Below are positions 1-64,000 of a stretch of DNA of 64,000 nt, in pieces. Position 1 is the first letter of the stretch; every line of letters begins with the position of its first letter. Under the pieces are notes generated by a model, which was not told where the DNA came from, made no database searches, and saw nothing but the letters and a program-made list of their open reading frames with translations. Position numbers and translations under genes: made by a program. The stretch comes from Xanthomonas sp. AM6 (lineage in GTDB: Bacteria > Pseudomonadota > Gammaproteobacteria > Xanthomonadales > Xanthomonadaceae), in contig NZ_CP106869.1 of assembly GCF_025665335.1 (NCBI RefSeq), positions 2,320,501 to 2,384,500 on the forward strand, written 5' to 3'.

Positions 1-1
1 A

Positions 2-151
2 GCTGCGGATCTGGGCTCCCGCCCGCGGCTGCTGCGGGTCGATGCCCGAGCGGGCCATGGCACGGGCAAGCCGACCACCAAGGTGATCGAAGAAGCGGCC
101 GACATGCTGGCTTTCGCCGCCCGTTGGACGGGCCTCAAAGCAGGGGGATGA
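2..151 (+). CDS. C-terminal end of a prolyl oligopeptidase family (S9) serine peptidase, partial
   Basis: Only the last 49 codons are in the window; the gene begins before base 1. The reading frame carries [14 protein letters not shown] followed by [16 protein letters not shown], the usual end of S9A peptidases, in which the His of AGHG is the catalytic histidine. These enzymes cut short peptides after proline and are often periplasmic in Xanthomonads. The stop is TGA at 149. The catalytic Ser and Asp lie outside the window, so activity cannot be judged. Confidence 0.75.
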
Positions 152-502
152 GACCGAGCGAGAGGCAGAATGTCCCAGCCGCGGTCTGTGCGTTGCTTTC
201 GCGCATACCTGACGCCTCAGGATGCGTCTTGGAACACTGGGTCGGAGACTGCAGTTCTCCGCGTTCGATCCGATCATGCGCATCCACGGCGCCAACGTCG
301 AGCGCGAGCCGTGCCGGTTCAAGTCGACGGACCCGGCGGTCCATGCCTCGCTGCTCAAGAGCACGCAGTTGCGCTATCGCTTGCTGCCCAGCCGGCGCCG
401 GCCAGGAAGCGCATTTCCTGCACCGGCAAGCCTGTCGCCGTCCGGTTCTGACTCCGCCTTTCATCGTCGAAGGCGTCAAGATGCAATCCGTACGCGAATG
501 GT
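152..502. other. Gap without a recognisable gene
   Basis: About 350 bases between the S9 peptidase end and the TetR regulator. Open frames exist on both strands, but none shows a ribosome binding site together with a protein I recognise. They look like chance frames in GC-rich DNA. A plus-strand stretch near 275–390 reads like a short protein fragment, but I cannot assign it to a family. Confidence 0.4.
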
Positions 503-1159
503 TCAGCGGCCGCCGGTGCGCGCATCCCAGCCCAGCATCGCCACTTCGGCCACGGCCTCCAGCTCGGCGCGGCTGGCACCGTCGCGGGCCAGGATCGACA
601 TGCCGCTCTGCACGGTCTGCACGAAGCGGGCGAGGGCGTGCACGTCGGTCGCGGCCGGAATCTCGCCCTCGGCGATGCCGCGGCGCAGGCATGCCGTGAG
701 CCGGTCGAGGGTCACGGTCCGTGCCGATTTCACCAGTTCGCCGAGCTCCGCATGGCCTTCGCTGCCGACCGAGGAGAGCGTGACCATGCAGCCGCGCGGG
801 ATGTCGGCCAGGCACCCGGTGAGGGCCGCGGCCGAATCCCGCAGCAGCGACTCCACCGCCTCGCGGGCGGTGCCGGCGGCAAGGAAATTTCGCCACGCCA
901 GCGCCTCGTAGCGGGCGCGATAATGCTGCACGGCCTCGGCATAGAGCGCCTCCTTCGAGCCGAAGGCCGCGTACAGGCTGGGCGAGCCGATGCCCATCGC
1001 CGCGGTCAGGTCGGCAATCGACGTGGCCTCGTAACCCTTGGTCCAGAACAGGTGGGTGGCCTGCAGGAGGGCGGTCTCGCGGTCGAATGCGCGAGGGCGG
1101 CCGCGCGGGCGGCGCTTGGCCGTTCCCGTGGCTGGCGGTGTGGGTCCGGAATTTTGCAT
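503..1159 (-). CDS. TetR/AcrR family transcriptional regulator
   Basis: A 218-residue TetR-type repressor. The N-terminal helix-turn-helix is at about residues 20–66 (GRPRAFDRETAL, then TSIADLTAAMGIGSPSLYAAFGSK, split here for length: TSIADLTAAMG and IGSPSLYAAFGSK). The C-terminal ligand-binding helices resemble the TetR_C_16/AefR-like group with MVTLSSVG. It is divergent from a quinone-reductase-like oxidoreductase at 1377, and two long palindromes lie between them. The natural inference is that it represses both itself and the oxidoreductase and is released by an electrophile or quinone. The inducer is unknown. The start is ATG at 1159. Confidence 0.9.
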   Translation of the reverse strand: MQNSGPTPPATGTAKRRPRGRPRAFDRETALLQATHLFWTKGYEATSIADLTAAMGIGSPSLYAAFGSKEALYAEAVQHYRARYEALAWRNFLAAGTAREAVESLLRDSAAALTGCLADIPRGCMVTLSSVGSEGHAELGELVKSARTVTLDRLTACLRRGIAEGEIPAATDVHALARFVQTVQSGMSILARDGASRAELEAVAEVAMLGWDARTGGR

Positions 1160-1178
1160 CAGACGCTATATAAACCTA

Positions 1179-1207
1179 TTGACGGTGGGTGGCAACGCTT
1201 CTACTAT
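1179..1207 (+). promoter_or_regulatory. Sigma-70-like promoter of the oxidoreductase gene
   Basis: TTGACG at 1179–1184 and TACTAT at 1202–1207, separated by 17 bases, facing the gene at 1377. The -10 box overlaps the left edge of the palindrome at 1205–1232, so a bound repressor would block RNA polymerase directly. The call rests on sequence match only. Confidence 0.5.
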
Positions 1208-1232
1208 TTATGAATCGATCGATTCATAAATA
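1205..1232. promoter_or_regulatory. 28-bp perfect palindrome, probable TetR operator 1
   Basis: The half-site is TATTTATGAATCGA, followed directly by its exact reverse complement with no centre spacer. It lies between the TetR gene and the oxidoreductase gene and overlaps the -10 box at 1202–1207. It shares the core TTATGAATCGAT with the second palindrome (TTATGTATCGAT), which supports one protein binding both. Confidence 0.7.
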
Positions 1233-1265
1233 TGTTCGCAGTCCAAGTCACTCGCATCTGGCTGC

Positions 1266-1305
1266 GCCTGACTTATGTATCGATCAATCGATACATAAGT
1301 CAGGC
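1266..1305. promoter_or_regulatory. 40-bp near-perfect palindrome, probable TetR operator 2
   Basis: Two 19-base arms (1266–1284 and 1287–1305) are exact reverse complements around a two-base centre. The inner core TTATGTATCGAT matches operator 1 at 11 of 12 bases. The outer GCCTGAC arm is unique to this copy and could also form an RNA hairpin in the oxidoreductase leader. The centres of the two sites are about 67 bases apart. Confidence 0.65.
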
Positions 1306-1376
1306 CACAGACGGGCGGTCCAGGCACCGCTCGCTGCCCGGGCCGAACTCGACGCTCTCCCGCAAAGGAAAACGAC

Positions 1377-2399
1377 ATGACAAGCAACACGAACCGCCAG
1401 ATCCTCATCGCAGCCCGACCCAATGGCGATCCCACGTTGCGCGATTTCGCGTTCGTCGAACGCGCGCTGCCGTCGCCCAAGGACGGCGAGGTGCTGTTCC
1501 GCAACACGCTGGTCTCGATCGATCCCTACCAGCGCAACCTGATGGGCAACGGCTCGTCCGAGTGGCCCGCGCTCGAGGTCGGCGACGTGATGCAGGGGCC
1601 GACGGTCGCGGTGGTGGAGGAGAGCAGGAACCCGGCTTTCCGGGTCGGCGACCATGTGCAGACCTGGTCGGGCTGGCAGCAGTACGCGGTGTCGGACGGG
1701 TCCGACCTGCGCAAGCTCGATCCTGCGGCAGCGCCGGTGTCCACCGCGCTCGGGGTGCTGGGCCATACCGGCCTGACCGCCTGGTTCGGCGCGACCAAGG
1801 TCCATTCGCTCAAGCCCGGCGGCACCTTCGTGGTGACCGGCGCGGCCGGCTCGGTCGGCTCGATGGCGGCGCAGCTGGCGAAACTGCGCGGGCATCGCGT
1901 CGTCGGCATCGCCGGCGGGGCGGCCAAGGTGGCCTATCTGCGTGACGAACTCGGCCTGGACGCGGCGGTCGACTACAAGGCCGGCGACTTCGCGGACCAG
2001 CTCGAGCGCGCGCTGCCCGACGGCATCGACATGTTCTACGAGAACGTCGGCGGCCCGATCTTCCCGGTGCTGATGGAGCACTTCAACCCGCACGCGAAGA
2101 TGGTCGTCTGCGGCACGATCTCCGACTACAGCCACGCCGATCTTCCGCAGGGAACCAATTACCTGCCGCGGCTGATCACCCTGATCCACTATCGCTACGT
2201 GGACATCAAGGCGTTCTCGATTCCCGACCATCTCGACAAGTACCCCGACTTCCTGGCCGAGGTGGCGCCCTTGGTCGAGCAGGGCCGGATCAAGTACGCC
2301 GAAGAGTTCGTCGAGGGCTTCGAGGCGATCCCGGACACCTTCCTGAAACTGTTCGACGGCCGCCACAGCGGCGGGAAGCTGATCGTGAAGATCGGTTGA
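1377..2399 (+). CDS. NADP-dependent MDR-family oxidoreductase (CurA/YncB-like 2-alkenal or quinone reductase)
   Basis: A 340-residue medium-chain reductase without zinc ligands. The N-terminal GroES-like part has LVSIDPYQRNLM, typical of NADP-dependent leukotriene B4 12-hydroxydehydrogenase/CurA relatives. The Rossmann part has GHTGLTAWFG, then VTGAAGSVGSMAAQLAK as the nucleotide-binding loop and MFYENVGG. Such enzymes reduce the C=C bond of alkenals or enones with NADPH in the cytosol. An AAAGGA ribosome site lies 7 bases before ATG 1377. It is divergent from and probably repressed by the TetR protein at 503–1159; the substrate is not known. Confidence 0.9.
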   Translation: MTSNTNRQILIAARPNGDPTLRDFAFVERALPSPKDGEVLFRNTLVSIDPYQRNLMGNGSSEWPALEVGDVMQGPTVAVVEESRNPAFRVGDHVQTWSGWQQYAVSDGSDLRKLDPAAAPVSTALGVLGHTGLTAWFGATKVHSLKPGGTFVVTGAAGSVGSMAAQLAKLRGHRVVGIAGGAAKVAYLRDELGLDAAVDYKAGDFADQLERALPDGIDMFYENVGGPIFPVLMEHFNPHAKMVVCGTISDYSHADLPQGTNYLPRLITLIHYRYVDIKAFSIPDHLDKYPDFLAEVAPLVEQGRIKYAEEFVEGFEAIPDTFLKLFDGRHSGGKLIVKIG

Positions 2400-2606
2400 G
2401 GCGATTCACGCGATCGGATCGTGGATCGCCATCGCGCAAGATGGGCAGCCCGAGGCGCTTGGCGGCGCGGCCATGCCTTTGTCTTGCCGGTTCGCCGGCC
2501 GGCATGGCGCCGGTGCCTCCGGTCGCGGTGCCCAGGCGGTCCAATCATGGCGGTGCGCGCCGGGTTGTGCACGTCCGCTCGGCAGGCGAGCGGGTCGCCC
2601 GGGCGA

Positions 2607-3518
2607 CTACGCTCGCAGCGCGCCCGCCCGTTCGCGCGCATAGCGCCCCGGCGTCACGCCGACATGGCGGGTGAAGGCGACGTTGAACGTGCTCGCCGAG
2701 CTGTATCCGACGCGTTGCGCGACCTCGGCGAGGCGCGTTTGCTGGTGCCGCAGCAGGCGTTTTGCCAGGGCCATTCGCCAGGCCAGCAGGTATTCCATCG
2801 GCGCGACGCCGACCGCGCGGCTGAAGCGCTCGAAGAACGTCGAGCGCGAGAGCGCCGCTTCCTTGGCCAGTTGCGCGACCGTCCACGGCTGGGTCGGGCG
2901 TTCGTGCATCCGCCGGATCGCGACCGCGAGGCGTGGGTCGGCCAGCCCGCGGACCAGGCCCGGCGATGCCGAGGTGCCCGCGGTGGAGCGCAGCGCTTCG
3001 ATGAACAGCACGTCGAGCAGGCGCGCCAGGACCACGTCGCGCGCCGGCCGCTGCGCGCGCGACTCGTCCGCCACCAGCTGCACGAGCGCGGTCAGCCTGC
3101 TTTCGCCGCGGACATGGATGCGCTCGGGCAGCAGCGCGACCAGCAGCGCCGCATCCGGCGAACCCAGGACGCAATAGCCCACCAGCATGCGCACGTCGGG
3201 CGGGCCGTCCGGCGTGCCGTGCCGGGTTTCCCCGCCGGGGAGGGAGATGGTCGTGGCATCCATCGCTTCCGCTGGCGGCTGCAGGCCCGACATCGTGAAG
3301 CCGCGCGCCGACGGGATCAGCACGAAGTCGCCGGGCTGCAGGGTGAGCGGCGTCTGCGCGTCCACCGCCAGCCGGCACGCTCCCTCAAGGATCAGGCAGT
3401 AGAACGGCTGCCCGGCCTCCTCGCGGCGGACCGTCCACGGGCCTGCGCCGCTGGCGATCTTGGAGGACTGGGCGCCTGGCTGCAGCAGGCCGACCACTTC
3501 GGCAAGGGGGTCGGCCAT
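2607..3518 (-). CDS. AraC family regulator with N-terminal cupin domain
   Basis: About 303 residues from ATG 3518; a GTG five codons upstream (3533) is an alternative start. The N-terminal half is a cupin_6 sensor (FYCLILEGACRLAV, then LQPGDFVLIPSARG). The C-terminal half has two AraC helix-turn-helix motifs (WTVAQLAKEAALSRSTFFER and LAEVAQRVGYSSASTFNVAF) ending in VTPGRYARE. This architecture is common for regulators placed divergently beside short-chain dehydrogenases, as here with the gene at 3616. It probably activates that gene; the effector is unknown. Confidence 0.9.
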   Translation of the reverse strand: MADPLAEVVGLLQPGAQSSKIASGAGPWTVRREEAGQPFYCLILEGACRLAVDAQTPLTLQPGDFVLIPSARGFTMSGLQPPAEAMDATTISLPGGETRHGTPDGPPDVRMLVGYCVLGSPDAALLVALLPERIHVRGESRLTALVQLVADESRAQRPARDVVLARLLDVLFIEALRSTAGTSASPGLVRGLADPRLAVAIRRMHERPTQPWTVAQLAKEAALSRSTFFERFSRAVGVAPMEYLLAWRMALAKRLLRHQQTRLAEVAQRVGYSSASTFNVAFTRHVGVTPGRYARERAGALRA

Positions 3519-3615
3519 TTCGGACGCTTGCACAATAGATTCGGATTTTCAGCGGTAGATGGTCCGGATGATGCGCCGTATCGTCGCAGCACCGCAACCT
3601 CCGCAGGAGTTCCCC

Positions 3616-4362
3616 TTGAAAACCGTCCTCATCAGCGGCTGCTCGTCCGGCTTCGGCCTGGAGACCGCCCGCTATTTCCTCGAACGCGACTGGCACGTCG
3701 TCGCCACGATGCGCACGCCGCGCGAGGACGTGCTGCCTCGCTCCGAGCGCCTGCGGGTCCTCGCCCTCGACGTCACCGATGCCGACAGCATCGGCCAGGC
3801 CGTGGCGGCCGCCGGGCCGGTCGACGTGCTGGTCAACAACGCAGGGATCGGCTTGCTGGGCATTGTCGAAGGCAGTCCGGTGCAACTGGCCCGCGAGCTG
3901 TTCGAAACCAACATGTTCGGCACGCTGATGCTGACCCAGGCGCTGCTGCCCCAGTTCAGGCAGCGCCGTTCGGGCGTGATCGTGAATGTCTCCTCGGGCG
4001 TCACCCTGAAGCCGCTGCCGCTGCTGTCCCTCTACAGCGCGAGCAAGGCGGCGGTCAACGCGTTCAGCGAGTCGCTCGCGCTCGAACTGCGGCCGTTCGG
4101 CATCCGGGTGAACCTGGTGCTTCCCGGGCGCTCGCCCGAAACCGCGTTCGGCACGAACGCGCAGCCGCGCATGCAGGCCGGGATTCCGGAGGCCTACGCC
4201 GGGTTCGCGCAGGAGGTGTTCGGCGCGATGCGCGGGGCGGCGGGGCCGGTCACGCACGCCCTGGACGTGGCGCAAGCCGTGTGGCGCGCAGCGACCGACC
4301 CCAGCTGCCCGATGCGCCTTCCCGCCGGTGCCGACGCCGTGGCGCTGGCCGGAAGCTCCTGA
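3616..4362 (+). CDS. Short-chain dehydrogenase/reductase (classical SDR)
   Basis: A cytosolic NAD(P)-dependent oxidoreductase of about 248 residues. It shows the cofactor motif SGCSSGFGLE, NNAG, and the catalytic SxxYxxxK set (VSS...YSASKAAV). I place the start at TTG 3616 because AGGAG precedes it by 6 bases and the conserved KTVLISG strand begins there; ATG 3559 in the same frame would add 19 residues with no SDR homology. It is divergent from the AraC regulator. The substrate cannot be told from sequence. Confidence 0.85.
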   Translation: MKTVLISGCSSGFGLETARYFLERDWHVVATMRTPREDVLPRSERLRVLALDVTDADSIGQAVAAAGPVDVLVNNAGIGLLGIVEGSPVQLARELFETNMFGTLMLTQALLPQFRQRRSGVIVNVSSGVTLKPLPLLSLYSASKAAVNAFSESLALELRPFGIRVNLVLPGRSPETAFGTNAQPRMQAGIPEAYAGFAQEVFGAMRGAAGPVTHALDVAQAVWRAATDPSCPMRLPAGADAVALAGSS

Positions 4363-4556
4363 GCCCGGCCTGCCGGCGACGCCAGGAACGCAGGCGCCCC
4401 GGCCAGTTCCGGGACGCCGGACTGCGCAGAACGCCCTGCGCCCCGGCCCGCCGGTACCGGGCGCAGCGAGGCAGGTGGGACGCGCGGCAGCAATCCACAA
4501 AAAACTAACAAATGGCTGGCTACTTTGAGTGCACTTCACAGCGCCACCTTGATTGA

Positions 4557-5672
4557 ATGCGTATTCCGCTTGCGACCGAAGCAGACCGCCTGCTCCTGCA
4601 GAGCGTGACCGACTACGCGATCTACATGCTCGACCCGGACGGCTTCATCCTCAGCTGGAACACCGGCGGCCGGCACATCAAGGGCTACGAAGAGGCCGAG
4701 ATCATCGGCCAGCATTTTTCCAAGTTCTACACTCCGCAGGACGCCGCCGACGGCTTGCCGTGGAAGGGGCTGGACGCGGCCAGGCGCGAAGGCCGCTACG
4801 AGGCCGAAGGCTGGCGGGTGAGGAAGGACGGTTCGCACTTCCGCGCCAGCGTGGTCATCGATCCGGTCTGGAAGGACGGCGCCCTGGTCGGCTACGCCAA
4901 GGTCACCCGCGACGTCACCGAGAAGTTCAACGCCGCGGAGAATCTGCGCAAGGCCGAACGCGCCCTGGCGCAGGCGCAGAAGGTGCAGGCCATCGGCCGC
5001 TTGACGCTGGGCATCGCCCACGATTTCAACAATCTGCTGGCGATCATCGTCAGCAGCCTGGACCTGCTGGCCAGGACCCAGCACGACGATCGCAGCAAGC
5101 TGCTGATCGGCGCGGCGACCGATGCGGCGGAGCGGGGCAGCCGGCTGTCGCAGCAGATGCTGGCCTTCGCCCGCGGGCAGGACCTGGTGCCCGAGCCCAA
5201 CGACGTCAACGCGCTGATCGTCGAGGCCGCCGAGCTGTACCGGCGCGTGGCCGGCGAGACCGTTTCCTGCGAGTTCGCGCTCGCCGACGCGCTGCCGACG
5301 GTGGTGGTCGACGCCAGCCAGTTCGAGGCGGCGCTGATGAACCTGGTCGCGAACGCGCGCGACGCCATGCCGCAGGGCCGGATCGTGATCTCCACGCGGC
5401 TGTGCCGCTCCGATGCGACCCTGCACGTGGAAGCCAGGCCCGATTGCGACTACGTGTGCGTGGCGGTGCAGGACGACGGCCCGGGCATGTCCGAGGAAGT
5501 GCGGCTGCGCGCGATGGAGCCGTTTTTCACCACCAAGGACGTCGGCAGCGGCAGCGGCCTGGGATTGAGCCAGGTGTTCGGATTCGCCGGCCAGTCCGGC
5601 GGGTTCGCCACCATCGAAAGCGAGGAGGGCGAGGGCACCCTGGTCACCATGTACATTCCGGTTGCGAAATGA
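4557..5672 (+). CDS. PAS-domain histidine kinase (HDFNN type), soluble
   Basis: 371 residues with no membrane segment. A PAS domain occupies about residues 12–120 (FILSWNTGGRHIKGYEEAEI, PAC-like VTRDVTEKFN). The dimerisation H-box is [10 protein letters not shown] with its phospho-accepting His, and the ATPase domain has NLVANARDAMP (N box), DDGPGM (G1) and GSGSGLGLS (G2). It probably phosphorylates the single-domain receiver that starts 4 bases after its stop. The PAS ligand is unknown. This is one of several HDFNN kinases in the window with similar catalytic cores. Confidence 0.9.
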   Translation: MRIPLATEADRLLLQSVTDYAIYMLDPDGFILSWNTGGRHIKGYEEAEIIGQHFSKFYTPQDAADGLPWKGLDAARREGRYEAEGWRVRKDGSHFRASVVIDPVWKDGALVGYAKVTRDVTEKFNAAENLRKAERALAQAQKVQAIGRLTLGIAHDFNNLLAIIVSSLDLLARTQHDDRSKLLIGAATDAAERGSRLSQQMLAFARGQDLVPEPNDVNALIVEAAELYRRVAGETVSCEFALADALPTVVVDASQFEAALMNLVANARDAMPQGRIVISTRLCRSDATLHVEARPDCDYVCVAVQDDGPGMSEEVRLRAMEPFFTTKDVGSGSGLGLSQVFGFAGQSGGFATIESEEGEGTLVTMYIPVAK

Positions 5673-5676
5673 CCCC

Positions 5677-6036
5677 ATGACCACGAGAAAGATTCTCTAC
5701 GTCGAGGACGATGCATTGCTGCGGATGGTGACGGTCCTGGCGCTGAAGGACGCCGGGTTCGACGTGCTCGAGGCGGCCAACGGCGTCCAGGCGCAGGCGG
5801 AACTGGCCATCGGCCAGTTCGACTGCGTGATCAGCGACATCAGCATGCCCGGCGGCGTCAGCGGCATCGAGGTCGCGCGCACCGCGCAGGCGATGAATCC
5901 GGGTTGCGTGACGGTCCTGCTGTCCGGCTACGCGCTGTCGCAGCTGCCGCCCTTGCCGCCCACGGCGCGTTTCCTGTCCAAGCCGTATCGCATGCACGAT
6001 CTGTTGGGCACGCTGGAATCGGAAGGCCGTGCATGA
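5677..6036 (+). CDS. Single-domain response regulator (CheY-like receiver)
   Basis: About 119 residues, a bare receiver. The acidic pair EDD is in ILYVEDDALL, the phospho-acceptor Asp in CVISDISMPGG, and the conserved Lys in FLSKPYRM. It starts at ATG 5677, just after the kinase stop, so the two are surely co-transcribed. With no output domain it must act by protein contact or in a phosphorelay. The SDISMPGG form also occurs in the receivers of the hybrid kinases at 7949 and 27508 ([16 protein letters not shown]), suggesting common descent. Confidence 0.9.
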   Translation: MTTRKILYVEDDALLRMVTVLALKDAGFDVLEAANGVQAQAELAIGQFDCVISDISMPGGVSGIEVARTAQAMNPGCVTVLLSGYALSQLPPLPPTARFLSKPYRMHDLLGTLESEGRA

Positions 6037-6437
6037 TCGTTGCCGGCGCACGCCCGCGATGCTTGAACTGCAGCGGCACCGCGATCGTCGTGGCGTCTTG
6101 AGGACGCGCCGTTTCGGCAACCGGTGCGCGAGCGCGGCATCGCGTCTGGTCGAAACCAGCGGCGTGCGGTAAGGCTTTCTGGTTCCGAAACGCCGGGCGC
6201 CGGCACCGTTCCGGGCGCGTGTGCCTACACAAAAAAATCACTTTGCCGAACGTAGTGTGCTTGGCGTCGCTGCTACGTGAGTATGGCGATACGCCCCAGG
6301 CAAGGCGCGCGTGGGGCGCGGCATCGGGCAACGCATGCTGGCGAAGGGTGCGGCCCGGATCGAACCGCTGCACGCGGCCCCGCAGCGGGCCGCGGAACCC
6401 ACGCCTTCCCATCCAAACGCAACCAACAAGGACCACC
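6037..6437. other. Gap upstream of the kaiC-like gene
   Basis: About 400 bases with no credible gene. A slightly AT-richer patch near 6228–6290 (a run of seven A, then GTAGTGTG and GAGTATGG) is the likeliest promoter area for the KaiC operon, but no consensus promoter is clear. The KaiC frame stays open upstream to 6219, but that extension has no KaiC homology. Confidence 0.35.
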
Positions 6438-7952
6438 ATGACGCCCCATCGGCAGCCTGATCACGAGAATGGCGATGATCTGCCGCGCATCTCGACCGGC
6501 AGTGTGGGTCTGGACAACATCCTCGGCGGCGGCGTCGACGCCAACCGCCTCTACCTGTACGAAGGCCGCCCCGGCACCGGCAAGACCACCATCGCCCTGC
6601 AGTTCCTGCTGGAAGGCGCGCGGCACGGCGAGCGCGTCCTCTACATCACCTTGTCCGAAACCCAGCGCGAACTGCACCTGGTGGCGACCCGCCACGGCTG
6701 GAGCATGGACCAGGTCGATGTGTTCGAGCTGGTGCCGCCGGAGACCGCGCTGGACCCGGACCGCGAGCTCACCGTGTTCCATCCGGCGGAAATGGAACTG
6801 ACCGAGACCACCAAGCTGATCTTCGACAAGGTCGAACAGCTCAATCCCAGCCGCGTGGTCCTGGACAGCCTGTCGGAACTGCGCCTGCTGGCGCAGAGTC
6901 CGCTGCGCTACCGCCGCCAGGTGCTGGCGCTGAAGCATTTCTTCGCCAGCCGCCAGTGCACGGTGATCCTGCTCGACGATCTGTCCTCGCAGGAAAACGA
7001 CCTGCAGCTGCATTCCATCACCCATGGCGTGGTGCTGCTGGAGCAGCTGGCCATCGACTACGGCGCCGAACGCCGGCGCCTGCGCGTGATCAAGATGCGC
7101 GGCATCCAGTTCCGCGGCGGCTACCACGACTTCACCATCGAGAAGGGCGGACTGGCGATCTATCCGCGCCTGGTCGCGGCCGAATACAAGCACCACCACA
7201 TCGACGACGTCGCCCCCAGCGGCAACGCCGAGCTGGACCGGCTGCTCGGCGGCGGGCTGGAGCGCGGCACCAATGTCCTGCTGCTGGGCGCGGCCGGCGT
7301 GGGCAAGTCCTCGCTGGCGTTGAGCTTCGCCATCGCCGCGGCCGAGCGCGGCGAACACAGCGTGTTCTTCGCCTTCGACGAGGGCCGCAGCACGGTGGAG
7401 GCGCGCGCCCGCACCCTGGGGCTGCCGCTGCAGGAAAAACTCGTCAACGGCCTGATCCGCTTCCAGCAGATCGATCCGGCGGAGATGTCGCCGGGCCAGT
7501 TCGCCGCGACGGTGCGCCGCAGCGTGGAGGTGGACGGGGCCAAGGTGATCGTCATCGACAGCCTCAACGGCTACCTCAATGCGATGCCGGACGAGCGCTT
7601 CCTGATCCTGCAGATGCACGAGCTGCTCAGCTACCTGGGCCAGCAGGGCGTGCTGACCATCCTGGTGCTGGCGCAGCACGGCCTGGTCGGCCCGATGGAA
7701 ACGCCGCTGGATCTGAGCTACCTGAGCGATTCGGTGCTGATGCTGCGCTATTTCGAGGTGAACGGCATGGTGCGGCGTGCGCTGTCGGTGGTGAAGAAGC
7801 GCAGCGGCAGTCACGAGAACACCATCCGCGAATTCCGCCTCAGCGGCGGCGGCATCCATGTCGGCCCGCCGCTCAAGGGCTTCAGCGGCATCTTCTCCGG
7901 AACGCCACGCTACAGCGGAGAGGATCTGCCGCTGCTGGATACCCCTGCATGA
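6438..7952 (+). CDS. KaiC-like double-domain RecA-family ATPase
   Basis: 504 residues with two KaiC repeats: Walker A GRPGTGKT at 43–50 and GAAGVGKS at 284–291, each preceded by LGGG. KaiC proteins form hexameric rings and signal through bound kinases. No kaiA or kaiB is present. Where clock KaiC has a pair of catalytic Glu, repeat 1 has S73-E74 and repeat 2 has D314-E315. The position of the clock Ser-Thr phosphosite reads S427-Y428. This therefore looks like a non-clock signalling KaiC. Start ATG 6438 has AAGGA 5 bases upstream. The stop overlaps the hybrid kinase start (ATGA), so the two products probably work together. Confidence 0.92.
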   Translation: MTPHRQPDHENGDDLPRISTGSVGLDNILGGGVDANRLYLYEGRPGTGKTTIALQFLLEGARHGERVLYITLSETQRELHLVATRHGWSMDQVDVFELVPPETALDPDRELTVFHPAEMELTETTKLIFDKVEQLNPSRVVLDSLSELRLLAQSPLRYRRQVLALKHFFASRQCTVILLDDLSSQENDLQLHSITHGVVLLEQLAIDYGAERRRLRVIKMRGIQFRGGYHDFTIEKGGLAIYPRLVAAEYKHHHIDDVAPSGNAELDRLLGGGLERGTNVLLLGAAGVGKSSLALSFAIAAAERGEHSVFFAFDEGRSTVEARARTLGLPLQEKLVNGLIRFQQIDPAEMSPGQFAATVRRSVEVDGAKVIVIDSLNGYLNAMPDERFLILQMHELLSYLGQQGVLTILVLAQHGLVGPMETPLDLSYLSDSVLMLRYFEVNGMVRRALSVVKKRSGSHENTIREFRLSGGGIHVGPPLKGFSGIFSGTPRYSGEDLPLLDTPA

Positions 7953-9661
7953 GCAGCAGTGCTGCGACCGAGCACCGCGTTCTCGTCCATGCTCCGATCG
8001 GGCGCGACGGCGCGGCCTCGGTGGAACTGCTGCGGCGAGGCGGGGTGGTGGCCTACAACTGCGCGGACCTGGACGCGCTGGTGCGCGAGCTGGACATCGG
8101 CGCCGCGGCGGTGTTCATTGCCGAGGAAGGCCTGTTCGGCAAGGACGCGGCGGCGCTGTACGCCTGGGCCGACGCGCAGCCGGCATGGTCGGACCTGCCG
8201 TTCCTGGTACTGACCAGCCATCAGGAACAACCGTCGGTGGTGGCCTGGCGGCGCAACCTGGTGGCCTCGCTGCGCAACGTGGCGCTGCTGGAGCGGCCGG
8301 TGCAGGCCATCACCTTCACCAGCACCATCCGCGCCGCGCTGCGCGCCCGCGCCCGCCAGTACGAAGTGCGCTCGCTGCTGCAGGCGCAGGCCTCGGCGGC
8401 GCAGGAACTGGAAGCGCAGGTGGTGGCGCGCACGCGCGAGCTGGAAGAGGCCAACCGCCTGCTGCGCACGCAGATGGACGAGCGCGCGCGGGTCGAGGAA
8501 ACCCTGCGCCAGGCGCAGAAGATCGAGGCGATCGGGCAGTTGACCGGCGGCGTCGCGCACGATTTCAACAACCTGCTGATGGTGATCTCCGGCGGTCTGG
8601 CGATGCTCGACACGCAGGCCGATCCGGCGGTGCGCAAGCGGCTGATGGACGGCATGCAGAAGGCGGCGCAGCGCGGCGCGGGGCTGACCCGGCAGCTGCT
8701 GGCGTTCTCGCGGCGGCAGGAACTCAAGCCCGAACCGGTCGACCTGACCCAGCAGATCGGCGGCATGCGCGAACTGCTGGACCGCAGCCTGCGCGGCGAC
8801 GTGCACGTGGACTTCGATTTCGCCGACGGCCTGTGGCCGATCGAGGTGGATCCGGGCGAACTGGAACTGGTGGTGCTCAATCTCACGGTCAACGCGCGCG
8901 ACGCGATGCCCAACGGCGGCACCATCGTGGTGCGGGCGCAGAACGTGCCGGGCACCGGCAAGGGCGATCCCGATTTCATCCGCCTGTCGATCATCGACAC
9001 CGGCACCGGCATGGCGCCGGAGGTCAAGGCGCGGGTGTTCGAGCCGTTCTACACCACCAAGGACATCGGCAAGGGCTCGGGCCTGGGCCTGGCGCAGGTG
9101 CACGGATTCGTGCAGCAGTCCGGCGGTTCGATCCACATCGACAGCGACGTCGGGCAGGGCACGGCGATGCACCTGCTGCTGCCGCGCTCGTTCCGCGCGC
9201 CGGCGGCGGACGAGCGGCACCTGGTGGACGTGCAGGTCGCGCGCCGCTCCCCGGGCGAAGCCGGCTTTGTGCTGCTGGTGGAGGACGACGACGAAGTGGC
9301 GGCCCTGGTCGGCGAGATGCTGCGCCAGCTGGGCTACCAGGTCACCCGCGTGGCCAGTGCGGCGGCGGCGTTGGGCGCGCTGGCCAACGAGCGCGCGGTG
9401 GACATCGTGTTCTCCGACATCATGATGCCCGGCGGCATGAACGGCCTGGAACTGGTCCACGAGATCCGCGCGCGGCGCGAGGCGCTGCCGATCCTGCTCA
9501 CCAGCGGTTATGCGGAAGCGGTCAAGTCCGCGGCCGAAGCCGAAGGCGTGCAGATCCTGTCCAAGCCCTATCGGCTGGACGAACTGGCGGCGGCGCTGCA
9601 ACAGGTGCGGGCCAATGCGGGCACGCCCGGCAAGTCGGAAGCCACGACGCTGTGTTCGTGA
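7949..9661 (+). CDS. Hybrid histidine kinase with N-terminal pseudo-receiver, partner of the KaiC-like protein
   Basis: 570 residues. Residues about 8–130 look like a receiver fold lacking the phospho-acceptor Asp (AAAVFIAEEGLF), a pseudo-receiver. A coiled coil follows (QASAAQELEAQVVARTRELE), then the H-box [11 protein letters not shown], ATPase boxes NLTVNARDAMP, DTGTGM, GKGSGLGLAQ, and a C-terminal true receiver (LLVEDDDEV, FSDIMMPGGM, LSKPYR). It overlaps kaiC by 4 bases. Inference: KaiC ring state is read through the pseudo-receiver and passed to the C-terminal receiver. There are no membrane segments. Confidence 0.9.
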   Translation: MSSSAATEHRVLVHAPIGRDGAASVELLRRGGVVAYNCADLDALVRELDIGAAAVFIAEEGLFGKDAAALYAWADAQPAWSDLPFLVLTSHQEQPSVVAWRRNLVASLRNVALLERPVQAITFTSTIRAALRARARQYEVRSLLQAQASAAQELEAQVVARTRELEEANRLLRTQMDERARVEETLRQAQKIEAIGQLTGGVAHDFNNLLMVISGGLAMLDTQADPAVRKRLMDGMQKAAQRGAGLTRQLLAFSRRQELKPEPVDLTQQIGGMRELLDRSLRGDVHVDFDFADGLWPIEVDPGELELVVLNLTVNARDAMPNGGTIVVRAQNVPGTGKGDPDFIRLSIIDTGTGMAPEVKARVFEPFYTTKDIGKGSGLGLAQVHGFVQQSGGSIHIDSDVGQGTAMHLLLPRSFRAPAADERHLVDVQVARRSPGEAGFVLLVEDDDEVAALVGEMLRQLGYQVTRVASAAAALGALANERAVDIVFSDIMMPGGMNGLELVHEIRARREALPILLTSGYAEAVKSAAEAEGVQILSKPYRLDELAAALQQVRANAGTPGKSEATTLCS

Positions 9662-9698
9662 CCGGACGGGCGGCGCAGCGGCAGCGTCGCGGCGCCGT

Positions 9699-10310
9699 CT
9701 AGGCCGGCAGTCGCGCCAGCGCGGCGCGCACGTCGTTGAGGAAGCGCCGCGTCTCGTCGGGCGAGGCCAGGTTCGTGGCCAGCTGCTCCAGTTGCGTCTG
9801 CAGCTCGCCCGGCACGTCGAACACTTCGTCGCAGAGCATGCCCGCGATCGGGCCGAAATACTGCAGCGCGACCTGCTCGATGGTCTGCCGCTGGCGCGGG
9901 TCGGGCGCGTGCGCGCCGGAGGCGATGTCCTGCGCGACCGACGGCGATGGTGCCGATGCAGGCTCCGGCGCCACCGGCACCGGCGCCGGCGGCGCCCCCA
10001 GGTCGTGCTCGAAGCCGCCGAGCAGCCACTGCCGCGACGCCTCGCTCAAGCTGCCCCTGGCGTTGCCGCCGTGGCTGGCCGGATCGGCCTGGAAGCGCGC
10101 CCGCGCCGCGGCCACCATCGACAGCCGCTGCACCGCCTCGTCGTTGCGCAGCATGCGGAACACCACTTCCTCCACCTGGCCGGCATGCAGGCGGATGATG
10201 CACGAATGGGTTTCCTCGGTGACCACGAAGAAGAAGCCGGAGGCCTGGCGCGCGGCGAGCGCCTTGAGCTCGCGCAGGATCTCGATCAGTGGTCTGAATT
10301 CAGTGGCCAT
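9699..10310 (-). CDS. PATAN/DUF4388-like signalling adaptor, function unknown
   Basis: 203 residues. The N-terminal 75 or so (IEILRELKALAARQASGFFF, IRLHAGQVEEVVFRM) resemble the DUF4388/PATAN fold of bacterial two-component adaptors. A Pro/Ala-rich linker of about 40 residues follows. The C-terminal part (IEQVALQYFGPIAGMLCDEV) resembles the helical domain often paired with it. It begins 43 bases after the Cache–HAMP gene stop on the same strand, so the two form an operon. Inference: it could be the cytoplasmic partner of that output-less sensor. The domain calls are from memory of family patterns. Confidence 0.6.
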   Translation of the reverse strand: MATEFRPLIEILRELKALAARQASGFFFVVTEETHSCIIRLHAGQVEEVVFRMLRNDEAVQRLSMVAAARARFQADPASHGGNARGSLSEASRQWLLGGFEHDLGAPPAPVPVAPEPASAPSPSVAQDIASGAHAPDPRQRQTIEQVALQYFGPIAGMLCDEVFDVPGELQTQLEQLATNLASPDETRRFLNDVRAALARLPA

Positions 10311-10353
10311 GGCGTCCTCGGTCGGTCGGCAAGCGTCGGCGGTCGCAATCGCC

Positions 10354-11481
10354 TCAGCGCTTGCTCAGCCGCTCCATCGCCAGCCGCACGCTGTTGGACA
10401 GGCGCGCGATGGCGCGGGCGAGCGTGCCGATTTCGTCCTTCAGCGCGACCTCGCCGATGCTGTGGTTCCACTTGCCCAGGCTCAGCTCCTCGGCCACGGT
10501 GGTCAGGTTCTGGATCGGGCGCAGCACGCGGGTCCAGATCAGCATCCACTGCAGCCCCAGCAGCAGCGCGCACACCAGCAGGCCGATGCCGCCGATCCAC
10601 AGCGACTGGCGCACGATCACCCGGTCCACGTCGCTCTTGGGATAGGCAGACACCAGGGTGAAGCCCCAGCCCGGCACCTCCTCGCGGGTCACCACCCAGT
10701 CGGCCGGGCGCTGCGCGACGATGCGCTCGATCGCGGCCGGATCGGTGGTGGCGCCGGTCTTGGACTGGAAGCGCAGCTTGCCGGTGCTGTCGAACAGCGC
10801 GATGAAGCCGGAGTCGAGCACGTGCGCGGCGCCGATCACCTTGTCCAGCGCCTGCAGGTCGGTCTTGTAGCCGACGTACCAGATCCCGATCGGCTCGCCG
10901 GCCGGTCCCGGCACGATCGGCTCGTAGCCGGTGACGTAGGGGGTGCCGAGGATGTCGACCACGCCGTAGAAGCTCTCGCCCTTGCGGATGCGCCCGATCA
11001 CCTGGCCGCGCGGGTCGAGCACGGTGCCGACCGCGCGGCCGCCCTGGGCGTTGGTCACGTTGGTGGAGATGCGCACGTAGTCGTCGCCGGCGCGCGAGAA
11101 GATCGTGGCGGTGCCGTCCAGCGTGCTGGTCACGCCGTCGACCAGCGCATGGTTGCCGGCCTGCGAATGGGAACCGAACAGCAGGTCGGGGGCAGGGCGG
11201 CCGGCGACGTCCACCTGCACGCCGACGCTGGGCTCGCCGAGCGCCGCGCCTTGCTGGCGCAGCAGGCGCATGGAGCCCTGCACGCGTTCGAGCATGATCG
11301 AGCGGGTCACCGCCAGCAGGCTCTGCAGGGCCGACTGCTGGCGCACGATCGAGGCGCCGGCGTCGCGCTTGACCCGCTCGGCTTCGCTGACCGCCAGCAC
11401 CAGGGTGAGCACGACGACCACGATCAGGACCAGGGCGAGTACCGGCAGCAGCAGGCGTACCCGCAAGGAGTGTCGAAGCAT
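10354..11481 (-). CDS. Membrane sensor with periplasmic Cache domain and HAMP, no output domain
   Basis: 375 residues from ATG 11481, preceded by GGAGG at 5 bases. Transmembrane helix 1 is near residues 8–30 (LLLPVLALVLIVVVVLTLVL). The large periplasmic part resembles single-Cache chemoreceptor sensors (IFSRAGDDYVRISTNV, GESFYGVVDILGTPYVTGYE, IGIWYVGYK). Helix 2 is SLWIGGIGLLVCALLLGLQW, followed by HAMP (VLRPIQNLTTVAEELSLG). The protein ends about 50 residues later, with no methyl-accepting, kinase or cyclase domain. It looks like the sensory half of a chemoreceptor; the output may be the PATAN-like protein encoded next. Confidence 0.8.
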   Translation of the reverse strand: MLRHSLRVRLLLPVLALVLIVVVVLTLVLAVSEAERVKRDAGASIVRQQSALQSLLAVTRSIMLERVQGSMRLLRQQGAALGEPSVGVQVDVAGRPAPDLLFGSHSQAGNHALVDGVTSTLDGTATIFSRAGDDYVRISTNVTNAQGGRAVGTVLDPRGQVIGRIRKGESFYGVVDILGTPYVTGYEPIVPGPAGEPIGIWYVGYKTDLQALDKVIGAAHVLDSGFIALFDSTGKLRFQSKTGATTDPAAIERIVAQRPADWVVTREEVPGWGFTLVSAYPKSDVDRVIVRQSLWIGGIGLLVCALLLGLQWMLIWTRVLRPIQNLTTVAEELSLGKWNHSIGEVALKDEIGTLARAIARLSNSVRLAMERLSKR

Positions 11482-11876
11482 GGCAGCCTCCAGGAGGGAG
11501 AAGAGGGGAGCGGAATGCCGTCGCCGGCATTCGGAGGTTCGGGCAAAACGCTGAAGGGGGTAGCGGCCGCGCGGCCGCCGACTTGAGCGCCGCGAGCCGC
11601 GCCGCGTGCGGCAGGATGTCGTGGACGAAGGCAGCAGCGGCACCGCGCCGTGGCGGCGAGCGGATGCGCGGGCGTTGCGGTCGCGGCACGCGAGGGCGTC
11701 CGCGCGCAGCTGCCGGCATGTCCGCAGCGGCGTCGCCGGTCAGCCGATTTCCGGCGGCCGCTGCCGCCGGCCATGCACTGCGACGGTGCACGGCGCACCC
11801 ACCGTCAGCCGCCCGTTACCGCCTGCGGCCGAGGGTCGGCGAACGTCGGTGCCGGGCGGGCGTCGATGCGGCCTGC
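11482..11876. other. Gap between the Cache sensor and mntH
   Basis: About 395 very GC-rich bases. Open frames on both strands have Arg/Ala-rich products of the kind given by chance frames. I see no ribosome site, conserved protein or terminator with a T-run. Confidence 0.4.
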
Positions 11877-13229
11877 TCAGTGCAGCAGCGTGTCCGCGAG
11901 CAGTTTCACGTTCAGCGCCACGATCAACGTGGCGATCGCCCACGACAGCCAGACCAGCCAGCGCGGCGCCACCAGCGCGCCCATCTTGCGTTTGTCGGCG
12001 ACGAAGCGCACCAGCGGGATCACCGCGAACGGCAGCTGCATCGACAGCAGCACCTGGCTCAGCACCAGCAGCTTGGCGGTGCCTTGCTCGCCGTACAGCC
12101 AGGTCACCACCACCACCGGCACGATCGCCAGGCCGCGGGTCAGCAGGCGCCGCGCCCACGCCGGGATGCGCAGGTGCAGGAAGCCCTCCATCACGATCTG
12201 CCCGGCCAGCGTCGCGGTCACCGTGGAATTGATGCCCGAGGCCAGCAGCGCCACCGCGAACAGGGTCGAAGCCACGCCGACCCCGAGCATCGGCGCCAGC
12301 AGTTCGTAGGCCTGCTCGATTTCCTCCACGTCGGTGCGGCCGTGCGCATGGAACACCGCGGCGGCCAGCACCAGGATCGCGGCGTTGACGAACAGCGCCA
12401 GGCTCAGCGCGATGGTGCTGTCGGTCAGCGCCCAGCGCAGCGCCGAGCGGCGGCCGCTGTCGTTGCGCTCGTAGGCGCGGGTCTGCACGATCGACGAATG
12501 CAGGTACAGGTTGTGCGGCATCACCGTCGCGCCGATGATCCCGATCGCCAGGTACAGCGCGGCCGGGTTGGTCACCACCTCGGCGCGCGGGATGAAGCCG
12601 GCCAGCACCTCGCGCAGCGGCGGCGCGGCCAGCGCGATCTGCACCATGAAGCAGGCGAAGATCACCAGCAGCAGCGCGATCACGAACGCTTCCAGGGTGC
12701 GGAAGCCGCGCCGCATCAGGTACAGCACCAGCAGCGCGTCGATCGCGGTGATGATCGCGCCCAGGGTCAGCGGAATGCCGAACAGCAGTTTCAGCGCGAT
12801 CGCGGTGCCGATCACCTCGGCCAGGTCGCAGGCCACGATCGCCGCCTCGCAGGCCAGCCACAGCAGGAAGTTGACCGGCCTGGGATAGTGCTCGCGGCAG
12901 GCCTGCGCCAGGTCGCGGCCGGTGGCGATGCCCAGCCGCGCCGCCAGGCCCTGCAGCACGATCGCCATCAGGTTCGACAGCAGGATCACCGACAGCAGCA
13001 GGTAGCCGAAGTGCGAACCGCCGGCGAGGTCGGTGGCCCAGTTGCCCGGGTCCATGTAGCCCACCGACACCATGTAGCCAGGCCCGAGGAAGGCCAGGAA
13101 GCGGCGCCAGCCGAGCCCGCCGCCGGGCACGGCGACGCTGCCGTTCATGCGTCCCAGGCTGCGCCGCGGCGGGCCGCCGGCCTGCGGCCAGGCGGCGTGG
13201 GAATCGGACAGGGGCAAGGGATCGGCCAT
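11877..13229 (-). CDS. mntH: Nramp-family divalent metal (Mn2+) transporter MntH
   Basis: 450 residues, 11 or so membrane segments in the inner membrane. Nramp signatures are [19 protein letters not shown] in helix 1 (the DPGN metal site) and [15 protein letters not shown] in helix 6 (MPH metal site). It imports Mn2+ with H+. ATG 13229 is chosen over an upstream in-frame start because the Nramp-type N-terminus begins here. It is divergent from mntR, with an MntR-like box 36 bases before the start, so repression by Mn-loaded MntR is likely. Confidence 0.93.
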
Positions 13230-13264
13230 GGCGGACGCAATGCGTGGGAAGGCGAGCTCAGTAT

Positions 13265-13278
13265 ATAGCACTGGCTAT
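13265..13278. promoter_or_regulatory. MntR-type operator between mntH and mntR
   Basis: ATAGC-ACTG-GCTAT, a perfect 5+4+5 inverted repeat. It closely matches the core of the enterobacterial MntR box (ATAGCAAAGGCTAT is the form I recall). It lies between mntH and mntR, close to the mntH start, where a repressor would block transcription. Confidence 0.7.
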
Positions 13279-13376
13279 TCTCCTTAGCATTGGCAAATCC
13301 AATCGCTGCGATAGGCGCGATTTCGTCCAGAATAGGCGGCGGCCGGCGTTCGCCGGCACCGGACAAGGGCGTTGCG

Positions 13377-13841
13377 ATGCAGAAAAGCGGGAAGTTGACG
13401 GCGCCAGGGGCGGCGCTGCTCGACGCGCAGGTACAGGTCGAGAGCTTCCGCCAGGTGCGCGAGGCGCACCGCCTGGAACTGATCGAGGATTACGTGGAGC
13501 TGATTTCCGACCTGCTGGCCGACGGCGGCGAGGCGCGGCAGGTGGACATCGCCGCGCGCCTGGGCGTGGCCCAGCCGACCGTGGCGAAGATGCTCAAGCG
13601 GCTGGTCAAGGGCGGATGGGCGGTGCAGCGGCCGTATCGCGGCGTGTTCCTGACCCCCGAGGGCGAGGCGCTGGCCGCCGCCAGCCGGCAGCGGCACCAG
13701 ACCGTGGAGCAGTTCCTGCTGGCCCTGGGCATCGACGAGGACACCGCGCGCCGCGACGCCGAGGGCATCGAGCACCACGTCAGCGAAGCCACGCTGGCGG
13801 TGTTCGCCGAGTTCGTGCGCAAGCACGCCGCGGCGCGATGA
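13377..13841 (+). CDS. mntR: Manganese-dependent transcriptional regulator MntR (DtxR family)
   Basis: 154 residues, the normal length for proteobacterial MntR. A winged helix at about 30–90 ([20 protein letters not shown], then [13 protein letters not shown]) is followed by the metal-binding dimer domain ([29 protein letters not shown]), which holds the His and Glu ligands. I choose ATG 13377 (AAGG 8 bases upstream); a TTG at 13290 in frame would add 29 unconserved residues. It controls mntH, divergent to the left. The stop overlaps tadA by 4 bases. Confidence 0.92.
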
Positions 13842-14335
13842 ACGGCACGGACGACAGCGCCGCGCGCGACGAGCGCTGGATGCGGCACGCGCTGGCCCTG
13901 GCCGACCGCGCCGAGCGCGAGTTCGACGAGATCCCGGTCGGCGCGGTGCTGGTCTCGGCCGCCGACGAGGTGCTGGGCGAGGGCTGGAACCTCAACATCG
14001 CCGAGCACGATCCCAGCGCGCACGCCGAGATCGTGGCCATGCGCCAGGCCGGGCGCCGGCTCGGCAACCACCGCCTGGTCGGCAGCACCCTGTACGTGAC
14101 CCTGGAGCCGTGCGCGATGTGCGCGATGGCGGTGGTGCATGCGCGCGTGGCGCAGCTGGTCTACGCGGCGTCGGACCCGAAGACCGGCGCCTGCGGCAGC
14201 GTGTTCGACCTGCTCGCCGATCCGCGCCACAACCACCGCGTGCAGGTGCGCGGCGGCGTGCTGGCGGCGCCGGCCGGGCTGCGCCTGACCAACTATTTCC
14301 GCGCCAAGCGCGGCAGGCCGCTGCTCGGCGGCTGA
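13838..14335 (+). CDS. tadA: tRNA-specific adenosine deaminase TadA
   Basis: 165 residues. Converts A34 to inosine in the anticodon of tRNA-Arg(ACG), allowing CGN decoding. The zinc deaminase motifs are present: [11 protein letters not shown] (His ligand and proton-shuttling Glu) and the second ligand pair in [26 protein letters not shown] and [12 protein letters not shown] are also typical. It overlaps mntR by 4 bases and is probably translationally coupled. It is essential in most bacteria. Confidence 0.95.
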
Positions 14336-14451
14336 GCGAGCACGGCGCGGCCGCCGCGCGATGTGAAGCCGCTGCGCCACGCGCGGTATCATGCGCGACC
14401 GATACGAAACCCCCGCGCCGGCAGCGCCGCCGCGAACGACTGGATGGTGCT

Positions 14452-15030
14452 ATGGCGGAACCGCGTGTGGACAGCGATCGTCTGATCTGGATCGACCTGG
14501 AAATGACCGGATTGGATACCGACAAGGATTCGATCATCGAGATCGCCACGGTGGTCACCGACGCGCAACTCAACGTATTGGCCGAAGGGCCGGAATTCGC
14601 CATCGCCCATCCGCTGCAGACGCTGCAGGCGATGGACGAGTGGAACCGCAACCAGCACCGCCATTCCGGGCTGTGGCAGCGCGTGCTCGACAGCCAGGTC
14701 ACCCTGGCCCAGGCCGAGGCGCAGACCGTGGCGTTCCTGGCGCAGTGGTGCAAGCCCGGCGCCTCGCCGATGTGCGGCAATTCGATCTGCCAGGACCGGC
14801 GCTTCCTGCACCGGCAGATGCCGCGGCTGGAACGCTTCTTCCACTACCGCAACCTGGACGTGTCCACGTTGAAGGAACTGGCGCGGCGCTGGGCGCCGGC
14901 GATCGCCTCGGGACTGAACAAGACCTCCTCGCACACCGCGCTCAGCGACGTGCACGATTCGATCGACGAACTGCGCTACTACCGGCCGTTCATGGGCGCG
15001 CTGGGCGGGCAGGGCGGCAACGCGCGCTGA
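14452..15030 (+). CDS. orn: Oligoribonuclease, 3'-5' exoribonuclease for 2–5-mers
   Basis: 192 residues. DEDDh exonuclease: [10 protein letters not shown] holds the first Asp-x-Glu, the second Asp is in [12 protein letters not shown], and the last His and Asp in [14 protein letters not shown]. It degrades nanoRNAs and, in proteobacteria, pGpG from cyclic-di-GMP turnover, which is relevant to Xanthomonas signalling. Start ATG 14452 gives the usual [16 protein letters not shown]-terminus. It faces mscS convergently, with 55 bases between stops and no clear terminator. Confidence 0.95.
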
Positions 15031-15085
15031 GGGCACGCGCGGCGCGCCGTGCCCGCCCGGCACCGCCCTGCGCGCCGGGATCGCA

Positions 15086-16047
15086 TCAACGCGCCAGCGG
15101 CGGCCCCGGCTTGGTCTCGCCGTCGTCGGTCACGCCCTTCAGCAGCAGCTCGGCGATCGGTCGGCCGTCGGCATCGTGGTGGTACACGTGCAGGTCGCGC
15201 TGCGGGTAGGGGATGCTGAGCCCGTTCTCCAGCAGCTGGTTGCGGATGTTCTCCAGCGTGGTGCTCTTGGCCGCGCCGAAGTCGCCGTTCCTGGCGTAGG
15301 CGAACAGCATCAGGTCCACCGTGCTCTCGCCCAGGTTGGTGACCTGCACGAACGGCGCCGGCGTCTCCAGGATGTTCGGGTTGTCCTGGGCGATCTGCAG
15401 CAACAGCTGCTGGGCCTTCTTCAGGTCGTCGCCATAGCCGACGCCGACGGTGATCTCCAGGCGCCGGTTGGGCAGGGTGCTGTAGTTGACGATCGGCGCG
15501 GTGGTGATGGTGCTGTTGGGCAGGGTGATCATGCGCTCGTCGAAGCTGCGGATGCGGGTCTGGAAGATCCGGATCTCGTCGACGATGCCTTCCTGCCCGG
15601 CCACCACCACGTGGTCGCCGTCGCGCATCGGCCGCAGCACGATCAGCATCACCCCCGAGGCGATGTTGGACAGCGAATCCTTCAGCGCCAGGCCGACCGC
15701 CAGGCCGGCCGCGCCGAGCACCGCGAACAGCGAGGTCGGCGGCACCCCGACCTTCTGCAGCGCCGACACGAACACCAGCACCAGCAGCAGCGCATAGGCG
15801 ACGTTGCGCAGGAAGTTGCTGAGCGTGGTCTCCACCCGCGCGCGCACCAGCGCGCGGTGCAGCCACTGGCTCAGGCGCTTGGCGATCCACATCCCCAGTA
15901 CCAGGATGACCAGCGCCACGCCCCAGTTGAGCGCGTACTGCGCCCAGTCCAGGTCGCGCCAGTCGAAGGATTGCCGCGCCCGCGCCGGCGCGGCGGGGGC
16001 GGCCGCCGCAGCCGCAGCTGCCGCCAGCCAGGTTCCCGCCATGCCCA

Positions 16048-16048
<1 letters not shown>
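15086..16048 (-). CDS. mscS: Small-conductance mechanosensitive channel, MscS family
   Basis: 320 residues. A short Ala-rich N-terminus precedes three membrane helices (VALVILVLGMWIAKRLSQW, NVAYALLLVLVFVSALQKVG) and the pore helix VLGAAGLAVGLALKDSLSNI. The beta domain has GDHVVVAGQEGIVDEI and LPNSTI. It opens under membrane tension to release solutes on osmotic downshock. Its ATG shares one base with the ppsA stop, so the two are co-transcribed. The symbol denotes the family; several paralogues are usual. Confidence 0.9.
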
Positions 16049-18423
<2,375 letters not shown>

Positions 18424-18569
18424 GCGCGATGCTCCGTTGGGCCATCGCCCGAGGCGGGCAGAGTGGCCGCGTCCATGGGGGAAGAAGCCGATATCATGCA
18501 GTGCGCACCCGAGTCGGCACAAGCGCGGGCGGGTGCATCCGTTGGGTTTCAGCAGGGAGAATTCAGGCT

Positions 18570-19391
18570 ATGTCGACGATCCGACCGGTGTTCTACGTGT
18601 CCGATGGAACCGGTATCACCGCTGAAACCATTGGGCATAGCCTGCTCACCCAGTTCAGCGGTTTCAGCTTCGTCACCGACCGCATGTCGTTCATCGACGA
18701 TCCGGAAAAAGCGCGCGAAGCGGCGCAGCGCATCCATGCCGCGGGCGAGCGTTACCAGGTGCGGCCGATCGTGGTCAACTCCTGCGTCGATCCGCAGCTG
18801 AGCATGCTGCTGTCCGAAAGCGGCGCGCTGATGCTCGACGTGTTCGCGCCGTTCATCGAGCCGCTGGAGCGCGAATTGAACGCGCCGCGGCATTCGCGGG
18901 TGGGGCGGGCGCACGGCATGGTCGATTTCGAGACCTACCACCGCCGCATCAACGCGATGAACTTCGCGCTGGCCCACGACGACGGCATCGCGATCAACTA
19001 CGACGAGGCCGACCTGATCCTGGTCGCCGTCTCGCGCGCCGGCAAGACGCCGACCTGCATCTACCTGGCGCTGCACTACGGCGTGCGCGCGGCCAACTAT
19101 CCGCTGACCGAGGAGGACCTGGAGCACGACCGGCTGCCGCCGCGGCTGCGCCCGTACCGCAACAAGCTGTTCGGGCTGACCATCGATCCGGACCGCCTGC
19201 AGCAGATCCGCCAGGAGCGGCGGCCGAATTCGCGCTATTCCAACCTGGAGACCTGCCGTCGCGAGGTGTCCGCGGCCGAGACCATGTTCAGGATGGAGCG
19301 GATCCCGACCCTGAGCACCACGCATACCTCGATCGAGGAGATTTCCAGCAAGGTGCTGGCGACGCTGGGCCTGCAGCGCGAGATGTTCTGA
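18570..19391 (+). CDS. ppsR: PEP synthase regulatory protein (bifunctional kinase/pyrophosphorylase, DUF299)
   Basis: 273 residues. It inactivates PpsA by ADP-dependent phosphorylation of an active-site Thr and reactivates it by Pi-dependent dephosphorylation. Family features: [19 protein letters not shown] at the N-terminus, [15 protein letters not shown] with the P-loop-like GKTPT, and NYPLTEEDL. The gene is divergent from ppsA, the usual arrangement in Xanthomonads and many proteobacteria. Start ATG 18570. Confidence 0.95.
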
Positions 19392-19532
19392 ATGCGGCGG
19401 GGGCTGGCGACGGCGCAGGACCTGCGTGTCGGGCAGGGGCTCCAATCGCGCTGCCGAGACTTCCAAGGTAGGCCGCCGCGGGCGATCCGTCAATGCTGCC
19501 GCGCGGGCGGCGCAGCGTGTAGCATCGGCCCC

Positions 19533-20039
19533 ATGCAGCACGCCCTGACCCGCAGCGAACGCATCCCCCGGCTCAGCCGATTCGGCTGGCTGATGGGGCT
19601 GTATGCCGAGAACTTCGTGCACCTGAACCGCCTGTTCGTGCCCTCGGACCTGGCCGTGGGCAGCTACCTGTCCTCGGTCGGCGACGGCCTGGACCTGCGC
19701 CTGGACGTGATCGAGCACCACCGCTACACGGTGGAGCTGCGCCTCACCTACGACCTGTGCGACCCGCTCACCGGCGAGCCGGACCCCTCGGCCTACGTGC
19801 GCCTGTACCGCGACGCGCGCCAGGCCGAGACCACGCACTGCTACGTCGGCCGCCGCTGGCAGGACGTGATGGGGCTGTATCCGCCGCCGGCGGAGCTGAT
19901 CAGCCACCGCATGCGCATGAACACCTTCCTCAGCAAATGGCTGGAGTACCTGGCCGAGCGCGGCCATGGCGTGGCCACGCTGAAGCCGGCCGCGCCGTTG
20001 CCGCGGCCGGCGCAGGGCGCGCCGACGCCGGTGGCCTAG
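19533..20039 (+). CDS. DUF1249 family protein, function unknown
   Basis: 168 residues, cytosolic. It carries GWLMGLYAENFVHLNRLF and YTVELRLTYDLCDP, the pattern of DUF1249 proteins found next to Nudix genes in gammaproteobacteria (YqiB type). Here it also lies 58 bases before a Nudix hydrolase on the same strand. The tail is Pro/Ala-rich. No catalytic motif is visible. Confidence 0.8.
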   Translation: MQHALTRSERIPRLSRFGWLMGLYAENFVHLNRLFVPSDLAVGSYLSSVGDGLDLRLDVIEHHRYTVELRLTYDLCDPLTGEPDPSAYVRLYRDARQAETTHCYVGRRWQDVMGLYPPPAELISHRMRMNTFLSKWLEYLAERGHGVATLKPAAPLPRPAQGAPTPVA

Positions 20040-20097
20040 ACCGCGCGCCGCGGCGGATGCGGCATACTGCGCGCCCGCCGACTCGCCCGACCGCCGC

Positions 20098-20586
20098 ATG
20101 CCCTACACCCCGATCGTCGCCACCCTGGGCTACGTGCTCTCGCCCGACCGTTCCAAGGTGCTGCTGATCCATCGCAACGCGCGGCCCGGCGACCATCACC
20201 TGGGCAAGTACAACGGCCTGGGCGGCAAGGTCGAGGCGGACGAGGACGTGCTCGACGGCATGCGCCGCGAGATCCGCGAAGAGGCCGGCATCGAATGCGA
20301 GGCGCTGCAGCTGCGCGGCACCATCAGCTGGCCCGGCTTCGGCAAGCATGGCGAGGACTGGCTGGGCTTCCTGTTCCTGATCAGCGCCTACCGCGGGGAG
20401 CCGTTCGCCGAGAACGCCGAAGGCACTTTGGCCTGGGTGCCGGTGGCGGAGATGGAATCGCTGCCGCTGTGGGAGGGCGACCGCCATTTCCTGCCGTTGG
20501 TGTTCGACGGCGATCCGCGCCCGTTCCACGGGGTGATGCCGTATCGCGACGGGCGCATGCTGTCGTGGCGCTACTCGCGGGTCTGA
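20098..20586 (+). CDS. Nudix hydrolase, 8-oxo-dGTP diphosphatase-like
   Basis: 162 residues. The Nudix box Gx5Ex7REUxEExGU is complete: GGKVEADEDV, then LDGMRREIREEAGI. The N-terminus (TLGYVLSPDRSKVLLIHRN) and FEGDG-like VFDGDPRPFHGV suit the MTH1/MutT-like group that removes oxidised dGTP or hydrolyses related nucleotides. It is probably co-transcribed with the DUF1249 gene. The exact substrate is uncertain. Confidence 0.88.
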   Translation: MPYTPIVATLGYVLSPDRSKVLLIHRNARPGDHHLGKYNGLGGKVEADEDVLDGMRREIREEAGIECEALQLRGTISWPGFGKHGEDWLGFLFLISAYRGEPFAENAEGTLAWVPVAEMESLPLWEGDRHFLPLVFDGDPRPFHGVMPYRDGRMLSWRYSRV

Positions 20587-20618
20587 GCGCGCCGCGCCTG
20601 CGCGCCGCTGCGCTCGGC

Positions 20619-20780
20619 TTGTCCACAGCGGCTGTGGATCGATCCTGCACAAGCCTGTGGGCAAGCATGGCAAGTCGCTGAATTCGCTGCCTGGTTTTTC
20701 CGGATGGCGAAAATTTCACCAGGCCTTGCCGGGCTTCTCCACAGCGGGTGTGGATGGAATCGGCCAAAGTCTGTGGATAA
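20619..20780. repeat. Cluster of DnaA-box-like sites, including two inverted TCCACA/TGTGGA pairs
   Basis: In the 302-base gap before bdhA: TTGTCCACA at 20619–20627 paired with TGTGGATCG at 20633–20641 (TCCACAG-CGG-CTGTGGA is a perfect inverted repeat). A second pair is TCCACA at 20738 and TGTGGAT at 20749. A full DnaA-box complement TGTGGATAA is at 20772–20780, and a weaker CTGTGGGCAAG is near 20655. No replication gene is close, so I do not call it an origin. Confidence 0.55.
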
Positions 20781-20888
20781 GGGCGGCGCCGCGTTGCAGC
20801 GCGACGCCTGCCGACGTATTGGCGAAAAATTCGCCAGCGCCGATCGCCGCCCTGGCCGATGCCGGCCTTGCCGAAACGCGCCGCGCCG

Positions 20889-21647
20889 CTACTGCGCGGT
20901 CCAGCCGCCGTCGATCGCGATGGTCTGCGCGGTGATGTTGCGCGCCGCCGGCGAGGCCAGGAACGCGACGCAGCCGGCCAGCTCGTCGTAGGCGATGAAC
21001 ACGCCCTTGGGCATCGGCTTGAGCATCACCTGCGCGATCACGTCGGCCTCGGAAATGCCGCGGGTGCGCGCCTGGTCGGCGATCTGGCTGTCCACCAGCG
21101 GCGTCTTCACGTAGCTGGGGCACAGCGTGTTGATGGTGATGTCGGTATCGGCGGTCTCCAGCGCGATCGCCTTGGAAAATCCGACCAGGCCGTGCTTGGC
21201 GGCGACGTAGGCGCTCTTGTACGGGCTGGCGACCAGCGAGTGGATGCTGCCGATGTTGACGATGCGGCCGAAGCCGCGTTCGCGCATGCCCGGCAGCAGC
21301 GCCTGGGTCAGCCGCGCCACGCCGGTCAGCATCACCTCCACCAGCAGGCTCCACTTGGCCATCGGGAACTCCTGCAGCGGCGCCACGTGCTGCAGCCCGG
21401 CGTTGTTGACCAGCACGTCCACCGGCCGCGACAGCGCCGCCAGCGCCGCGCCGATGCTGGCCTCGCTGGCGACGTCCAGCGCCACCGCTTCGGCCGAACC
21501 GCCGGCCGCGCGCAGCTGCGCGGCGACCGCGCCGGCCGCGCCCGCATCCAGGTCGCTGATGACGATGTGGCGGCCGCCGGCGGCCAGTTCGCGGGCGATG
21601 CCGGCGCCGATGCCGCTGGCGGCGCCGGTGATCAGGACGGTCTGCAT
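20889..21647 (-). CDS. bdhA: D-3-hydroxybutyrate dehydrogenase (SDR family)
   Basis: 252 residues. NAD-binding GAASGIGAGIA, NNAGLQHVAPLQEFP (the latter typical of 3-hydroxybutyrate dehydrogenases), catalytic SIHSLVASPYKSAYVAAKHG with Ser, Tyr and Lys, and C-terminal IAIDGGWTAQ. It interconverts 3-hydroxybutyrate and acetoacetate, the last step of PHB breakdown, which fits phaE and phaC 0.8–2 kb away. ATG 21647 is chosen; the frame runs upstream without homology. Confidence 0.88.
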   Translation of the reverse strand: MQTVLITGAASGIGAGIARELAAGGRHIVISDLDAGAAGAVAAQLRAAGGSAEAVALDVASEASIGAALAALSRPVDVLVNNAGLQHVAPLQEFPMAKWSLLVEVMLTGVARLTQALLPGMRERGFGRIVNIGSIHSLVASPYKSAYVAAKHGLVGFSKAIALETADTDITINTLCPSYVKTPLVDSQIADQARTRGISEADVIAQVMLKPMPKGVFIAYDELAGCVAFLASPAARNITAQTIAIDGGWTAQ

Positions 21648-21785
21648 GGGAAGCACCTGTCGGGGGAGGGAGCTGCGCAGCGTAGCAGCGCGGCGCGACG
21701 GCGCCATGGCCGCGGTCTCGCCAGTGCGCCGGCGCCAGGCTACCCTGTGCCGGTCGCACCCTTCTCACGCCGGATCCGCCACGCT

Positions 21786-22406
21786 ATGCCGATGAAACGC
21801 CACTTCTCCATGCTGCGCGAATTCCAGTTGGCCGACTGGTTCACCCTGGCCAACGCCTTCTGCGGCACCGGCGCGGTGTTCGCGGCGATGCGCTTCCTGC
21901 AGGAGGGCCGGCGCAGCGACCTGCTGATCGGCATGGCGCTGATCCCGCTGGCGTTCGTGTTCGACGCGCTGGACGGGCGCGTGGCGCGCTGGCGCAAGTC
22001 CTCCTCCACCCTCGGCCGCGAACTGGATTCGCTGGCCGACGTGATCTCCTTCGGCGTCGCCCCGGCGGCGCTGGCCTACGCCTGCGGCATGCAGGGCGGC
22101 TGGGATTGGCTGGTGCTGAGCTTCTTCGTGTGCTGCGGGGTCAGCCGTCTGGCGCGCTACAACGTCACCGCCGAGCAACTGGCCGGCGACGGCGACAAGG
22201 TGCCGTATTTCGAGGGCACGCCGATCCCGAGCAGCCTGGCGCTGGTGATCGTGCTCGCGGTGGCGGCGTACCTGGGCCATATCGGCGATGCGCTGTGGTG
22301 GGGCGAATGGCGGCTGGGGCCGTGGCTGCTGCACCCGCTGGTGCTGCTGTTCGCGCTGTCCGGTTCGTTGATGATCAGCAAGACCCTGCGCATTCCCAAG
22401 CCCTGA
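21786..22406 (+). CDS. pssA: CDP-diacylglycerol–serine O-phosphatidyltransferase
   Basis: 206 residues, integral inner-membrane enzyme making phosphatidylserine, the precursor of phosphatidylethanolamine. The CDP-alcohol phosphotransferase motif DGx2ARx8Gx3Dx3D is present as DGRVARWRKSSSTLGRELDS plus LAD. Further PssA features are CGVSRLARYNV and FEGTPIPSS. Several hydrophobic segments follow. ATG 21792 is a possible alternative start two codons in. Confidence 0.88.
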   Translation: MPMKRHFSMLREFQLADWFTLANAFCGTGAVFAAMRFLQEGRRSDLLIGMALIPLAFVFDALDGRVARWRKSSSTLGRELDSLADVISFGVAPAALAYACGMQGGWDWLVLSFFVCCGVSRLARYNVTAEQLAGDGDKVPYFEGTPIPSSLALVIVLAVAAYLGHIGDALWWGEWRLGPWLLHPLVLLFALSGSLMISKTLRIPKP

Positions 22407-22451
22407 GCGGGTGCAGTTGCTATCATCCCCGCCTGACCTGGGAGGGTGGCG

Positions 22452-23636
22452 ATGAAGGCTAGCGGCGGCAACGATGCCGGCGATTTCGAGGCGTTGGCGC
22501 GGCAGTACTGGAGCGCCTGGAGCGACGCGCTGCGCCAGGGCGGCGCCGCGCCTGCGCCGCCGCCCGCCGAGGGCGGCAGCGGCTCGTGGCGCGAGGCGAT
22601 CGACACCTGGGCGCAGTGGCTGCCGCGCGGTGCCGCGCCGCAGGCCGAGGACGCGGTGTCGCGGCTGCAGCAGCAGGCCGGCGACTGGTTCGGCGCGATG
22701 CAGCAGGTGGCCGCGCAGTTCGCCGGGCGCGATGCCAGCAGCGCGGACGTGGCCGAGGCCTGGAAGCAGCAGGTGCAGGGCCAGCGCGAGCAGATGCTGC
22801 AATGGTTGCTCGGCACCGCGCGCGGCGCCGGCCAGGCCGGCGTGGATCCGTGGCTGCAGCAGGCGGCGCAGTGGCTGCAGGGCTGGCAGCGCGACAGCGC
22901 GCCATGGCTGCAGATGCCGGGTTTCGGCCCGGGCCGCAACCACCATGCGCGCTGGCGCGCCTTGGCCAAGGCGCAGCAGGACTACCAGGCGCAGCTGCAG
23001 GCGTACATGGCTCAGCTGCAGGGTGCGATCGATCGCGCTTTCGGCGTGTTCGAGGCCAAGCTGCGCGAACACGAGGATCCGGGCCGCCAGCTGACCAACG
23101 CGCGGGCGATGTTCGACCTGTGGATCGACGCCGCCGAGGAGGCCTACGCGGCGTCGGCGCTGTCGGAAGACTTCCGCGAGGTCTACGCCGGCTTCGCCAA
23201 TGCGCAGATGCGCCTGCGTTCGCTGCTGCAGCGCGAGACCGAGCAGCTGTGCGAGCAGCTGGGCCTGCCGACCCGCAGCGAACTGGATGCGGCGCACCGG
23301 CATATCGCCGACCTGGAACGGCGCCTGCGCCGGCTAGAGCGGGGCGCTGCGCCTGCCGCCGCCGCGGCGCCATCGGAAAAGCCCGCGGGCGGCAAGGCCG
23401 CGCCGCGCCCGCAGTCGCGCTCCAGGCCAGCGGCCGCGCCGGCGTCCAAGGCGGCGCCCGCCGGCACGCGGGCCAAGACCGCGGCGAAGCAATCCGCCAC
23501 ACGTGCCGCCGCCACGCCCAGGCCATCGGTCAAACCCAAGCCTGTCGCGACATCCAAACCCACCGCGGCGTCCACGTCCGCTGCCAGGCCGGCGCGCGGC
23601 AAGCCGGGCGCGGCGCCGCGCCGGAGCCGCGCATGA
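22452..23636 (+). CDS. phaE: Class III PHA synthase subunit PhaE with a long basic tail
   Basis: 394 residues from ATG 22452 (GGAGG 6 bases upstream). The PHA_synth_III_E part has YWSAWSDALRQGG, then long amphipathic helices, FEAKLREHEDPGRQLTNARA and FDLWIDAAEEAY. It partners PhaC in polyhydroxybutyrate synthesis on the granule surface. Roughly the last 95 residues are an Ala/Pro/Lys/Arg-rich, probably disordered tail (KAAPAGTRAKTAAKQ, KPKPVATSKPT). Such tails resemble histone-H1-like or PhaF-type DNA-binding ends. It overlaps phaC by 4 bases. Confidence 0.9.
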   Translation: MKASGGNDAGDFEALARQYWSAWSDALRQGGAAPAPPPAEGGSGSWREAIDTWAQWLPRGAAPQAEDAVSRLQQQAGDWFGAMQQVAAQFAGRDASSADVAEAWKQQVQGQREQMLQWLLGTARGAGQAGVDPWLQQAAQWLQGWQRDSAPWLQMPGFGPGRNHHARWRALAKAQQDYQAQLQAYMAQLQGAIDRAFGVFEAKLREHEDPGRQLTNARAMFDLWIDAAEEAYAASALSEDFREVYAGFANAQMRLRSLLQRETEQLCEQLGLPTRSELDAAHRHIADLERRLRRLERGAAPAAAAAPSEKPAGGKAAPRPQSRSRPAAAPASKAAPAGTRAKTAAKQSATRAAATPRPSVKPKPVATSKPTAASTSAARPARGKPGAAPRRSRA

Positions 23637-24709
23637 AAGGGCCGCTGAGCTTCAGCAGCGACGACCTGCTGCAGGAAACCCTGGAGCTGCAGCGCAAGCT
23701 CATGGAAGGGCTGCGCGTGCTGCCCGGGCTGGACGAGGTGCAGTACGGCGCGACCGAGCGGCAGGAGGTGTGGCGCGACGGCAAGGTGGTGCTGTATCGC
23801 TTCGTCGGCAGCAAGCCGCCGACCGCGAAGGTGCCGCTGCTGATCGTCTACGCGCTGGTCAACCGGCCGTACATGGTCGACCTGCAGGCCGACCGCTCGC
23901 TGGTGCAGGGGCTGCTGGCGCTGGGCGAGGACGTGTACGTGCTGGACTGGGGCTATCCGGACCGCTCCGAGCGCTACCTCACCCTGGAGGACTATCTGCT
24001 GCGCTACATCGACGGCGCGGTGGATCACCTGCGTGCGGCCATCGCCGGCGCGCCGGTCAACGTGCTCGGCATTTGCCAGGGCGGCACCTTCTCGCTGTGC
24101 TATGCGGCGCTGCAGCCGGCCAAGGTCCGCAACCTGGTGACGATGGTGACCCCGGTGGATTTCCATACCCCGGACAACATGCTGTCCAACTGGGCGCGGC
24201 AGGTGGACGTGGACCTGTTCGTGGACACGCTGGGCAACGTGCCGGCGGACCTGATGAACGCCAGCTACCTGATGCTCAAGCCGTTCCGGCTGAACCTGCA
24301 GAAATACGTCGGGCTGCTGGACATCCTCGACGATCCGCGCGCCCTGGAAGACTTCCTGCGCATGGAGAAATGGATCTTCGATTCGCCCGACCTGGCCGGC
24401 GAGACGTTCCGCGAGTTCGTCAAGCAGTTCTACCAGGACAACGCGCTGATGCACGGCCGCGCGCGCATCGGCGAGCACGCCGTGGACCTGGCCCGGGTCG
24501 ACATGCCGGTGCTCAACGTCTACGCCGAGCAGGACCACCTGGTGCCGCCGGACGCCTCGCGCGCCTTGCGCGGCCTGGTCGGCAGCGACGACTACGCCGA
24601 GCTCAGCTTTCGCGGCGGCCACATCGGCATCTACGTGTCCGGCCGCGCGCAGCGCGAAGTGCCGGCGGCGCTGCACCGCTGGCTGGCCGAGCGCGATGGC
24701 GGCGAGTAA
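23633..24709 (+). CDS. phaC: Class III poly(3-hydroxyalkanoate) synthase subunit PhaC
   Basis: 358 residues, the usual class III size. Alpha/beta-hydrolase fold: lipase-box-like NVLGICQGGTFS carries the catalytic Cys, YAEQDHLVPP the Asp, and FRGGHIGIYV the His. It polymerises 3-hydroxybutyryl-CoA into PHB with PhaE. It overlaps phaE (ATGA) and the following DUF5329 gene by 14 bases, so the three are co-translated. Confidence 0.93.
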   Translation: MKGPLSFSSDDLLQETLELQRKLMEGLRVLPGLDEVQYGATERQEVWRDGKVVLYRFVGSKPPTAKVPLLIVYALVNRPYMVDLQADRSLVQGLLALGEDVYVLDWGYPDRSERYLTLEDYLLRYIDGAVDHLRAAIAGAPVNVLGICQGGTFSLCYAALQPAKVRNLVTMVTPVDFHTPDNMLSNWARQVDVDLFVDTLGNVPADLMNASYLMLKPFRLNLQKYVGLLDILDDPRALEDFLRMEKWIFDSPDLAGETFREFVKQFYQDNALMHGRARIGEHAVDLARVDMPVLNVYAEQDHLVPPDASRALRGLVGSDDYAELSFRGGHIGIYVSGRAQREVPAALHRWLAERDGGE

Positions 24710-25136
24710 GCGCCAGGCGCGCCGCGCCGCGCGGCCCCTGCGCCGGCTCGGCCTGCGGCTGGTCGCGTTCGCCATGGCCTGCGCCTGCGCGGTTCCCGCC
24801 ACCGCCGCACCGCCGCCGTCCGCCGAGCGCGAGATCCAGGCATTGCTGGCGGCGTTGCAGGCCTCGCCGTGCCGGTTCCAGCGCAACGGCAGCTGGTACC
24901 CCGCGGCCGAGGCCAAGGCGCACCTGCAACGCAAGTACGACTACCTGCGCAAGCGCGACCTGGCGGCCAGCGCGGAGCAGTTCATCGCCCGCGGCGCCAG
25001 CCGCAGCAGCGCCAGCGGCAAGGCCTACCGGGTGGCCTGTCCGGGCCAGCCGGAGCGGGACGCGGCGGACTGGTTCGCGCAGCAGCTGGCGGCGCTGCGC
25101 CGTCACGCCCCGTCCGCGGCGCCGCAGCCAGACTGA
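24696..25136 (+). CDS. DUF5329-like secreted/periplasmic protein
   Basis: 146 residues. Arg-rich N-terminus, then a signal-like stretch LRLVAFAMACACAVPATAA. The mature part holds EIQALLAALQASPCRFQRNG, AEAKAHLQRKYDYLRKRD and RSSASGKAYRVACPGQ, the DUF5329 pattern, with two Cys that could pair. The function is unknown. It overlaps the phaC end and may simply share its operon. Confidence 0.75.
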   Translation: MAASKRQARRAARPLRRLGLRLVAFAMACACAVPATAAPPPSAEREIQALLAALQASPCRFQRNGSWYPAAEAKAHLQRKYDYLRKRDLAASAEQFIARGASRSSASGKAYRVACPGQPERDAADWFAQQLAALRRHAPSAAPQPD

Positions 25137-25164
25137 GCGCGCCCTTGCCGCAGGAGCCGCCGCC

Positions 25165-25374
25165 ATGTCCCAGTCCCAGCCCGCCCGCACGCTGTCGCGC
25201 TCGCGCGACGAGCGCATGATCGCCGGCGTGATCGGCGGCATCGCCCACCGCTTCGGCTGGAGCGCGACGCTGCTGCGCGTGGTCTACGTGATCGGCTCGA
25301 TCGCCTCGGCCGCGTTTCCCGGCATCCTGGTCTACCTGATCCTGTGGCTGCTGATTCCCGACGAAGCCGATTGA
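25165..25374 (+). CDS. PspC-domain small membrane protein
   Basis: 69 residues. PspC motif RDERMIAGVIGGIAHRFGW, followed by one or two membrane segments (LLRVVYVIGSIASAAFPGIL, VYLILWLLIPDEAD). PspC-type proteins sense envelope stress and, in the Psp system, contact PspA. No pspA or pspB is nearby, so the role here is open. CAGGAG precedes ATG 25165. The stop overlaps the next gene's TTG. Confidence 0.85.
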   Translation: MSQSQPARTLSRSRDERMIAGVIGGIAHRFGWSATLLRVVYVIGSIASAAFPGILVYLILWLLIPDEAD

Positions 25375-25823
25375 CGGCCGCCGCCGTCGCGCTGCGCGTG
25401 GCCGGGTTCGCGCTGGGTGCGCTGTGGACCTCGCCCAACACGCTGCTCGGCCTGATTGCCGGCCTCGCCGGCATGCTGTCCGGCGCCCGCGTACGCGCCA
25501 GCCGGCGCGAGCTGGCGCTGGTATTCGACCGCTTTCCGTGGGGTCCGCGGGGCGCATTGACGCTGGGCAACGTGATCCTGGTCAGCGCCGACGACCTGGA
25601 CGTGGCCTGCGCCACCTACGAACACGCCGCCGGCCTGTGCCGGCACCCGAACGTGCGCCTGGGCGACCACGAGCGCGCCCACGTGCTGCAGTACCTCCTG
25701 CTCGGTCCCTTATTCCTGCCGGTGTACTTCGCCTGCGGCGGGGTCGGCGTGCGCAATCCGTTCGAGCGCGCCGCCGACCGCTATGCCTTGCACGGCCGCG
25801 GCTGGTGGCCGGGATGGCGCTGA
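25371..25823 (+). CDS. Putative membrane-associated protein with an HExxH motif
   Basis: 150 residues if TTG 25371 is the start (TTGA overlap with the PspC gene); a GTG at 25344 would add 9 residues. Hydrophobic N-terminal segment TLLGLIAGLAGMLSGARV. DHERAHVLQYLL contains HExxH, as in zinc metallopeptidases, followed by a hydrophobic GPLFLPVYFACGG and a downstream FERAADRYALHG whose Glu and Asp could be a third ligand. I know no characterised relative. Coupling to PspC suggests an envelope role. Confidence 0.6.
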   Translation: MTAAAVALRVAGFALGALWTSPNTLLGLIAGLAGMLSGARVRASRRELALVFDRFPWGPRGALTLGNVILVSADDLDVACATYEHAAGLCRHPNVRLGDHERAHVLQYLLLGPLFLPVYFACGGVGVRNPFERAADRYALHGRGWWPGWR

Positions 25824-25826
25824 GCC

Positions 25827-27038
25827 TCAGTCCAGCCGGCCGAAACCGAACAATCGCCTGAGCGGATGCGCGCGGCGCTCGATCTGCGCGCGCAGCAGGC
25901 CGGCGCCGAGCATGCTGTAGGTGATGCCGTTGCCGCCATAGGCCATCGCGAACTGCATGCGCGGCCCATGCTGCGGATGCGGGCCGAAGAACGGCAGGCC
26001 GTCGGCGGTCTCGGCGAAGGTGCCGGCCCAGGCGAAGGTCGGTTGAAGTACCAGTCCCGGCAGCGCCTTGGCGATCTTGCGGCACAGCGTGCGTGCCTTG
26101 CCGTCCACGCGCGCATCGCGGCGCGCGGGGAGGTCCACGCTGTCGTCTTCGCCGCCGGCGACGACGCGGCCGTCGCCGGTGCTGCGCAGGTACAGATAGG
26201 GGCGCGCGCTCTCCCACACCATCGTGTCCTGCAGCGCGCCGAGCAGCGCAGCGTCCAGCGGGTCGCTGACGAAGGCATAGCTGCTGCGGTTCCGGGCCAC
26301 GCGCCGGTCCAGCCAGTCCTGGCTGGCATAGCCGGCGGCCATCACCACATGCCCGGCACGCACCTGCACGCCCTGGTCGGTGCGCAGCGTGGCGCCGCGG
26401 CTGTTGGTCGCGATGTGCGCGACGCGGGTGCGGTCGTAGACGCCGGCGCCGCGCTTGCGCGCGCGGCCGAGCAGGCGGTAGGCCAGGCGATAGGGATCCA
26501 CCCGCGCCGCCTGGTGGCTGAGGATCGCGCCGTGCGCCTGGACGCCGTATTGGGCGCGCAGCGCCTGCGCATCCAGCCATTCCACGTCCAGCCCGTGGCG
26601 CGCGCGCAATTCGAGCTCCCGCTGCAGCACGCGCACGTGGCGCCGGCGGCTGGCGTAGTACAGGCTGTCGTTCCGGCCGAAGTCGACGTCGCGCAGCGGC
26701 CGCACCAGCGAGCGCAATCGTTCCAGCGCCTGCGCGCAGGACGTGTAGGCGAGGGCGGCGGCGTCCTCGCCGTAGCGCTTGGCCAGGTCGAGCATGTGCG
26801 TGTCGATCTCGTATTGCAGCAGCGCCGTGCTGGCCGCGGTGCTGCCCCAGCCGATGTCGCGTTGCTCCAGCACCGCGACGTCATGGCCGTGGGCCAGCAG
26901 CTCGTCGGCGATCAGGGCCGCGGTGATGCCGCCGCCGACGACCGCCACGTCGCAGCGCAGGTCGCTGCGCAACTGCGGAAAGGCCTGCATCAGGCCGTTG
27001 CGTACCGACCAGAAGGGGTAGCCGCTCTTGAGATCCAT
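25827..27038 (-). CDS. FAD-dependent amine/glycine oxidase-like oxidoreductase (DAO family)
   Basis: About 403 residues from ATG 27038; GTG 27053 is an alternative. The FAD-binding motif is CDVAVVGGGITAALIADELL. Further DAO features are DIGWGSTAASTALLQYEID, ILSHQAARVDPYRLAYRLLG and GGNGITYSMLG near the C-terminus. Unusually, a stretch of about 25 residues precedes the Rossmann motif. It probably oxidises an amino acid or amine; the substrate is unknown. It is convergent with the HExxH gene, only 3 bases away. Confidence 0.85.
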   Translation of the reverse strand: MDLKSGYPFWSVRNGLMQAFPQLRSDLRCDVAVVGGGITAALIADELLAHGHDVAVLEQRDIGWGSTAASTALLQYEIDTHMLDLAKRYGEDAAALAYTSCAQALERLRSLVRPLRDVDFGRNDSLYYASRRRHVRVLQRELELRARHGLDVEWLDAQALRAQYGVQAHGAILSHQAARVDPYRLAYRLLGRARKRGAGVYDRTRVAHIATNSRGATLRTDQGVQVRAGHVVMAAGYASQDWLDRRVARNRSSYAFVSDPLDAALLGALQDTMVWESARPYLYLRSTGDGRVVAGGEDDSVDLPARRDARVDGKARTLCRKIAKALPGLVLQPTFAWAGTFAETADGLPFFGPHPQHGPRMQFAMAYGGNGITYSMLGAGLLRAQIERRAHPLRRLFGFGRLD

Positions 27039-27215
27039 GCATGTCCGCTGCACTGAAGAGTGCGCGACTAATGCGTACCGCCAGTTAAGCCGGCGTGAGT
27101 TGGATGTAAGTCATTTGCGGGCAAACAGCCGCGATTAACCTGCGTGGAGATACCCCTCACGACGCGCTGTGTAGGCTGCGCGCCAGTTCCACGAATTCCC
27201 ACAAGAGGAAGCGTC

Positions 27216-27431
27216 ATGTCGGTCGTTCTGTACATCGGTGGCAGCAAGGATGGCGAGAAGGGCGTGATGCCCTACGGCTTCAGCAAGTCGATGAAGGAAA
27301 CCGACAGCGGTCCGGAGATCTACGTCGAGCGCGTCCTTGCGGTCAGCGATCGGCAGGTGCGGATCATGGCGCTGGAATCGTTGCAGGACGATATCGTGGT
27401 GGAACGGCTGCACAAATACTATTCGCGTTGA
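27216..27431 (+). CDS. Small conserved-looking hypothetical protein
   Basis: 71 residues with a good ribosome site (AGAGGAA 5 bases before ATG 27216). It reads as a compact beta-rich soluble protein ([36 protein letters not shown]). No signal peptide, membrane segment or known motif. The preceding gap contains GATGTAAGTC and CGATTAACC, but I cannot call a promoter. Not recognised. Confidence 0.65.
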
Positions 27432-27507
27432 CGCCGGCATGCGGACCCCGGTGTGGTCGCCCGCCTAGCCGGGCCAGCAATGGTTCGCATGGAACTACGA
27501 TCGACCC

Positions 27508-29136
27508 ATGCCAGCATCCGACACCAGCAACGCACCGCGCGTCACCGTCCACGAAAGCACCACCCTCGACCTGTCCGACCACCGCCGCGACATCTTCTTC
27601 GCCGCGGTGGAAACCACGCGCATGCCGATGATCGTCACCGATCCCAGGCAGGCCGACAATCCGATCGTCTTCGTCAACCGCGCGTTCCTGGAGATGACCG
27701 GCTACAGCAGCGACGAGCTGATCGGCAACAACTGCCGCTTCCTGCAGGGGCCGGACACCGACCGCGACACCGTGGACAGCGTGCGCGAGGCGATCGCCAC
27801 GCGCAGCGACGTCGCTGTGGAGATCCTCAACTACCGCAAGGACGGTTCCAGCTTCTGGAACGCGCTGTTCATCTCGCCGGTCTACAACGAGCATGGCGAG
27901 CTGGTCTATTTCTTCGGCTCGCAGCTGGACGTCAGCCGCCGCCGCGACACCGAGGACGCCCTGCGCCAGGCGCAGAAGATGGAAGCGCTGGGCCAGCTGA
28001 CCGGCGGCATCGCGCACGACTTCAACAACCTGCTGCAGGTCATGTCCGGCTATCTGGAACTGATCGAGCATGCGGTGGAGCGCGAGCCGCTGGATCCGTC
28101 GCGGCTGCGCAAGAGCGTGGAGCGCGCGCGCGACGCCGCCGGCCAGGCCGCGCGGCTGACCCAGCAATTGCTGGCCTTCGCGCGCAAGCAGAAGCTGGAA
28201 GGGCGCGTGCTCAACCTCAATGCGCTGGTCGCCGGCATGAGCGACGTGGCCGAGCGCACGCTGGGCGACGGCATCACCTTCTCGCTGGACCTGGCGGCCG
28301 ACCTGCGCAACTGCCGGATCGACCCGACCCAGGCCGAAGTGGCGCTGCTGAACGTCCTGATCAACGCGCGCGACGCGATGGCCGCGCAGGCGGCGCCGCG
28401 CCTGGTGATCCAGACCCGCAACGTGTCGATCCGCGCCGACGAGCCCACCACCTACGACAACCTGCTGCCCGGCCACTACGTCTGCGTGTCGGTCACCGAC
28501 AACGGCAGCGGCATGTCGCCGGACGTGCTGGCCCACGTGCTGGATCCGTTCTTCACCACCAAGGACGAAGGCAAGGGCACCGGCCTGGGCCTGTCGATGG
28601 TGTACGGCTTCGCCAAGCAGTCCGGCGGCGCGGTGCGGCTGTATTCGGAGGAGGGCCACGGCACCACGGTGCGGCTGTACTTCCCGATCGACGACAACGT
28701 CGAGAACCTGGCGCCGCGCGATTCGCGCAGCCGCCGCGCGTTCGACCGGCAGGGCGACGAGACGATCCTGATCGTGGAGGACCGGCCGGACATCGCCGAA
28801 CTGGCGCGGCTGTTCCTGGAGGACCAGGGCTACGTCACCCACGTCGTGCACAACGCGCGCGAGGCGCTGGCGCTGCTCGACACCGGGCTGCACGTGGACC
28901 TGCTGTATTCGGACCTGATCATGCCCGGCGGGCTCAACGGGGTGATGCTGGCGCGCGAGGCGCGGCGGCGCCGGCCCAAGCTCAAGGTGCTGCTGACCAC
29001 CGGCTACGCCGAGTCCTCGATCGAGCGCACCGACGCCGGCGGCACCGAGTTCGAGGTGCTGTCCAAGCCCTACAACCGCCTGGAGCTGACCCGCAAGGTG
29101 CGCATCGTGCTGGACGGCCCGACCGGGGTGAGTTGA
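27508..29136 (+). CDS. Blue-light LOV hybrid histidine kinase
   Basis: 542 residues, the size of XccLOV. The LOV domain at about 25–145 has [13 protein letters not shown] with Cys76, the residue that forms a photoadduct with FMN, and QLDVSRRRD leading to a coiled coil. Next come H-box [20 protein letters not shown], ATPase boxes [27 protein letters not shown], then a receiver ([28 protein letters not shown]). Family knowledge: blue light changes autophosphorylation, and in Xanthomonas this affects motility, exopolysaccharide and virulence. All key residues are intact. Confidence 0.95.
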
Positions 29137-29263
29137 GGTCGGCAGCGCCGCCAGCGGCGCGCGCCGACGCCGACAGGTCGGCGCGCGCCTGTCAACGGGT
29201 TCCCCGGCGGCGCGGGCGCTGCGAAAATGGCGGTTTTCCGCAAGGCGGCTCCGGCCGGACGCA

Positions 29264-31636
29264 ATGCACGACACTCAGCTCGCCCAGCAGATCGCCAACA
29301 CCATCGCCGCCGAGATCGGCGCGCAGCCGGCCCAGGCCCGCGCCGCCATCGCCTTGCTCGACGAGGGCGCCAGCGTTCCGTTCATCGCGCGCTACCGCAA
29401 GGAGGTCACCGGCGGCCTCGACGACACCCAGCTGCGCAACCTGGAAACCCGCCTGACCTATCTGCGCGAGCTGGAAGACCGCCGCGCCGCGGTGCTGGCC
29501 AGCATCGACGAACAGGGCAAGCTCAGCGACGCGCTGCGCGCGGAGATCGCCGCCGCCGATACCAAGTCGCGGCTGGAAGACCTGTACCTGCCGTACAAGC
29601 CCAAGCGCCGCACGCGGGCGCAGATCGCGCGCGAGGCCGGCCTGGAGCCGCTGGCCGATGGCTTGCTGGCCGATCCGTCGCTGACCCCGGACAGCTTCGC
29701 CGCCGGCTTCGTCGACGCCGACAAGGGCGTGGCCGACGTCAAGGCGGCACTGGAGGGCGCGCGTGCGATCCTGATGGAGCGCTGGGGCGAAGACGCAGCG
29801 CTGGTCGGCGAACTGCGCGGCTGGCTCGGCGAGGTCGGCGTGATCCGCGCGCGCGTGGCCGAGGGCAAGGAGCAGGAAGGCGCCAAGTACCGCGATTACT
29901 TCGACCATGCCGAAGCGCTGGCCAAGATTCCCTCGCACCGGCTGCTGGCGCTGTTCCGCGCGCGCCGCGAGGAGATCGTGTATCTGGAACTGGATCCGGG
30001 CAGCGATGCCGAGGCCGGCCACCAGTACGCCGAGGGCCGCGTCGCGCTGCGCGCCGGCATCGCCAACCAGGGCCGCCCCGGCGACCGCTGGCTGCTCGAC
30101 GCCTGCCGCCTGACCTGGCGCGCCAAGCTGCACATGCACCTGCTGCTGGACCTGTTCAACCAGGCGCGCGAGAAGGCCGAAGCCGAGGCGATCGCGGTGT
30201 TCGGCGACAACCTGCAGGACCTGATGCTGGCCGCGCCGGCCGGCGCGCGGGTGACCCTGGGCCTGGACCCGGGCATCCGCACCGGCTGCAAGGTCGCGGT
30301 GGTCGATGCCACCGGCAAGCTGCTGGCCACCGACACCATCTATCCGCACGAGCCGCGCAGGCAGTGGGACCAGTCGCTGCACACGCTGCGGCAGCTGTGC
30401 ACGCAGCACGGCGTGGAGCTGATCGCGATCGGCAACGGCACCGCCAGCCGCGAGACCGACAAGCTCGCCGCCGACCTGATCAAGCAGAACCCGCAGCTGA
30501 AGCTGGAGAAGATCGTGGTCAGCGAGGCCGGCGCGTCGGTGTATTCGGCGTCCGAATTCGCGGCCAAGGAGTTCCCGCAGCTGGACGTGTCGCTGCGCGG
30601 CGCGGTGTCGATCGCGCGGCGCCTGCAGGACCCGCTGGCCGAGCTGGTCAAGATCGAACCCAAGGCGATCGGCGTGGGCCAGTACCAGCACGACGTGGAC
30701 CAGTACCGGCTGGCGCGGGCGCTGGACGCGCGCGTGGAGGACTGCGTCAACGCGGTCGGCGTGTACGTCAACACCGCCTCGGCGGCGTTGCTGTCGCGCG
30801 TGTCCGGGCTGTCCTCGAGCGTGGCCGAGAACATCGTCCGCCACCGCGACGACAACGGCCCGTTCAAGCGCCGCAAGGACCTGCTGAAGGTGCCGCGGCT
30901 GGGCGAGAAGACCTTCGAGCAGTGCGCCGGCTTCCTGCGCATCGCCGACGGCGACGAGCCGCTGGACGCCTCGGCGGTGCACCCGGAGGCGTACCCGGTG
31001 GTGGAGCGCATCGTCGGCGCCACCGGCAAGCCGATCAAGGCGCTGATCGGCGACGGCGGCTTCCTGCGCGCGCTCAGGCCGGACCAGTTCACCGACGAGA
31101 AGTTCGGCGTGCCGACCGTGCGCGACATCCTCAAGGAACTGGAGAAGCCGGGCCGCGATCCGCGCCCGGAATTCAAGGCCGCGCGCTTCGCCGACGGGGT
31201 GGAGGACATCAAGGACCTCAAGCCGGGCATGGTGCTGGAAGGCGTGGTCAGCAACGTCGCCGCGTTCGGTGCCTTCGTCGACATCGGCGTGCACCAGGAC
31301 GGGCTGGTGCACATCTCCGCGTTGTCGGACAGCTACGTCAAGGATCCGCGCGACGTGGTCAAGGCCGGCGACATCGTCAAGGTCAAGGTGCTGGAAGTGG
31401 ACGTGGCACGCAAGCGCATCGCGCTGACCCGGCGCCTGGACGACGCGCCGGCGCCGGCGTCGGCGCGCGCGGGCGAGCGCGATGGCGGCGGTGCCCGGCC
31501 GGCGCCGGGTGCGCCGCGCCGCGAGCGCGACGCGCGCGGCGGCAATGGCGGCGGCAACGGCAAGCCGCGCGCGGCGGCCGCGCCGCCGCAGAACAGCGCC
31601 CTGGCCGACGCGTTCGCACGCGCCAAGCGCGGCTGA
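29264..31636 (+). CDS. tex: Tex family RNA-binding transcription accessory protein (S1 domain)
   Basis: 790 residues. Tex N-terminal domain ([20 protein letters not shown]), YqgF-like domain ([18 protein letters not shown]), helix-hairpin-helix ([20 protein letters not shown]), and C-terminal S1 domain ([33 protein letters not shown]). The last 50 residues are a Gly/Arg/Ala-rich tail. Tex binds RNA and nucleic-acid complexes during transcription and stress. Start ATG 29264. Confidence 0.95.
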
Positions 31637-31710
31637 CCGAAAAAAAATGGGGATGTGCGTGCCGGCGGCCTGGCCGCGGCACGCGCGCGGCGACGCGTTG
31701 CCGCGCCGGC

Positions 31711-34700
31711 TCAGGCCGGTTCGGCCTGCGCGTTCGGATCCTGCTCGGTGGCGGTCTGCGGGTGGATCAGCGAGGCGGCCAGCGCGACCAGCTTGACCGG
31801 GTCCACCGGCTTGCCCAGATGCGCGTTGAAGCCGGCTTCCAGCGCCAGCGAGCGGTCCTCGCCGCGCACGTACGCGGTCAGCGCGATCGCCGGGATGCGG
31901 CTGACCGCGCCGGCGCCGCGTGCACGTACGCTGCGGATCAGGCTGTGTCCGTCGCGGCGCGGCATGCCCACGTCGCTGACCAGCAGGTCGTAGGGACGCT
32001 CGCGCAGCAGCGACTCGGCGTCGTCGGCGGACACCGCGGTCTCGACCACCGCGCCGACTTCCTGCAGGAACCGCTGGGTGACCCCGCGCGAATCCATGTC
32101 GTCGTCGACGACCAGCACGCGCACCCCGTCCAGGCGGATCCCGCCGCGCTGCATCGCGGCGGCGGCGAGCGCGGCGGCATCGCTGCGCCGTACCGGGCCC
32201 AGGCCCTGCAGGTCGTTGCGCGGCAGCAGCAGGGTGAAGGTGGCGCCCAGGCCGACGCCGTCGCTGCTGACCGACAACTGGCCGTGGTGCATTTCCACCA
32301 GCTGCTTGGCGATCGCCAGGCCCAGGCCCAGGCCGCCGGCGCTGCGCGTGCTGCTGGCGTCGGCCTGGCGGAAACGGTCGAAGACATGCGGCAGGAACAG
32401 CGGATCGATGCCGACGCCGCTATCGCTGACGCTGATGCGCAGATGGGTCGTGCTGCTGTCCAGGGTCACCATGACCTTGCCGGCGCTGGGGGTGAACTTG
32501 ATCGCATTGCCGATCAGGTTGGTCAGCACCTGCTGCAGGCGCACCGCATCGCCCAGATAGGGCAGGGTGGGGGCATCGCTGCACGGGGTCAGGACGATGT
32601 CGATGCCCTTGCTCTCGGCGCCGGGCCGGGCCGCGTCGATCGCCTCGCCGACCAGCGCGCACAGGTCCAGCTCGCTGGCCTCCAGGCGCACCTTGCCGGA
32701 CAGGATGGCGCTCATGTCCAGCAGGTCGTCGATGATCTGCGCCTGCGTGTGGGCGCTGCGCTCGATCACCTCCAAGCCCCTGGCCAGGTCCTTCTCGCGC
32801 ACCGCCTCGCCCTGCATCAGCCGCGACCAGCCCAGGATCGCGTTGAGCGGGGTGCGCAGCTCATGGCTCAGCGTGGCCAGGAACTCGTCCTTCATGCGGC
32901 TGGCGCGCTCGGCCTCGCCGCGCGCGTTCTGTTCGGCGGCCAGCAACTGCTGCAGGCGCTGGTCGGTCTCGCGGCGCTCGATGATGATGCCGGCCAGATG
33001 CGAGGCCGAGCGCGCCAGGTCTTGCTCGTGCATGGTCGGGTAGTGCACGAATGGGTAGTACAGCGCGACCACGCCCAGCACCTGGCCGTCGCTGGCCAGG
33101 ATCGGCGTGGAGCAGCAGGCGACGATGTCCGCTTCGGCGGCCAGGACCAGGTAGTCCTGCCAGTTCGGGTCCACGCGCACGTCGCTGCACAGCACCTGCC
33201 GGCCCAGGAACGCGGCGCGGCCGCAGCAGCCGCTGCGCTCGCCGATCGGCAGGCGGTGCACCATCTTGCGGAACGCCGCGGGCATGCTCGGCGCGGCGCC
33301 TTCCAGCAGGCACTGGCGGTGTTCGTCGACCAGCATGATGGTGCAGCGCAGGCCCACGTCGCTCTGCGCTTCGATGCCGCGCGCGATCGATTCGAGCACC
33401 GCGCTCAGCGGCTTGCCGGTGGTGATCATCTCCAGCGCCGCGCGTTCGGCGGCGGTGGCGTTCTCGATCCGCTTGCGCTCGGCGATGTCCAGCAGCGAGC
33501 CGATGAAGCCGAGGAACTGGCCCGAGGCGCTGAAGCGCGGCATGGCGGTGTCCACGCACCAGCGGTACTCGCCGTCGTGGCGGCGCAACCGGTATTCGAT
33601 GGAGAACGCGCGGCGGTCGGCGGCGGCGCGGGTCATGGCGTGGCCGACCGCGGCGACGTCGTCGGCATGGATCTTCTCCATCCAGCCCGAGCCCAGCGCT
33701 TCGGGTTCGGTCTGCCCGGTGAACAGGTACCACTGGCGGCTGACGTACTCGCAGTCGCCCTCGGCATTGGTCATCCAGATCAGCACCGGCGCGTTGTCGC
33801 ACAGGTTGCGGAAGCGCAGTTCGCTTTCCTGCAGCCGCTGCTCGACCACACGGCGGTCGTGGATATCGGTGTTGGTGCCGATCCAGCGCACGATCCGGCC
33901 GTCGCCATCGCGGATCGGCAGCGCGCGGCCCAGATGCCAGCGGTAGCTGCCGTCGTGGTGACGCAACGGATACTCGATCTCGTAGGGCTGGCCGCTGCGC
34001 ACGGCTTGCGTCCAGGCCTGCAGCGCCCGCGCCAGGCCGTCTTCGGTATGCGCCTTGCGCCAGCTGTCGTAGCCGGCGTCGCCGACCGGCAGGCCGGTGT
34101 ACTCGTACCAGCGCCGGTTGAAGTAGTCGACATCGCCGTCGGGCGTGGCGGTGAACACGATCTGCGGCATCGCGTCGGCCAGTTCGCGCAGCCGCGCCTC
34201 GCTGCGCGCCAGGTCCGACTGCGCGCTGGCGCGTTCCATCGATTCCCAGCAGCGCGCCGCGACCAGCCGCACCAGTTCGATCTCCGCCGCGGTCCAGACC
34301 CGCGGCTGCAACTGGTGCACCCCGACCACGGCGACCAGCCGGCCGGCCTTGTGCAGCGGCGCGCTCAGCGTCGCGCGCATGCCCATGCGCCGGTAGCCGG
34401 GATCGTCGAAACGCGGCGGCGGCGCATGCGCCTCCAGGTCCTGCACCACCCAGGGCCGGTTCTCGCGCAGGCATTCCAGCAGGTCGCTGCCGAAATCGCT
34501 GAAGCGGAAACGCCCGGTCAGGTGCGCGGTGCCGTCGACGTAGTCGGCGCGCACGTCGAAGGCGTCTTCGTCGGGATCGACGATCGCGTACGCGCAGCGG
34601 TTCGCGTGCAGGTGCCGGCCGAGCAGTTCGGCGCCGGTCTCGCAGATGGCCTCGGCGCTGTCCAGGTTCTGCAGCGCATCCTCGAGCATCAGCAGGAAGC

Positions 34701-35565
34701 TGTCGTGGGCCTGCGCGCGGGTCTGCTCGGTGCGGTCGATGCCGTGCACCAGCACGCCGTTGACCTTGCCCTCGGCGTCGCGCATCGGCTGGTACACGCA
34801 CTCCAGCGTGGTTTCCGAGACGGTCTCGTGCGGCGTGCGGCGCAGGCTGAAGGTCATCGACTCGCCGGTGAAGGGCAGGCCGCTGGCGCGCACGTTGTCG
34901 AGCAGGCGGATGAAGCCCTGCTGCTGGATCTCCGGGATCGCCTCGGCCAGCGGCTTGCCGACCACCTCGCGCGCGCCGACCAGTTGCTGGTAGCGCCGAT
35001 TGACGCTTTCCACCACGTAGTCCGGGCCGCGCAGGATCGCCAGCGCCGCCGGCGACTGTTCGAACGCGTCCGCCATCTGCGCCCGCTGCGCGTCCAGCGC
35101 CTTCAGCAGCGCATCGCGCTCGCGTTCCAGCCTGATCTGCGCCGTGTCCTCGGTGCACACGCACAGTACGCCACCGATGCCGCCGTGGTCGTCGAAGATG
35201 GGGCTGTAGGAAAAAGTGAAGTACGCCTCTTCGCTGTAGCCGTTGCGCGTCAGCAGGAACGGCACGTGCTCGTTCCAGGTCGGCTCGCCGGTCGCCAGCA
35301 CCTGTTCGGCCTGCACCCCGGCCGTCGGCCATGCATCCGGCCATACCTCGGCCGCTGCACGCCCGAAGGCGAAGGGATGGCGCATCCCGAGGATCGGGAT
35401 GTAGGCGTCGTTGTACAGATTGATCATCCGCTGGCCCCAGCGGATCACCATCGGAAAGCGCGAGGCCAGGCAGAGCGACAGCGCCGAACGCAGACTCTGC
35501 GGCCAATCCTGCAGCGGCCCCAGTTCGTGACCGGACCAATCGGTGGCGCACAGCAACGCTCCCAT
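31711..35565 (-). CDS. Large multi-PAS/GAF hybrid histidine kinase
   Basis: 1284 residues, soluble. Order: PAS-like start (WSGHELGPLQDWPQSLRSAL, a common opening of such kinases), PAS with VESVNRRYQQLVG, GAF (about 290–430), two PAS/PAC units (VDYFNRRWYEYTGLP; CEYVSRQWYLFTGQ), a second GAF (GERSGCCGRAAFLGRQVLC), HisKA FLATLSHELRTPLNAILGWS, HATPase (NLIGNAIKFTP, DSGVGI, GGLGLGLAI), and a receiver (VLVVDDDMD, LVSDVGMPRRDG, LGKPVD). It resembles stress and bacteriophytochrome-like kinases without a bilin Cys. The single receiver at 35675, just upstream in the same direction, is a likely partner. Confidence 0.92.
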   Translation of the reverse strand: MGALLCATDWSGHELGPLQDWPQSLRSALSLCLASRFPMVIRWGQRMINLYNDAYIPILGMRHPFAFGRAAAEVWPDAWPTAGVQAEQVLATGEPTWNEHVPFLLTRNGYSEEAYFTFSYSPIFDDHGGIGGVLCVCTEDTAQIRLERERDALLKALDAQRAQMADAFEQSPAALAILRGPDYVVESVNRRYQQLVGAREVVGKPLAEAIPEIQQQGFIRLLDNVRASGLPFTGESMTFSLRRTPHETVSETTLECVYQPMRDAEGKVNGVLVHGIDRTEQTRAQAHDSFLLMLEDALQNLDSAEAICETGAELLGRHLHANRCAYAIVDPDEDAFDVRADYVDGTAHLTGRFRFSDFGSDLLECLRENRPWVVQDLEAHAPPPRFDDPGYRRMGMRATLSAPLHKAGRLVAVVGVHQLQPRVWTAAEIELVRLVAARCWESMERASAQSDLARSEARLRELADAMPQIVFTATPDGDVDYFNRRWYEYTGLPVGDAGYDSWRKAHTEDGLARALQAWTQAVRSGQPYEIEYPLRHHDGSYRWHLGRALPIRDGDGRIVRWIGTNTDIHDRRVVEQRLQESELRFRNLCDNAPVLIWMTNAEGDCEYVSRQWYLFTGQTEPEALGSGWMEKIHADDVAAVGHAMTRAAADRRAFSIEYRLRRHDGEYRWCVDTAMPRFSASGQFLGFIGSLLDIAERKRIENATAAERAALEMITTGKPLSAVLESIARGIEAQSDVGLRCTIMLVDEHRQCLLEGAAPSMPAAFRKMVHRLPIGERSGCCGRAAFLGRQVLCSDVRVDPNWQDYLVLAAEADIVACCSTPILASDGQVLGVVALYYPFVHYPTMHEQDLARSASHLAGIIIERRETDQRLQQLLAAEQNARGEAERASRMKDEFLATLSHELRTPLNAILGWSRLMQGEAVREKDLARGLEVIERSAHTQAQIIDDLLDMSAILSGKVRLEASELDLCALVGEAIDAARPGAESKGIDIVLTPCSDAPTLPYLGDAVRLQQVLTNLIGNAIKFTPSAGKVMVTLDSSTTHLRISVSDSGVGIDPLFLPHVFDRFRQADASSTRSAGGLGLGLAIAKQLVEMHHGQLSVSSDGVGLGATFTLLLPRNDLQGLGPVRRSDAAALAAAAMQRGGIRLDGVRVLVVDDDMDSRGVTQRFLQEVGAVVETAVSADDAESLLRERPYDLLVSDVGMPRRDGHSLIRSVRARGAGAVSRIPAIALTAYVRGEDRSLALEAGFNAHLGKPVDPVKLVALAASLIHPQTATEQDPNAQAEPA

Positions 35566-35674
35566 GGCGCTGTTGGCGGGCAGCCAGACAGGTGGGGACG
35601 AGCGTTCGTGGGCGTTGATGGCGGTGTTCCTCGAGTCGATCCCTGCCGCAGGGCAGGCTCCCGACCCGGGATTG

Positions 35675-36055
35675 TCAAGGGCGAGCGGTCATTTTTGCGT
35701 GAGCATCGACCAGCGCCTTGATCAGCTGTTCGGACAGATACGGCTTGGTCAGCACGACGCCGGCGCCGAAGCCTGCCGGCAGCGATTCGGCGGCGACGCC
35801 GGTGGCCAGCACGTACGGGATGGCATGCTCGGTCAGCGTGCGCGCGACCGCCTCGCTGGTTTCGCCGGCGGCCAGGCGGAAATCGAGCACCGCGCGGTCC
35901 GGCCGTTCCTGTTCGATCAGCGCAAGCGCCTGCCGTACCGACTCGGCCGGGCCCACCACGTCGGCGCCGGCCTGGGCAAGCTGCAGTTCCAGCAGCGTGG
36001 CGTTCATTTCGTCGTTCTCGACCACCAGGATGCGCAGGCCCTGCAATGCCGACAT
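35675..36055 (-). CDS. Single-domain response regulator
   Basis: 126 residues, receiver only. ILVVENDEMNA holds the acidic site (E-N-D in place of E-D-D), the phospho-acceptor Asp is in RAVLDFRLAAGE, and Lys is in LTKPYLSEQ. The LDFRLA form, lacking the usual Met-Pro, is typical of receivers paired with HWE or large hybrid kinases. It precedes the hybrid kinase at 31711–35565 by about 110 bases and is probably co-transcribed with it. A TATAAT -10 element lies 30 bases upstream. Confidence 0.88.
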   Translation of the reverse strand: MSALQGLRILVVENDEMNATLLELQLAQAGADVVGPAESVRQALALIEQERPDRAVLDFRLAAGETSEAVARTLTEHAIPYVLATGVAAESLPAGFGAGVVLTKPYLSEQLIKALVDAHAKMTARP

Positions 36056-36084
36056 CGCTTGCTCGTTAAGGTTTGGGAACGGAA

Positions 36085-36090
36085 ATTATA
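36085..36090 (-). promoter_or_regulatory. Consensus -10 element upstream of the receiver gene
   Basis: A perfect TATAAT on the minus strand, 30 bases before ATG 36055. No good -35 box lies at the proper distance, so an activator or extended contacts may be needed. Position and exact match are the only evidence. Confidence 0.45.
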
Positions 36091-36189
36091 GCGGCAGGGG
36101 CAAGGGCCTCGGCTAGACCGCGATTCAGGCAAAGATGAAGGATTTACCCCTGTCGCGGGCCAGGGCGGTCGGCTATACTTCGCGGCCGC

Positions 36190-36276
36190 GCCGAAGTGGC
36201 GGAATCGGTAGACGCAGCGGACTCAAAATCCGCCGCCCTTAAAAGCGTGTGGGTTCGAGTCCCACCTTCGGCACCA
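36190..36276 (+). tRNA. tRNA-Leu (anticodon CAA)
   Basis: 87 bases including encoded CCA. The acceptor stem is GCCGAAG/CTTCGGC. The anticodon arm GCGGA-CTCAAAA-TCCGC gives CAA for codon UUG. The long variable arm (class II tRNA) and T-arm GTGGG-TTCGAGT-CCCAC confirm the type. Reads Leu UUG. Confidence 0.97.
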
Positions 36277-36283
36277 GGACCTG

Positions 36284-36311
36284 CGGCAGCTTCGGCTGCC
36301 GTTTGTTTTTT
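36284..36311 (+). terminator. Intrinsic terminator of tRNA-Leu
   Basis: Stem CGGCAGC/GCTGCCG with a TTCG tetraloop (36284–36301), followed by TTTGTTTTTT. It sits 8 bases after the tRNA-Leu CCA end. Confidence 0.85.
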
Positions 36312-36744
36312 GCGCGCCCCGTGCGGGCCGCCTGCGGCGATGCGTACGGCATTGTCCGAAAGAACGGAGTGGACGCGGTTGCCCGCAGCGGGCGTTGCGC
36401 CGGCCGATGCCGCGCTTGCGCGTTCGCGTCGCGCGGTGCCTGCGGGCGTGTGCCGATGGCACGCGCGGAGTTCTCGCGTCGCTCCGGTACGCATCGGCGC
36501 ACGCAGCAGCTGTGCGAGGGCCGGCGTCGAGGTCCGACCGCATCTGAGCGCGCTAGATGCGTTCCGCTCGTGCGCTTGGAACGCGACACGCCTGTCTTCG
36601 CGGGCGATGTCCGGCGCGCACGCGGCATGCCTTTTTGCGATCGCGATGCGCGCTTCGCCGCGTCGAGCGGCGCGCGTGGGACGCGTGCGCGCGCAGGTGT
36701 AAGGATCGCGTTTCCCGCCGCGTTAAAAAAACTTCAAAAAACGC
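36312..36744. other. Gap between tRNA-Leu and the tRNA-Ala/Glu array
   Basis: About 430 bases, very rich in GC and CpG, then an abrupt A-rich patch at 36725–36742 (TTAAAAAAACTTCAAAAAA) that may act as an UP element for the tRNA promoter at 36745. Open frames are Arg/Ala-rich chance frames. No gene seen. Confidence 0.45.
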
Positions 36745-36773
36745 TTGCGCGGGTCGGGCGCCATCGCTAATAT
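36745..36773 (+). promoter_or_regulatory. Promoter of the first tRNA-Ala/Glu pair
   Basis: TTGCGC at 36745–36750, 17-base spacer, TAATAT at 36768–36773, 19 bases before the tRNA-Ala start. An A-tract lies directly upstream. The GC-rich GCTCCTCGC after the -10 box resembles a stringent discriminator. Confidence 0.65.
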
Positions 36774-36792
36774 TCCGCTCCTCGCAGCACGT

Positions 36793-36868
<76 letters not shown>

Positions 36869-36914
36869 ACTTTTCGGGCATTAGGCCTGTCCGCAAAGCC
36901 ACATCGTTATCAGC

Positions 36915-36990
36915 GTCCCCATCGTCTAGAGGCCTAGGACATCACCCTTTCACGGTGGCGACCGGGGTTCGAATCCCCGTGGGGACGCCA
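36915..36990 (+). tRNA. tRNA-Glu (anticodon TTC), copy 1
   Basis: 76 bases with encoded CCA. Acceptor GTCCCCA/TGGGGAC, anticodon loop CTTTCAC giving TTC, T-arm CGGGG-TTCGAAT-CCCCG. Follows tRNA-Ala by 46 bases and shares its promoter. Identical to copy 2 at 37216. Confidence 0.98.
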
Positions 36991-37010
36991 TTTTATTCGC
37001 AAGAAACTCG

Positions 37011-37035
37011 AGTCCGGCGCTGCCGGACTTTTTTT
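37011..37035 (+). terminator. Intrinsic terminator after the first Ala/Glu pair
   Basis: Perfect 8-bp stem AGTCCGGC/GCCGGACT with a three-base loop, followed by a run of seven T. Lies 20 bases after tRNA-Glu copy 1. Confidence 0.92.
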
Positions 37036-37044
37036 GTGCGGGGT

Positions 37045-37073
37045 TTGTACATTCCGCGGGAATCGGGTAAGAT
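37045..37073 (+). promoter_or_regulatory. Promoter of the second tRNA-Ala/Glu pair
   Basis: TTGTAC at 37045–37050, 17-base spacer, TAAGAT at 37068–37073, 21 bases before tRNA-Ala copy 2. It lies just after the first unit's terminator, so the two tRNA units are independently transcribed. Confidence 0.65.
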
Positions 37074-37094
37074 TCCGCTTCTGCCAGTACACGT

Positions 37095-37170
<76 letters not shown>

Positions 37171-37215
37171 CGTTTTCGGACATAGGCCTGTCCGCGAAGC
37201 GGCACCATCATCAGC

Positions 37216-37291
37216 GTCCCCATCGTCTAGAGGCCTAGGACATCACCCTTTCACGGTGGCGACCGGGGTTCGAATCCCCGTGGGGACGCCA
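37216..37291 (+). tRNA. tRNA-Glu (anticodon TTC), copy 2
   Basis: 76 bases with encoded CCA, identical to copy 1 at 36915. The spacer before it (ACATAGGCCTGTCCGCGAAG) is similar to but not identical with the first unit's spacer. Confidence 0.98.
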
Positions 37292-37304
37292 TTTCGCAAA
37301 GAAG

Positions 37305-37332
37305 ACACCCGGCACCGCCGGGTGTTTTTTTG
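37305..37332 (+). terminator. Intrinsic terminator after the second Ala/Glu pair
   Basis: Perfect 9-bp stem ACACCCGGC/GCCGGGTGT with loop ACC, followed by eight T. Ends the tRNA array. Confidence 0.93.
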
Positions 37333-37399
37333 CCTGCGTTTCAGGCGCTGCCGGCGGGCGATCGCGATCTGGCGGCGTGGCCGCGTGCCGCTGCGCGGT

Positions 37400-37610
37400 T
37401 CAGTGCAGCAGCTTGCCGATCTCCAGGATGGTTTGCGGGGTTCCTGCACGCTGTGCCCGAGGTCACGACGGTCTCAGGCGCCGCTCCGGCCAGACGCGCG
37501 CTCCAGTAGGGCACGCCGCCGCCGCCGGATTGCGGCACCGGCACGCGCGCATCTCGGCGGGCGATGATCGAGTGGCAGCTCACCTTCGGCACGCGACAAG
37601 GCCCGGGCGG
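37400..37610 (-). pseudogene. Decayed C-terminal fragment of an alpha/beta hydrolase
   Basis: On the minus strand one frame gives RVPKVSCHSIIARRD and GGGVPYWSARLAGAAPETVV. After a one-base shift another gives SGHSVQ, and a further shift gives NPQTILEIGKLLH before a TGA at 37402–37400. Joined, these match the usual end of a lipase-like family (HSIIG ... DGVVPYWSxxLxGAxxE ... SGHSVQxNPxxIxEIxRLLH), where the second His is catalytic. At least two frameshifts and no N-terminal part are seen, so it is a relic. It lies between the lanthipeptide cluster and the tRNA array. Confidence 0.7.
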
Positions 37611-37624
37611 CACCGCTGTGGCGA

Positions 37625-38839
37625 TCAGATCGCCCTGATCGCCGCCACCGGGGAGATGGCCGAGGCGCGAAGTGCCGGAGCCAGCACGGCAAGCTGCCCC
37701 AGGATCCATAGCGTGACCGCACCGATCGGCATGTACCAGAGCGGCAACCGCGGCAACTCGTAAGCGCGCATCAGCGCCAGGCTCATGCCATAGGCGAGAA
37801 GCATGCCGAACACGATGCCCAGCGAGACAATGATGAAGTTCTCGATCTGGAAGTAACGCAGGATGTCGCTGCGAGTGGCGCCGAGCGCTCGTCGAATACC
37901 GATCTGCTTGCGGCGTTGCGTCACCCAGAAGCTTGCAAGCCCGACGATGCCCAGCGCGGTCGTCCCGAGCAGGGCGACGATGACGCCCAGCAGCATCGCC
38001 GCCATCACTCGCGAGCTCTTGAAGTAGCTGTCGCGCAACTCCGCAAGGCTCCGGCTTTGCTCCATGTCGAAGACGGCATCGGGCGCCACCTTGAGGACCG
38101 CTTCGCGAGCATCGCGCATGATTCTGGGGATGTCCTCCGGGCTTCCCCGGATCAGGTATTTGCCTACGAGATTCGGCCCCGGGATCGCAGGCACAAAGAC
38201 GGACCAATCCGGATCCTCGGCCTCGCCTCCGCCGGGCTGGGATACCGAAAGATGGTCGATGACACCGATCACCCTGAATGCAGTGTCCATGCTCCAGATG
38301 CGCTGTCCGATCGGATTCTCGCCTGGCCAGAGATGCTCGGCCAGCTTCCGTGTGATCAGTATGGGCGGATTGGAGGGAACGTATTGGGCGACCGGCGTGT
38401 ACTCTTCCGAAGAGGGAAGGCGTCCCGACAGCAGGCGCAACCCGAAGGACTGGATGGCGCTTGCGTCGCCTACATAGAAGTCGATCACGCCGCCGAAACG
38501 CTGTTGTTCCTGATCGAGGGTGACCCCGGCCCTGACGGCAGGTTCGCCGAACGGCACGGCGTTGACCACGCTGACGGCTTTCACCGCGGGGACCTCGCGC
38601 AGGGCGTTCACCACCCGGGCGTTGAGATCGCTGGCCGACTGCGGGTCGAATCCCGAGAGCTTGACGGTTCCCAAGGCCGCTTCGTCCACGCCGCTGTCGA
38701 TCCGCATCGCCTGCAGCCGTTGCGAAATAAGGAAGCAGGCATTGCAGAAGACCGCACAGGCCAAGGAAATCTCCAGCGCGATCAGGAAGGTGGCGATGCG
38801 GTGCTTGCGGAGCGCGGAAAGGACGATGCGGATCTGCAT
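37625..38839 (-). CDS. FtsX/MacB-type ABC transporter permease 2 of the lanthipeptide cluster
   Basis: 404 residues. N-terminal membrane helix (IATFLIALEISLACAVFCNA), a periplasmic MacB-like domain (about 50–270, with LITRKLAEHLWPGENPIGQR and FRVIGVIDHL), then three helices of the FtsX domain (VMAAMLLGVIVALLGTTALG, FIIVSLGIVFGMLLAYGMSL, IGAVTLWILGQLAVLAPAL). RRKQIGIRRALGATRSDILR is the cytoplasmic loop that contacts the ATPase. It carries no ATPase domain, and no MacB-type ATPase or adaptor lies nearby. It begins 10 bases after its sister gene stops. Likely role: export of or immunity to the lanthipeptide. Confidence 0.88.
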   Translation of the reverse strand: MQIRIVLSALRKHRIATFLIALEISLACAVFCNACFLISQRLQAMRIDSGVDEAALGTVKLSGFDPQSASDLNARVVNALREVPAVKAVSVVNAVPFGEPAVRAGVTLDQEQQRFGGVIDFYVGDASAIQSFGLRLLSGRLPSSEEYTPVAQYVPSNPPILITRKLAEHLWPGENPIGQRIWSMDTAFRVIGVIDHLSVSQPGGGEAEDPDWSVFVPAIPGPNLVGKYLIRGSPEDIPRIMRDAREAVLKVAPDAVFDMEQSRSLAELRDSYFKSSRVMAAMLLGVIVALLGTTALGIVGLASFWVTQRRKQIGIRRALGATRSDILRYFQIENFIIVSLGIVFGMLLAYGMSLALMRAYELPRLPLWYMPIGAVTLWILGQLAVLAPALRASAISPVAAIRAI

Positions 38840-38849
38840 GAGGGCTCTT

Positions 38850-40169
38850 CTACAGCAGCTTCAGTTGCGATGCGGGTTCAATCAGGCTGGCGCGCAGTGC
38901 CGGCAGCATTCCCGCAAGCAAGCTGACCGCCACCGACAACGCGAACGTCAACAGGAACATCGATACGTCCAGATAGGCGAAGTCCGCATAGGGAACGGGT
39001 TGACGGCGTACCAGATGCAGGCCGAGCAGGGTCAGCATCAGCCCGCCCACACCGCCGAACACGCCGATGGCCGCCGATTCGACCAGGCATTGGGTGAAGA
39101 CCGAGGCCCGGGTGGCCCCCAGCGCCCGGCGTAGCCCGGTCTCTCCGCTGTGCCGCAGGAACTTCGCCAGCAGCAAGCCCACCACATTGGTCAGACAGAT
39201 CATGAGGAAAGCGAAAGCCAGCGCGGATTGCAGCTTCACATCGCTGGGCACCACGCGATTGAAATCGAGCCATTGCATCAGCGACCGCAGTCGGGTGTTG
39301 TCCGCGTACTTGATCCGACCCAAGTCCTTCTGCTGCGCGGCGTAGTTCTGCAGGAAGCGATCGTAGGCGGCCACTTTCTCGGCACCGTCCAATCGGACCC
39401 AAAGGGCCACCCATACGCACGGAGCGTTCTCGAGGTGTCCCGGCTGGTCCGGGGTTCCCCAGCAGGTGAATGCCTGGAAGTTTCCGGCATTGACCTCGAG
39501 ACTGGTAAAGAAGGGAACGAAAATATCATCGGGCTGCCCGTAGAAGCTCGACGTGTCGCCATTGGCGAACCTGCCGCCACGCACCTTGTAGAACAGGGGG
39601 GACGGCCGCCAGGGCGCCAGGACGCCGGTGATCCGCACGTCGACGCCTCCCAGTCGCACGATCTGGCCGACGCTGTTCCTTCCCCCGAACAGCTTTTCGT
39701 TCAAGCTGGAGGAAATCACCGCCAAGCGTGCGCGTCCGGCGTCATCGTTCCGGCTCCATCCCTGCCCATACTGAAATGGAACGTTGAACATGGGGAAGAA
39801 GTCGGACGTGGTGGACGCCATCGACAGCATCAGCGGCGGAAGCCGCGTGGCGGGCGCGCTCAGTTTCACCTGGCTGTTGACGACCAGCGTTTGCTGATCG
39901 GCCTGCTTGGCGTTCCACAGGTCCATCGCCGTCCGGTAATCGAGAACATCGAGCGGCTCTCGGCCCTTGGACTGTGGATTGACGTCGATCTGAGGGTAGT
40001 AGAGGTCCTTGCTGCGGCCGGGCAGAGGATCTCCCGACAGCAGGTGCATCACCGTCAGGGTCGTCATGCTCGCACCGATGCCTACGGCGATCGCCAGCAC
40101 CATCAGCGCGGTCAGCACCCTGTTGCGCTTCATGTTGTGCAAAGCGATCTTCACATAGTAGGCGAGCAT
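38850..40169 (-). CDS. FtsX/MacB-type ABC transporter permease 1 of the lanthipeptide cluster
   Basis: About 439 residues from ATG 40169 (AAGGAG 11 bases upstream); the frame opens at TTG 40202. Same architecture as its neighbour: helix VLTALMVLAIAVGIGASMTT, periplasmic MacB_PCD domain (about 45–300), then an FtsX domain with ETGLRRALGATRASVFTQ as the coupling loop. The two permeases are only distantly similar and probably form a heterodimer. The partner ATPase is not in the cluster, unless the exporter NBD at 40275 serves it, which is unlikely because that one is fused to its own membrane domain. Confidence 0.87.
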   Translation of the reverse strand: MLAYYVKIALHNMKRNRVLTALMVLAIAVGIGASMTTLTVMHLLSGDPLPGRSKDLYYPQIDVNPQSKGREPLDVLDYRTAMDLWNAKQADQQTLVVNSQVKLSAPATRLPPLMLSMASTTSDFFPMFNVPFQYGQGWSRNDDAGRARLAVISSSLNEKLFGGRNSVGQIVRLGGVDVRITGVLAPWRPSPLFYKVRGGRFANGDTSSFYGQPDDIFVPFFTSLEVNAGNFQAFTCWGTPDQPGHLENAPCVWVALWVRLDGAEKVAAYDRFLQNYAAQQKDLGRIKYADNTRLRSLMQWLDFNRVVPSDVKLQSALAFAFLMICLTNVVGLLLAKFLRHSGETGLRRALGATRASVFTQCLVESAAIGVFGGVGGLMLTLLGLHLVRRQPVPYADFAYLDVSMFLLTFALSVAVSLLAGMLPALRASLIEPASQLKLL

Positions 40170-40274
40170 GCCTTCAAGCACTCCTTCGGACCATCGGGAC
40201 AATCGCTCCGTTCGGCGCCGACAGTCGGCCGGGACGGGAAGAACGAGACGTGGGTGCCATTGGCCGCGTTCGGA

Positions 40275-41867
40275 TCAGCATGGGACGGCATTGCCTTGCG
40301 GCTGCGCATGCGCCTGGTCTTTTCCCAGCATATGCACCTGGTCGAATATTGAAAAGTATTCCTCGGCGCCATGCATGACGATCAGCAGAATCCTGCCGCG
40401 CGTGCGGCTCTGGATCTCTTCCATGGCGATGGACCGGCTGCGCATGTCCAGATTGGCCAGAGGCTCGTCCAGCACATAAAGGTCCGCATCCTGCGAAAGC
40501 GCGAGGGACAGCGACAATTTCTGCTGTTGCCCGGCGGACAATTGATCGGGATACGACTCCAGGATGTCCGGCTCGTATATCCCGAATAGTTGCAGCAGTC
40601 TGTCTTCCGCTCCAAGGTCCCGGACCTTGATCGGCGGGAACAGCACCGGCAGCGTCACCGCGCTTATCCGCGCAGGGAGCTCGAGAGCACCCTGCGACGG
40701 CGAAAGATAGCCGGACAGGATGTTGGCGAGGGTGGTCTTTCCGGATCCGTTATGGCCGACGATGAGCGCACGCGTTCCCGGCTCCAGGCGCAGGGAAAAA
40801 TCCGAAATCACCGGACTGGTTCCATACGTATAGCTGATCGACGTCGCAGCGACCGCAGTCCCGATCCGATGATAGGGCGTGGCGGGCGGCGCATCCAGGA
40901 ACGCCACCACCCTGCCGAGCGTCGCTGCATGGCTGTGCAGCTCCGCCCACTGCCTGAAGATCTCGATCAGCGTCGTCGCAGAGCGCCAGAAGGCGTTCAT
41001 GAAGGCGATGAACGAACCAATGGTCATCTGCCTGCGGAACACGAACAGCGCGCCTACGAAGATGGAGCAGACATCGGAGATGACCATCGTCAGGTCGCTG
41101 GCTCCTTGCAGCAAGCGAATGACGCGGAACTTCCTGTATCCGGAATCCAGGACCTCGTCCATGCTCCTGGAGAAGTTGCCGAGCGTCTTGGGGACCAGGC
41201 TGAAGCTGCAGACCATCTTGAACGCACCCACGGATTTGGTGAGCGCATTCAACAGTACCGCCTCCTTGTCGCGTTCGATGGAGGTGAGGCCGCGGATCTT
41301 CTTGCCGACCACGATGCTCACGAACGTGGCGATGGGGATGATGGCCGAGAGAATCAGGAATGCCTGCCAGGAGATGAAGATCAGCACCGAGACGAGCGCG
41401 ACGAACGTGGCGATCTTCACCGCCAAGGTCCGCACAAGGCCGAGCATGGGGACGACGCCGTCCTTCACGTCGGACCGGATGCGGGCCACGTAGGAACCTT
41501 CTCCCTCGCGCAGCACCTCTCGGTAGTCCTTGCTGAAATAGGCGCGCAGCAAATCGCCGCTGATCTGTCTGACGATCTTGTTGTCCAGCTTCAGCTGCCA
41601 GAGGGAAAGCCAGTAGATCGCGCCATTGAGGGTGAGTCCCAGGGCGAGATAGCCGAGAACCAGATAGACGAACCGCCCGAAATCCGCGCGGCTGGAGGCC
41701 TCGTCGAAAATCGCCTTCATCAACAAGGGATGCAGCAAGCCTTCCGCTCCCCCCACCAGAGCGGCACAGAGAGTGACGCCCGCATATTCCGCCCGGAACT
41801 TGCCGAGCAGCAGCAGGAAGCACTGCGCTGTCGAGCGCCGGAGATGGACTGTGGCAGGCGACTTCAT
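40275..41867 (-). CDS. Fused-type ABC exporter (membrane domain + ATPase), probable lanthipeptide exporter
   Basis: 530 residues from ATG 41867 (GGAGAGG just upstream); a TTG 6 codons earlier overlaps the lanKC stop. Six membrane helices span about residues 20–310 (LFLSLW-like core with ISWQAFLILSAIIPIATFVS). The nucleotide-binding domain has Walker A VGHNGSGKTT, signature LSAGQQQKL, Walker B LYVLDEPLANLD and switch His in IVMHGAEE. It has no N-terminal C39 peptidase, so it cannot remove a leader itself. It lies 14 bases after lanKC and presumably exports the modified peptide across the inner membrane as a homodimer. Confidence 0.9.
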   Translation of the reverse strand: MKSPATVHLRRSTAQCFLLLLGKFRAEYAGVTLCAALVGGAEGLLHPLLMKAIFDEASSRADFGRFVYLVLGYLALGLTLNGAIYWLSLWQLKLDNKIVRQISGDLLRAYFSKDYREVLREGEGSYVARIRSDVKDGVVPMLGLVRTLAVKIATFVALVSVLIFISWQAFLILSAIIPIATFVSIVVGKKIRGLTSIERDKEAVLLNALTKSVGAFKMVCSFSLVPKTLGNFSRSMDEVLDSGYRKFRVIRLLQGASDLTMVISDVCSIFVGALFVFRRQMTIGSFIAFMNAFWRSATTLIEIFRQWAELHSHAATLGRVVAFLDAPPATPYHRIGTAVAATSISYTYGTSPVISDFSLRLEPGTRALIVGHNGSGKTTLANILSGYLSPSQGALELPARISAVTLPVLFPPIKVRDLGAEDRLLQLFGIYEPDILESYPDQLSAGQQQKLSLSLALSQDADLYVLDEPLANLDMRSRSIAMEEIQSRTRGRILLIVMHGAEEYFSIFDQVHMLGKDQAHAQPQGNAVPC

Positions 41868-41881
41868 CAACCTCTCCGGAC

Positions 41882-44638
41882 TCAACGACTCGCAGCGGCG
41901 GCAGGCATCCCTGTACCCGACTCTAGTCGTTCCAGATGCGGCAGGGAAGACGCCGAACGGGACCGCGCAGACAGGTCGTCGATCTCGTCCAGGCAGAACT
42001 CGTCCGGTGACAGGGTCACGCGCCGATGGAGCGTTCGCATGATGCCTGCGGTCCCGGTGGCATAGTCACAGGAAATGCGGAACAGGTTCTCCCCTGGAGT
42101 CGCGTAGCCGCTGTCTTCCTTGAACAGGTACAAGTCCGCCAGCCCTTGCAACGGCCGCTCCGCCATGGCCAGGTACTTCTCGTCTCCGGAGTAGAGATAC
42201 GCATCGACCAGAACGTCCACGAATCCGGCCAGTCCATAGATCAGGCCCGGGAATCCCGAGTACTTCCTGTGCAGGTCGGTGAGGATGCGATCCAGCCGGT
42301 CCCAGAGCCCGTATCGGATGGCCACCTTGGCGACACCGGCGCTGCCTTGCTCTATGTAGTGCTCGTAGGTGTTTTTTTCTTCAGGCGCGCAGGCGAAGGT
42401 GAGACTGCCAGGTTCCAGCTCGTAGCCAAACGACAGATCGTAGTCGAGCGCCTTGCTTCCCATCGCGCGCCAGGATGCGACGTTCAGTACCTGGGACAAG
42501 CGCAAGAAGAACAGCGCGACGCCGCTTTGACCATAGCCGAATCCGATCCGGATGCCGCCTTCGTCCTCCCAATGCAGCCCTCTCTCATCCTCGATCGCGG
42601 TCGAGGCCAGGGTCTTGGCCAGGTCGATCGCAACGTCCAGGTAGTGCGGTTCGCCGGTGCTCCGATAGGCGGCAAGGTTCGCCATGCCCACGCCAGCCAT
42701 GCCGTAATAGAGCGAGTGATGTTGGCGAAGCAAGGCGCTGCCGTTGGCATAGTCCATGAAGCGCTTGCCGATGTCGGCACTTCCGATTCCAAAGCTGGCC
42801 CAGGCAATTCCGGCGGTACCGGTGAGAAATCCAGGCGGAAGCGCTTGCGGTCCGACGGCTGCCATTTCCCTGTTGTAGCGCTCCAGCGCCTGCTCCGGAA
42901 CATCGAAGCCGCACTTGCGCAACGACTGAACGATGCCGCAGGCGCCAAAGCCGAGGCTCAGCGCGTTGGTGTGGCCGGCGAAGGGGTCCACCGGAAACAG
43001 CGCATACACCTCTTCCAGGCGATAGTTGCTGATGATGAAGCCGGCCAGTTCGCGGCATGCCTCGGCTGGGGACAGGATCGCGGCAGACTGCTTCGCGGTA
43101 TAGGGTTTCTCGAAGGACGCCGGGCCCTGGAGCAGCGCGATCGCCTCGCGGCAGGTGATGGCGTTGCCGGAAAGCTGCTGGATGACCGTCTGGATGGGCG
43201 TATTCGACCAGCCGATGTCGGCCACGAGCGCGGGCAGGACATTGCTGAAGAGGTCGTCCCGAACGTACGCCATCGCGACGATCGGGAACATGCTGTACAT
43301 CATGATCGCGCCGATCGCGTAGACGTCGTCCTGGTAGTTGCTTTCTTTCTTGCGGCCCTTGACGGCAGCGCGGAACCCCGGGGTGTGGATGTCGAGGGGA
43401 TCGTCGACCGTCGGCTGGAACGCAGCTTCCAGGTCGATGATGCGGATTGTCATGGTGGCCTTTTCGACCAGGATATTCATCGGGGAAAGATCGCCAATCA
43501 CCACGCCCTTGCGATGGAATTGATCGACTGCCTCGAGCAGGCTGGTGAAAATGCTCTTGCACTTGGCGTAGAACGCCTCGCTGTCCTCTCTGCTCGGGTT
43601 GATGCGGAGCAGCGGGGTGTTCATCAACATCACCTCACGCATGTCGACAGCATCCAGATGCTCTTCGACAAGGTAGAAGTTTTCCCAGTCCCAGAAAGTG
43701 GTGATCAGCTGGGGGGAGACGCCCAGGTCGCTCACCAGGCGCAGGATTTTCTCTTCCTGGGCAAGGCGTGTCGTGGCGTCCTGGCCATTGGCGACGAGTT
43801 CGACGTACGGCCGGGCCTCCTTGACCACGACCTCATGCCCGGTCGCGGTATCGGTTGCCAGATAGACGCCGCCGGTATTCGAGAATCCCAATGCGCTGTT
43901 GACGAGGAACCGTCCCTCATTGAGGGTCATTTCCGACGACTCAGGGTCTTCGCGCGGGAAAGGATCCGAAACCCACGGTGGCGTTTCGAAATACGGAGTC
44001 CTTCGATCGACGACTTCTTGGCCGTCGGGCGATGTCAGGATCGGCACCAGCTGGCCCATGTAGTCGAGACGGTCGACGGGAATCATCCCGCCGTAACGGT
44101 AATAGAGGCAGCGGCAATCCTTGTAGCGATTGTCGGACAGAATATAGGAGCCGACGTCGTCCTTCAAAATGGCGTAGGCGCATTCTATGAACTGGCGGAA
44201 AACCTCGTCCGTCGGCGGGTAGATGGTAATGAATTTTCCGGACCCGCCGCGCGACCAGCGCTTCGAGGTCATCAACTTCATCGTGTTGATGTCGTTTGCG
44301 AACTTGAACTGGAGCCCGTGCTCCAGCGCGAGATGCGCGACTTTCGTGAGGATGTCCCGGCAATTGATCTCGTTCGCGGAGACATGGATCTTCCAGCCTT
44401 GCGTGGGGAGCGGGACCGTCGCGGCGTCCGGGTTGGGCATCACGTGCGACCAGACGCCGGAACGCCAGATGCTCCATTGCAGACCCCGTGTCTGCAGGAC
44501 CTGCTTGACCAGTGAACTCAGCTCGTCGGTAGGCCGGTAATGGGAATAGACAGGCTCGTAGAAACGGCTGTCTGCAGCCATGAAAAACACCTTGTCGATA
44601 TGACGGGCTTCCCGTAGCGACCTTGCTCGACCCGACAT
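41882..44638 (-). CDS. Class III lanthipeptide synthetase LanKC (lyase–kinase–cyclase)
   Basis: 918 residues from ATG 44638, with AAAGGA 7 bases upstream; in-frame ATG 44644 and TTG 44656 are less well placed. Residues 1–220 form the phospho-Ser/Thr lyase (SRFYEPV; GWKIHVSANEINCRD; SGKFITIYPP). The Ser/Thr kinase spans about 245–510, with Lys273, Glu295/296, catalytic Asp383 and Asn388 in IGDLSPMNILVE, and Asp402 in IDLEAAF. The LanC-like cyclase spans about 545–870 (GTAGIAWASFG, YGMAGVGMAN). The zinc Cys and CHG motif of class I, II and IV cyclases are missing: the equivalents read YIEQGSAG and LIYGLAGF. This is the class III hallmark. It phosphorylates and eliminates Ser/Thr in the precursor at 44788, then closes thioether or labionin rings. 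Confidence 0.95.
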   Translation of the reverse strand: MSGRARSLREARHIDKVFFMAADSRFYEPVYSHYRPTDELSSLVKQVLQTRGLQWSIWRSGVWSHVMPNPDAATVPLPTQGWKIHVSANEINCRDILTKVAHLALEHGLQFKFANDINTMKLMTSKRWSRGGSGKFITIYPPTDEVFRQFIECAYAILKDDVGSYILSDNRYKDCRCLYYRYGGMIPVDRLDYMGQLVPILTSPDGQEVVDRRTPYFETPPWVSDPFPREDPESSEMTLNEGRFLVNSALGFSNTGGVYLATDTATGHEVVVKEARPYVELVANGQDATTRLAQEEKILRLVSDLGVSPQLITTFWDWENFYLVEEHLDAVDMREVMLMNTPLLRINPSREDSEAFYAKCKSIFTSLLEAVDQFHRKGVVIGDLSPMNILVEKATMTIRIIDLEAAFQPTVDDPLDIHTPGFRAAVKGRKKESNYQDDVYAIGAIMMYSMFPIVAMAYVRDDLFSNVLPALVADIGWSNTPIQTVIQQLSGNAITCREAIALLQGPASFEKPYTAKQSAAILSPAEACRELAGFIISNYRLEEVYALFPVDPFAGHTNALSLGFGACGIVQSLRKCGFDVPEQALERYNREMAAVGPQALPPGFLTGTAGIAWASFGIGSADIGKRFMDYANGSALLRQHHSLYYGMAGVGMANLAAYRSTGEPHYLDVAIDLAKTLASTAIEDERGLHWEDEGGIRIGFGYGQSGVALFFLRLSQVLNVASWRAMGSKALDYDLSFGYELEPGSLTFACAPEEKNTYEHYIEQGSAGVAKVAIRYGLWDRLDRILTDLHRKYSGFPGLIYGLAGFVDVLVDAYLYSGDEKYLAMAERPLQGLADLYLFKEDSGYATPGENLFRISCDYATGTAGIMRTLHRRVTLSPDEFCLDEIDDLSARSRSASSLPHLERLESGTGMPAAAASR

Positions 44639-44735
44639 GCGCATTTCCTTTGCCAAGGTGGTTGTTCTTGTATTTTATTTATGGAGGTCAATCCATAAAT
44701 GGCTGCACTACAGCCGATGCGGACTAATCTTTTCC

Positions 44736-44774
44736 AAAAAAAGAGAGAGCAATGGCGATTCCGCCATTGCTCTC
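44736..44774 (-). terminator. Strong intrinsic terminator/attenuator between the precursor gene and lanKC
   Basis: Perfect 13-bp stem (44745–44757 with 44762–44774) around a four-base loop. Read on the minus strand it is followed by TCT and seven T. It lies 14 bases after the precursor stop and before lanKC. Partial read-through here would give many precursor transcripts per synthetase transcript, as in other lanthipeptide operons. Confidence 0.93.
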
Positions 44775-44787
44775 GACTTCCTGCCGC

Positions 44788-44898
44788 TTAGGCGATGACG
44801 CCGTTGCAGCAATTGCTGGTGGAGCTTCCGGTGCTGCTGCCCAGCAGCGAGTTGGTTTCGTCCAGGGCCAAGCGCTGCAGTTTCAGGACACGATTCAT
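44788..44898 (-). CDS. Class III lanthipeptide precursor peptide (LanA)
   Basis: 36 residues, missed by length-based gene calling. ATG 44898 has AAGGA 8 bases upstream. The leader holds VLKLQRL at residues 4–10, matching the LxLQ helix motif by which class III synthetases recognise their substrates. Residues 15–36 are the probable core: Thr15, Ser17, Ser21, Ser22, Thr23, Ser25, Ser26, Thr27 and Ser28 as dehydration sites, Cys30 and Cys31 adjacent, then NGVIA. Ser22-x2-Ser25 and Ser25-x2-Ser28 before Cys30/Cys31 fit the Ser-x2-Ser-xn-Cys labionin pattern. It lies upstream of lanKC in the same direction with a terminator between. The leader/core border is unknown; no dedicated protease is encoded. 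Confidence 0.92.
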   Translation of the reverse strand: MNRVLKLQRLALDETNSLLGSSTGSSTSNCCNGVIA

Positions 44899-44946
44899 TG
44901 ATCTTTCCTTGGTTAATGAGTTCATACCAGACAACTACTAACCAGA

Positions 44947-44970
44947 TATCCGGTTCATTTCGTCCGGATA
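44947..44970. promoter_or_regulatory. Inverted repeat upstream of the precursor gene
   Basis: TATCCGG (44947–44953) and CCGGATA (44964–44970), a 7+10+7 inverted repeat centred about 60 bases before the precursor ATG, in the expected promoter zone of the cluster. It may be an operator; no regulator gene is found in the cluster. Confidence 0.45.
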
Positions 44971-45420
44971 ACTGGGCCAACCGCATCGAGAGTTTCCCAA
45001 GCGTGGCGAAGCGCTCTCCTTGCAGCTTCTCTGTAGCGACGGAATCAACCCGCATAGAAATGCTGCGTTGCGCGCATTTCTCATATTCAATTCATCGCCA
45101 CTTGCCAGCGAACTTCTCAGGATTTTTTTTCATAGTCAAGTGCCCAAATGCAATGAGCGAAGTTTTCAGTTGCCTGGACATGATTTGTATCCGGCCGTAG
45201 ACAATTTCTGCACTGCCAATTCCAAACGGCGCGCATGTAGGGATTAGGGCGAGGACCTCATTCGCCGCTGCCAAAGCAACGGCGGGTGCATCATCGCGGC
45301 CAGCGTCGGGGCGGCTGCCAATGCATCTGCATGCCCCCCCACGCCCGCGCTCTCGTGGGGTGCGTTGCCGAATACCTCGGCGGGAAAGCTGCTCGTGCGC
45401 AACCTTGCCGGCTCCCTTCC
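44971..45420. other. AT-richer gap upstream of the lanthipeptide cluster
   Basis: About 450 bases, clearly less GC-rich than the chromosome on the 44971–45240 side and returning to GC-rich after that. It contains T8 at 45122–45129. Frames are short and lack ribosome sites. The GC change at about 45240 may mark the edge of acquired DNA. No integrase, insertion-sequence end or direct repeat is seen. Confidence 0.5.
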
Positions 45421-45508
45421 TTCCCGCGGCGGGAAACCGAAGAGATACTGTAAAATGAAGCCGCGACGTTGTTCAGCACGTCGCAGGGCCGGGGCTATGA
45501 ACCCGGCC
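45421..45508 (+). ncRNA. Structured RNA candidate: three successive hairpins
   Basis: TTCCCGC-G-GCGGGAA (45421–45435); CGACGT/ACGTCG (45464–45469 with 45478–45483); GGCCGGG/CCCGGCC (45487–45493 with 45502–45508), then a short T-run at 45517–45521. A TACTGT/TAAAAT patch at 45446–45455 could be a promoter. A 30-codon frame (ATG 45455) runs through it, which may instead be a leader peptide. It precedes the small gene at 45541. Only base-pairing supports this. Confidence 0.3.
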
Positions 45509-45540
45509 GGCGTAGATTTTTCCATGAACGGACGGACGCA

Positions 45541-45747
45541 TTGACTGCCAAACGCCAAGCCGGCCCCACCGGCACGACACGTTCACAGTGGCTGGCGATC
45601 GAGCGGGCCGCGGCAGAGGAACTGCAACGCCGCGCCAGCGAGGCGCACGCGGCGATCCTCGCGCTGCTGCGGCGCCATGCCGGGGATTTCAGTCCAAGGC
45701 AGATCGCGCAGCTTCGGCGCCGACTGCGCAAAGGCGTCGAGCGGTAG
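45541..45747 (+). CDS. Small basic helical protein, unknown
   Basis: 68 residues if TTG 45541 is the start. The frame opens to 45469, but the upstream part looks unstructured and lies in the hairpin region. Sequence is helical and Arg-rich (SQWLAIERAAAEELQRRASE, SPRQIAQLRRRLRKGVER). It could bind nucleic acid. I do not recognise a family. Confidence 0.4.
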   Translation: MTAKRQAGPTGTTRSQWLAIERAAAEELQRRASEAHAAILALLRRHAGDFSPRQIAQLRRRLRKGVER

Positions 45748-45895
45748 GGAAGGGCGCGAACCGATCGGCGCGGAGGAATCGCGCCTTGGATGATCGTCGA
45801 GCTGCGGCCAAATTGCAGGGGCGCATCGCCGGAGCCGCATCGCCGTGCCCGCCGCTCCAGATCCTCGCCTGGCGCGGCATGGAACTGGCAGCGCC

Positions 45896-46147
45896 TCAGC
45901 CAGTGTCCCGCTGCACGCGTTCCCGATAGTCGTGCACGTTGTCGCCGCTGATGCGCCGCTGCTGGGTGCCCGTCACCGTACCGACCTTCTCGTCCGCGCC
46001 GGTCACCGGCTTGGCCTCGACGCTCGTCTCCCGCTCGAAGGCGTGCGATTTGTCGGTGTTGCGGTAGTACCGGTACAGGGCCCAGTACAGCGCGCTCGCG
46101 CCGGCCGGGCCGGCCAGCAGCAGCCACAGGCCATTGTCGTCGCTCAT
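45896..46147 (-). CDS. Small membrane protein, third gene of the SPFH operon
   Basis: 83 residues. One membrane segment near the N-terminus (GLWLLLAGPAGASALYWALY), then a charged cytoplasmic tail ending in RISGDNVHDYRERVQRDTG. It overlaps the zinc-ribbon gene by 4 bases (ATGA) and so is translated with it. No known domain. Confidence 0.7.
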   Translation of the reverse strand: MSDDNGLWLLLAGPAGASALYWALYRYYRNTDKSHAFERETSVEAKPVTGADEKVGTVTGTQQRRISGDNVHDYRERVQRDTG

Positions 46148-47493
46148 GAGGTGGCCACCACGATCCAGAGTGCGAGGGCTTCGATGACGGTGCCGGTGGC
46201 GAGCGCGGCCAGCAGCAGTTTCCACTGCTGCACGGGCACGCTGCCCATGGTCTCGCCGGTGCGGCCGTTCACCGCGATGTAGTGCAGCATGCCGCCGTTG
46301 CGGCCGGGCTGGTGGTACGAATACAGCCACACCGGCAGGTACATCGACACCCAGCGCGTGCCGTGGACTTCGAGCCGCTCCTGTTCCCAGCGCACGCCGC
46401 GGTCGTAGCGGTCGACCGATTCCGCGACCTGGGCGCGGGCGATCGACAGCAGTTGGTCCTCCAGCCGCGGCCGCAGGTGCTCGACGTCGCGGTTGCGCTT
46501 TTCCGAGGTGAACCCCGCCAGGTACGACGCGTTCCACTGCACCGCGTTCTTGGTGTCGAACGGCAGGATGGTGTTGATGATGTTGTTGGTGTTGACCCGG
46601 GCATCCAGGTTGCCGCGTTCGGAGGACGATTCCAGCGGCAGGTCGTCCACGGTGAAATCCACGTGCCGCTCCACCTGGTAGACGTCGGCGTCGTAGTAGG
46701 TCTTCTTGTTCTTGTCGGTGCCGCGCGTGTACTCGCGGGTCTTGATCTCGCCCTTGCCGGCCACGCTGGCGCTGACGTTGCCGTCGACGATCATGTAGGG
46801 CAGGTAGACGCCGGTGACGTTCTCGGGCGTGAACTGGTCCTTGAACGCCTTCAATGCGAACAGGCGGCGCTTGTCCACGAACTGGCGAATGCGCGCGACC
46901 GCTTCGTCCTTGTCGATGTGGAACGGCAGGACCGCATCGGGGACCGCGCCGTTGGCGACCTGTTCGTTGACCCCGAACACATGGCGGCACCAGTGGCAGC
47001 GTGCGGTCATCGTGCTCTCGGTATTGATCGTGACCTCGGCGCCGCAGCCGGTGCACTTGAAGCTCATCAGGCTGGCGGTGTCGGCCTCGATGTCGCGCGC
47101 GCCCGAGGCGATGACGGTGCCACGCAGCTCGCCGATGCCGGCGCCGAACCCGAACACTTCCTCGACCCGCGCGCCGTGCCATTCGTTACGGCAGTACTGG
47201 CAGACCAGCAGGTCGGTGCCGAGCCTGGGGCGGATGTCGGTGGCGCCGCATTTCGGGCAGCGGTTGAGGCCGTCGCGGAGCTCGGCGGCGGCGGTGTCGA
47301 TGGCCGGCGGATCGGGCGCCTGCAGTTCGTCGCGGATCGGGCCGGGCAGGGTGGCCGGGTCCATCGGGAAGCTGCCTGGCAAAGGCGGCACGTCCTGCGG
47401 CGATCCCGGCCCGGTTGGCGCCGCCGCCGGCAGCGGCGGCGGCAGCGGCGAAGCGGATGCCGGCAACGGCGGCGGGGTTCTGGAGTCGGACAT
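46144..47493 (-). CDS. Zinc-ribbon membrane protein (TFIIB-type zinc ribbon annotation)
   Basis: 449 residues. Pro-rich N-terminus (about 1–70). First zinc ribbon CPKCGATDIRPRLG with CQYCRNEW, second CTGCGAEV with CHWCRHVF. A large beta-rich domain follows (about 165–400, with VYLPYMIVDGNVSAS, YYDADVYQVERHVDF, RWVSMYLPVWLYSYHQ). A C-terminal membrane helix (LLAALATGTVIEALALWIVV) ends the protein. It is encoded 17 bases after the SPFH–SHOCT gene. The gene pair is widespread; its biochemical role is not established. The YLPVW(L) element recalls proteins that act at membranes with SPFH scaffolds. Confidence 0.8.
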   Translation of the reverse strand: MSDSRTPPPLPASASPLPPPLPAAAPTGPGSPQDVPPLPGSFPMDPATLPGPIRDELQAPDPPAIDTAAAELRDGLNRCPKCGATDIRPRLGTDLLVCQYCRNEWHGARVEEVFGFGAGIGELRGTVIASGARDIEADTASLMSFKCTGCGAEVTINTESTMTARCHWCRHVFGVNEQVANGAVPDAVLPFHIDKDEAVARIRQFVDKRRLFALKAFKDQFTPENVTGVYLPYMIVDGNVSASVAGKGEIKTREYTRGTDKNKKTYYDADVYQVERHVDFTVDDLPLESSSERGNLDARVNTNNIINTILPFDTKNAVQWNASYLAGFTSEKRNRDVEHLRPRLEDQLLSIARAQVAESVDRYDRGVRWEQERLEVHGTRWVSMYLPVWLYSYHQPGRNGGMLHYIAVNGRTGETMGSVPVQQWKLLLAALATGTVIEALALWIVVATS

Positions 47494-47510
47494 CCGGTAC
47501 GCCTCGCGTC

Positions 47511-48662
47511 CTACAGGCCCAGCGCCTTGGCCTTGAGCGTGTCGTAGTCGCCCTGGGTGATCAGGCCCAGGTCCAGCATTTCCTTGGCCTTCTTCAGCCG
47601 GGCGACCGGGTCGTCGGCGGCCGCGGCGGCGGGCGCGACCGGCTGCTGCAGGCCGCCGAGACCGCCGGCCATGCCGGTCGCCATGCCCAACCCCACCAGG
47701 CCCGCGGCGCCGCCGTGCTCGCCCGCCGACTGCATGCCCTGGGCGACGCTGGCCTGCAGGTTGGAGTTGCCGCGCGCGCCGGCCAGCGCGTCGGCGCGCT
47801 GCACGGTCTTGAGCAGTTCCCGCGTGTTCGCGTCGTACTCGATCGACACGATGGCGGTCTTGACGATGGCCAGGCCACGATCGGAATTCCACTGGTAGGC
47901 CTGCTCGACCGCATCGGACAGGCTCTTGGCGAAGCCGAGCGAATCCTGCTGCAGCCGGGTGATGCGGTTGCCCTTGCCCGGATCGTTCGTGTACAGGCTG
48001 AAGGCCGGCGCCAGCGACCCCACCACCTCGTTGAACAACTGGTTGGCGGCGGCGTTGTCGAGGTCGGTGAAGTCGAATACCTGGCCGGGCTGCAGGTAGC
48101 GGGCCGGCACGAAGTTCTTCACGAACAGGATCGGATCGACGATCTTCAGCGTGTAGGAGCCGCGCGTCACCGCGCCGACCTGGGTGCCGAGGAAGCCGTC
48201 GTCCCAGTAGATCTCCGATTGGGTGCCGAAGCGGTTGTCGGGGAGTTCCTTCAGCGACACGAAGAACGCGGCCTGCTGCGCGCCCGGCTGGCCGCCGAAC
48301 TTGAAGCGCTCCCAGCTCTGCCGGATCAGCGGCGTGACCAGGCCATCGCCGGCGAAGATCGACTGCGAGTTCGGATCGTCCGAACGCCATTCGTAGGCGC
48401 CCGGCTCGGCGACGAACGCGGTGACCGCGCCGTCCTGCATCAGCAGCAGCCCGTAGCCTTCGGGAACGACGATCTTCGAGCCGTTGCTGATGATGTTGGC
48501 GGAGGCGCCGGTATTGGAACCGCGCCCGGCATTGGTGCCGCGTGGCACCGCGGCGAACAGCGCCGCCGTCGCCGGCAGGCCTGCCGGCACGGTGTAGAAG
48601 TCCTTCCACTGATCGGCGAGAACGCCGCCGACCGCACCCGCCGCCGCCTGTACCAGACCCAT
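47511..48662 (-). CDS. SPFH domain protein with C-terminal SHOCT (virion core protein/YdjI-like)
   Basis: 383 residues. N-terminal SPFH/Band-7-like domain (about 50–270: GSKIVVPEGYGLLLMQDGAV, GAYEWRSDD, FFVSLKELPDNRFGTQSEI), then Gly/Ala-rich linker and SHOCT (DPVARLKKAKEMLDLGLITQ). Proteins of this type oligomerise at membranes. AGGGAG lies 5 bases before ATG 48662. It is first of a three-gene operon with the zinc-ribbon and small membrane proteins. Role unknown; membrane repair or protein quality control is a guess. Confidence 0.85.
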   Translation of the reverse strand: MGLVQAAAGAVGGVLADQWKDFYTVPAGLPATAALFAAVPRGTNAGRGSNTGASANIISNGSKIVVPEGYGLLLMQDGAVTAFVAEPGAYEWRSDDPNSQSIFAGDGLVTPLIRQSWERFKFGGQPGAQQAAFFVSLKELPDNRFGTQSEIYWDDGFLGTQVGAVTRGSYTLKIVDPILFVKNFVPARYLQPGQVFDFTDLDNAAANQLFNEVVGSLAPAFSLYTNDPGKGNRITRLQQDSLGFAKSLSDAVEQAYQWNSDRGLAIVKTAIVSIEYDANTRELLKTVQRADALAGARGNSNLQASVAQGMQSAGEHGGAAGLVGLGMATGMAGGLGGLQQPVAPAAAAADDPVARLKKAKEMLDLGLITQGDYDTLKAKALGL

Positions 48663-48811
48663 GACAACTCCCTTTGATTCTCTGTAGATGGGTACCGTAC
48701 CCATCGTGCCCGCCGGACTATATCAGCAGCGGGCAGGGCGGGAAGATGGGGGGCGTGTCCCGCCCGGCTTTCCGGTGGTTCGAAGCCCGGGGAGGGCGGC
48801 GGACGGCGGGC

Positions 48812-48839
48812 AAAAACAAAGCCCCGCGGGAGCGGGGCC
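48812..48839 (-). terminator. Intrinsic terminator of the secreted-protein gene
   Basis: Stem GCCCCGC/GCGGGGC with loop GGGA, followed on the minus strand by TTTGTTTTTG. It lies 56 bases after the stop of the gene at 48895–49170. Confidence 0.85.
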
Positions 48840-48894
48840 TTGTCCGGGTCCTACGTCGACCAGGCGCAGAGCGGCAGCCTGGCCGATGCCGGCC

Positions 48895-49170
48895 TCATGG
48901 CAGGTCGCACTTGAGTTTCGCGTCCACGTAGTAGGGCTTGGGAACATCCGGGTTCTGGCTGGTCTTCTCGAACACCACTTCGAACGAGTCCGGATTCGGC
49001 GTGCCCTTGCGTTCCTTGCATGCGTCCTGCAGCTTCTGCTTGACCGCCGCGATGCCGGCGTCGCGATTGGCGCCGTCGGCGCTGTTGGTCAGGTTGACGA
49101 CCTCGGCGAATGCCGGGCAGCTCATGCCCAGCAGGCATCCAGCGAACATGAGGGCGTGCAGCTTCTTCAT
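48895..49170 (-). CDS. Small secreted/periplasmic protein, unknown
   Basis: 91 residues with a clear Sec signal (MKKLHALMFAGCLLGMSCPAFA, cut after AFA; shown here as MKKLHALMFAGCLLGM + SCPAFA). The mature part of about 70 residues has two Cys (DACKERKGT and KLKCDLP) likely to pair. AGGAG 5 bases before ATG 49170. Mono-cistronic with its own terminator. Not recognised. Confidence 0.75.
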   Translation of the reverse strand: MKKLHALMFAGCLLGMSCPAFAEVVNLTNSADGANRDAGIAAVKQKLQDACKERKGTPNPDSFEVVFEKTSQNPDVPKPYYVDAKLKCDLP

Positions 49171-49575
49171 GGAATCTCCTTTGGTATCCGTGATCGTCCA
49201 ACGGCGCGGTCTGCGCCGCATGGAGCGTGGCGGGGCGCGGCAGACGTCGTCCGGCGCGGCGCCAGGATAGGGCGGGGTGGTTAAGGCTTCGTGCGGATGT
49301 CGCGGGCGTAGGGAATCGATGCGAAGGCATGAGGCGATGCGGCCGCGCCGTCCGGGCGCAGCCAGAACGAAACCCGGCGTGGCCCGGATTCATCCGGCGG
49401 CTAGGCGAAGGCCAGGATGTGTTTCGCCAGCACATGGTGAAACCGCCAATCGACGGACGAAGCTCAAAATAAATAAGGCATATTATTTTCGGATGACACC
49501 TTGAATTGCGTTATTGCATCAATATTGCAAGACGGCGCTTGTATTACTCACTCAGTTGATTCGTGATTATATTAA
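49171..49575. other. Gap with an AT-rich patch
   Basis: About 400 bases. 49171–49430 is GC-rich with no gene. 49460–49590 is strikingly AT-rich for this genome (AAAATAAATAAGG, TTGATTCGTGATTATATT), adjoining the broken gene at 49576. This composition suggests acquired DNA or a promoter. No tRNA, insertion-sequence end or terminal repeat is seen. Confidence 0.45.
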
Positions 49576-50539
49576 TTGGTGTTTTCACTGAGAAGGCGCG
49601 GGACCGGCGGCTTCGTGAAACATCGCCACAAGCCGGACGTCGGCATCTGTTGGGTGTGGGGCTCGACGCAGACGGTCGATGCGCTCACCAATACGATGCG
49701 CAGCACCTACCTGCTGACCGGGTCGGTGTTCGGCTCGATCCAGTTCGGTGGCGATGGATCGCTGCCTGCGTTGTCGCCGCCGCAGCCGTCGCCGGTGGCC
49801 GCCGAACTGCTGCCGCGCGTCCAGGCAGCGGACGGCAGCATCACCATTGACATCGTTCTGTCAATCCAAGCTTCTACATCACCGGCGACACGCGGACCGG
49901 AGACTACATCCCGATCGGCCGCGCATTCCCCGATTATTTCGGCGGCACCATTCCGCTGGTGCCTGCGACCATGAACGTGACCACCCTTTCCTTCACCGCC
50001 GATCCAATCGGGCAGGCGTATACGGGACAGGCGAAGATCCTGTTCGGCACGCCGGAGGATCCGCTGCCGGAGCAGGCATGGACGATCATGCAGGTCGGCA
50101 CGGTGGGCATTTCGGTCGAGCGCCTGGAAATGTGGGTGGAGGCGCGCGGCGGCCGCATCGGCGGCGGCATCGCCGGCGTGTTCTTCCTCAAGGGCGCCGG
50201 CGCCACGGCCTACGATTCCCCGCGGCTGCAGCTGAGCGCGGAACGCCCGGCGGACGGCGAGGATGCGGCCAACGGATGGTGCTTCGCCGCGAACCTGTTC
50301 CCCGGCACCTCGATCGACCTGACCCAGATGGTTGCGCGCTTCATCATGGGCGACCCGAACTACCAGTGGCCGGCGCGGCCGACGCATTGGCCGGCGCGGT
50401 GCAGGCGTGGACGCAGGCTCACCATCCGGCCAGCGACGGCGGCGGCTGGCTGTTCAACATCGTGCTGTACTCGGGCCTGGAGCAGAGCGCACGGCCGCTT
50501 TTCACCGGCGATCTCTTCTATGCGCTGCGGACGGCGTGA
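49576..50539 (+). pseudogene. Broken gene of unknown function (two frameshifts)
   Basis: A protein-like signal runs through three frames. Frame 1 to about 49861 ends DGSITIDIVLS; frame 2 from there gives NPSFYITGDTRTGDYIPIGR, FPDYFGGTIPLVPATMNV, then EQAWTIMQVGTVGISVER and FIMGDPNYQWP. After about 50375, frame 3 gives ADALAGAVQAWTQAHHPASD and GGWLFNIVLYSGLEQSARPL to TGA 50539. Joined, it would be about 320 residues, soluble and beta-rich, resembling nothing I know. Either a decayed gene or a gene with two sequencing errors. Confidence 0.6.
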
Positions 50540-50612
50540 CCGGGCGTGCGGTCGCGCCGCTCGAGCATGCCGCAGTCGCCCCCGGGCCACGCCTCGAGGC
50601 GTGGCCCGGCCA

Positions 50613-51482
50613 TCAGGCCGACGCTGCGACCTGGGCAGCGAAATCGCGGTAGGCGTGCAGCGGGCGGCCCAGGAGCGCGGTCAGGCGTTCGACGTCGCCG
50701 GGCTCGGGGATCATGCCGTCGCTGAGGAAGCGCTCGCTCATCAGGCGCATGTCGAAGGCCATCCAGCTCGGCATGAACTGGCGCAGGTTCTGCTCGAAGC
50801 CGGCGGTGTCGTCGCCGGGGTAGGCGATCGGGCGGCCGAGGACGTCGGACCAGATCGCGGCCACGTCCGCGCCGGTCAGCGTCTGCGGGCCGACCAGGTT
50901 GATCCGCTCCAGCGCCAGCGGCAGCGCCGACTGCTCGCGGCGGATCAGTTCGATGGCCGCGACCTCGCCGATGTCGCGCGTGTCGACCATCGCCAGGCCC
51001 TTGCTGCCGATCGGCATCGGGTAGATGCCGTATCCGCTGACCACGTCCTTGACCGTGTGGTCGTTGTCGATGAAGTAGGCCGGGCGCAGGATCGTGGCGT
51101 TCAGGCCCATCTGCTCGATCATGCGCTCCACGCCGTACTTGCCGGCGAAGTGCGGCACGTTGACGTACCGGTCGCTGTGGATCACCGACAGGTAGACGAA
51201 GCGCTCGATGTCGGCATCGCGGGCGAGGTTCAGCGCGATCAGCGCCTGGGTGAACTCGTCGGCCACCACCGCGTTGAGCAGGAACAGCGTGGACACGCCG
51301 GAGAAGGCGCCGCGCAGCGAATCGACGTCGAGCAGGTCGCCCTGGACGACTTCAACGCCAGCCGGCAAGTTGGCCTTGGCGGGATCGCGGACGAGGGCGC
51401 GGACGTTGGCGCCGCGCTTGGCGAGTTGTTCGACGACGTGGCGGCCGACGGTGCCGGTGGCACCGGTAACGAGAATGGTCAT
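50613..51482 (-). CDS. NmrA-like NAD(P)-binding oxidoreductase (atypical SDR)
   Basis: 289 residues. NAD(P)-binding motif VTGATGTVGRHVVEQLA at the N-terminus, then VQGDLLDVDSLRGAFSGVST, LRPAYFIDN and DTRDIGEVAA, as in NmrA/QOR2-type quinone oxidoreductases and redox sensors. It follows the MDR oxidoreductase at 51543 on the same strand with about 60 bases between, so both are probably controlled by the divergent LysR at 52582. Confidence 0.88.
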   Translation of the reverse strand: MTILVTGATGTVGRHVVEQLAKRGANVRALVRDPAKANLPAGVEVVQGDLLDVDSLRGAFSGVSTLFLLNAVVADEFTQALIALNLARDADIERFVYLSVIHSDRYVNVPHFAGKYGVERMIEQMGLNATILRPAYFIDNDHTVKDVVSGYGIYPMPIGSKGLAMVDTRDIGEVAAIELIRREQSALPLALERINLVGPQTLTGADVAAIWSDVLGRPIAYPGDDTAGFEQNLRQFMPSWMAFDMRLMSERFLSDGMIPEPGDVERLTALLGRPLHAYRDFAAQVAASA

Positions 51483-51542
51483 GAGATTTTTCCTTGGTCG
51501 ATGCGTGATGGGGTTCTGGAACTTCAGGCGGTGGCGGTGCGG

Positions 51543-52475
51543 TCAGGCCGAGAAATCCACGACCGTCTTGCCGAGTTGCGGCTGGGTCCGGTTGCGTTCG
51601 ATCGCCGCAGGCAGGTCGTCGAAACGCACGACGGCGCCGACCCTGGACTGCAGGCGTCCCTGCGCCACGTCCTCGGCGATCGCGTGCAGGCGCGCGGCAT
51701 CGGGCGTGTTCACGAACCACAGGCCGCGGCGTCCCGCCGGGGTGCTGGCCAGGATCGCCGGCGACACGGTGCTGACGATGGCGCCGTCCTCGGCGAGCAC
51801 GGACCACGAGCGGCTCAGCACCTCGCCGCCGACGTAGTCGAGCACCAGGTCGATGTCGGTCAGCGAACGCTCGAACTGCTCCTGGTCGTAGGCGACGACG
51901 TGGTCGGCGCCCAGGCTGCGCACGTAGTCGGCCTGGCTGGCCAGGGCGGTGGCGTACACCACCGCGCCGGCCTGGTGCGCGTACTGCACCGCGAACCCGC
52001 CCAGGCCGCCGGCCGCGCCGTGGATCAGGATGCGCTGCCCGGCACGCAGCGGGCCGGCGAAGTGCAGGCTCTGCCATGCCGCCACCGCGGCGACCGGCAG
52101 CGCCGCAGCTTCCACGAAACCTAGGGCGTCGGGCACCAGGCTGAGATTGGCCTCGGCGACGGCGACCAGTTCGGCGTAGGCGCCCAGCCCGCCGAGCGAC
52201 CCCATCACCCGGTCGCCCTTGCGCAGCCGGGTGACGCCCGCGCCGACCGCTTCGACGATGCCGGCCAGCTCGATGCCCAGCACGGTCGGCAGCTGCAGCG
52301 GGAATGCGTCGCGCACGTAGCCTTCGCGGACCTTCCAGTCCAGCCCGTTGACGCCGGCGGCCTGGACCCGCACCAGCACCTGGCCGGCGGCGGCGGTCGG
52401 CGCGTCGATCGACGCGATCCTGGCGGCGTCGGCACCGCCGTATTCGGTGAGAAGCAATGCACGTACGTTGTTCAT
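51543..52475 (-). CDS. NADP-dependent quinone/zinc-type MDR oxidoreductase
   Basis: 310 residues. GroES-like N-terminus (VRVQAAGVNGLDWKVREGYV, LGIELAGIVEAVGAGVTRLR), Rossmann loop IHGAAGGLGGFAVQYAHQAG, and C-terminal RFDDLPAAIERNR. No structural zinc Cys cluster, so quinone reductase-like. ATG 52475 with GAGG 5 bases upstream; the longer open frame to 52838 runs into the LysR gene and is not real. Probably reduces quinones or enones. Confidence 0.88.
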   Translation of the reverse strand: MNNVRALLLTEYGGADAARIASIDAPTAAAGQVLVRVQAAGVNGLDWKVREGYVRDAFPLQLPTVLGIELAGIVEAVGAGVTRLRKGDRVMGSLGGLGAYAELVAVAEANLSLVPDALGFVEAAALPVAAVAAWQSLHFAGPLRAGQRILIHGAAGGLGGFAVQYAHQAGAVVYATALASQADYVRSLGADHVVAYDQEQFERSLTDIDLVLDYVGGEVLSRSWSVLAEDGAIVSTVSPAILASTPAGRRGLWFVNTPDAARLHAIAEDVAQGRLQSRVGAVVRFDDLPAAIERNRTQPQLGKTVVDFSA

Positions 52476-52522
52476 AGGAACCTCTTTCGGGGTTGGGTTG
52501 CGGACGACCCAGACGATAGGTG

Positions 52523-52568
52523 GTTTCAAATTCGAAACGAAGACTCTAAAATATAGATACCTCGTATC
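52523..52568. promoter_or_regulatory. Two short inverted repeats in the LysR/oxidoreductase gap
   Basis: GTTTC-AAATTC-GAAAC at 52523–52538 (T-N11-A-like, the classic LysR site form) and GATAC-CTC-GTATC at 52556–52568, both inside the 106-base divergent gap. Likely recognition and activation sites for the LysR protein. Confidence 0.5.
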
Positions 52569-52581
52569 AAATGTGAGACAA

Positions 52582-53466
52582 ATGGATCTCAACGCGCTGG
52601 AGGACTTCCAACTGGTGGCCGCCCATGGCGGCTTCGGCAAGGCCAGCCGCGCGAGCGGCCGCTCCAAGGCCACCCTGTCGCGTCGCGTCGCCGATCTGGA
52701 AGAGGCGCTGGGCGTGCGGCTCATCGAGCGCGGCACGCATCGCCTGGAATTGACCGAAGCCGGGCAACTGTTGCTGCGCAGGACCGAAGGGCCGATGCGC
52801 GAGGTGGCCGAAGCGGCGGCGGCGGCGCGCGATGGCATCGCAATCCCGCAAGGCCGGCTCCGGATCGCGGCGCCGATCCTGTTCTCGCAGGTGGCGCTGG
52901 GGCGGATCGCCGCCCAGTTCGTGGCCGGCTACCCCGAGGTGCAGATCGACGTCGTGGCGGCGGATCGCGTCGTCGACCTGGTCGACGAACATTTCGATGC
53001 CGCCATCCGCATCAACCCGCGCAAGGACAGCAACCTGGTCGGCCGCTGCTTCGCCAGGGACAGGATGGTGCTGGCCGCGGCGCCCTCCGTGCCGATGCCG
53101 ACGGGCGCGCGCGACACGCCGTTCCGGGTGCCGGCGGCGGTGATGCCGAGCTATCGCGACGGCGACGTCTGGACCGTGCGCAACGGCCAGTTCAGCGTCG
53201 AGCCGCAGCCGGTCCTGCGCCTGTCCTCGCTGCTGATGATCCGCGATGCCATCGCCGCTGGCGCCGGCGTGGCGATGCTGCCGCAGTCCATCGCCGGCAG
53301 CCTTCTGGAGAAGGGCGAACTGGTGTCGTGGGGCATCGTCGGCGACGAAGTCGAGCTGTGGGTCCTGCACACCTCGCGGCGCCTGCAGAGTCCGAAGGTG
53401 CGGGCTTTCGTGGAGTTCATGTGCAACCAGTACCCGAGCGGCGCGTTCGCCATTCCGATGCGGTGA
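52582..53466 (+). CDS. LysR family transcriptional regulator
   Basis: 294 residues. N-terminal winged helix (LEDFQLVAAHGGFGKASRAS, SRRVADLEEALGVRLIER), then a linker helix and a substrate-binding-like effector domain (RLRIAAPILFSQVALGRIAA, DAAIRINPRKDSNLVGR). It belongs to the CrgA/PerR-like group often divergent from quinone reductases. It probably controls the two oxidoreductase genes to its left. The effector is unknown. Confidence 0.9.
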   Translation: MDLNALEDFQLVAAHGGFGKASRASGRSKATLSRRVADLEEALGVRLIERGTHRLELTEAGQLLLRRTEGPMREVAEAAAAARDGIAIPQGRLRIAAPILFSQVALGRIAAQFVAGYPEVQIDVVAADRVVDLVDEHFDAAIRINPRKDSNLVGRCFARDRMVLAAAPSVPMPTGARDTPFRVPAAVMPSYRDGDVWTVRNGQFSVEPQPVLRLSSLLMIRDAIAAGAGVAMLPQSIAGSLLEKGELVSWGIVGDEVELWVLHTSRRLQSPKVRAFVEFMCNQYPSGAFAIPMR

Positions 53467-53660
53467 ACGGAGTTGGCGGCTACGAGCCGGCTATCGACGC
53501 GGCGTAGCGGGGACTCGCGCTGGCGATCGAGGGCAGGGCCGGCGATCACTCTGGATATTGCAGCGGCGATGCTCCCGCGGGCGCCACACGCGCTCGGTGC
53601 GGCGTTCCAGCCCTGCGACACCCCCGGGACGGCGCGCGGGTGCGGGCGTGGCCAAGGGTG

Positions 53661-53680
53661 GTAAGTCGCTTGTAAGTCGC
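53661..53680 (+). promoter_or_regulatory. Direct repeat GTAAG-N6-GTAAG upstream of the mipA-like gene
   Basis: GTAAGTCGC at 53661 and again at 53672, period 11 bases. Read on the other strand this is CTTAC-N6-CTTAC, the spacing of PmrA/QseB-class OmpR-family response-regulator boxes. Lies 46 bases before ATG 53726. A second copy precedes the RND pump genes at 56880. Confidence 0.65.
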
Positions 53681-53725
53681 GGCGCCAGAGAATGGCCGCG
53701 TTCCCACCCCACAAGGCACGCTTCG

Positions 53726-54523
53726 ATGCACAAGTCCCTCGCCCTCCTCATGCTGGCGTCGCCGGCGATCGGCATGGCCCAGAACAGCACGACCGCAGAC
53801 CTGTTGCAGGAGGTCGACGACGACCGTTGGAGCATCGGCGTCGGCGCCAATGCGCGGCAGAGCACGTATGCAGGCGAGGGGACCCGCATCAGGCCGTTTC
53901 CGCTGGTGACGTTCGAAGGCGAGCGGTTCTTCTGGAACGGATTGTCGGCGGGGGTGCATGTCCTGGAGACCGACCAGATCGGCATCGACCTGATGATCGC
54001 CGGGCGGTTCGATGGATTCGACATCGCGGACCTTGGCCAGCGCGAGCTCGTCGCCAATGGACTGAACCCGGCATTGCTGGAAGACCGGGACGATGCACTC
54101 GACGCAGGCATTGCGATCCGTTGGTTCGGACGCGCCGGGCAATTGAAGCTGCGCGCCCTGGCGGATGTGACCGACACCAGCGGGGGCCAGGAAGTGACGC
54201 TGGATTATGGGTATGCGTTACAGTGGGGAAAGACGACGGTGGTGCCCGGCGCGTCGGTGACGTGGATGTCCAAGGACATCGTGCAGTACTACTACGGAAT
54301 CACCGACAAGGAAGTGGCGCGTGGCGTGGCGGCGTATGCGCCGGGTGCTGCGGTGGTGCCACAGGTCAACATCGGGTTCCAGCGCTCGTTGGGTGAGAAA
54401 TGGAAAGTGATCGGCGCCGTGAATTACCAGTTCCTGCCAAGCGAAATCACCGACAGCCCGTTGTCCGAGCCGGATACCGATGGCAGCGCGGGAGTGCGGA
54501 TCGGCATCACCCGCAGCTTCTGA
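53726..54523 (+). CDS. MipA/OmpV family outer-membrane protein
   Basis: 265 residues. Signal peptide (MHKSLALLMLASPAIGMAQ), then a beta-barrel with MipA/OmpV features: RWSIGVGANARQSTYAGEGT, IRPFPLVTFEGERFFWNGL and C-terminal VRIGITRSF ending in Phe, the outer-membrane insertion signal. The family includes MltA-interacting scaffold and porin-like proteins, often next to two-component systems. It precedes the response regulator by 13 bases and has the GTAAG repeat upstream, so it is probably induced by that system. Confidence 0.87.
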   Translation: MHKSLALLMLASPAIGMAQNSTTADLLQEVDDDRWSIGVGANARQSTYAGEGTRIRPFPLVTFEGERFFWNGLSAGVHVLETDQIGIDLMIAGRFDGFDIADLGQRELVANGLNPALLEDRDDALDAGIAIRWFGRAGQLKLRALADVTDTSGGQEVTLDYGYALQWGKTTVVPGASVTWMSKDIVQYYYGITDKEVARGVAAYAPGAAVVPQVNIGFQRSLGEKWKVIGAVNYQFLPSEITDSPLSEPDTDGSAGVRIGITRSF

Positions 54524-54536
54524 GCATGAGGTGTTC

Positions 54537-55253
54537 ATGGCGGTGACAGTCGCGTCCGACACCACCCACAACCGGGTCGCCCTGGTGGAGGACCATTTGC
54601 GCTTGGCCGGCTTGGTGACCCGAGGGTTGCAGTCGGCAGGTATCGCCGTCGATCACTATCGCAGCCTCGAGGCCACGTGCCACGCCCTGCGGGACAGGCG
54701 CTACGCGGTGGTCATCGTCGACCGCGGCTTGCCCGACGGCGACGGCCTTGAGCTGGTGCGGCGGCTGCGCGCCGGCGGGGACCAGACGCCCTGTCTGATG
54801 CTGACTGCGCGCGACGCGTTGCGTGACCGCGTAGACGGCCTGGACGCGGGCGCGGACGACTACCTGGCCAAACCCTTCGCATTGGACGAGCTTGCCGCGC
54901 GGGTGCGGGCGCTGATGCGCCGCACGCCGCAGCTGCAGCGCTCGCAGCCGGTGTTCGGCGATCTGGCCGTGGAGCCGCACCACAGCGTAATGCGCTGCGG
55001 TGGGCAGACGGCGGCGCTGTCATCCTCGGAGTTGCAGATCATCATTGCCCTGGTGCGCGCTGGCGGCCGCACAGTACGACGCGACACACTGGAACTCGCC
55101 GCGTGGGGCGTATCGGAGGCGGTCACGCCCAACGCGCTGGACGTGGCCATTCACCGCCTGCGCAAGAAACTGACGGCGCTGCGGTCGTGCGTGAGCGTGT
55201 CGAACATGCGCAGCCAGGGTTTCTCGTTGAGTATGCCGGATGCGCCTGCATAG
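54537..55253 (+). CDS. OmpR-family response regulator (QseB/PmrA-like)
   Basis: 238 residues from ATG 54537. Receiver: VALVEDHLRLAG, phospho-acceptor Asp in VVIVDRGLPDGDG, Thr/Ser in MLTARD and Lys in LAKPFALDEL. C-terminal winged helix (LSSSELQIIIALVRAGGRTV, ALDVAIHRLRKKL). It overlaps its kinase gene by 14 bases. The likely targets are the GTAAG-N6-GTAAG repeats at 53661 and 56880. Confidence 0.92.
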   Translation: MAVTVASDTTHNRVALVEDHLRLAGLVTRGLQSAGIAVDHYRSLEATCHALRDRRYAVVIVDRGLPDGDGLELVRRLRAGGDQTPCLMLTARDALRDRVDGLDAGADDYLAKPFALDELAARVRALMRRTPQLQRSQPVFGDLAVEPHHSVMRCGGQTAALSSSELQIIIALVRAGGRTVRRDTLELAAWGVSEAVTPNALDVAIHRLRKKLTALRSCVSVSNMRSQGFSLSMPDAPA

Positions 55254-56610
55254 CCTGTCTGCGCGCTTGCTGGCCGCAGCCGTGGCGGGCCTGATTGCCG
55301 CGACCGCGGTGGGTGCCGCGGTGCTGGGCCTGCAGATGTGGCCGGATGACCCCGCGCGGATCCTCCGGGCCGAGCTGGCCGAAGAGGTGCAGCACATCAC
55401 CGACGGCATGCGCGTGGACGACTCTGGCCGAGTGATGGTGCGGCTGAGCGATGACAATGCGGCGATCTACGATGCGATGCCGCGCGATGCAGCCTACGAA
55501 GTGCAGGACGCGCGTGGTCGTGCGGTAGCCCACAGTCCCGATGGGCCGGCGCTGCGCGCACTGCGTGCGATGTCGCCCGACGCGAAGGTGCTGCATGTCG
55601 ACGTCCGTGGACGCAGTCTTGCGTTGGAAGCCACCCAGGTGGGCGTTGCCCACGCGGGTGTTCCATTCACCGTGCGCGTGGCACGCAGCCACCGCCTGGT
55701 GACCACCTTGCAGCACCATGCCGGCGAGCTGTATCTGCGGGCGCTCCTGCTCACCACCGCGGTGGCATTGCTGATCTTCGTGGGGGTGGTCTATCTGACG
55801 GTCACGCGCATGCTCAGACCGATACGCGCCGTCTCCGACGCCGCCGCCGCGATCGGCCCACGCAACCTCGCTGCACGATTGCATGGCGACAGCCTGCCTG
55901 CCGAATTGCGTCCGCTGATCGCGGCCTTCAATACGATGCTGGACAGGCTGCAGGCCGGATTTCAGGTGCAACAACAGTTTCTCGCCGCGGCCGCCCATGA
56001 ACTCAAGACGCCATTGGCGCTGCTGCAAGGCGAGATCGAACTGGGCGGTGCCGCCAATCGCGAGCTGCTGCTGCGCGACACCGCGTTGATGGCGAGGCAG
56101 GTCCACCAGTTGCTGCAGTTGGCGGAGGTCAGCGAAGGGCACAACTTCCGCTTCTCCAGCATTGCGCCGGAAGCCGTGCTCGAGGATGCGGTGCGCTACC
56201 TGCAGCGCCTGGGCCAGCAGCATGCGGTCAGCGTGGTCTTCCGGCAGGCCACGGCGACGGCGTCGGCCGTGGAAGCCGACAGCGCGGCGCTGTTCGTGCT
56301 GGCCAAGAACCTGTTGGAAAACGCGATCCTGCATAGTCCGCGCGATGGCATGGTGGTCTTGGCGCTGCATGCGAACGGGTTCAGTGTGCAGGACCAGGGG
56401 AACGGAGTGGCGCCAGGCGACCGGCCGCACCTGTTCGCGCGGTTCTGGCGTGCGCGCACCGATGAGCGCGAAGGCGCTGGCCTGGGCCTGTCGATCTGCG
56501 CGGAGATCTGCGGCGCGCACGGCTGGCGTGTCGCGCTGGCCGATAGCGGTGGCCGTGGCGGCGCACGCTTTGTGGTCGTGTTCGACGCCACCGCGGAGCT
56601 GCGCCCGTGA
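55240..56610 (+). CDS. Membrane sensor histidine kinase
   Basis: 456 residues. Helix 1 (LLAAAVAGLIAATAVGAAVL), periplasmic domain about 32–160, helix 2 (LLLTTAVALLIFVGVVYLTV), HAMP (RMLRPIRAVSDAAAAIG), HisKA FLAAAAHELKTPLALLQGE with the phospho-His, ATPase NLLENAILHSP and GAGLGLSICAEICGAHG. Cognate kinase of the regulator at 54537. The ATPase G1 box (VQDQGNGV) is intact. The stimulus is unknown; an envelope or drug signal is plausible given the linked pump. Confidence 0.92.
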   Translation: MRLHSLSARLLAAAVAGLIAATAVGAAVLGLQMWPDDPARILRAELAEEVQHITDGMRVDDSGRVMVRLSDDNAAIYDAMPRDAAYEVQDARGRAVAHSPDGPALRALRAMSPDAKVLHVDVRGRSLALEATQVGVAHAGVPFTVRVARSHRLVTTLQHHAGELYLRALLLTTAVALLIFVGVVYLTVTRMLRPIRAVSDAAAAIGPRNLAARLHGDSLPAELRPLIAAFNTMLDRLQAGFQVQQQFLAAAAHELKTPLALLQGEIELGGAANRELLLRDTALMARQVHQLLQLAEVSEGHNFRFSSIAPEAVLEDAVRYLQRLGQQHAVSVVFRQATATASAVEADSAALFVLAKNLLENAILHSPRDGMVVLALHANGFSVQDQGNGVAPGDRPHLFARFWRARTDEREGAGLGLSICAEICGAHGWRVALADSGGRGGARFVVVFDATAELRP

Positions 56611-56621
56611 GAGAGGACGCG

Positions 56622-56894
56622 ATGGAGACGCAGGCGGCCCTGCGGTCGTTGGTTCTGGAGTTGGCGAGGCTGATCGACCCTGCGCCGGGGTGCGCTGAAC
56701 ACTGGTTTGATGCCGACGCCATCGACGCACTCGGCGGTCGTACCGCCGCGCAGATGATCGGCGACGGCGATGGCATCGCCGTGCTGGCTTTTCTGATCCG
56801 CATCGCTCACCTGCAAGCGGCGCGACCCGTGGGCGCCGGTCTGCCATCCGATCCGTGCCGCCGACAAACGCCCCGGCCCGTAAGTAGCGGGTAA
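56622..56894 (+). CDS. Small protein with MbcA/ParS-like (DUF2384) core
   Basis: 90 residues from ATG 56622 (GAGAGAGG upstream); GTG 56607 overlapping the kinase stop is an alternative. HWFDADAIDALGGRTAAQMI and IAVLAFLIRIAHLQ resemble the toxin-binding domain of MbcA/ParS/Xre antitoxins (LGGxTPxxxL). No toxin gene is next to it, and it has no helix-turn-helix. The tail (RRQTPRPVSSG) overlaps the GTAAG repeat. It may modulate the two-component system, or be a relic. Confidence 0.5.
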   Translation: METQAALRSLVLELARLIDPAPGCAEHWFDADAIDALGGRTAAQMIGDGDGIAVLAFLIRIAHLQAARPVGAGLPSDPCRRQTPRPVSSG

Positions 56895-56899
56895 GCGCC
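56880..56899 (+). promoter_or_regulatory. Direct repeat GTAAG-N6-GTAAG upstream of the RND pump genes
   Basis: GTAAGTAGC at 56880 and GTAAGCGCC at 56891, period 11 bases, identical in spacing to the pair at 53661. Lies 70 bases before the adaptor start and overlaps the end of the small gene. Supports an internal promoter controlled by the response regulator at 54537. Confidence 0.65.
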
Positions 56900-56969
56900 A
56901 GCACGCCACAGTACGTGCTGCGCATCGCTCGCCATCCCGGCGCCGCGACGCTCCGTGGACACTGTGGAC

Positions 56970-58208
56970 ATGAAACGGGACGAGATCGCTGCTCTTGTGG
57001 CACGCCTGTGCTTCGACACGCATCCGCCTGCACTGGCAAGGTGCCTGGGTGGACGGGCGAGGGTGCCTGTGCTGGCGCTGGTCGCGCTGCTGGCGGGCGT
57101 GGCGGGGTGGGCGGCCGGCACGCTCGGCCGCGGCAGGGCGGCCGAGGCGGCGAGCATTGCGGACGCCGCGCCGCTGGGAATGCTCAGCATCACGACCGCA
57201 AAGGCGCGCCAAGTGCAGTGGCAGGAGCAGATCCTGGCCTCGGGTGCGATCGTGCCGTGGCAGGAGGCGTCGTTGGCGTCGCCGTTGAGCGGCTTGCGGG
57301 TGGCCAGCGTCGAGGCCGATGTAGGCGATCTGGTCAGCAAGGGACAGGTGCTGGCCAGGCTTGACGATGCGGTGCTGCGGGCCGACGTCCAGCGCCTGCG
57401 CGCCGCGCTTGCACAGGCGCTGGCGCTGCACGCTCAGGCCCGGCGCGACAGCGAGCGTGCCGTGGCGCTGCGCGCGAGCAAGTTTCTCAGCGAGCAGGCC
57501 ATCCTGCAGGCGACCACACGCGAGGACACGGCCGCCGCCGACGTACGCGTGGCACAGGCGGCATTGGCCGCCAAACAGATCGATCTTGCCAACACGGTGC
57601 TGCGCGCGCCTGATGCGGGAGTGATCAGCGCCCGCACCGCCACGCCTGGCGGTGTGCCGCAGGAAGGCGAGGCGTTGTTCACCCTGATTCGCCAGCAGCG
57701 GCTGGAATGGCGGGGCGAGGTGACGGCCGCGCAGCTGTCGACGATCGCCAGAGGCCAGACGGTCCGCCTGGCCCTCCCCGATGGCACCTACGCTGAGGCG
57801 CTGGTGCGGCAGAGCTCGCCGGCGCTCGGCACCGATTCGCGCCTGGGACTGGTATACGCGGATATCCGCAGCGGCTCCACTGCGAGGGCCGGGATGTATG
57901 TGGAAGGACGCATCGGTGGGGAGACGACCCCGGCCGTGACGCTGCCGGCTGCCTCGGTCGTGGTGCGCGACGGACGCAGCTGCGTGTTCGTGCTTCAGGC
58001 CTTGGGTGCACGCAACAAGGTGGTGTTGCGCCAGGTGGCGGTACGACGGCGCCAGGGTGCGTTGGTGGAGATCGTAGCCGGCGTGTCGGCCGGTGATGTC
58101 GTGGCATACGAAGGCGCCGCCTTCCTGGCCGACGGCGACCAGGTGCGGATCGTGCCGACGCCGGCAGCTGGCGCCCGTACCGCCGCGCTGAAGGCCGGGT
58201 CGCAGTGA
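56970..58208 (+). CDS. RND efflux periplasmic adaptor (MFP/HlyD family)
   Basis: 412 residues from ATG 56970; GTG 56955 would add 5. One N-terminal membrane anchor (VPVLALVALLAGVAGWAAGT), no lipobox. Barrel-sandwich halves (EASLASPLSGLRVASVEADV and NTVLRAPDAGVISARTATPG) flank an alpha-hairpin (about 135–190). The beta-barrel and membrane-proximal parts follow. It links the permease to an outer-membrane channel. It overlaps the permease by 4 bases. Confidence 0.9.
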   Translation: MKRDEIAALVARLCFDTHPPALARCLGGRARVPVLALVALLAGVAGWAAGTLGRGRAAEAASIADAAPLGMLSITTAKARQVQWQEQILASGAIVPWQEASLASPLSGLRVASVEADVGDLVSKGQVLARLDDAVLRADVQRLRAALAQALALHAQARRDSERAVALRASKFLSEQAILQATTREDTAAADVRVAQAALAAKQIDLANTVLRAPDAGVISARTATPGGVPQEGEALFTLIRQQRLEWRGEVTAAQLSTIARGQTVRLALPDGTYAEALVRQSSPALGTDSRLGLVYADIRSGSTARAGMYVEGRIGGETTPAVTLPAASVVVRDGRSCVFVLQALGARNKVVLRQVAVRRRQGALVEIVAGVSAGDVVAYEGAAFLADGDQVRIVPTPAAGARTAALKAGSQ

Positions 58209-61200
58209 GTGCAGCAACCTGGCCTATCCGCCACCCGGCCCCGGTGGTGTTGTTGTTCCTGCTGCTGGCGCTGGCTGGCTGGACCGGTTTCAACAACCTG
58301 CCTGTGCAGGATCTTCCCGAGATCGACCTACCCACCATCAACATCGCGCTGGTGCAGCCTGGCGGCTCGCCGCTGCAACTGGAAAGCGAGGTTGCGCGGC
58401 CGGTGGAGGACGCGCTCGCCGGACTGGTCGGGCTGCGCCATGTGCGCACCACCGTATTCAATGGCTTGGTGCGGGTGAGCGCCCAGTTCGAGATCGGCAA
58501 GCCGTTGCAGGAGGCGTTGACCGAGACCAAGGAAGCGGTCGACCGCATGCGCTCGACGTTGCCGTCCACGGTGCTGCCCCCGTCGGTCAGTGCGGAATTG
58601 CTTGGCAGCAGTCCGATCCTGGGTTACGCCGTGCAGGCGAAGGATATGGACGAGCAGCAGTTGTCCTGGTTCGTCGACGACGTTCTCGCCAAGGCGTTGC
58701 GGGTACTTCCTGGCGTCGGCCGGGTGGCGCGGGTGGGAGGGGTCGAACGCGAAGTGCGCGTCGAGCTCGACCCGACGCGGATGGCTGCGCTCGGCGTCAG
58801 CGTCGCCGAAGTCTCCCCGGCCATCGGCCGTGTGCAGCAGCAAGCCGCTGGCGGCACGGCACGCCTTGGCGAAAGCATGCAGCCGCTGCGCACGGTGGCG
58901 ACATTGCAGCAGGCGCGCGAATTGGAACAGTTGCCGATCCCGACGGCGGATGGACGCTGGCTGCGGTTGGAACAGGTGGCGCGTATCGTGGACGGTCCAC
59001 GCGATCGCACCAGTGCTGCGCTGCTCGACGGCAGGGCGGTGGTTGGCATAGACATCTATCGTGCGCGTGGACGCGACGAAACCCAAGTGGCGGAGGCGGT
59101 GGAGCAGGCTCTGTCCGAACTGGCGCAGCGCTACCCGGACGTGCTGGTGACGCGGGTGGCAGGCAGCGTCGACTACACGCAGGAACAGTTCGACGGCTCG
59201 ATGCAGCTGTTGGTGGAAGGCGCACTGCTGGCCGTGCTGGTGGTGTGGTGGTTCTTGCGCGACTGGCGTGCCACCGCGGTGGCCGCGATGGCGCTGCCAT
59301 TTTCAATCCTGCCCACTTTTGCGCTGATGCCATGGCTGGGCTTTTCTCTCAACACCTTGACCCTGCTTGCGCTTGCGGTGGTCGCCGGCATCCTGGTCGA
59401 CGATGCGATCGTCGAAATCGAAAATATCGAACGCCACCGGCGATTGGGGAAGCCCTTGCGCGTGGCCACTGCCGACGCGGTGTCGGAAATCGCGGTGGCG
59501 GTGATCGCCACCACGCTCACGCTGGTGGCCGTGTTCCTGCCGACCGCGCTCATGCCGGGCATCTCCGGCCTGTTGTTCGCACAGTTCGGCTGGACCACCG
59601 TGGTTGCCGTGCTCGCCTCGCTGCTGGTAGCGCGCTTGCTGACACCGTTGTTGGCGGTGCACTGGCTGGCCGAGACGCCCGCCGCGCATCGCCAGGAAAG
59701 TGCCTGGGTCACCTGGTACCGGGCGCGGGTGGCGTGGTGCCTGCAGCATCGCGCCCCGACGCTACTGCTGGCCGCGGCGGTGCTGGTTGCATCGCTGGCC
59801 TTGCTGCCGCTGATACCAACCGGCTTCATCCCGCCCGCCGAGCAGGGCTATGTGCAGATCGGCGTGGAGTCGCCGCCGGGAACGTCGCTGGAGCGCTCCA
59901 CCGCAATGGCCGAGCGGGTGCGCCAGGCCGTGGCGGACGTGCCCGGCGTCGCGCAGGTGTTCGCCAGCATCGGCGGCACCGAAGGCGATGCCGGCATGTC
60001 GGTGTCCGAGATACGCAGGGCGGTGCTGACCCTCACCTTGGCCAAGCGTGGCCTGCGCCCACCGCAGCATGAAATCGAGCAGCAGATCCGCGACCGGTTG
60101 GCCACGCTGCCCGGCGTGCGCGTGACGGTTGGCGGAAATGCCCCCGGGGGCGAGGTCGCCCTCATCCTGGCGAGCAACGATCCCCACCTGCTGGCGGCCA
60201 CGGCACGTTCGCTGGAGCGCGAAATGCGTGGCGTGCGCGGGCTGGCCAACGTGACCTCCTCCGCCAGCCTTGAGCAGCCGGAGCTGGTGGTGCGCCCGAT
60301 GCTGGGCCTTGCGGTGGAGCGGGGCGTGGAAACCCAGGCCCTGGCCGACACCGTGCGCATCGCGCTGGGAGGCGATTACGACACCGACCTGCCCAGGTTG
60401 ACGCTCGACAGCCGCCAGATCCTGATCCGCACCCAACTGCCGCAGGCCGCGCGCAGCGACCTCGAAACGCTCGCCCAATTACGCGTGCCGGGGCGGCACG
60501 GCCCGGTGCCATTGGGCAGTGTGGCAAACGTGGCCATGGAGAGCGGGCCGTACCAGTTGGAGCGGTTCGACCGCCAGCGCTATGTCACGCTCAGCGCAAG
60601 CCTGACCGGGCTTGCGCTCGGACAGGCCAACGCCGCCATCGCCGCGCTGCCCACCAGCCAGGCCATGCCCAAAGCGGTCACACGGATCGAGACCGGCGAT
60701 GCCGAACTGGCTGCGGAAATGGCAGGCGGGCTGGTCGGCGCCATCGCCGCCGGTATCGTCTGCATGTACTGCGTGTTGGTGTTGTTGTTCAAGGACGCGT
60801 TCCAGCCGATCACCATTCTGTCGGCGGTGCCGCTGTCACTGGGTGGCGCATTCGTTGCCTTGCTGCTGAGCTCAATGGAACTCAACGTGCCGAGCATGAT
60901 CGGCCTGATCATGTTGATGGGAATCGTGACCAAGAATTCCATCTTGCTGGTGGACCATGCCGAGCAGGCATTGCGCAACGGCGGGGCGTCTTCCGCGTCG
61001 CAGGCCATCGCCGAGGCCGCCGCGCAGCGTGCCCGCCCGATCGTGATGACGTCGCTGGCGATGATCGCAGGCATGTTGCCCATCGCGCTCGGACTCGGTG
61101 CCGACGCCAGTTTCCGGCAGCCAATGGCGATCACCGTGATCGGCGGCTTGCTGACCTCGACCGTCCTCAGCCTGTTGGTGGTGCCGGCGCTGTACGTCAG

Positions 61201-61258
61201 CATTCGACACGGGGCGGCTGCCGCACGCCGCACGGTGGTCGCCGGCGCTCGGCGCTAG
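58205..61258 (+). CDS. RND multidrug/solute efflux permease (HAE-1-like)
   Basis: 1017 residues from GTG 58205. Twelve membrane helices, two large periplasmic loops. Proton relay residues are present: paired Asp in GILVDDAIVEIENIERH (helix 4) and Lys in GIVTKNSILLVDHA (helix 10). The N-terminus lacks the cytoplasmic extension of AcrB and begins WPIRHPAPVVLLFLLLAL. Closest in style to the MdtB/MexF-like or TriC branch. No outer-membrane factor gene is in the cluster, so it must borrow a TolC/OprM-type channel. Substrate unknown. Confidence 0.92.
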   Translation: MSAATWPIRHPAPVVLLFLLLALAGWTGFNNLPVQDLPEIDLPTINIALVQPGGSPLQLESEVARPVEDALAGLVGLRHVRTTVFNGLVRVSAQFEIGKPLQEALTETKEAVDRMRSTLPSTVLPPSVSAELLGSSPILGYAVQAKDMDEQQLSWFVDDVLAKALRVLPGVGRVARVGGVEREVRVELDPTRMAALGVSVAEVSPAIGRVQQQAAGGTARLGESMQPLRTVATLQQARELEQLPIPTADGRWLRLEQVARIVDGPRDRTSAALLDGRAVVGIDIYRARGRDETQVAEAVEQALSELAQRYPDVLVTRVAGSVDYTQEQFDGSMQLLVEGALLAVLVVWWFLRDWRATAVAAMALPFSILPTFALMPWLGFSLNTLTLLALAVVAGILVDDAIVEIENIERHRRLGKPLRVATADAVSEIAVAVIATTLTLVAVFLPTALMPGISGLLFAQFGWTTVVAVLASLLVARLLTPLLAVHWLAETPAAHRQESAWVTWYRARVAWCLQHRAPTLLLAAAVLVASLALLPLIPTGFIPPAEQGYVQIGVESPPGTSLERSTAMAERVRQAVADVPGVAQVFASIGGTEGDAGMSVSEIRRAVLTLTLAKRGLRPPQHEIEQQIRDRLATLPGVRVTVGGNAPGGEVALILASNDPHLLAATARSLEREMRGVRGLANVTSSASLEQPELVVRPMLGLAVERGVETQALADTVRIALGGDYDTDLPRLTLDSRQILIRTQLPQAARSDLETLAQLRVPGRHGPVPLGSVANVAMESGPYQLERFDRQRYVTLSASLTGLALGQANAAIAALPTSQAMPKAVTRIETGDAELAAEMAGGLVGAIAAGIVCMYCVLVLLFKDAFQPITILSAVPLSLGGAFVALLLSSMELNVPSMIGLIMLMGIVTKNSILLVDHAEQALRNGGASSASQAIAEAAAQRARPIVMTSLAMIAGMLPIALGLGADASFRQPMAITVIGGLLTSTVLSLLVVPALYVSIRHGAAAARRTVVAGARR

Positions 61259-61260
61259 TG

Positions 61261-62112
61261 CTACGTCTGTTCCACCGCCGCGTCCGCGGCGAAGTCGGTG
61301 GATTCGCTGAGCGCGCGCCAGCGTTCGAGCTCGGCCAGGCGCGCCTGGTCGGCGGCGCGGATGCCGGCGACCGCGTCGCTGCCCAGGGCGAGCCGCAGCG
61401 GCGGCGCCTCCATTGCCGCCAGCGCGAGAATCGCCTGCGCCGCCCGCGCCGGATCGCCCGGCTGCCGGCCGTCGTACTGGCGCTGCCGGCGCGCCGCGGC
61501 ACCGACCACGGCATCGTAGTCGGCGCGGCCTTCGCGCAGCGAGGTCGATGCGCCGGCGAAGTCGGTGCGGAACCCGCCCGGTTCGAGGATGGTGACGTGG
61601 ACGCCGATCAGGGCCATCTCCAGGGCCAGGCATTCGGAGAACCCTTCCACGCCCCATTTCGCGGCCGAATACGGCGCCCGCCCCGGCGCGCCGAGGCGGC
61701 CGCCCACCGACGACAGTTGCAGGATCCGCCCGCTGCGCTGGGTGCGCATGACCGGGATGGCGGCCTTGGTCACGATGATGGTGCCGAACAGGTTGGTCTC
61801 GATCTGGCGGCGGAACGCGTCGAGCGGGGTGTCTTCCACCGAATCGACGTCGCCGTACCCGGCGTTGTTGACCAGCACGTCGAGCCCGCCGAAGGCATCG
61901 ACGGCGGTCTGGACCGCGCGCTGTGCCGCGGCGGGGTCGGTCACGTCGAGCGGCACCGTGCGCACCGCATCGCCGTAGCGCCCGGCGAGGTCCTGCAGCT
62001 GGGCGGGATCGCGGGCCGTGGCGACCAAGCGATGGCCGGCGCGCAGCACGGCTTCGGAGAGGGCGCGGCCCAGACCGCGCGAGCTGCCGGTGATCAACCA
62101 GGTGGATGGCAT
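61261..62112 (-). CDS. Short-chain dehydrogenase/reductase
   Basis: 283 residues from ATG 62112; the longer frame to 62700 is not conserved. SDR motifs: ITGSSRGLGRALSEAVLRAG, NNAGYGDVDSVEDTPLDAFR (NNAGYG), and catalytic LSSVGGRLGAPGRAPYSAAK. Common in Xanthomonads as a stress-linked oxidoreductase. Its stop lies 2 bases after the RND permease stop on the other strand. Substrate unknown. Confidence 0.88.
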   Translation of the reverse strand: MPSTWLITGSSRGLGRALSEAVLRAGHRLVATARDPAQLQDLAGRYGDAVRTVPLDVTDPAAAQRAVQTAVDAFGGLDVLVNNAGYGDVDSVEDTPLDAFRRQIETNLFGTIIVTKAAIPVMRTQRSGRILQLSSVGGRLGAPGRAPYSAAKWGVEGFSECLALEMALIGVHVTILEPGGFRTDFAGASTSLREGRADYDAVVGAAARRQRQYDGRQPGDPARAAQAILALAAMEAPPLRLALGSDAVAGIRAADQARLAELERWRALSESTDFAADAAVEQT

Positions 62113-62285
62113 GCGGGAATGCTCCTGTGGTTTCGAGGAAATGTCTGAAGGCAGAGCCGGCGGCCGTTGCTGCCGCGCATGGTGCGGCACCTGGCTGCCG
62201 GCGCGGCGCGCAGCCGCCGAACAGCCTGTTCCACCGAATGGCCCGCGCGTTGACGCTGCGCGGGCAGCGTGCTGCCCGCTCGGCG

Positions 62286-62843
62286 CTATCTGCGCGCGAC
62301 CGGCACCGTCAGCAGCCTGCGGATCTGCGCCTCGGTGGCGGCGTAGTCGCCTTCGCCGACGTGCCGGTAGACGATGCGGCCCTGCTGGTCGATCAGATAG
62401 AACGCCGGCCAGAACTGGTTGCCGTACGCGTGCCAGGTCTGGAAGTCGTTGTCCTGCGCGACCGGCCAGGTGATGCCGAAGCGCTTCACCGCGGCCTCCA
62501 GGTTGGGCAACGCTTTTTCCTCGTCGAACTCGGGCGTGTGCACGCCGATCACCACCAGGCCCTGGTCGGCATAGCGGGCGTGCCACTGCTTCACATGCGG
62601 CATGACGTTGCTGCAGTTGATGCACGAGTAGGTCCAGAACTCGACCAGCACGACCTTGCCGCGCAGCTGCTGCAGCGTCTGCGGCGGGCCGTTGAGCCAA
62701 TGGCCGATGCCCTTGAACTCGGGCGCCAGCGGCGCCGGCGCGCTCGGGCTGGGCCGCACCGGATCGGCCGCCGCGCCCGGCGTGCAGGCGCTGGCCGCGA
62801 CGCAGGCGGCCAGCAGGGTGACGATGGGACGGAGCATGCGCAT
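62286..62843 (-). CDS. Thioredoxin-like (TlpA/DipZ-type) envelope protein
   Basis: 185 residues. Signal sequence IVTLLAACVAASACTPG with two possible lipobox Cys, so probably a lipoprotein facing the periplasm. The thioredoxin fold has WTYSCINCSNVMPHVKQWHA with the CINC active site and the cis-Pro loop FWPAFYLIDQQGRIVYRHVG. The WTYSCINC form is that of the DipZ/TlpA-like family. It likely reduces or guards periplasmic thiols; neighbour to Ohr. ATG 62843 or 62837 are possible starts. Confidence 0.85.
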   Translation of the reverse strand: MRMLRPIVTLLAACVAASACTPGAAADPVRPSPSAPAPLAPEFKGIGHWLNGPPQTLQQLRGKVVLVEFWTYSCINCSNVMPHVKQWHARYADQGLVVIGVHTPEFDEEKALPNLEAAVKRFGITWPVAQDNDFQTWHAYGNQFWPAFYLIDQQGRIVYRHVGEGDYAATEAQIRRLLTVPVARR

Positions 62844-62880
62844 CGGAGGATTCCTTGCCGACGAAGGGGAGGGGATGGTC

Positions 62881-63297
62881 TTACGCAACGGAAATGCGCA
62901 CGTCGATGTTGCCGCGCGTGGCCTTCGAATACGGGCAGATGCGATGCGCCGCTTCCACCAGCGCCCGCGCCTGGGACGCGTCCAGGCCGGGCACGCTGAC
63001 GTGCAGGCGCGCCTGCAGCTGGAATTCCTCGCCGGCCATGCCCAGGTCGACTTCCGCATCGATCGCGGTCTGCGCCGGCAGGACCAGCTGCAGCGTGCGC
63101 GCGGCCCTGCCCATCGCGCCGTGGAAGCAGGCCGACCACCCCGCGGCGAACAGTTGTTCGGGGTTGCTGCCCGGCTTGCCGCTGCCAGGGGGCGACAACG
63201 CGATGTCGAGCTGGCCGTCGTCGCTGCGGGCGCGGCCGTCGCGGCCGCCGAGGGTGTGGGTCTTGCCGGTGTACAGCACCTTGTCGATTGCTTTCAT
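62881..63297 (-). CDS. ohr: Organic hydroperoxide resistance protein Ohr/OsmC family
   Basis: 138 residues. The two redox Cys are in FAAGWSACFHGAMG and HRICPYSKATRGN, and Arg/Glu partners are in the N-terminal half. LSPPGSGKPGSNPEQLFA is typical of Ohr. Thiol peroxidase that detoxifies organic and fatty-acid hydroperoxides. No OhrR gene is in the window. Placed between two envelope redox genes. Confidence 0.92.
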   Translation of the reverse strand: MKAIDKVLYTGKTHTLGGRDGRARSDDGQLDIALSPPGSGKPGSNPEQLFAAGWSACFHGAMGRAARTLQLVLPAQTAIDAEVDLGMAGEEFQLQARLHVSVPGLDASQARALVEAAHRICPYSKATRGNIDVRISVA

Positions 63298-63328
63298 GGC
63301 GATTGCCTCTCGGTGGGGCGCCGTGGAA

Positions 63329-63835
63329 TCACGGCGCGTAACGGGTGAACACGTCGTCGCGTTGCCTGACCCGCGACATGTGGCAGGCCGCGCAGGTGCG
63401 GTGCTGCGCCTCGTCCACCGGCTGGCCGTCGACGAAACGGCCGTAGCCCCAGCCGCCGGTGGCGGCGTAGCGTCTGGCGTCCTTGACCATCACCTGCACG
63501 GTGGTGGCGTGGCCGGGAATGGTCGCCGTCGCGAAATCCGGCGAGGCCTGGCGCTTCCAGGCGCGCTTGACCAGTACCGCTCCGTCGGGGAACGGCAGCA
63601 CGCCGTCGCGATAGGCACGCATCGCCACCGGGTTGCCGACCACCGCCCGCAGCTCGTCCAGCGGCGCCGCTTCCTCCGCAGGGGCGACCAGCGGCCAGTC
63701 GCGGTAGTCCTCCGGCAGCGCCACGCCGTAGATCGGCGACACCGGGCGTGGCGTCCGCCCGCGATGCGATGCCCAGCCCAGGCCGAGCGCTGCCGCGACG
63801 ACAGCGAGCGCGGCGGCATAGTGAACAGGTTTCAT
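63329..63835 (-). CDS. Cytochrome P460-like c-type haem protein
   Basis: 168 residues. N-terminal signal or anchor (YAAALAVVAAALGLGWASH), then a P460-type domain (DYRDWPLVAP, NPVAMRAYRDGVLPFPDGAV, ATTVQVMVKDARRYAATGGW, GYGRFVDGQPVDEAQHRTC) and the haem motif CAACH. The C-terminal tail is short. Cytochrome P460 relatives oxidise hydroxylamine or handle NO, but many paralogues are uncharacterised. It overlaps the preceding hydrolase gene by 4 bases (ATGA). Confidence 0.85.
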   Translation of the reverse strand: MKPVHYAAALAVVAAALGLGWASHRGRTPRPVSPIYGVALPEDYRDWPLVAPAEEAAPLDELRAVVGNPVAMRAYRDGVLPFPDGAVLVKRAWKRQASPDFATATIPGHATTVQVMVKDARRYAATGGWGYGRFVDGQPVDEAQHRTCAACHMSRVRQRDDVFTRYAP

Positions 63836-64000
63836 CGTGTCGGCTCCGGTGGCTGCGGTTGGAGGGCGGATGCATCGATCACCGCCTGCGCGAACGCCGC
63901 CGGCGCCTCTTGCGGCGGGTTGTGGCCGATGCCACCGGACAGCAGGCGGTGTTCGTAGCGGCCGGTGAACTTGCCGGCATAGGCCGCCGGATCGGGATGC
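63832..64000 (-). CDS. C-terminal end of an alpha/beta hydrolase, partial
   Basis: The last 55 codons or so of a minus-strand gene whose start lies beyond base 64000. It reads YAGKFTGRYEHRLLSGGIGH then NPPQEAPAAFAQAVIDA. GGIGHNPPQEAP carries the catalytic His of epoxide-hydrolase/haloperoxidase-like alpha/beta hydrolases. Overlaps the cytochrome P460 gene start, so the two are co-translated. Confidence 0.75.
   Translation of the reverse strand, partial: HPDPAAYAGKFTGRYEHRLLSGGIGHNPPQEAPAAFAQAVIDASALQPQPPEPTR

Follow-up and report, generated by a model that had tools for sequence, protein, structure and literature searches.

The window analysed here, 64,000 nucleotides of the chromosome of Xanthomonas sp. 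AM6, contains a very short reading frame beside a large synthetase gene. Does this locus direct the synthesis of a class III lanthipeptide and, if so, how would the peptide be modified and released? The reading that we favour, and hold to be very probable, is that of a class III lanthipeptide operon gained by horizontal transfer, in which the synthetase LanKC would modify a precursor of 36 residues, with export by ABC and FtsX proteins and a host protease acting in trans.

Organization of the operon and its insertion

A single minus-strand operon encodes the precursor, LanKC, an exporter of the ABC type and a pair of FtsX permeases. None of the five reading frames is interrupted, and each lies where the original prediction had placed it. 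LanKC (41882..44638 (-)) has 918 residues when counted from ATG 44638; a TTG at 44656 is a possible alternative start and would give 924. The ABC exporter (40275..41885 (-), likelier start ATG 41867) has fused membrane and ATPase domains, and searches with domain and family models found no peptidase domain in it. FtsX1 (38850..40202 (-), likelier start ATG 40169) and FtsX2 (37625..38839 (-)) are MacB-like permeases that match the N and C halves of the ADOP model, respectively, both under its cut-off. A simple scan of the region found no sigma-70 promoter, for 1.8 expected.

The operon is carried by a 7.9-kb block of lower GC (37591..45518, no strand assigned), at a variable spot adjoining tRNA genes. 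The extent of this block was deduced from GC and from homology with congeners, which, in the four closest loci, breaks off at 37585-37593 on the left; on the right, it is found again from 45519. These boundaries, together with the lower GC, support an insertion, and the operon has probably been acquired horizontally.

The precursor peptide and its conservation

The precursor gene, at 44788..44898 (-), has a ribosome-binding site, read from the sequence as AAGGAAAG, at 44903..44910 (-). Its product of 36 residues, MNRVLKLQRLALDETNSLLGSSTGSSTSNCCNGVIA, associates an LxLQ helix leader with a Ser/Thr/Cys core (...GSSTGSSTSNCCNGVIA) and is encoded next to lanKC, as befits a class III precursor. It passes the NCBIfam models NF038160 (lanthi_III_c; 33.4 bits, cut-off 27) and NF038154 (lanthi_III_a; 30.6 bits, cut-off 22), stays under the cut-off of a third class III model, NF038159 (17.5 bits for 30), and has no Pfam match. 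Third-position GC is 0.81, for 0.78-0.81 in the neighbouring genes. No second precursor of this type was found in a search of the genome at E <= 0.1. The idea that such a gene is too short for ordinary gene calling was overstated: a plasmid record of Deinococcus gobiensis annotates class III precursors of 33 residues.

In the LanKC tree, the window enzyme belongs to a clade of seven members supported at 100/100; locus L058, with a LanKC split across two frames, was left out. Two of the clade loci, L001 and L004, are contigs from metagenome-assembled genomes, and their named hosts may be wrong. The LanKCs of G179 and G366, of the same family as the window, form a tight group with a Stenotrophomonas locus. 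A precursor is found near LanKC in all seven clade clusters, which together hold 17 of them. M1, R3, L5, L7, Q8, L10, S22, S25, S26, C30 and C31 are invariant in these 17 peptides, so that both the LxLQ leader and a core S-x2-S-S-x3-C-C are kept throughout. For L7 and Q8 this is in part a consequence of the search, which began with a scan for an LxLQ-like motif. In all nine orthologous precursor pairs, and in all four pairs with the window, pN is smaller than pS (32-40 codons per pair). A profile made from the 16 other clade precursors was run on 2303 short ORFs of the window, each nested start being counted as one, and recovers the window peptide at E 7.5e-19, the best ORF outside the precursor frame reaching only E 0.11; the test is mildly circular, as these 16 peptides were confirmed by a seed profile containing the window peptide, although most had first come to light by the motif scan. 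The profile, the signs of selection and the neighbourhood rule out a chance ORF. As judged from its conservation near LanKC in the seven clusters, the 36-residue frame is the likely substrate. None of the three outcomes that the original prediction had set against itself was seen, namely an unconserved frame, another adjacent peptide as the substrate, or alignment of the synthetase with zinc-binding class IV enzymes.

The motif S-x2-S-x3-C has been termed characteristic of class III precursor cores (PMC7268733). The window peptide does not contain it: because the invariant core is S-x2-S-S-x3-C-C, four residues separate S22-x2-S25 from C30. Accepted class III peptides include other core spacings, so that this deviation is not disqualifying.

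A hairpin of 13 pairs with a T tail, possibly a partial terminator, occupies the gap between the precursor and LanKC genes (44745..44774 (-)). Strong hairpins are found 3′ of the LanKC-proximal precursor in six of the seven clade clusters: the stem sequence is identical to that of the window in L001 and L002, a strong stem of other sequence stands at the equivalent place in L003, L048 and L050, and no clear hairpin was found at this place in L004. Terminator-like sites are not in excess over the region as a whole (8 found, 5.8 expected from shuffles). The hairpin may allow more precursor than enzyme to be made.

Proposed pathway and role of the product

In the proposed pathway, LanKC would bind the LxLQ helix of the precursor, phosphorylate Ser and Thr residues of the core, eliminate the phosphate to give dehydroalanine and dehydrobutyrine, and couple Cys to these dehydro residues without zinc. 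Two crosslinks are suggested because the core S22-x2-S25-S26-x3-C30-C31 is invariant; these could be, for example, a labionin formed from S22, S25 and C30 and a lanthionine S26-C31, both of S-x4-C spacing. Once modified, the peptide would reach the periplasm through the fused ABC exporter. The two FtsX proteins, probably together with an ATPase and an adaptor encoded elsewhere in the chromosome, would then bring it out of the cell or protect the producer. Finally, the leader would be cut off by a host protease encoded elsewhere; genes for M16 and M1 peptidases are present in the genome. The calculated monoisotopic MH+ of the unmodified, untagged full-length peptide is 3752.87; for the core from S21 the value is 1487.61, and it would fall to 1361.54 if all seven Ser/Thr were dehydrated.

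What the peptide would do may be approached from known products. The class III family includes the morphogen SapB and the copper-binding noursin, the latter without antimicrobial activity against the few strains used (PMC10206099). It is conceivable, though we lean slightly the other way, that the peptide serves in signalling, binds metal or acts as a surface-active morphogen, and is not an antibiotic. The core is hydrophilic, in agreement with such a role in general, but this same property disfavours a SapB-like surfactant.

Export, immunity or decay

The FtsX pair is present in six of the seven clade clusters, including the window, and absent from L004. An ATPase gene adjoins it in four of these six (L001, L002, L003 and L050), and L048 has the pair without an adjacent ATPase. 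L001 continues after the pair with an adaptor, an ATPase and TolC, the adaptor and TolC being seen in this locus only among the flanks examined. These two proteins pass the general models TIGR01730 and TIGR01844; the ATPase has as best match the darobactin exporter ATPase DarD, at 258 bits under a cut-off of 375, and the adaptor scores 51 bits against DarC, far under the cut-off of 450. In the window, the permeases are not accompanied in their operon by a cognate ATPase and adaptor, as they are in MacAB/Dar-type exporters, and neither partner has a match anywhere in the window. A separate locus of the same genome encodes an adaptor, an ATPase and three FtsX pairs; the distant ATPase gene is at G000:C1:4150737-4151420. 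From a split pair with no ATPase of its own comes the hypothesis, open to test, that permeases of this kind have partners in common.

Another role may tentatively be given to the pair, that of an immunity device removing the peptide from the producer membrane, with the fused ABC protein as sole exporter. Peptide resistance by ABC systems of the FtsX type is indeed established. Besides, L004 does without the pair, which is therefore not needed for synthesis. Against immunity, the succession of pair, adaptor, ATPase and TolC in L001 is the layout of an envelope-spanning exporter.

The cluster had also been described as complete. This is doubtful, as the block contains no protease gene and the FtsX pair is without ATPase and adaptor in the window; because these three components are missing from the block, the peptide might here be neither exported nor freed of its leader. 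One may then imagine a partly decayed copy, where the insertion or a later deletion took away the ATPase and the adaptor, the product being retained after synthesis or not synthesised at all. About 35 bp separate the end of FtsX2 from the core junction near 37590, and at this place the ATPase is found in four relatives; the left neighbour corresponds only to the tail of what congener G111 has as a long open frame. We nevertheless consider decay unlikely: the five reading frames are all intact, L048 likewise has a pair without neighbouring ATPase, and a related ATPase and adaptor are encoded in the same genome.

The synthetase and its cyclase site

LanKC contains RamC_N (the N-terminal lyase), Pkinase and LANC_like domains in a single chain. 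It passes the class III model NF038151 (654.8 bits, cut-off 575), and as the precursor also passes NCBI class III cut-offs, the class first proposed is upheld. Among solved structures, LanKCs come nearest (8sap first, at E 5.5e-70); 8sam, 8sao and 8sap are attributed to ThurKC from the agreement of residue numbers. The eight lyase residues of ThurKC are all retained, as are, by mapping to ThurKC, those of the kinase (K279, R297, D389, N394, D408 and E410). At the zinc-ligand columns, where a LanM control has C, C and H, the window enzyme has E, I and Y (E769, I806 and Y807 from the TTG start; six less from ATG 44638), in line with the zinc-less cyclase expected. A class IV (LanL) or zinc enzyme is thus extremely improbable: the class IV model is matched, at 453.5 bits, but its cut-off of 650 is not reached whereas the class III model passes its own, and the zinc ligands are missing.

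The Glu/Ile/Tyr site is found in 7/7 clade members and in 0/24 other LanKCs, several of which are near-duplicates; there are 24 and not 25 because L058 has no letters at these columns. ThurKC variants altered at F770 or D771 could dehydrate but no longer cyclise (PMC10604976). Because the clade site differs from that of F770/D771, cyclisation by the clade enzymes is predicted only. The mechanism of metal-free class III cyclases and what decides for labionin have been named as open questions (PMC10604976). The clade offers a direct test of metal-free cyclisation, the proposed catalytic Asp being absent and Glu invariant at a neighbouring ligand position, and its 17 precursors and seven enzymes, in pairs, form a ready expression set. 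It is tempting, if rather speculative, to see in the clade a distinct class III subtype, in which a metal-free cyclase would rely on the conserved Glu, at one zinc-ligand position, and on Tyr where ThurKC has its Phe-Asp pair, S-x2-S-S-x3-C-C would give two interlocked crosslinks, and export would go through FtsX pairs drawing on a common ATPase and adaptor whose genes lie elsewhere.

Distribution

Within the family, at least 20 of 395 genomes have a LanKC above the cut-off; in a sample of the phylum, at least one of 398 genomes has it at E <= 1e-90, that one being the window's own. Both counts are lower bounds, only part of the first-look candidates having been scored per genome. At E <= 0.001, 391 of the 395 family genomes match the query, mostly through kinases, which is why the cut-off count only was used for the family; in control genomes, 12 of 14 match at this level and one exceeds the cut-off. 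Three genomes (G013, G090 and G093) have LanKC-like genes slightly under it. The combination of a class III system with an FtsX pair in a proteobacterium had been called unusual. This was overstated: LanKC is rare in the phylum sample, but the family counts are higher, and FtsX1 homologues (at least 40% identical) with adjacent FtsX2 homologues (34-75% identical) occur within the examined flanks in 10 of 27 LanKC loci, window excluded. Forty plasmid records carry LanKC, all at less than 60% identity, with no xanthomonad host among the 20 of these 40 matches that were listed, and viral contigs hold one distant LanKC, of 28% identity, outside the clade. Class III clusters have been predicted by genome mining in Lysobacter and Luteibacter (PMC11451712, PMC9410377, PMC11165876). 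Such clusters are thus already known in the family, and that of the window, by its sequence, appears to be one more of them.

Comparison with known systems

We know of no characterised member of the clade, and the models NF038160 and NF038154, both passed by the window precursor, carry no product structure. The darobactin exporter DarB/DarC/DarD and MacAB-TolC share with the window's relatives the FtsX permease, adaptor and ATPase types. They differ in that the permeases are here two and split, the window operon is without ATPase and adaptor, and no Dar or Mac model is matched at cut-off. Plasmid P4 of Deinococcus gobiensis I-0 (NC_017792.1) also has short precursors, a LanKC (35.4% identity), one ABC exporter and a class III annotation. 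Its two precursors, however, are identical and have one Cys each, and no FtsX gene lies in the 3-kb flanks. The predicted clusters of Lysobacter and Luteibacter, likewise from related gammaproteobacteria and called class III, may be likened to the window at class level. A further comparison is with ThurKC/ThurA of Bacillus thuringiensis (PMC10604976). The window differs from it by the cyclase site (S726/F770/D771 in ThurKC, E769/I806/Y807 here), another core motif, the lack of a methyltransferase gene and the presence of the FtsX pair. Both systems share the order of lyase, kinase and zincless cyclase, all mapped lyase and kinase residues, the LxLQ leader and, presumably in the case of the window, a protease encoded outside the cluster.

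The cluster and its precursor peptide

Five genes with intact reading frames, all on the minus strand, make up the cluster. Transcribed in this order, they are a 36-codon precursor gene (44788-44898), a LanKC gene of 918 codons encoding the class III lanthionine synthetase (41882-44638), a fused ABC exporter gene (40275-41885) and the genes of two FtsX-type permeases, FtsX1 (38850-40202) and FtsX2 (37625-38839). According to Pfam, LanKC contains RamC_N, Pkinase and LANC_like domains. It passes the cut-off of the NCBI class III model (654.8 bits vs 575). Its assignment to class IV was rejected, with a model score of 453.5 under the cut-off of 650.

The product of the 36-codon gene scores above the cut-off in two class III precursor models from NCBI (33.4 vs 27 bits, and 30.6 vs 22 bits). 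A profile built from the 16 other precursors of the same LanKC clade, composed of the window and loci L001, L002, L003, L004, L048 and L050, recovers its frame at E 7.5e-19, the best ORF outside this frame reaching E 0.11 among 2303 short window ORFs, nested starts being counted separately. In nine comparisons of orthologous precursors across L003, L048 and L050, the changed fraction is 0.28-0.67 for silent sites vs 0.08-0.31 for amino-acid sites; between the window precursor and those of L001, L002 (two) and L003 the values are 0.36-0.55 and 0.21-0.32, each comparison being based on 32-40 codons. No second precursor of the clade type was found in the window's genome at E <= 0.1.

The 17 clade precursors, one to four per cluster, share M1, R3, L5, L7, Q8, L10, S22, S25, S26, C30 and C31, the invariance of LxLQ being partly built in since this motif was asked for in the first scan. 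The core rule S-x2-S-S-x3-C-C formed no part of that scan's query. Other LanKC branches of the family have precursors unlike those of the clade (for instance ...STSSFAGCNC...). A His is located ahead of the Cys pair (SSTHSCC, for example) in 12/12 precursors of L001, L003, L048 and L050, and is absent at this place from those of the window, L002 and L004; passages of PMC10206099 describe His crosslinks in one class III subgroup. Three other loci, L046, L049 (from a congener) and L059, whose precursors were seen as L017, L020 and L029, have class III precursors in which the LxLQ motif is accompanied by a leader end of GG type; their cores resemble WSTxSxxCGG.

Sequences flanking the precursor gene

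Partial terminators raising the dose of the precursor are common in peptide operons. Between the precursor and LanKC genes is a minus-strand hairpin (44745-44774) of 13 pairs that carries a T tail; terminator-like sites are not in excess across the region (8 found vs 5.8 expected). The window stem, AGAGCAATGG, recurs 3' of precursors in L001 and L002. Strong stems of different sequence, mostly lacking a clear T tail, follow the LanKC-proximal precursor in L003, L048 and L050; L004 has no strong stem there. On the upstream side, a CTCGATGCGGT element is common to the window (about 44980-44990) and L002, where it precedes both precursors; it lies roughly 80-90 bases upstream of the precursor start. 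A scan of the region found no sigma-70-like promoter.

The island and its insertion site

The cluster is carried by an inserted block, 37591-45518, with a GC content of 0.54-0.64. GC is higher in the window as a whole (0.68) and in the left and right flanks (0.705 and 0.67-0.68, respectively). On the left, congener homology stops at 37585-37593 in four of the eight loci compared (L061-L064); weaker similarity extends to the same edge in L066 and L067, and homology stops sooner, near 37350, in L060 and L065. This edge is the tail of a minus-strand gene (about 37390-37590), by eye of the alpha/beta-hydrolase type, whose counterpart in congener G111 is a long open frame. On the right, homology restarts at 45519 in congeners G111, G238, G250 and G300, and at most 13 bases from it in G271 and G308. 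The distance from flank to flank ranges from 1.6 kb (G250) through 14 and 15 kb (G300 and G238, respectively) to 82 kb (G111) and 88 kb (G271). Therefore, the insertion site is a variable spot, located beside five tRNA genes. At 36793-37291, next to the flank forming this spot, tRNA-Leu is followed by a tandem duplicate of tRNA-Ala/tRNA-Glu (Ala-Glu-Ala-Glu).

Export and leader removal

No peptidase domain was found in the ABC exporter using Pfam. The two permeases align with the first and second halves of the ADOP duplicated-permease model, under its whole-protein cut-off. In each of the six clade clusters with FtsX genes, the pair comes after the ABC gene; the L004 cluster has no pair. A MacB/DarD-type ATPase gene is next in L001, L002, L003 and L050, and is absent after the pair in the window and L048; within the flanks examined, only L001 has adaptor and TolC genes. 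Elsewhere in the window's genome, locus L072 (about G000:C1:4.149-4.159 Mb) combines adaptor and ATPase genes with three FtsX1/FtsX2 pairs in succession; its ATPase shares 67% identity with the L001 one, and the third pair is incomplete because the stretch ends there. From this arrangement, we infer a single ATPase and a single adaptor common to the FtsX pairs.

The island contains no protease gene. According to passages of PMC10885120 and PMC8960859, M1 or M16 proteases encoded elsewhere are often used by class III producers. The three M1 and four M16 matches in the window's genome, the latter in two open frames, are possible candidates for leader removal. In L004, from a Sphingomonas metagenome-assembled genome (MAG), a radical SAM/SPASM maturase-like gene (15168-16241) lies about 4.5 kb from LanKC; it scores under the cut-off of each model listed.

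Distribution of LanKC and comparison with known systems

Since first-look candidates were scored in part per genome, family and phylum counts are lower bounds. LanKC passes the cut-off in at least 20 of the 395 genomes of the window's family. Among the 20 genomes of the genus, three have it, namely the window's own, G058 and G214, the last two with LanKCs of another branch. In the phylum sample, LanKC at E <= 1e-90 and the clade precursor at E <= 0.001 each occur in at least 1/398 genomes, the one detected being the window's own. Scanning genome contigs yielded four LanKC relatives, from an Oxalobacteraceae MAG, Oleiagrimonas soli, Stenotrophomonas maltophilia and the Sphingomonas MAG. In a tree of 31 LanKCs, the seven clade members group with support 100/100, and Oleiagrimonas is their sister. 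At L058 (genome G090), LanKC is divided between two reading frames and has a normal-looking precursor beside it.

For related bacteria, class III clusters have already been published as predictions: eight in Lysobacter genomes (PMC11451712), one in L. enzymogenes CX03 (PMC9410377) and clusters in 4/5 strains of Luteibacter mycovicinus (PMC11165876). For X. hortorum pv. carotae M081 a lanthipeptide is predicted, its class not being given in the passages of PMC9062649. PMC9576775 describes a class III peptide of Myxococcus fulvus, listed there under Pseudomonadota, that carried seven dehydrations when made in E. coli. Searches of the open-licence PMC literature yielded neither a paper combining lanthipeptide, FtsX and class III nor a laboratory study of this LanKC clade.

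Residues were mapped by alignment to PDB 8sao, using the ThurKC (Bacillus thuringiensis LanKC) residues named in passages of PMC10604976 and an inferred numbering offset of 3; LanKC numbers count from TTG 44656. All eight ThurKC lyase residues are kept in the window LanKC (K89, H91, K118, K132, K141, D175, R187 and R219), as are the kinase residues K279, R297, D389, N394, D408 and E410. The columns holding the zinc ligands C, C and H in the LanM of locus L056 contain S726, F770 and D771 in ThurKC, whereas the window LanKC has E769, I806 and Y807. The E/I/Y set is found in 7/7 clade members and in 0/24 other LanKCs with letters there, these columns being highly variable in the other branches. 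In ThurKC, changing F770 or D771 retains dehydration and abolishes cyclisation; the authors warn that simple sequence alignment is unclear in the cyclase domain (PMC10604976, in part). We hypothesize that the conserved Glu of the clade might take over the cyclase role. The clade may represent a variant of the known class III systems, both in its cyclase site and in its core rule.
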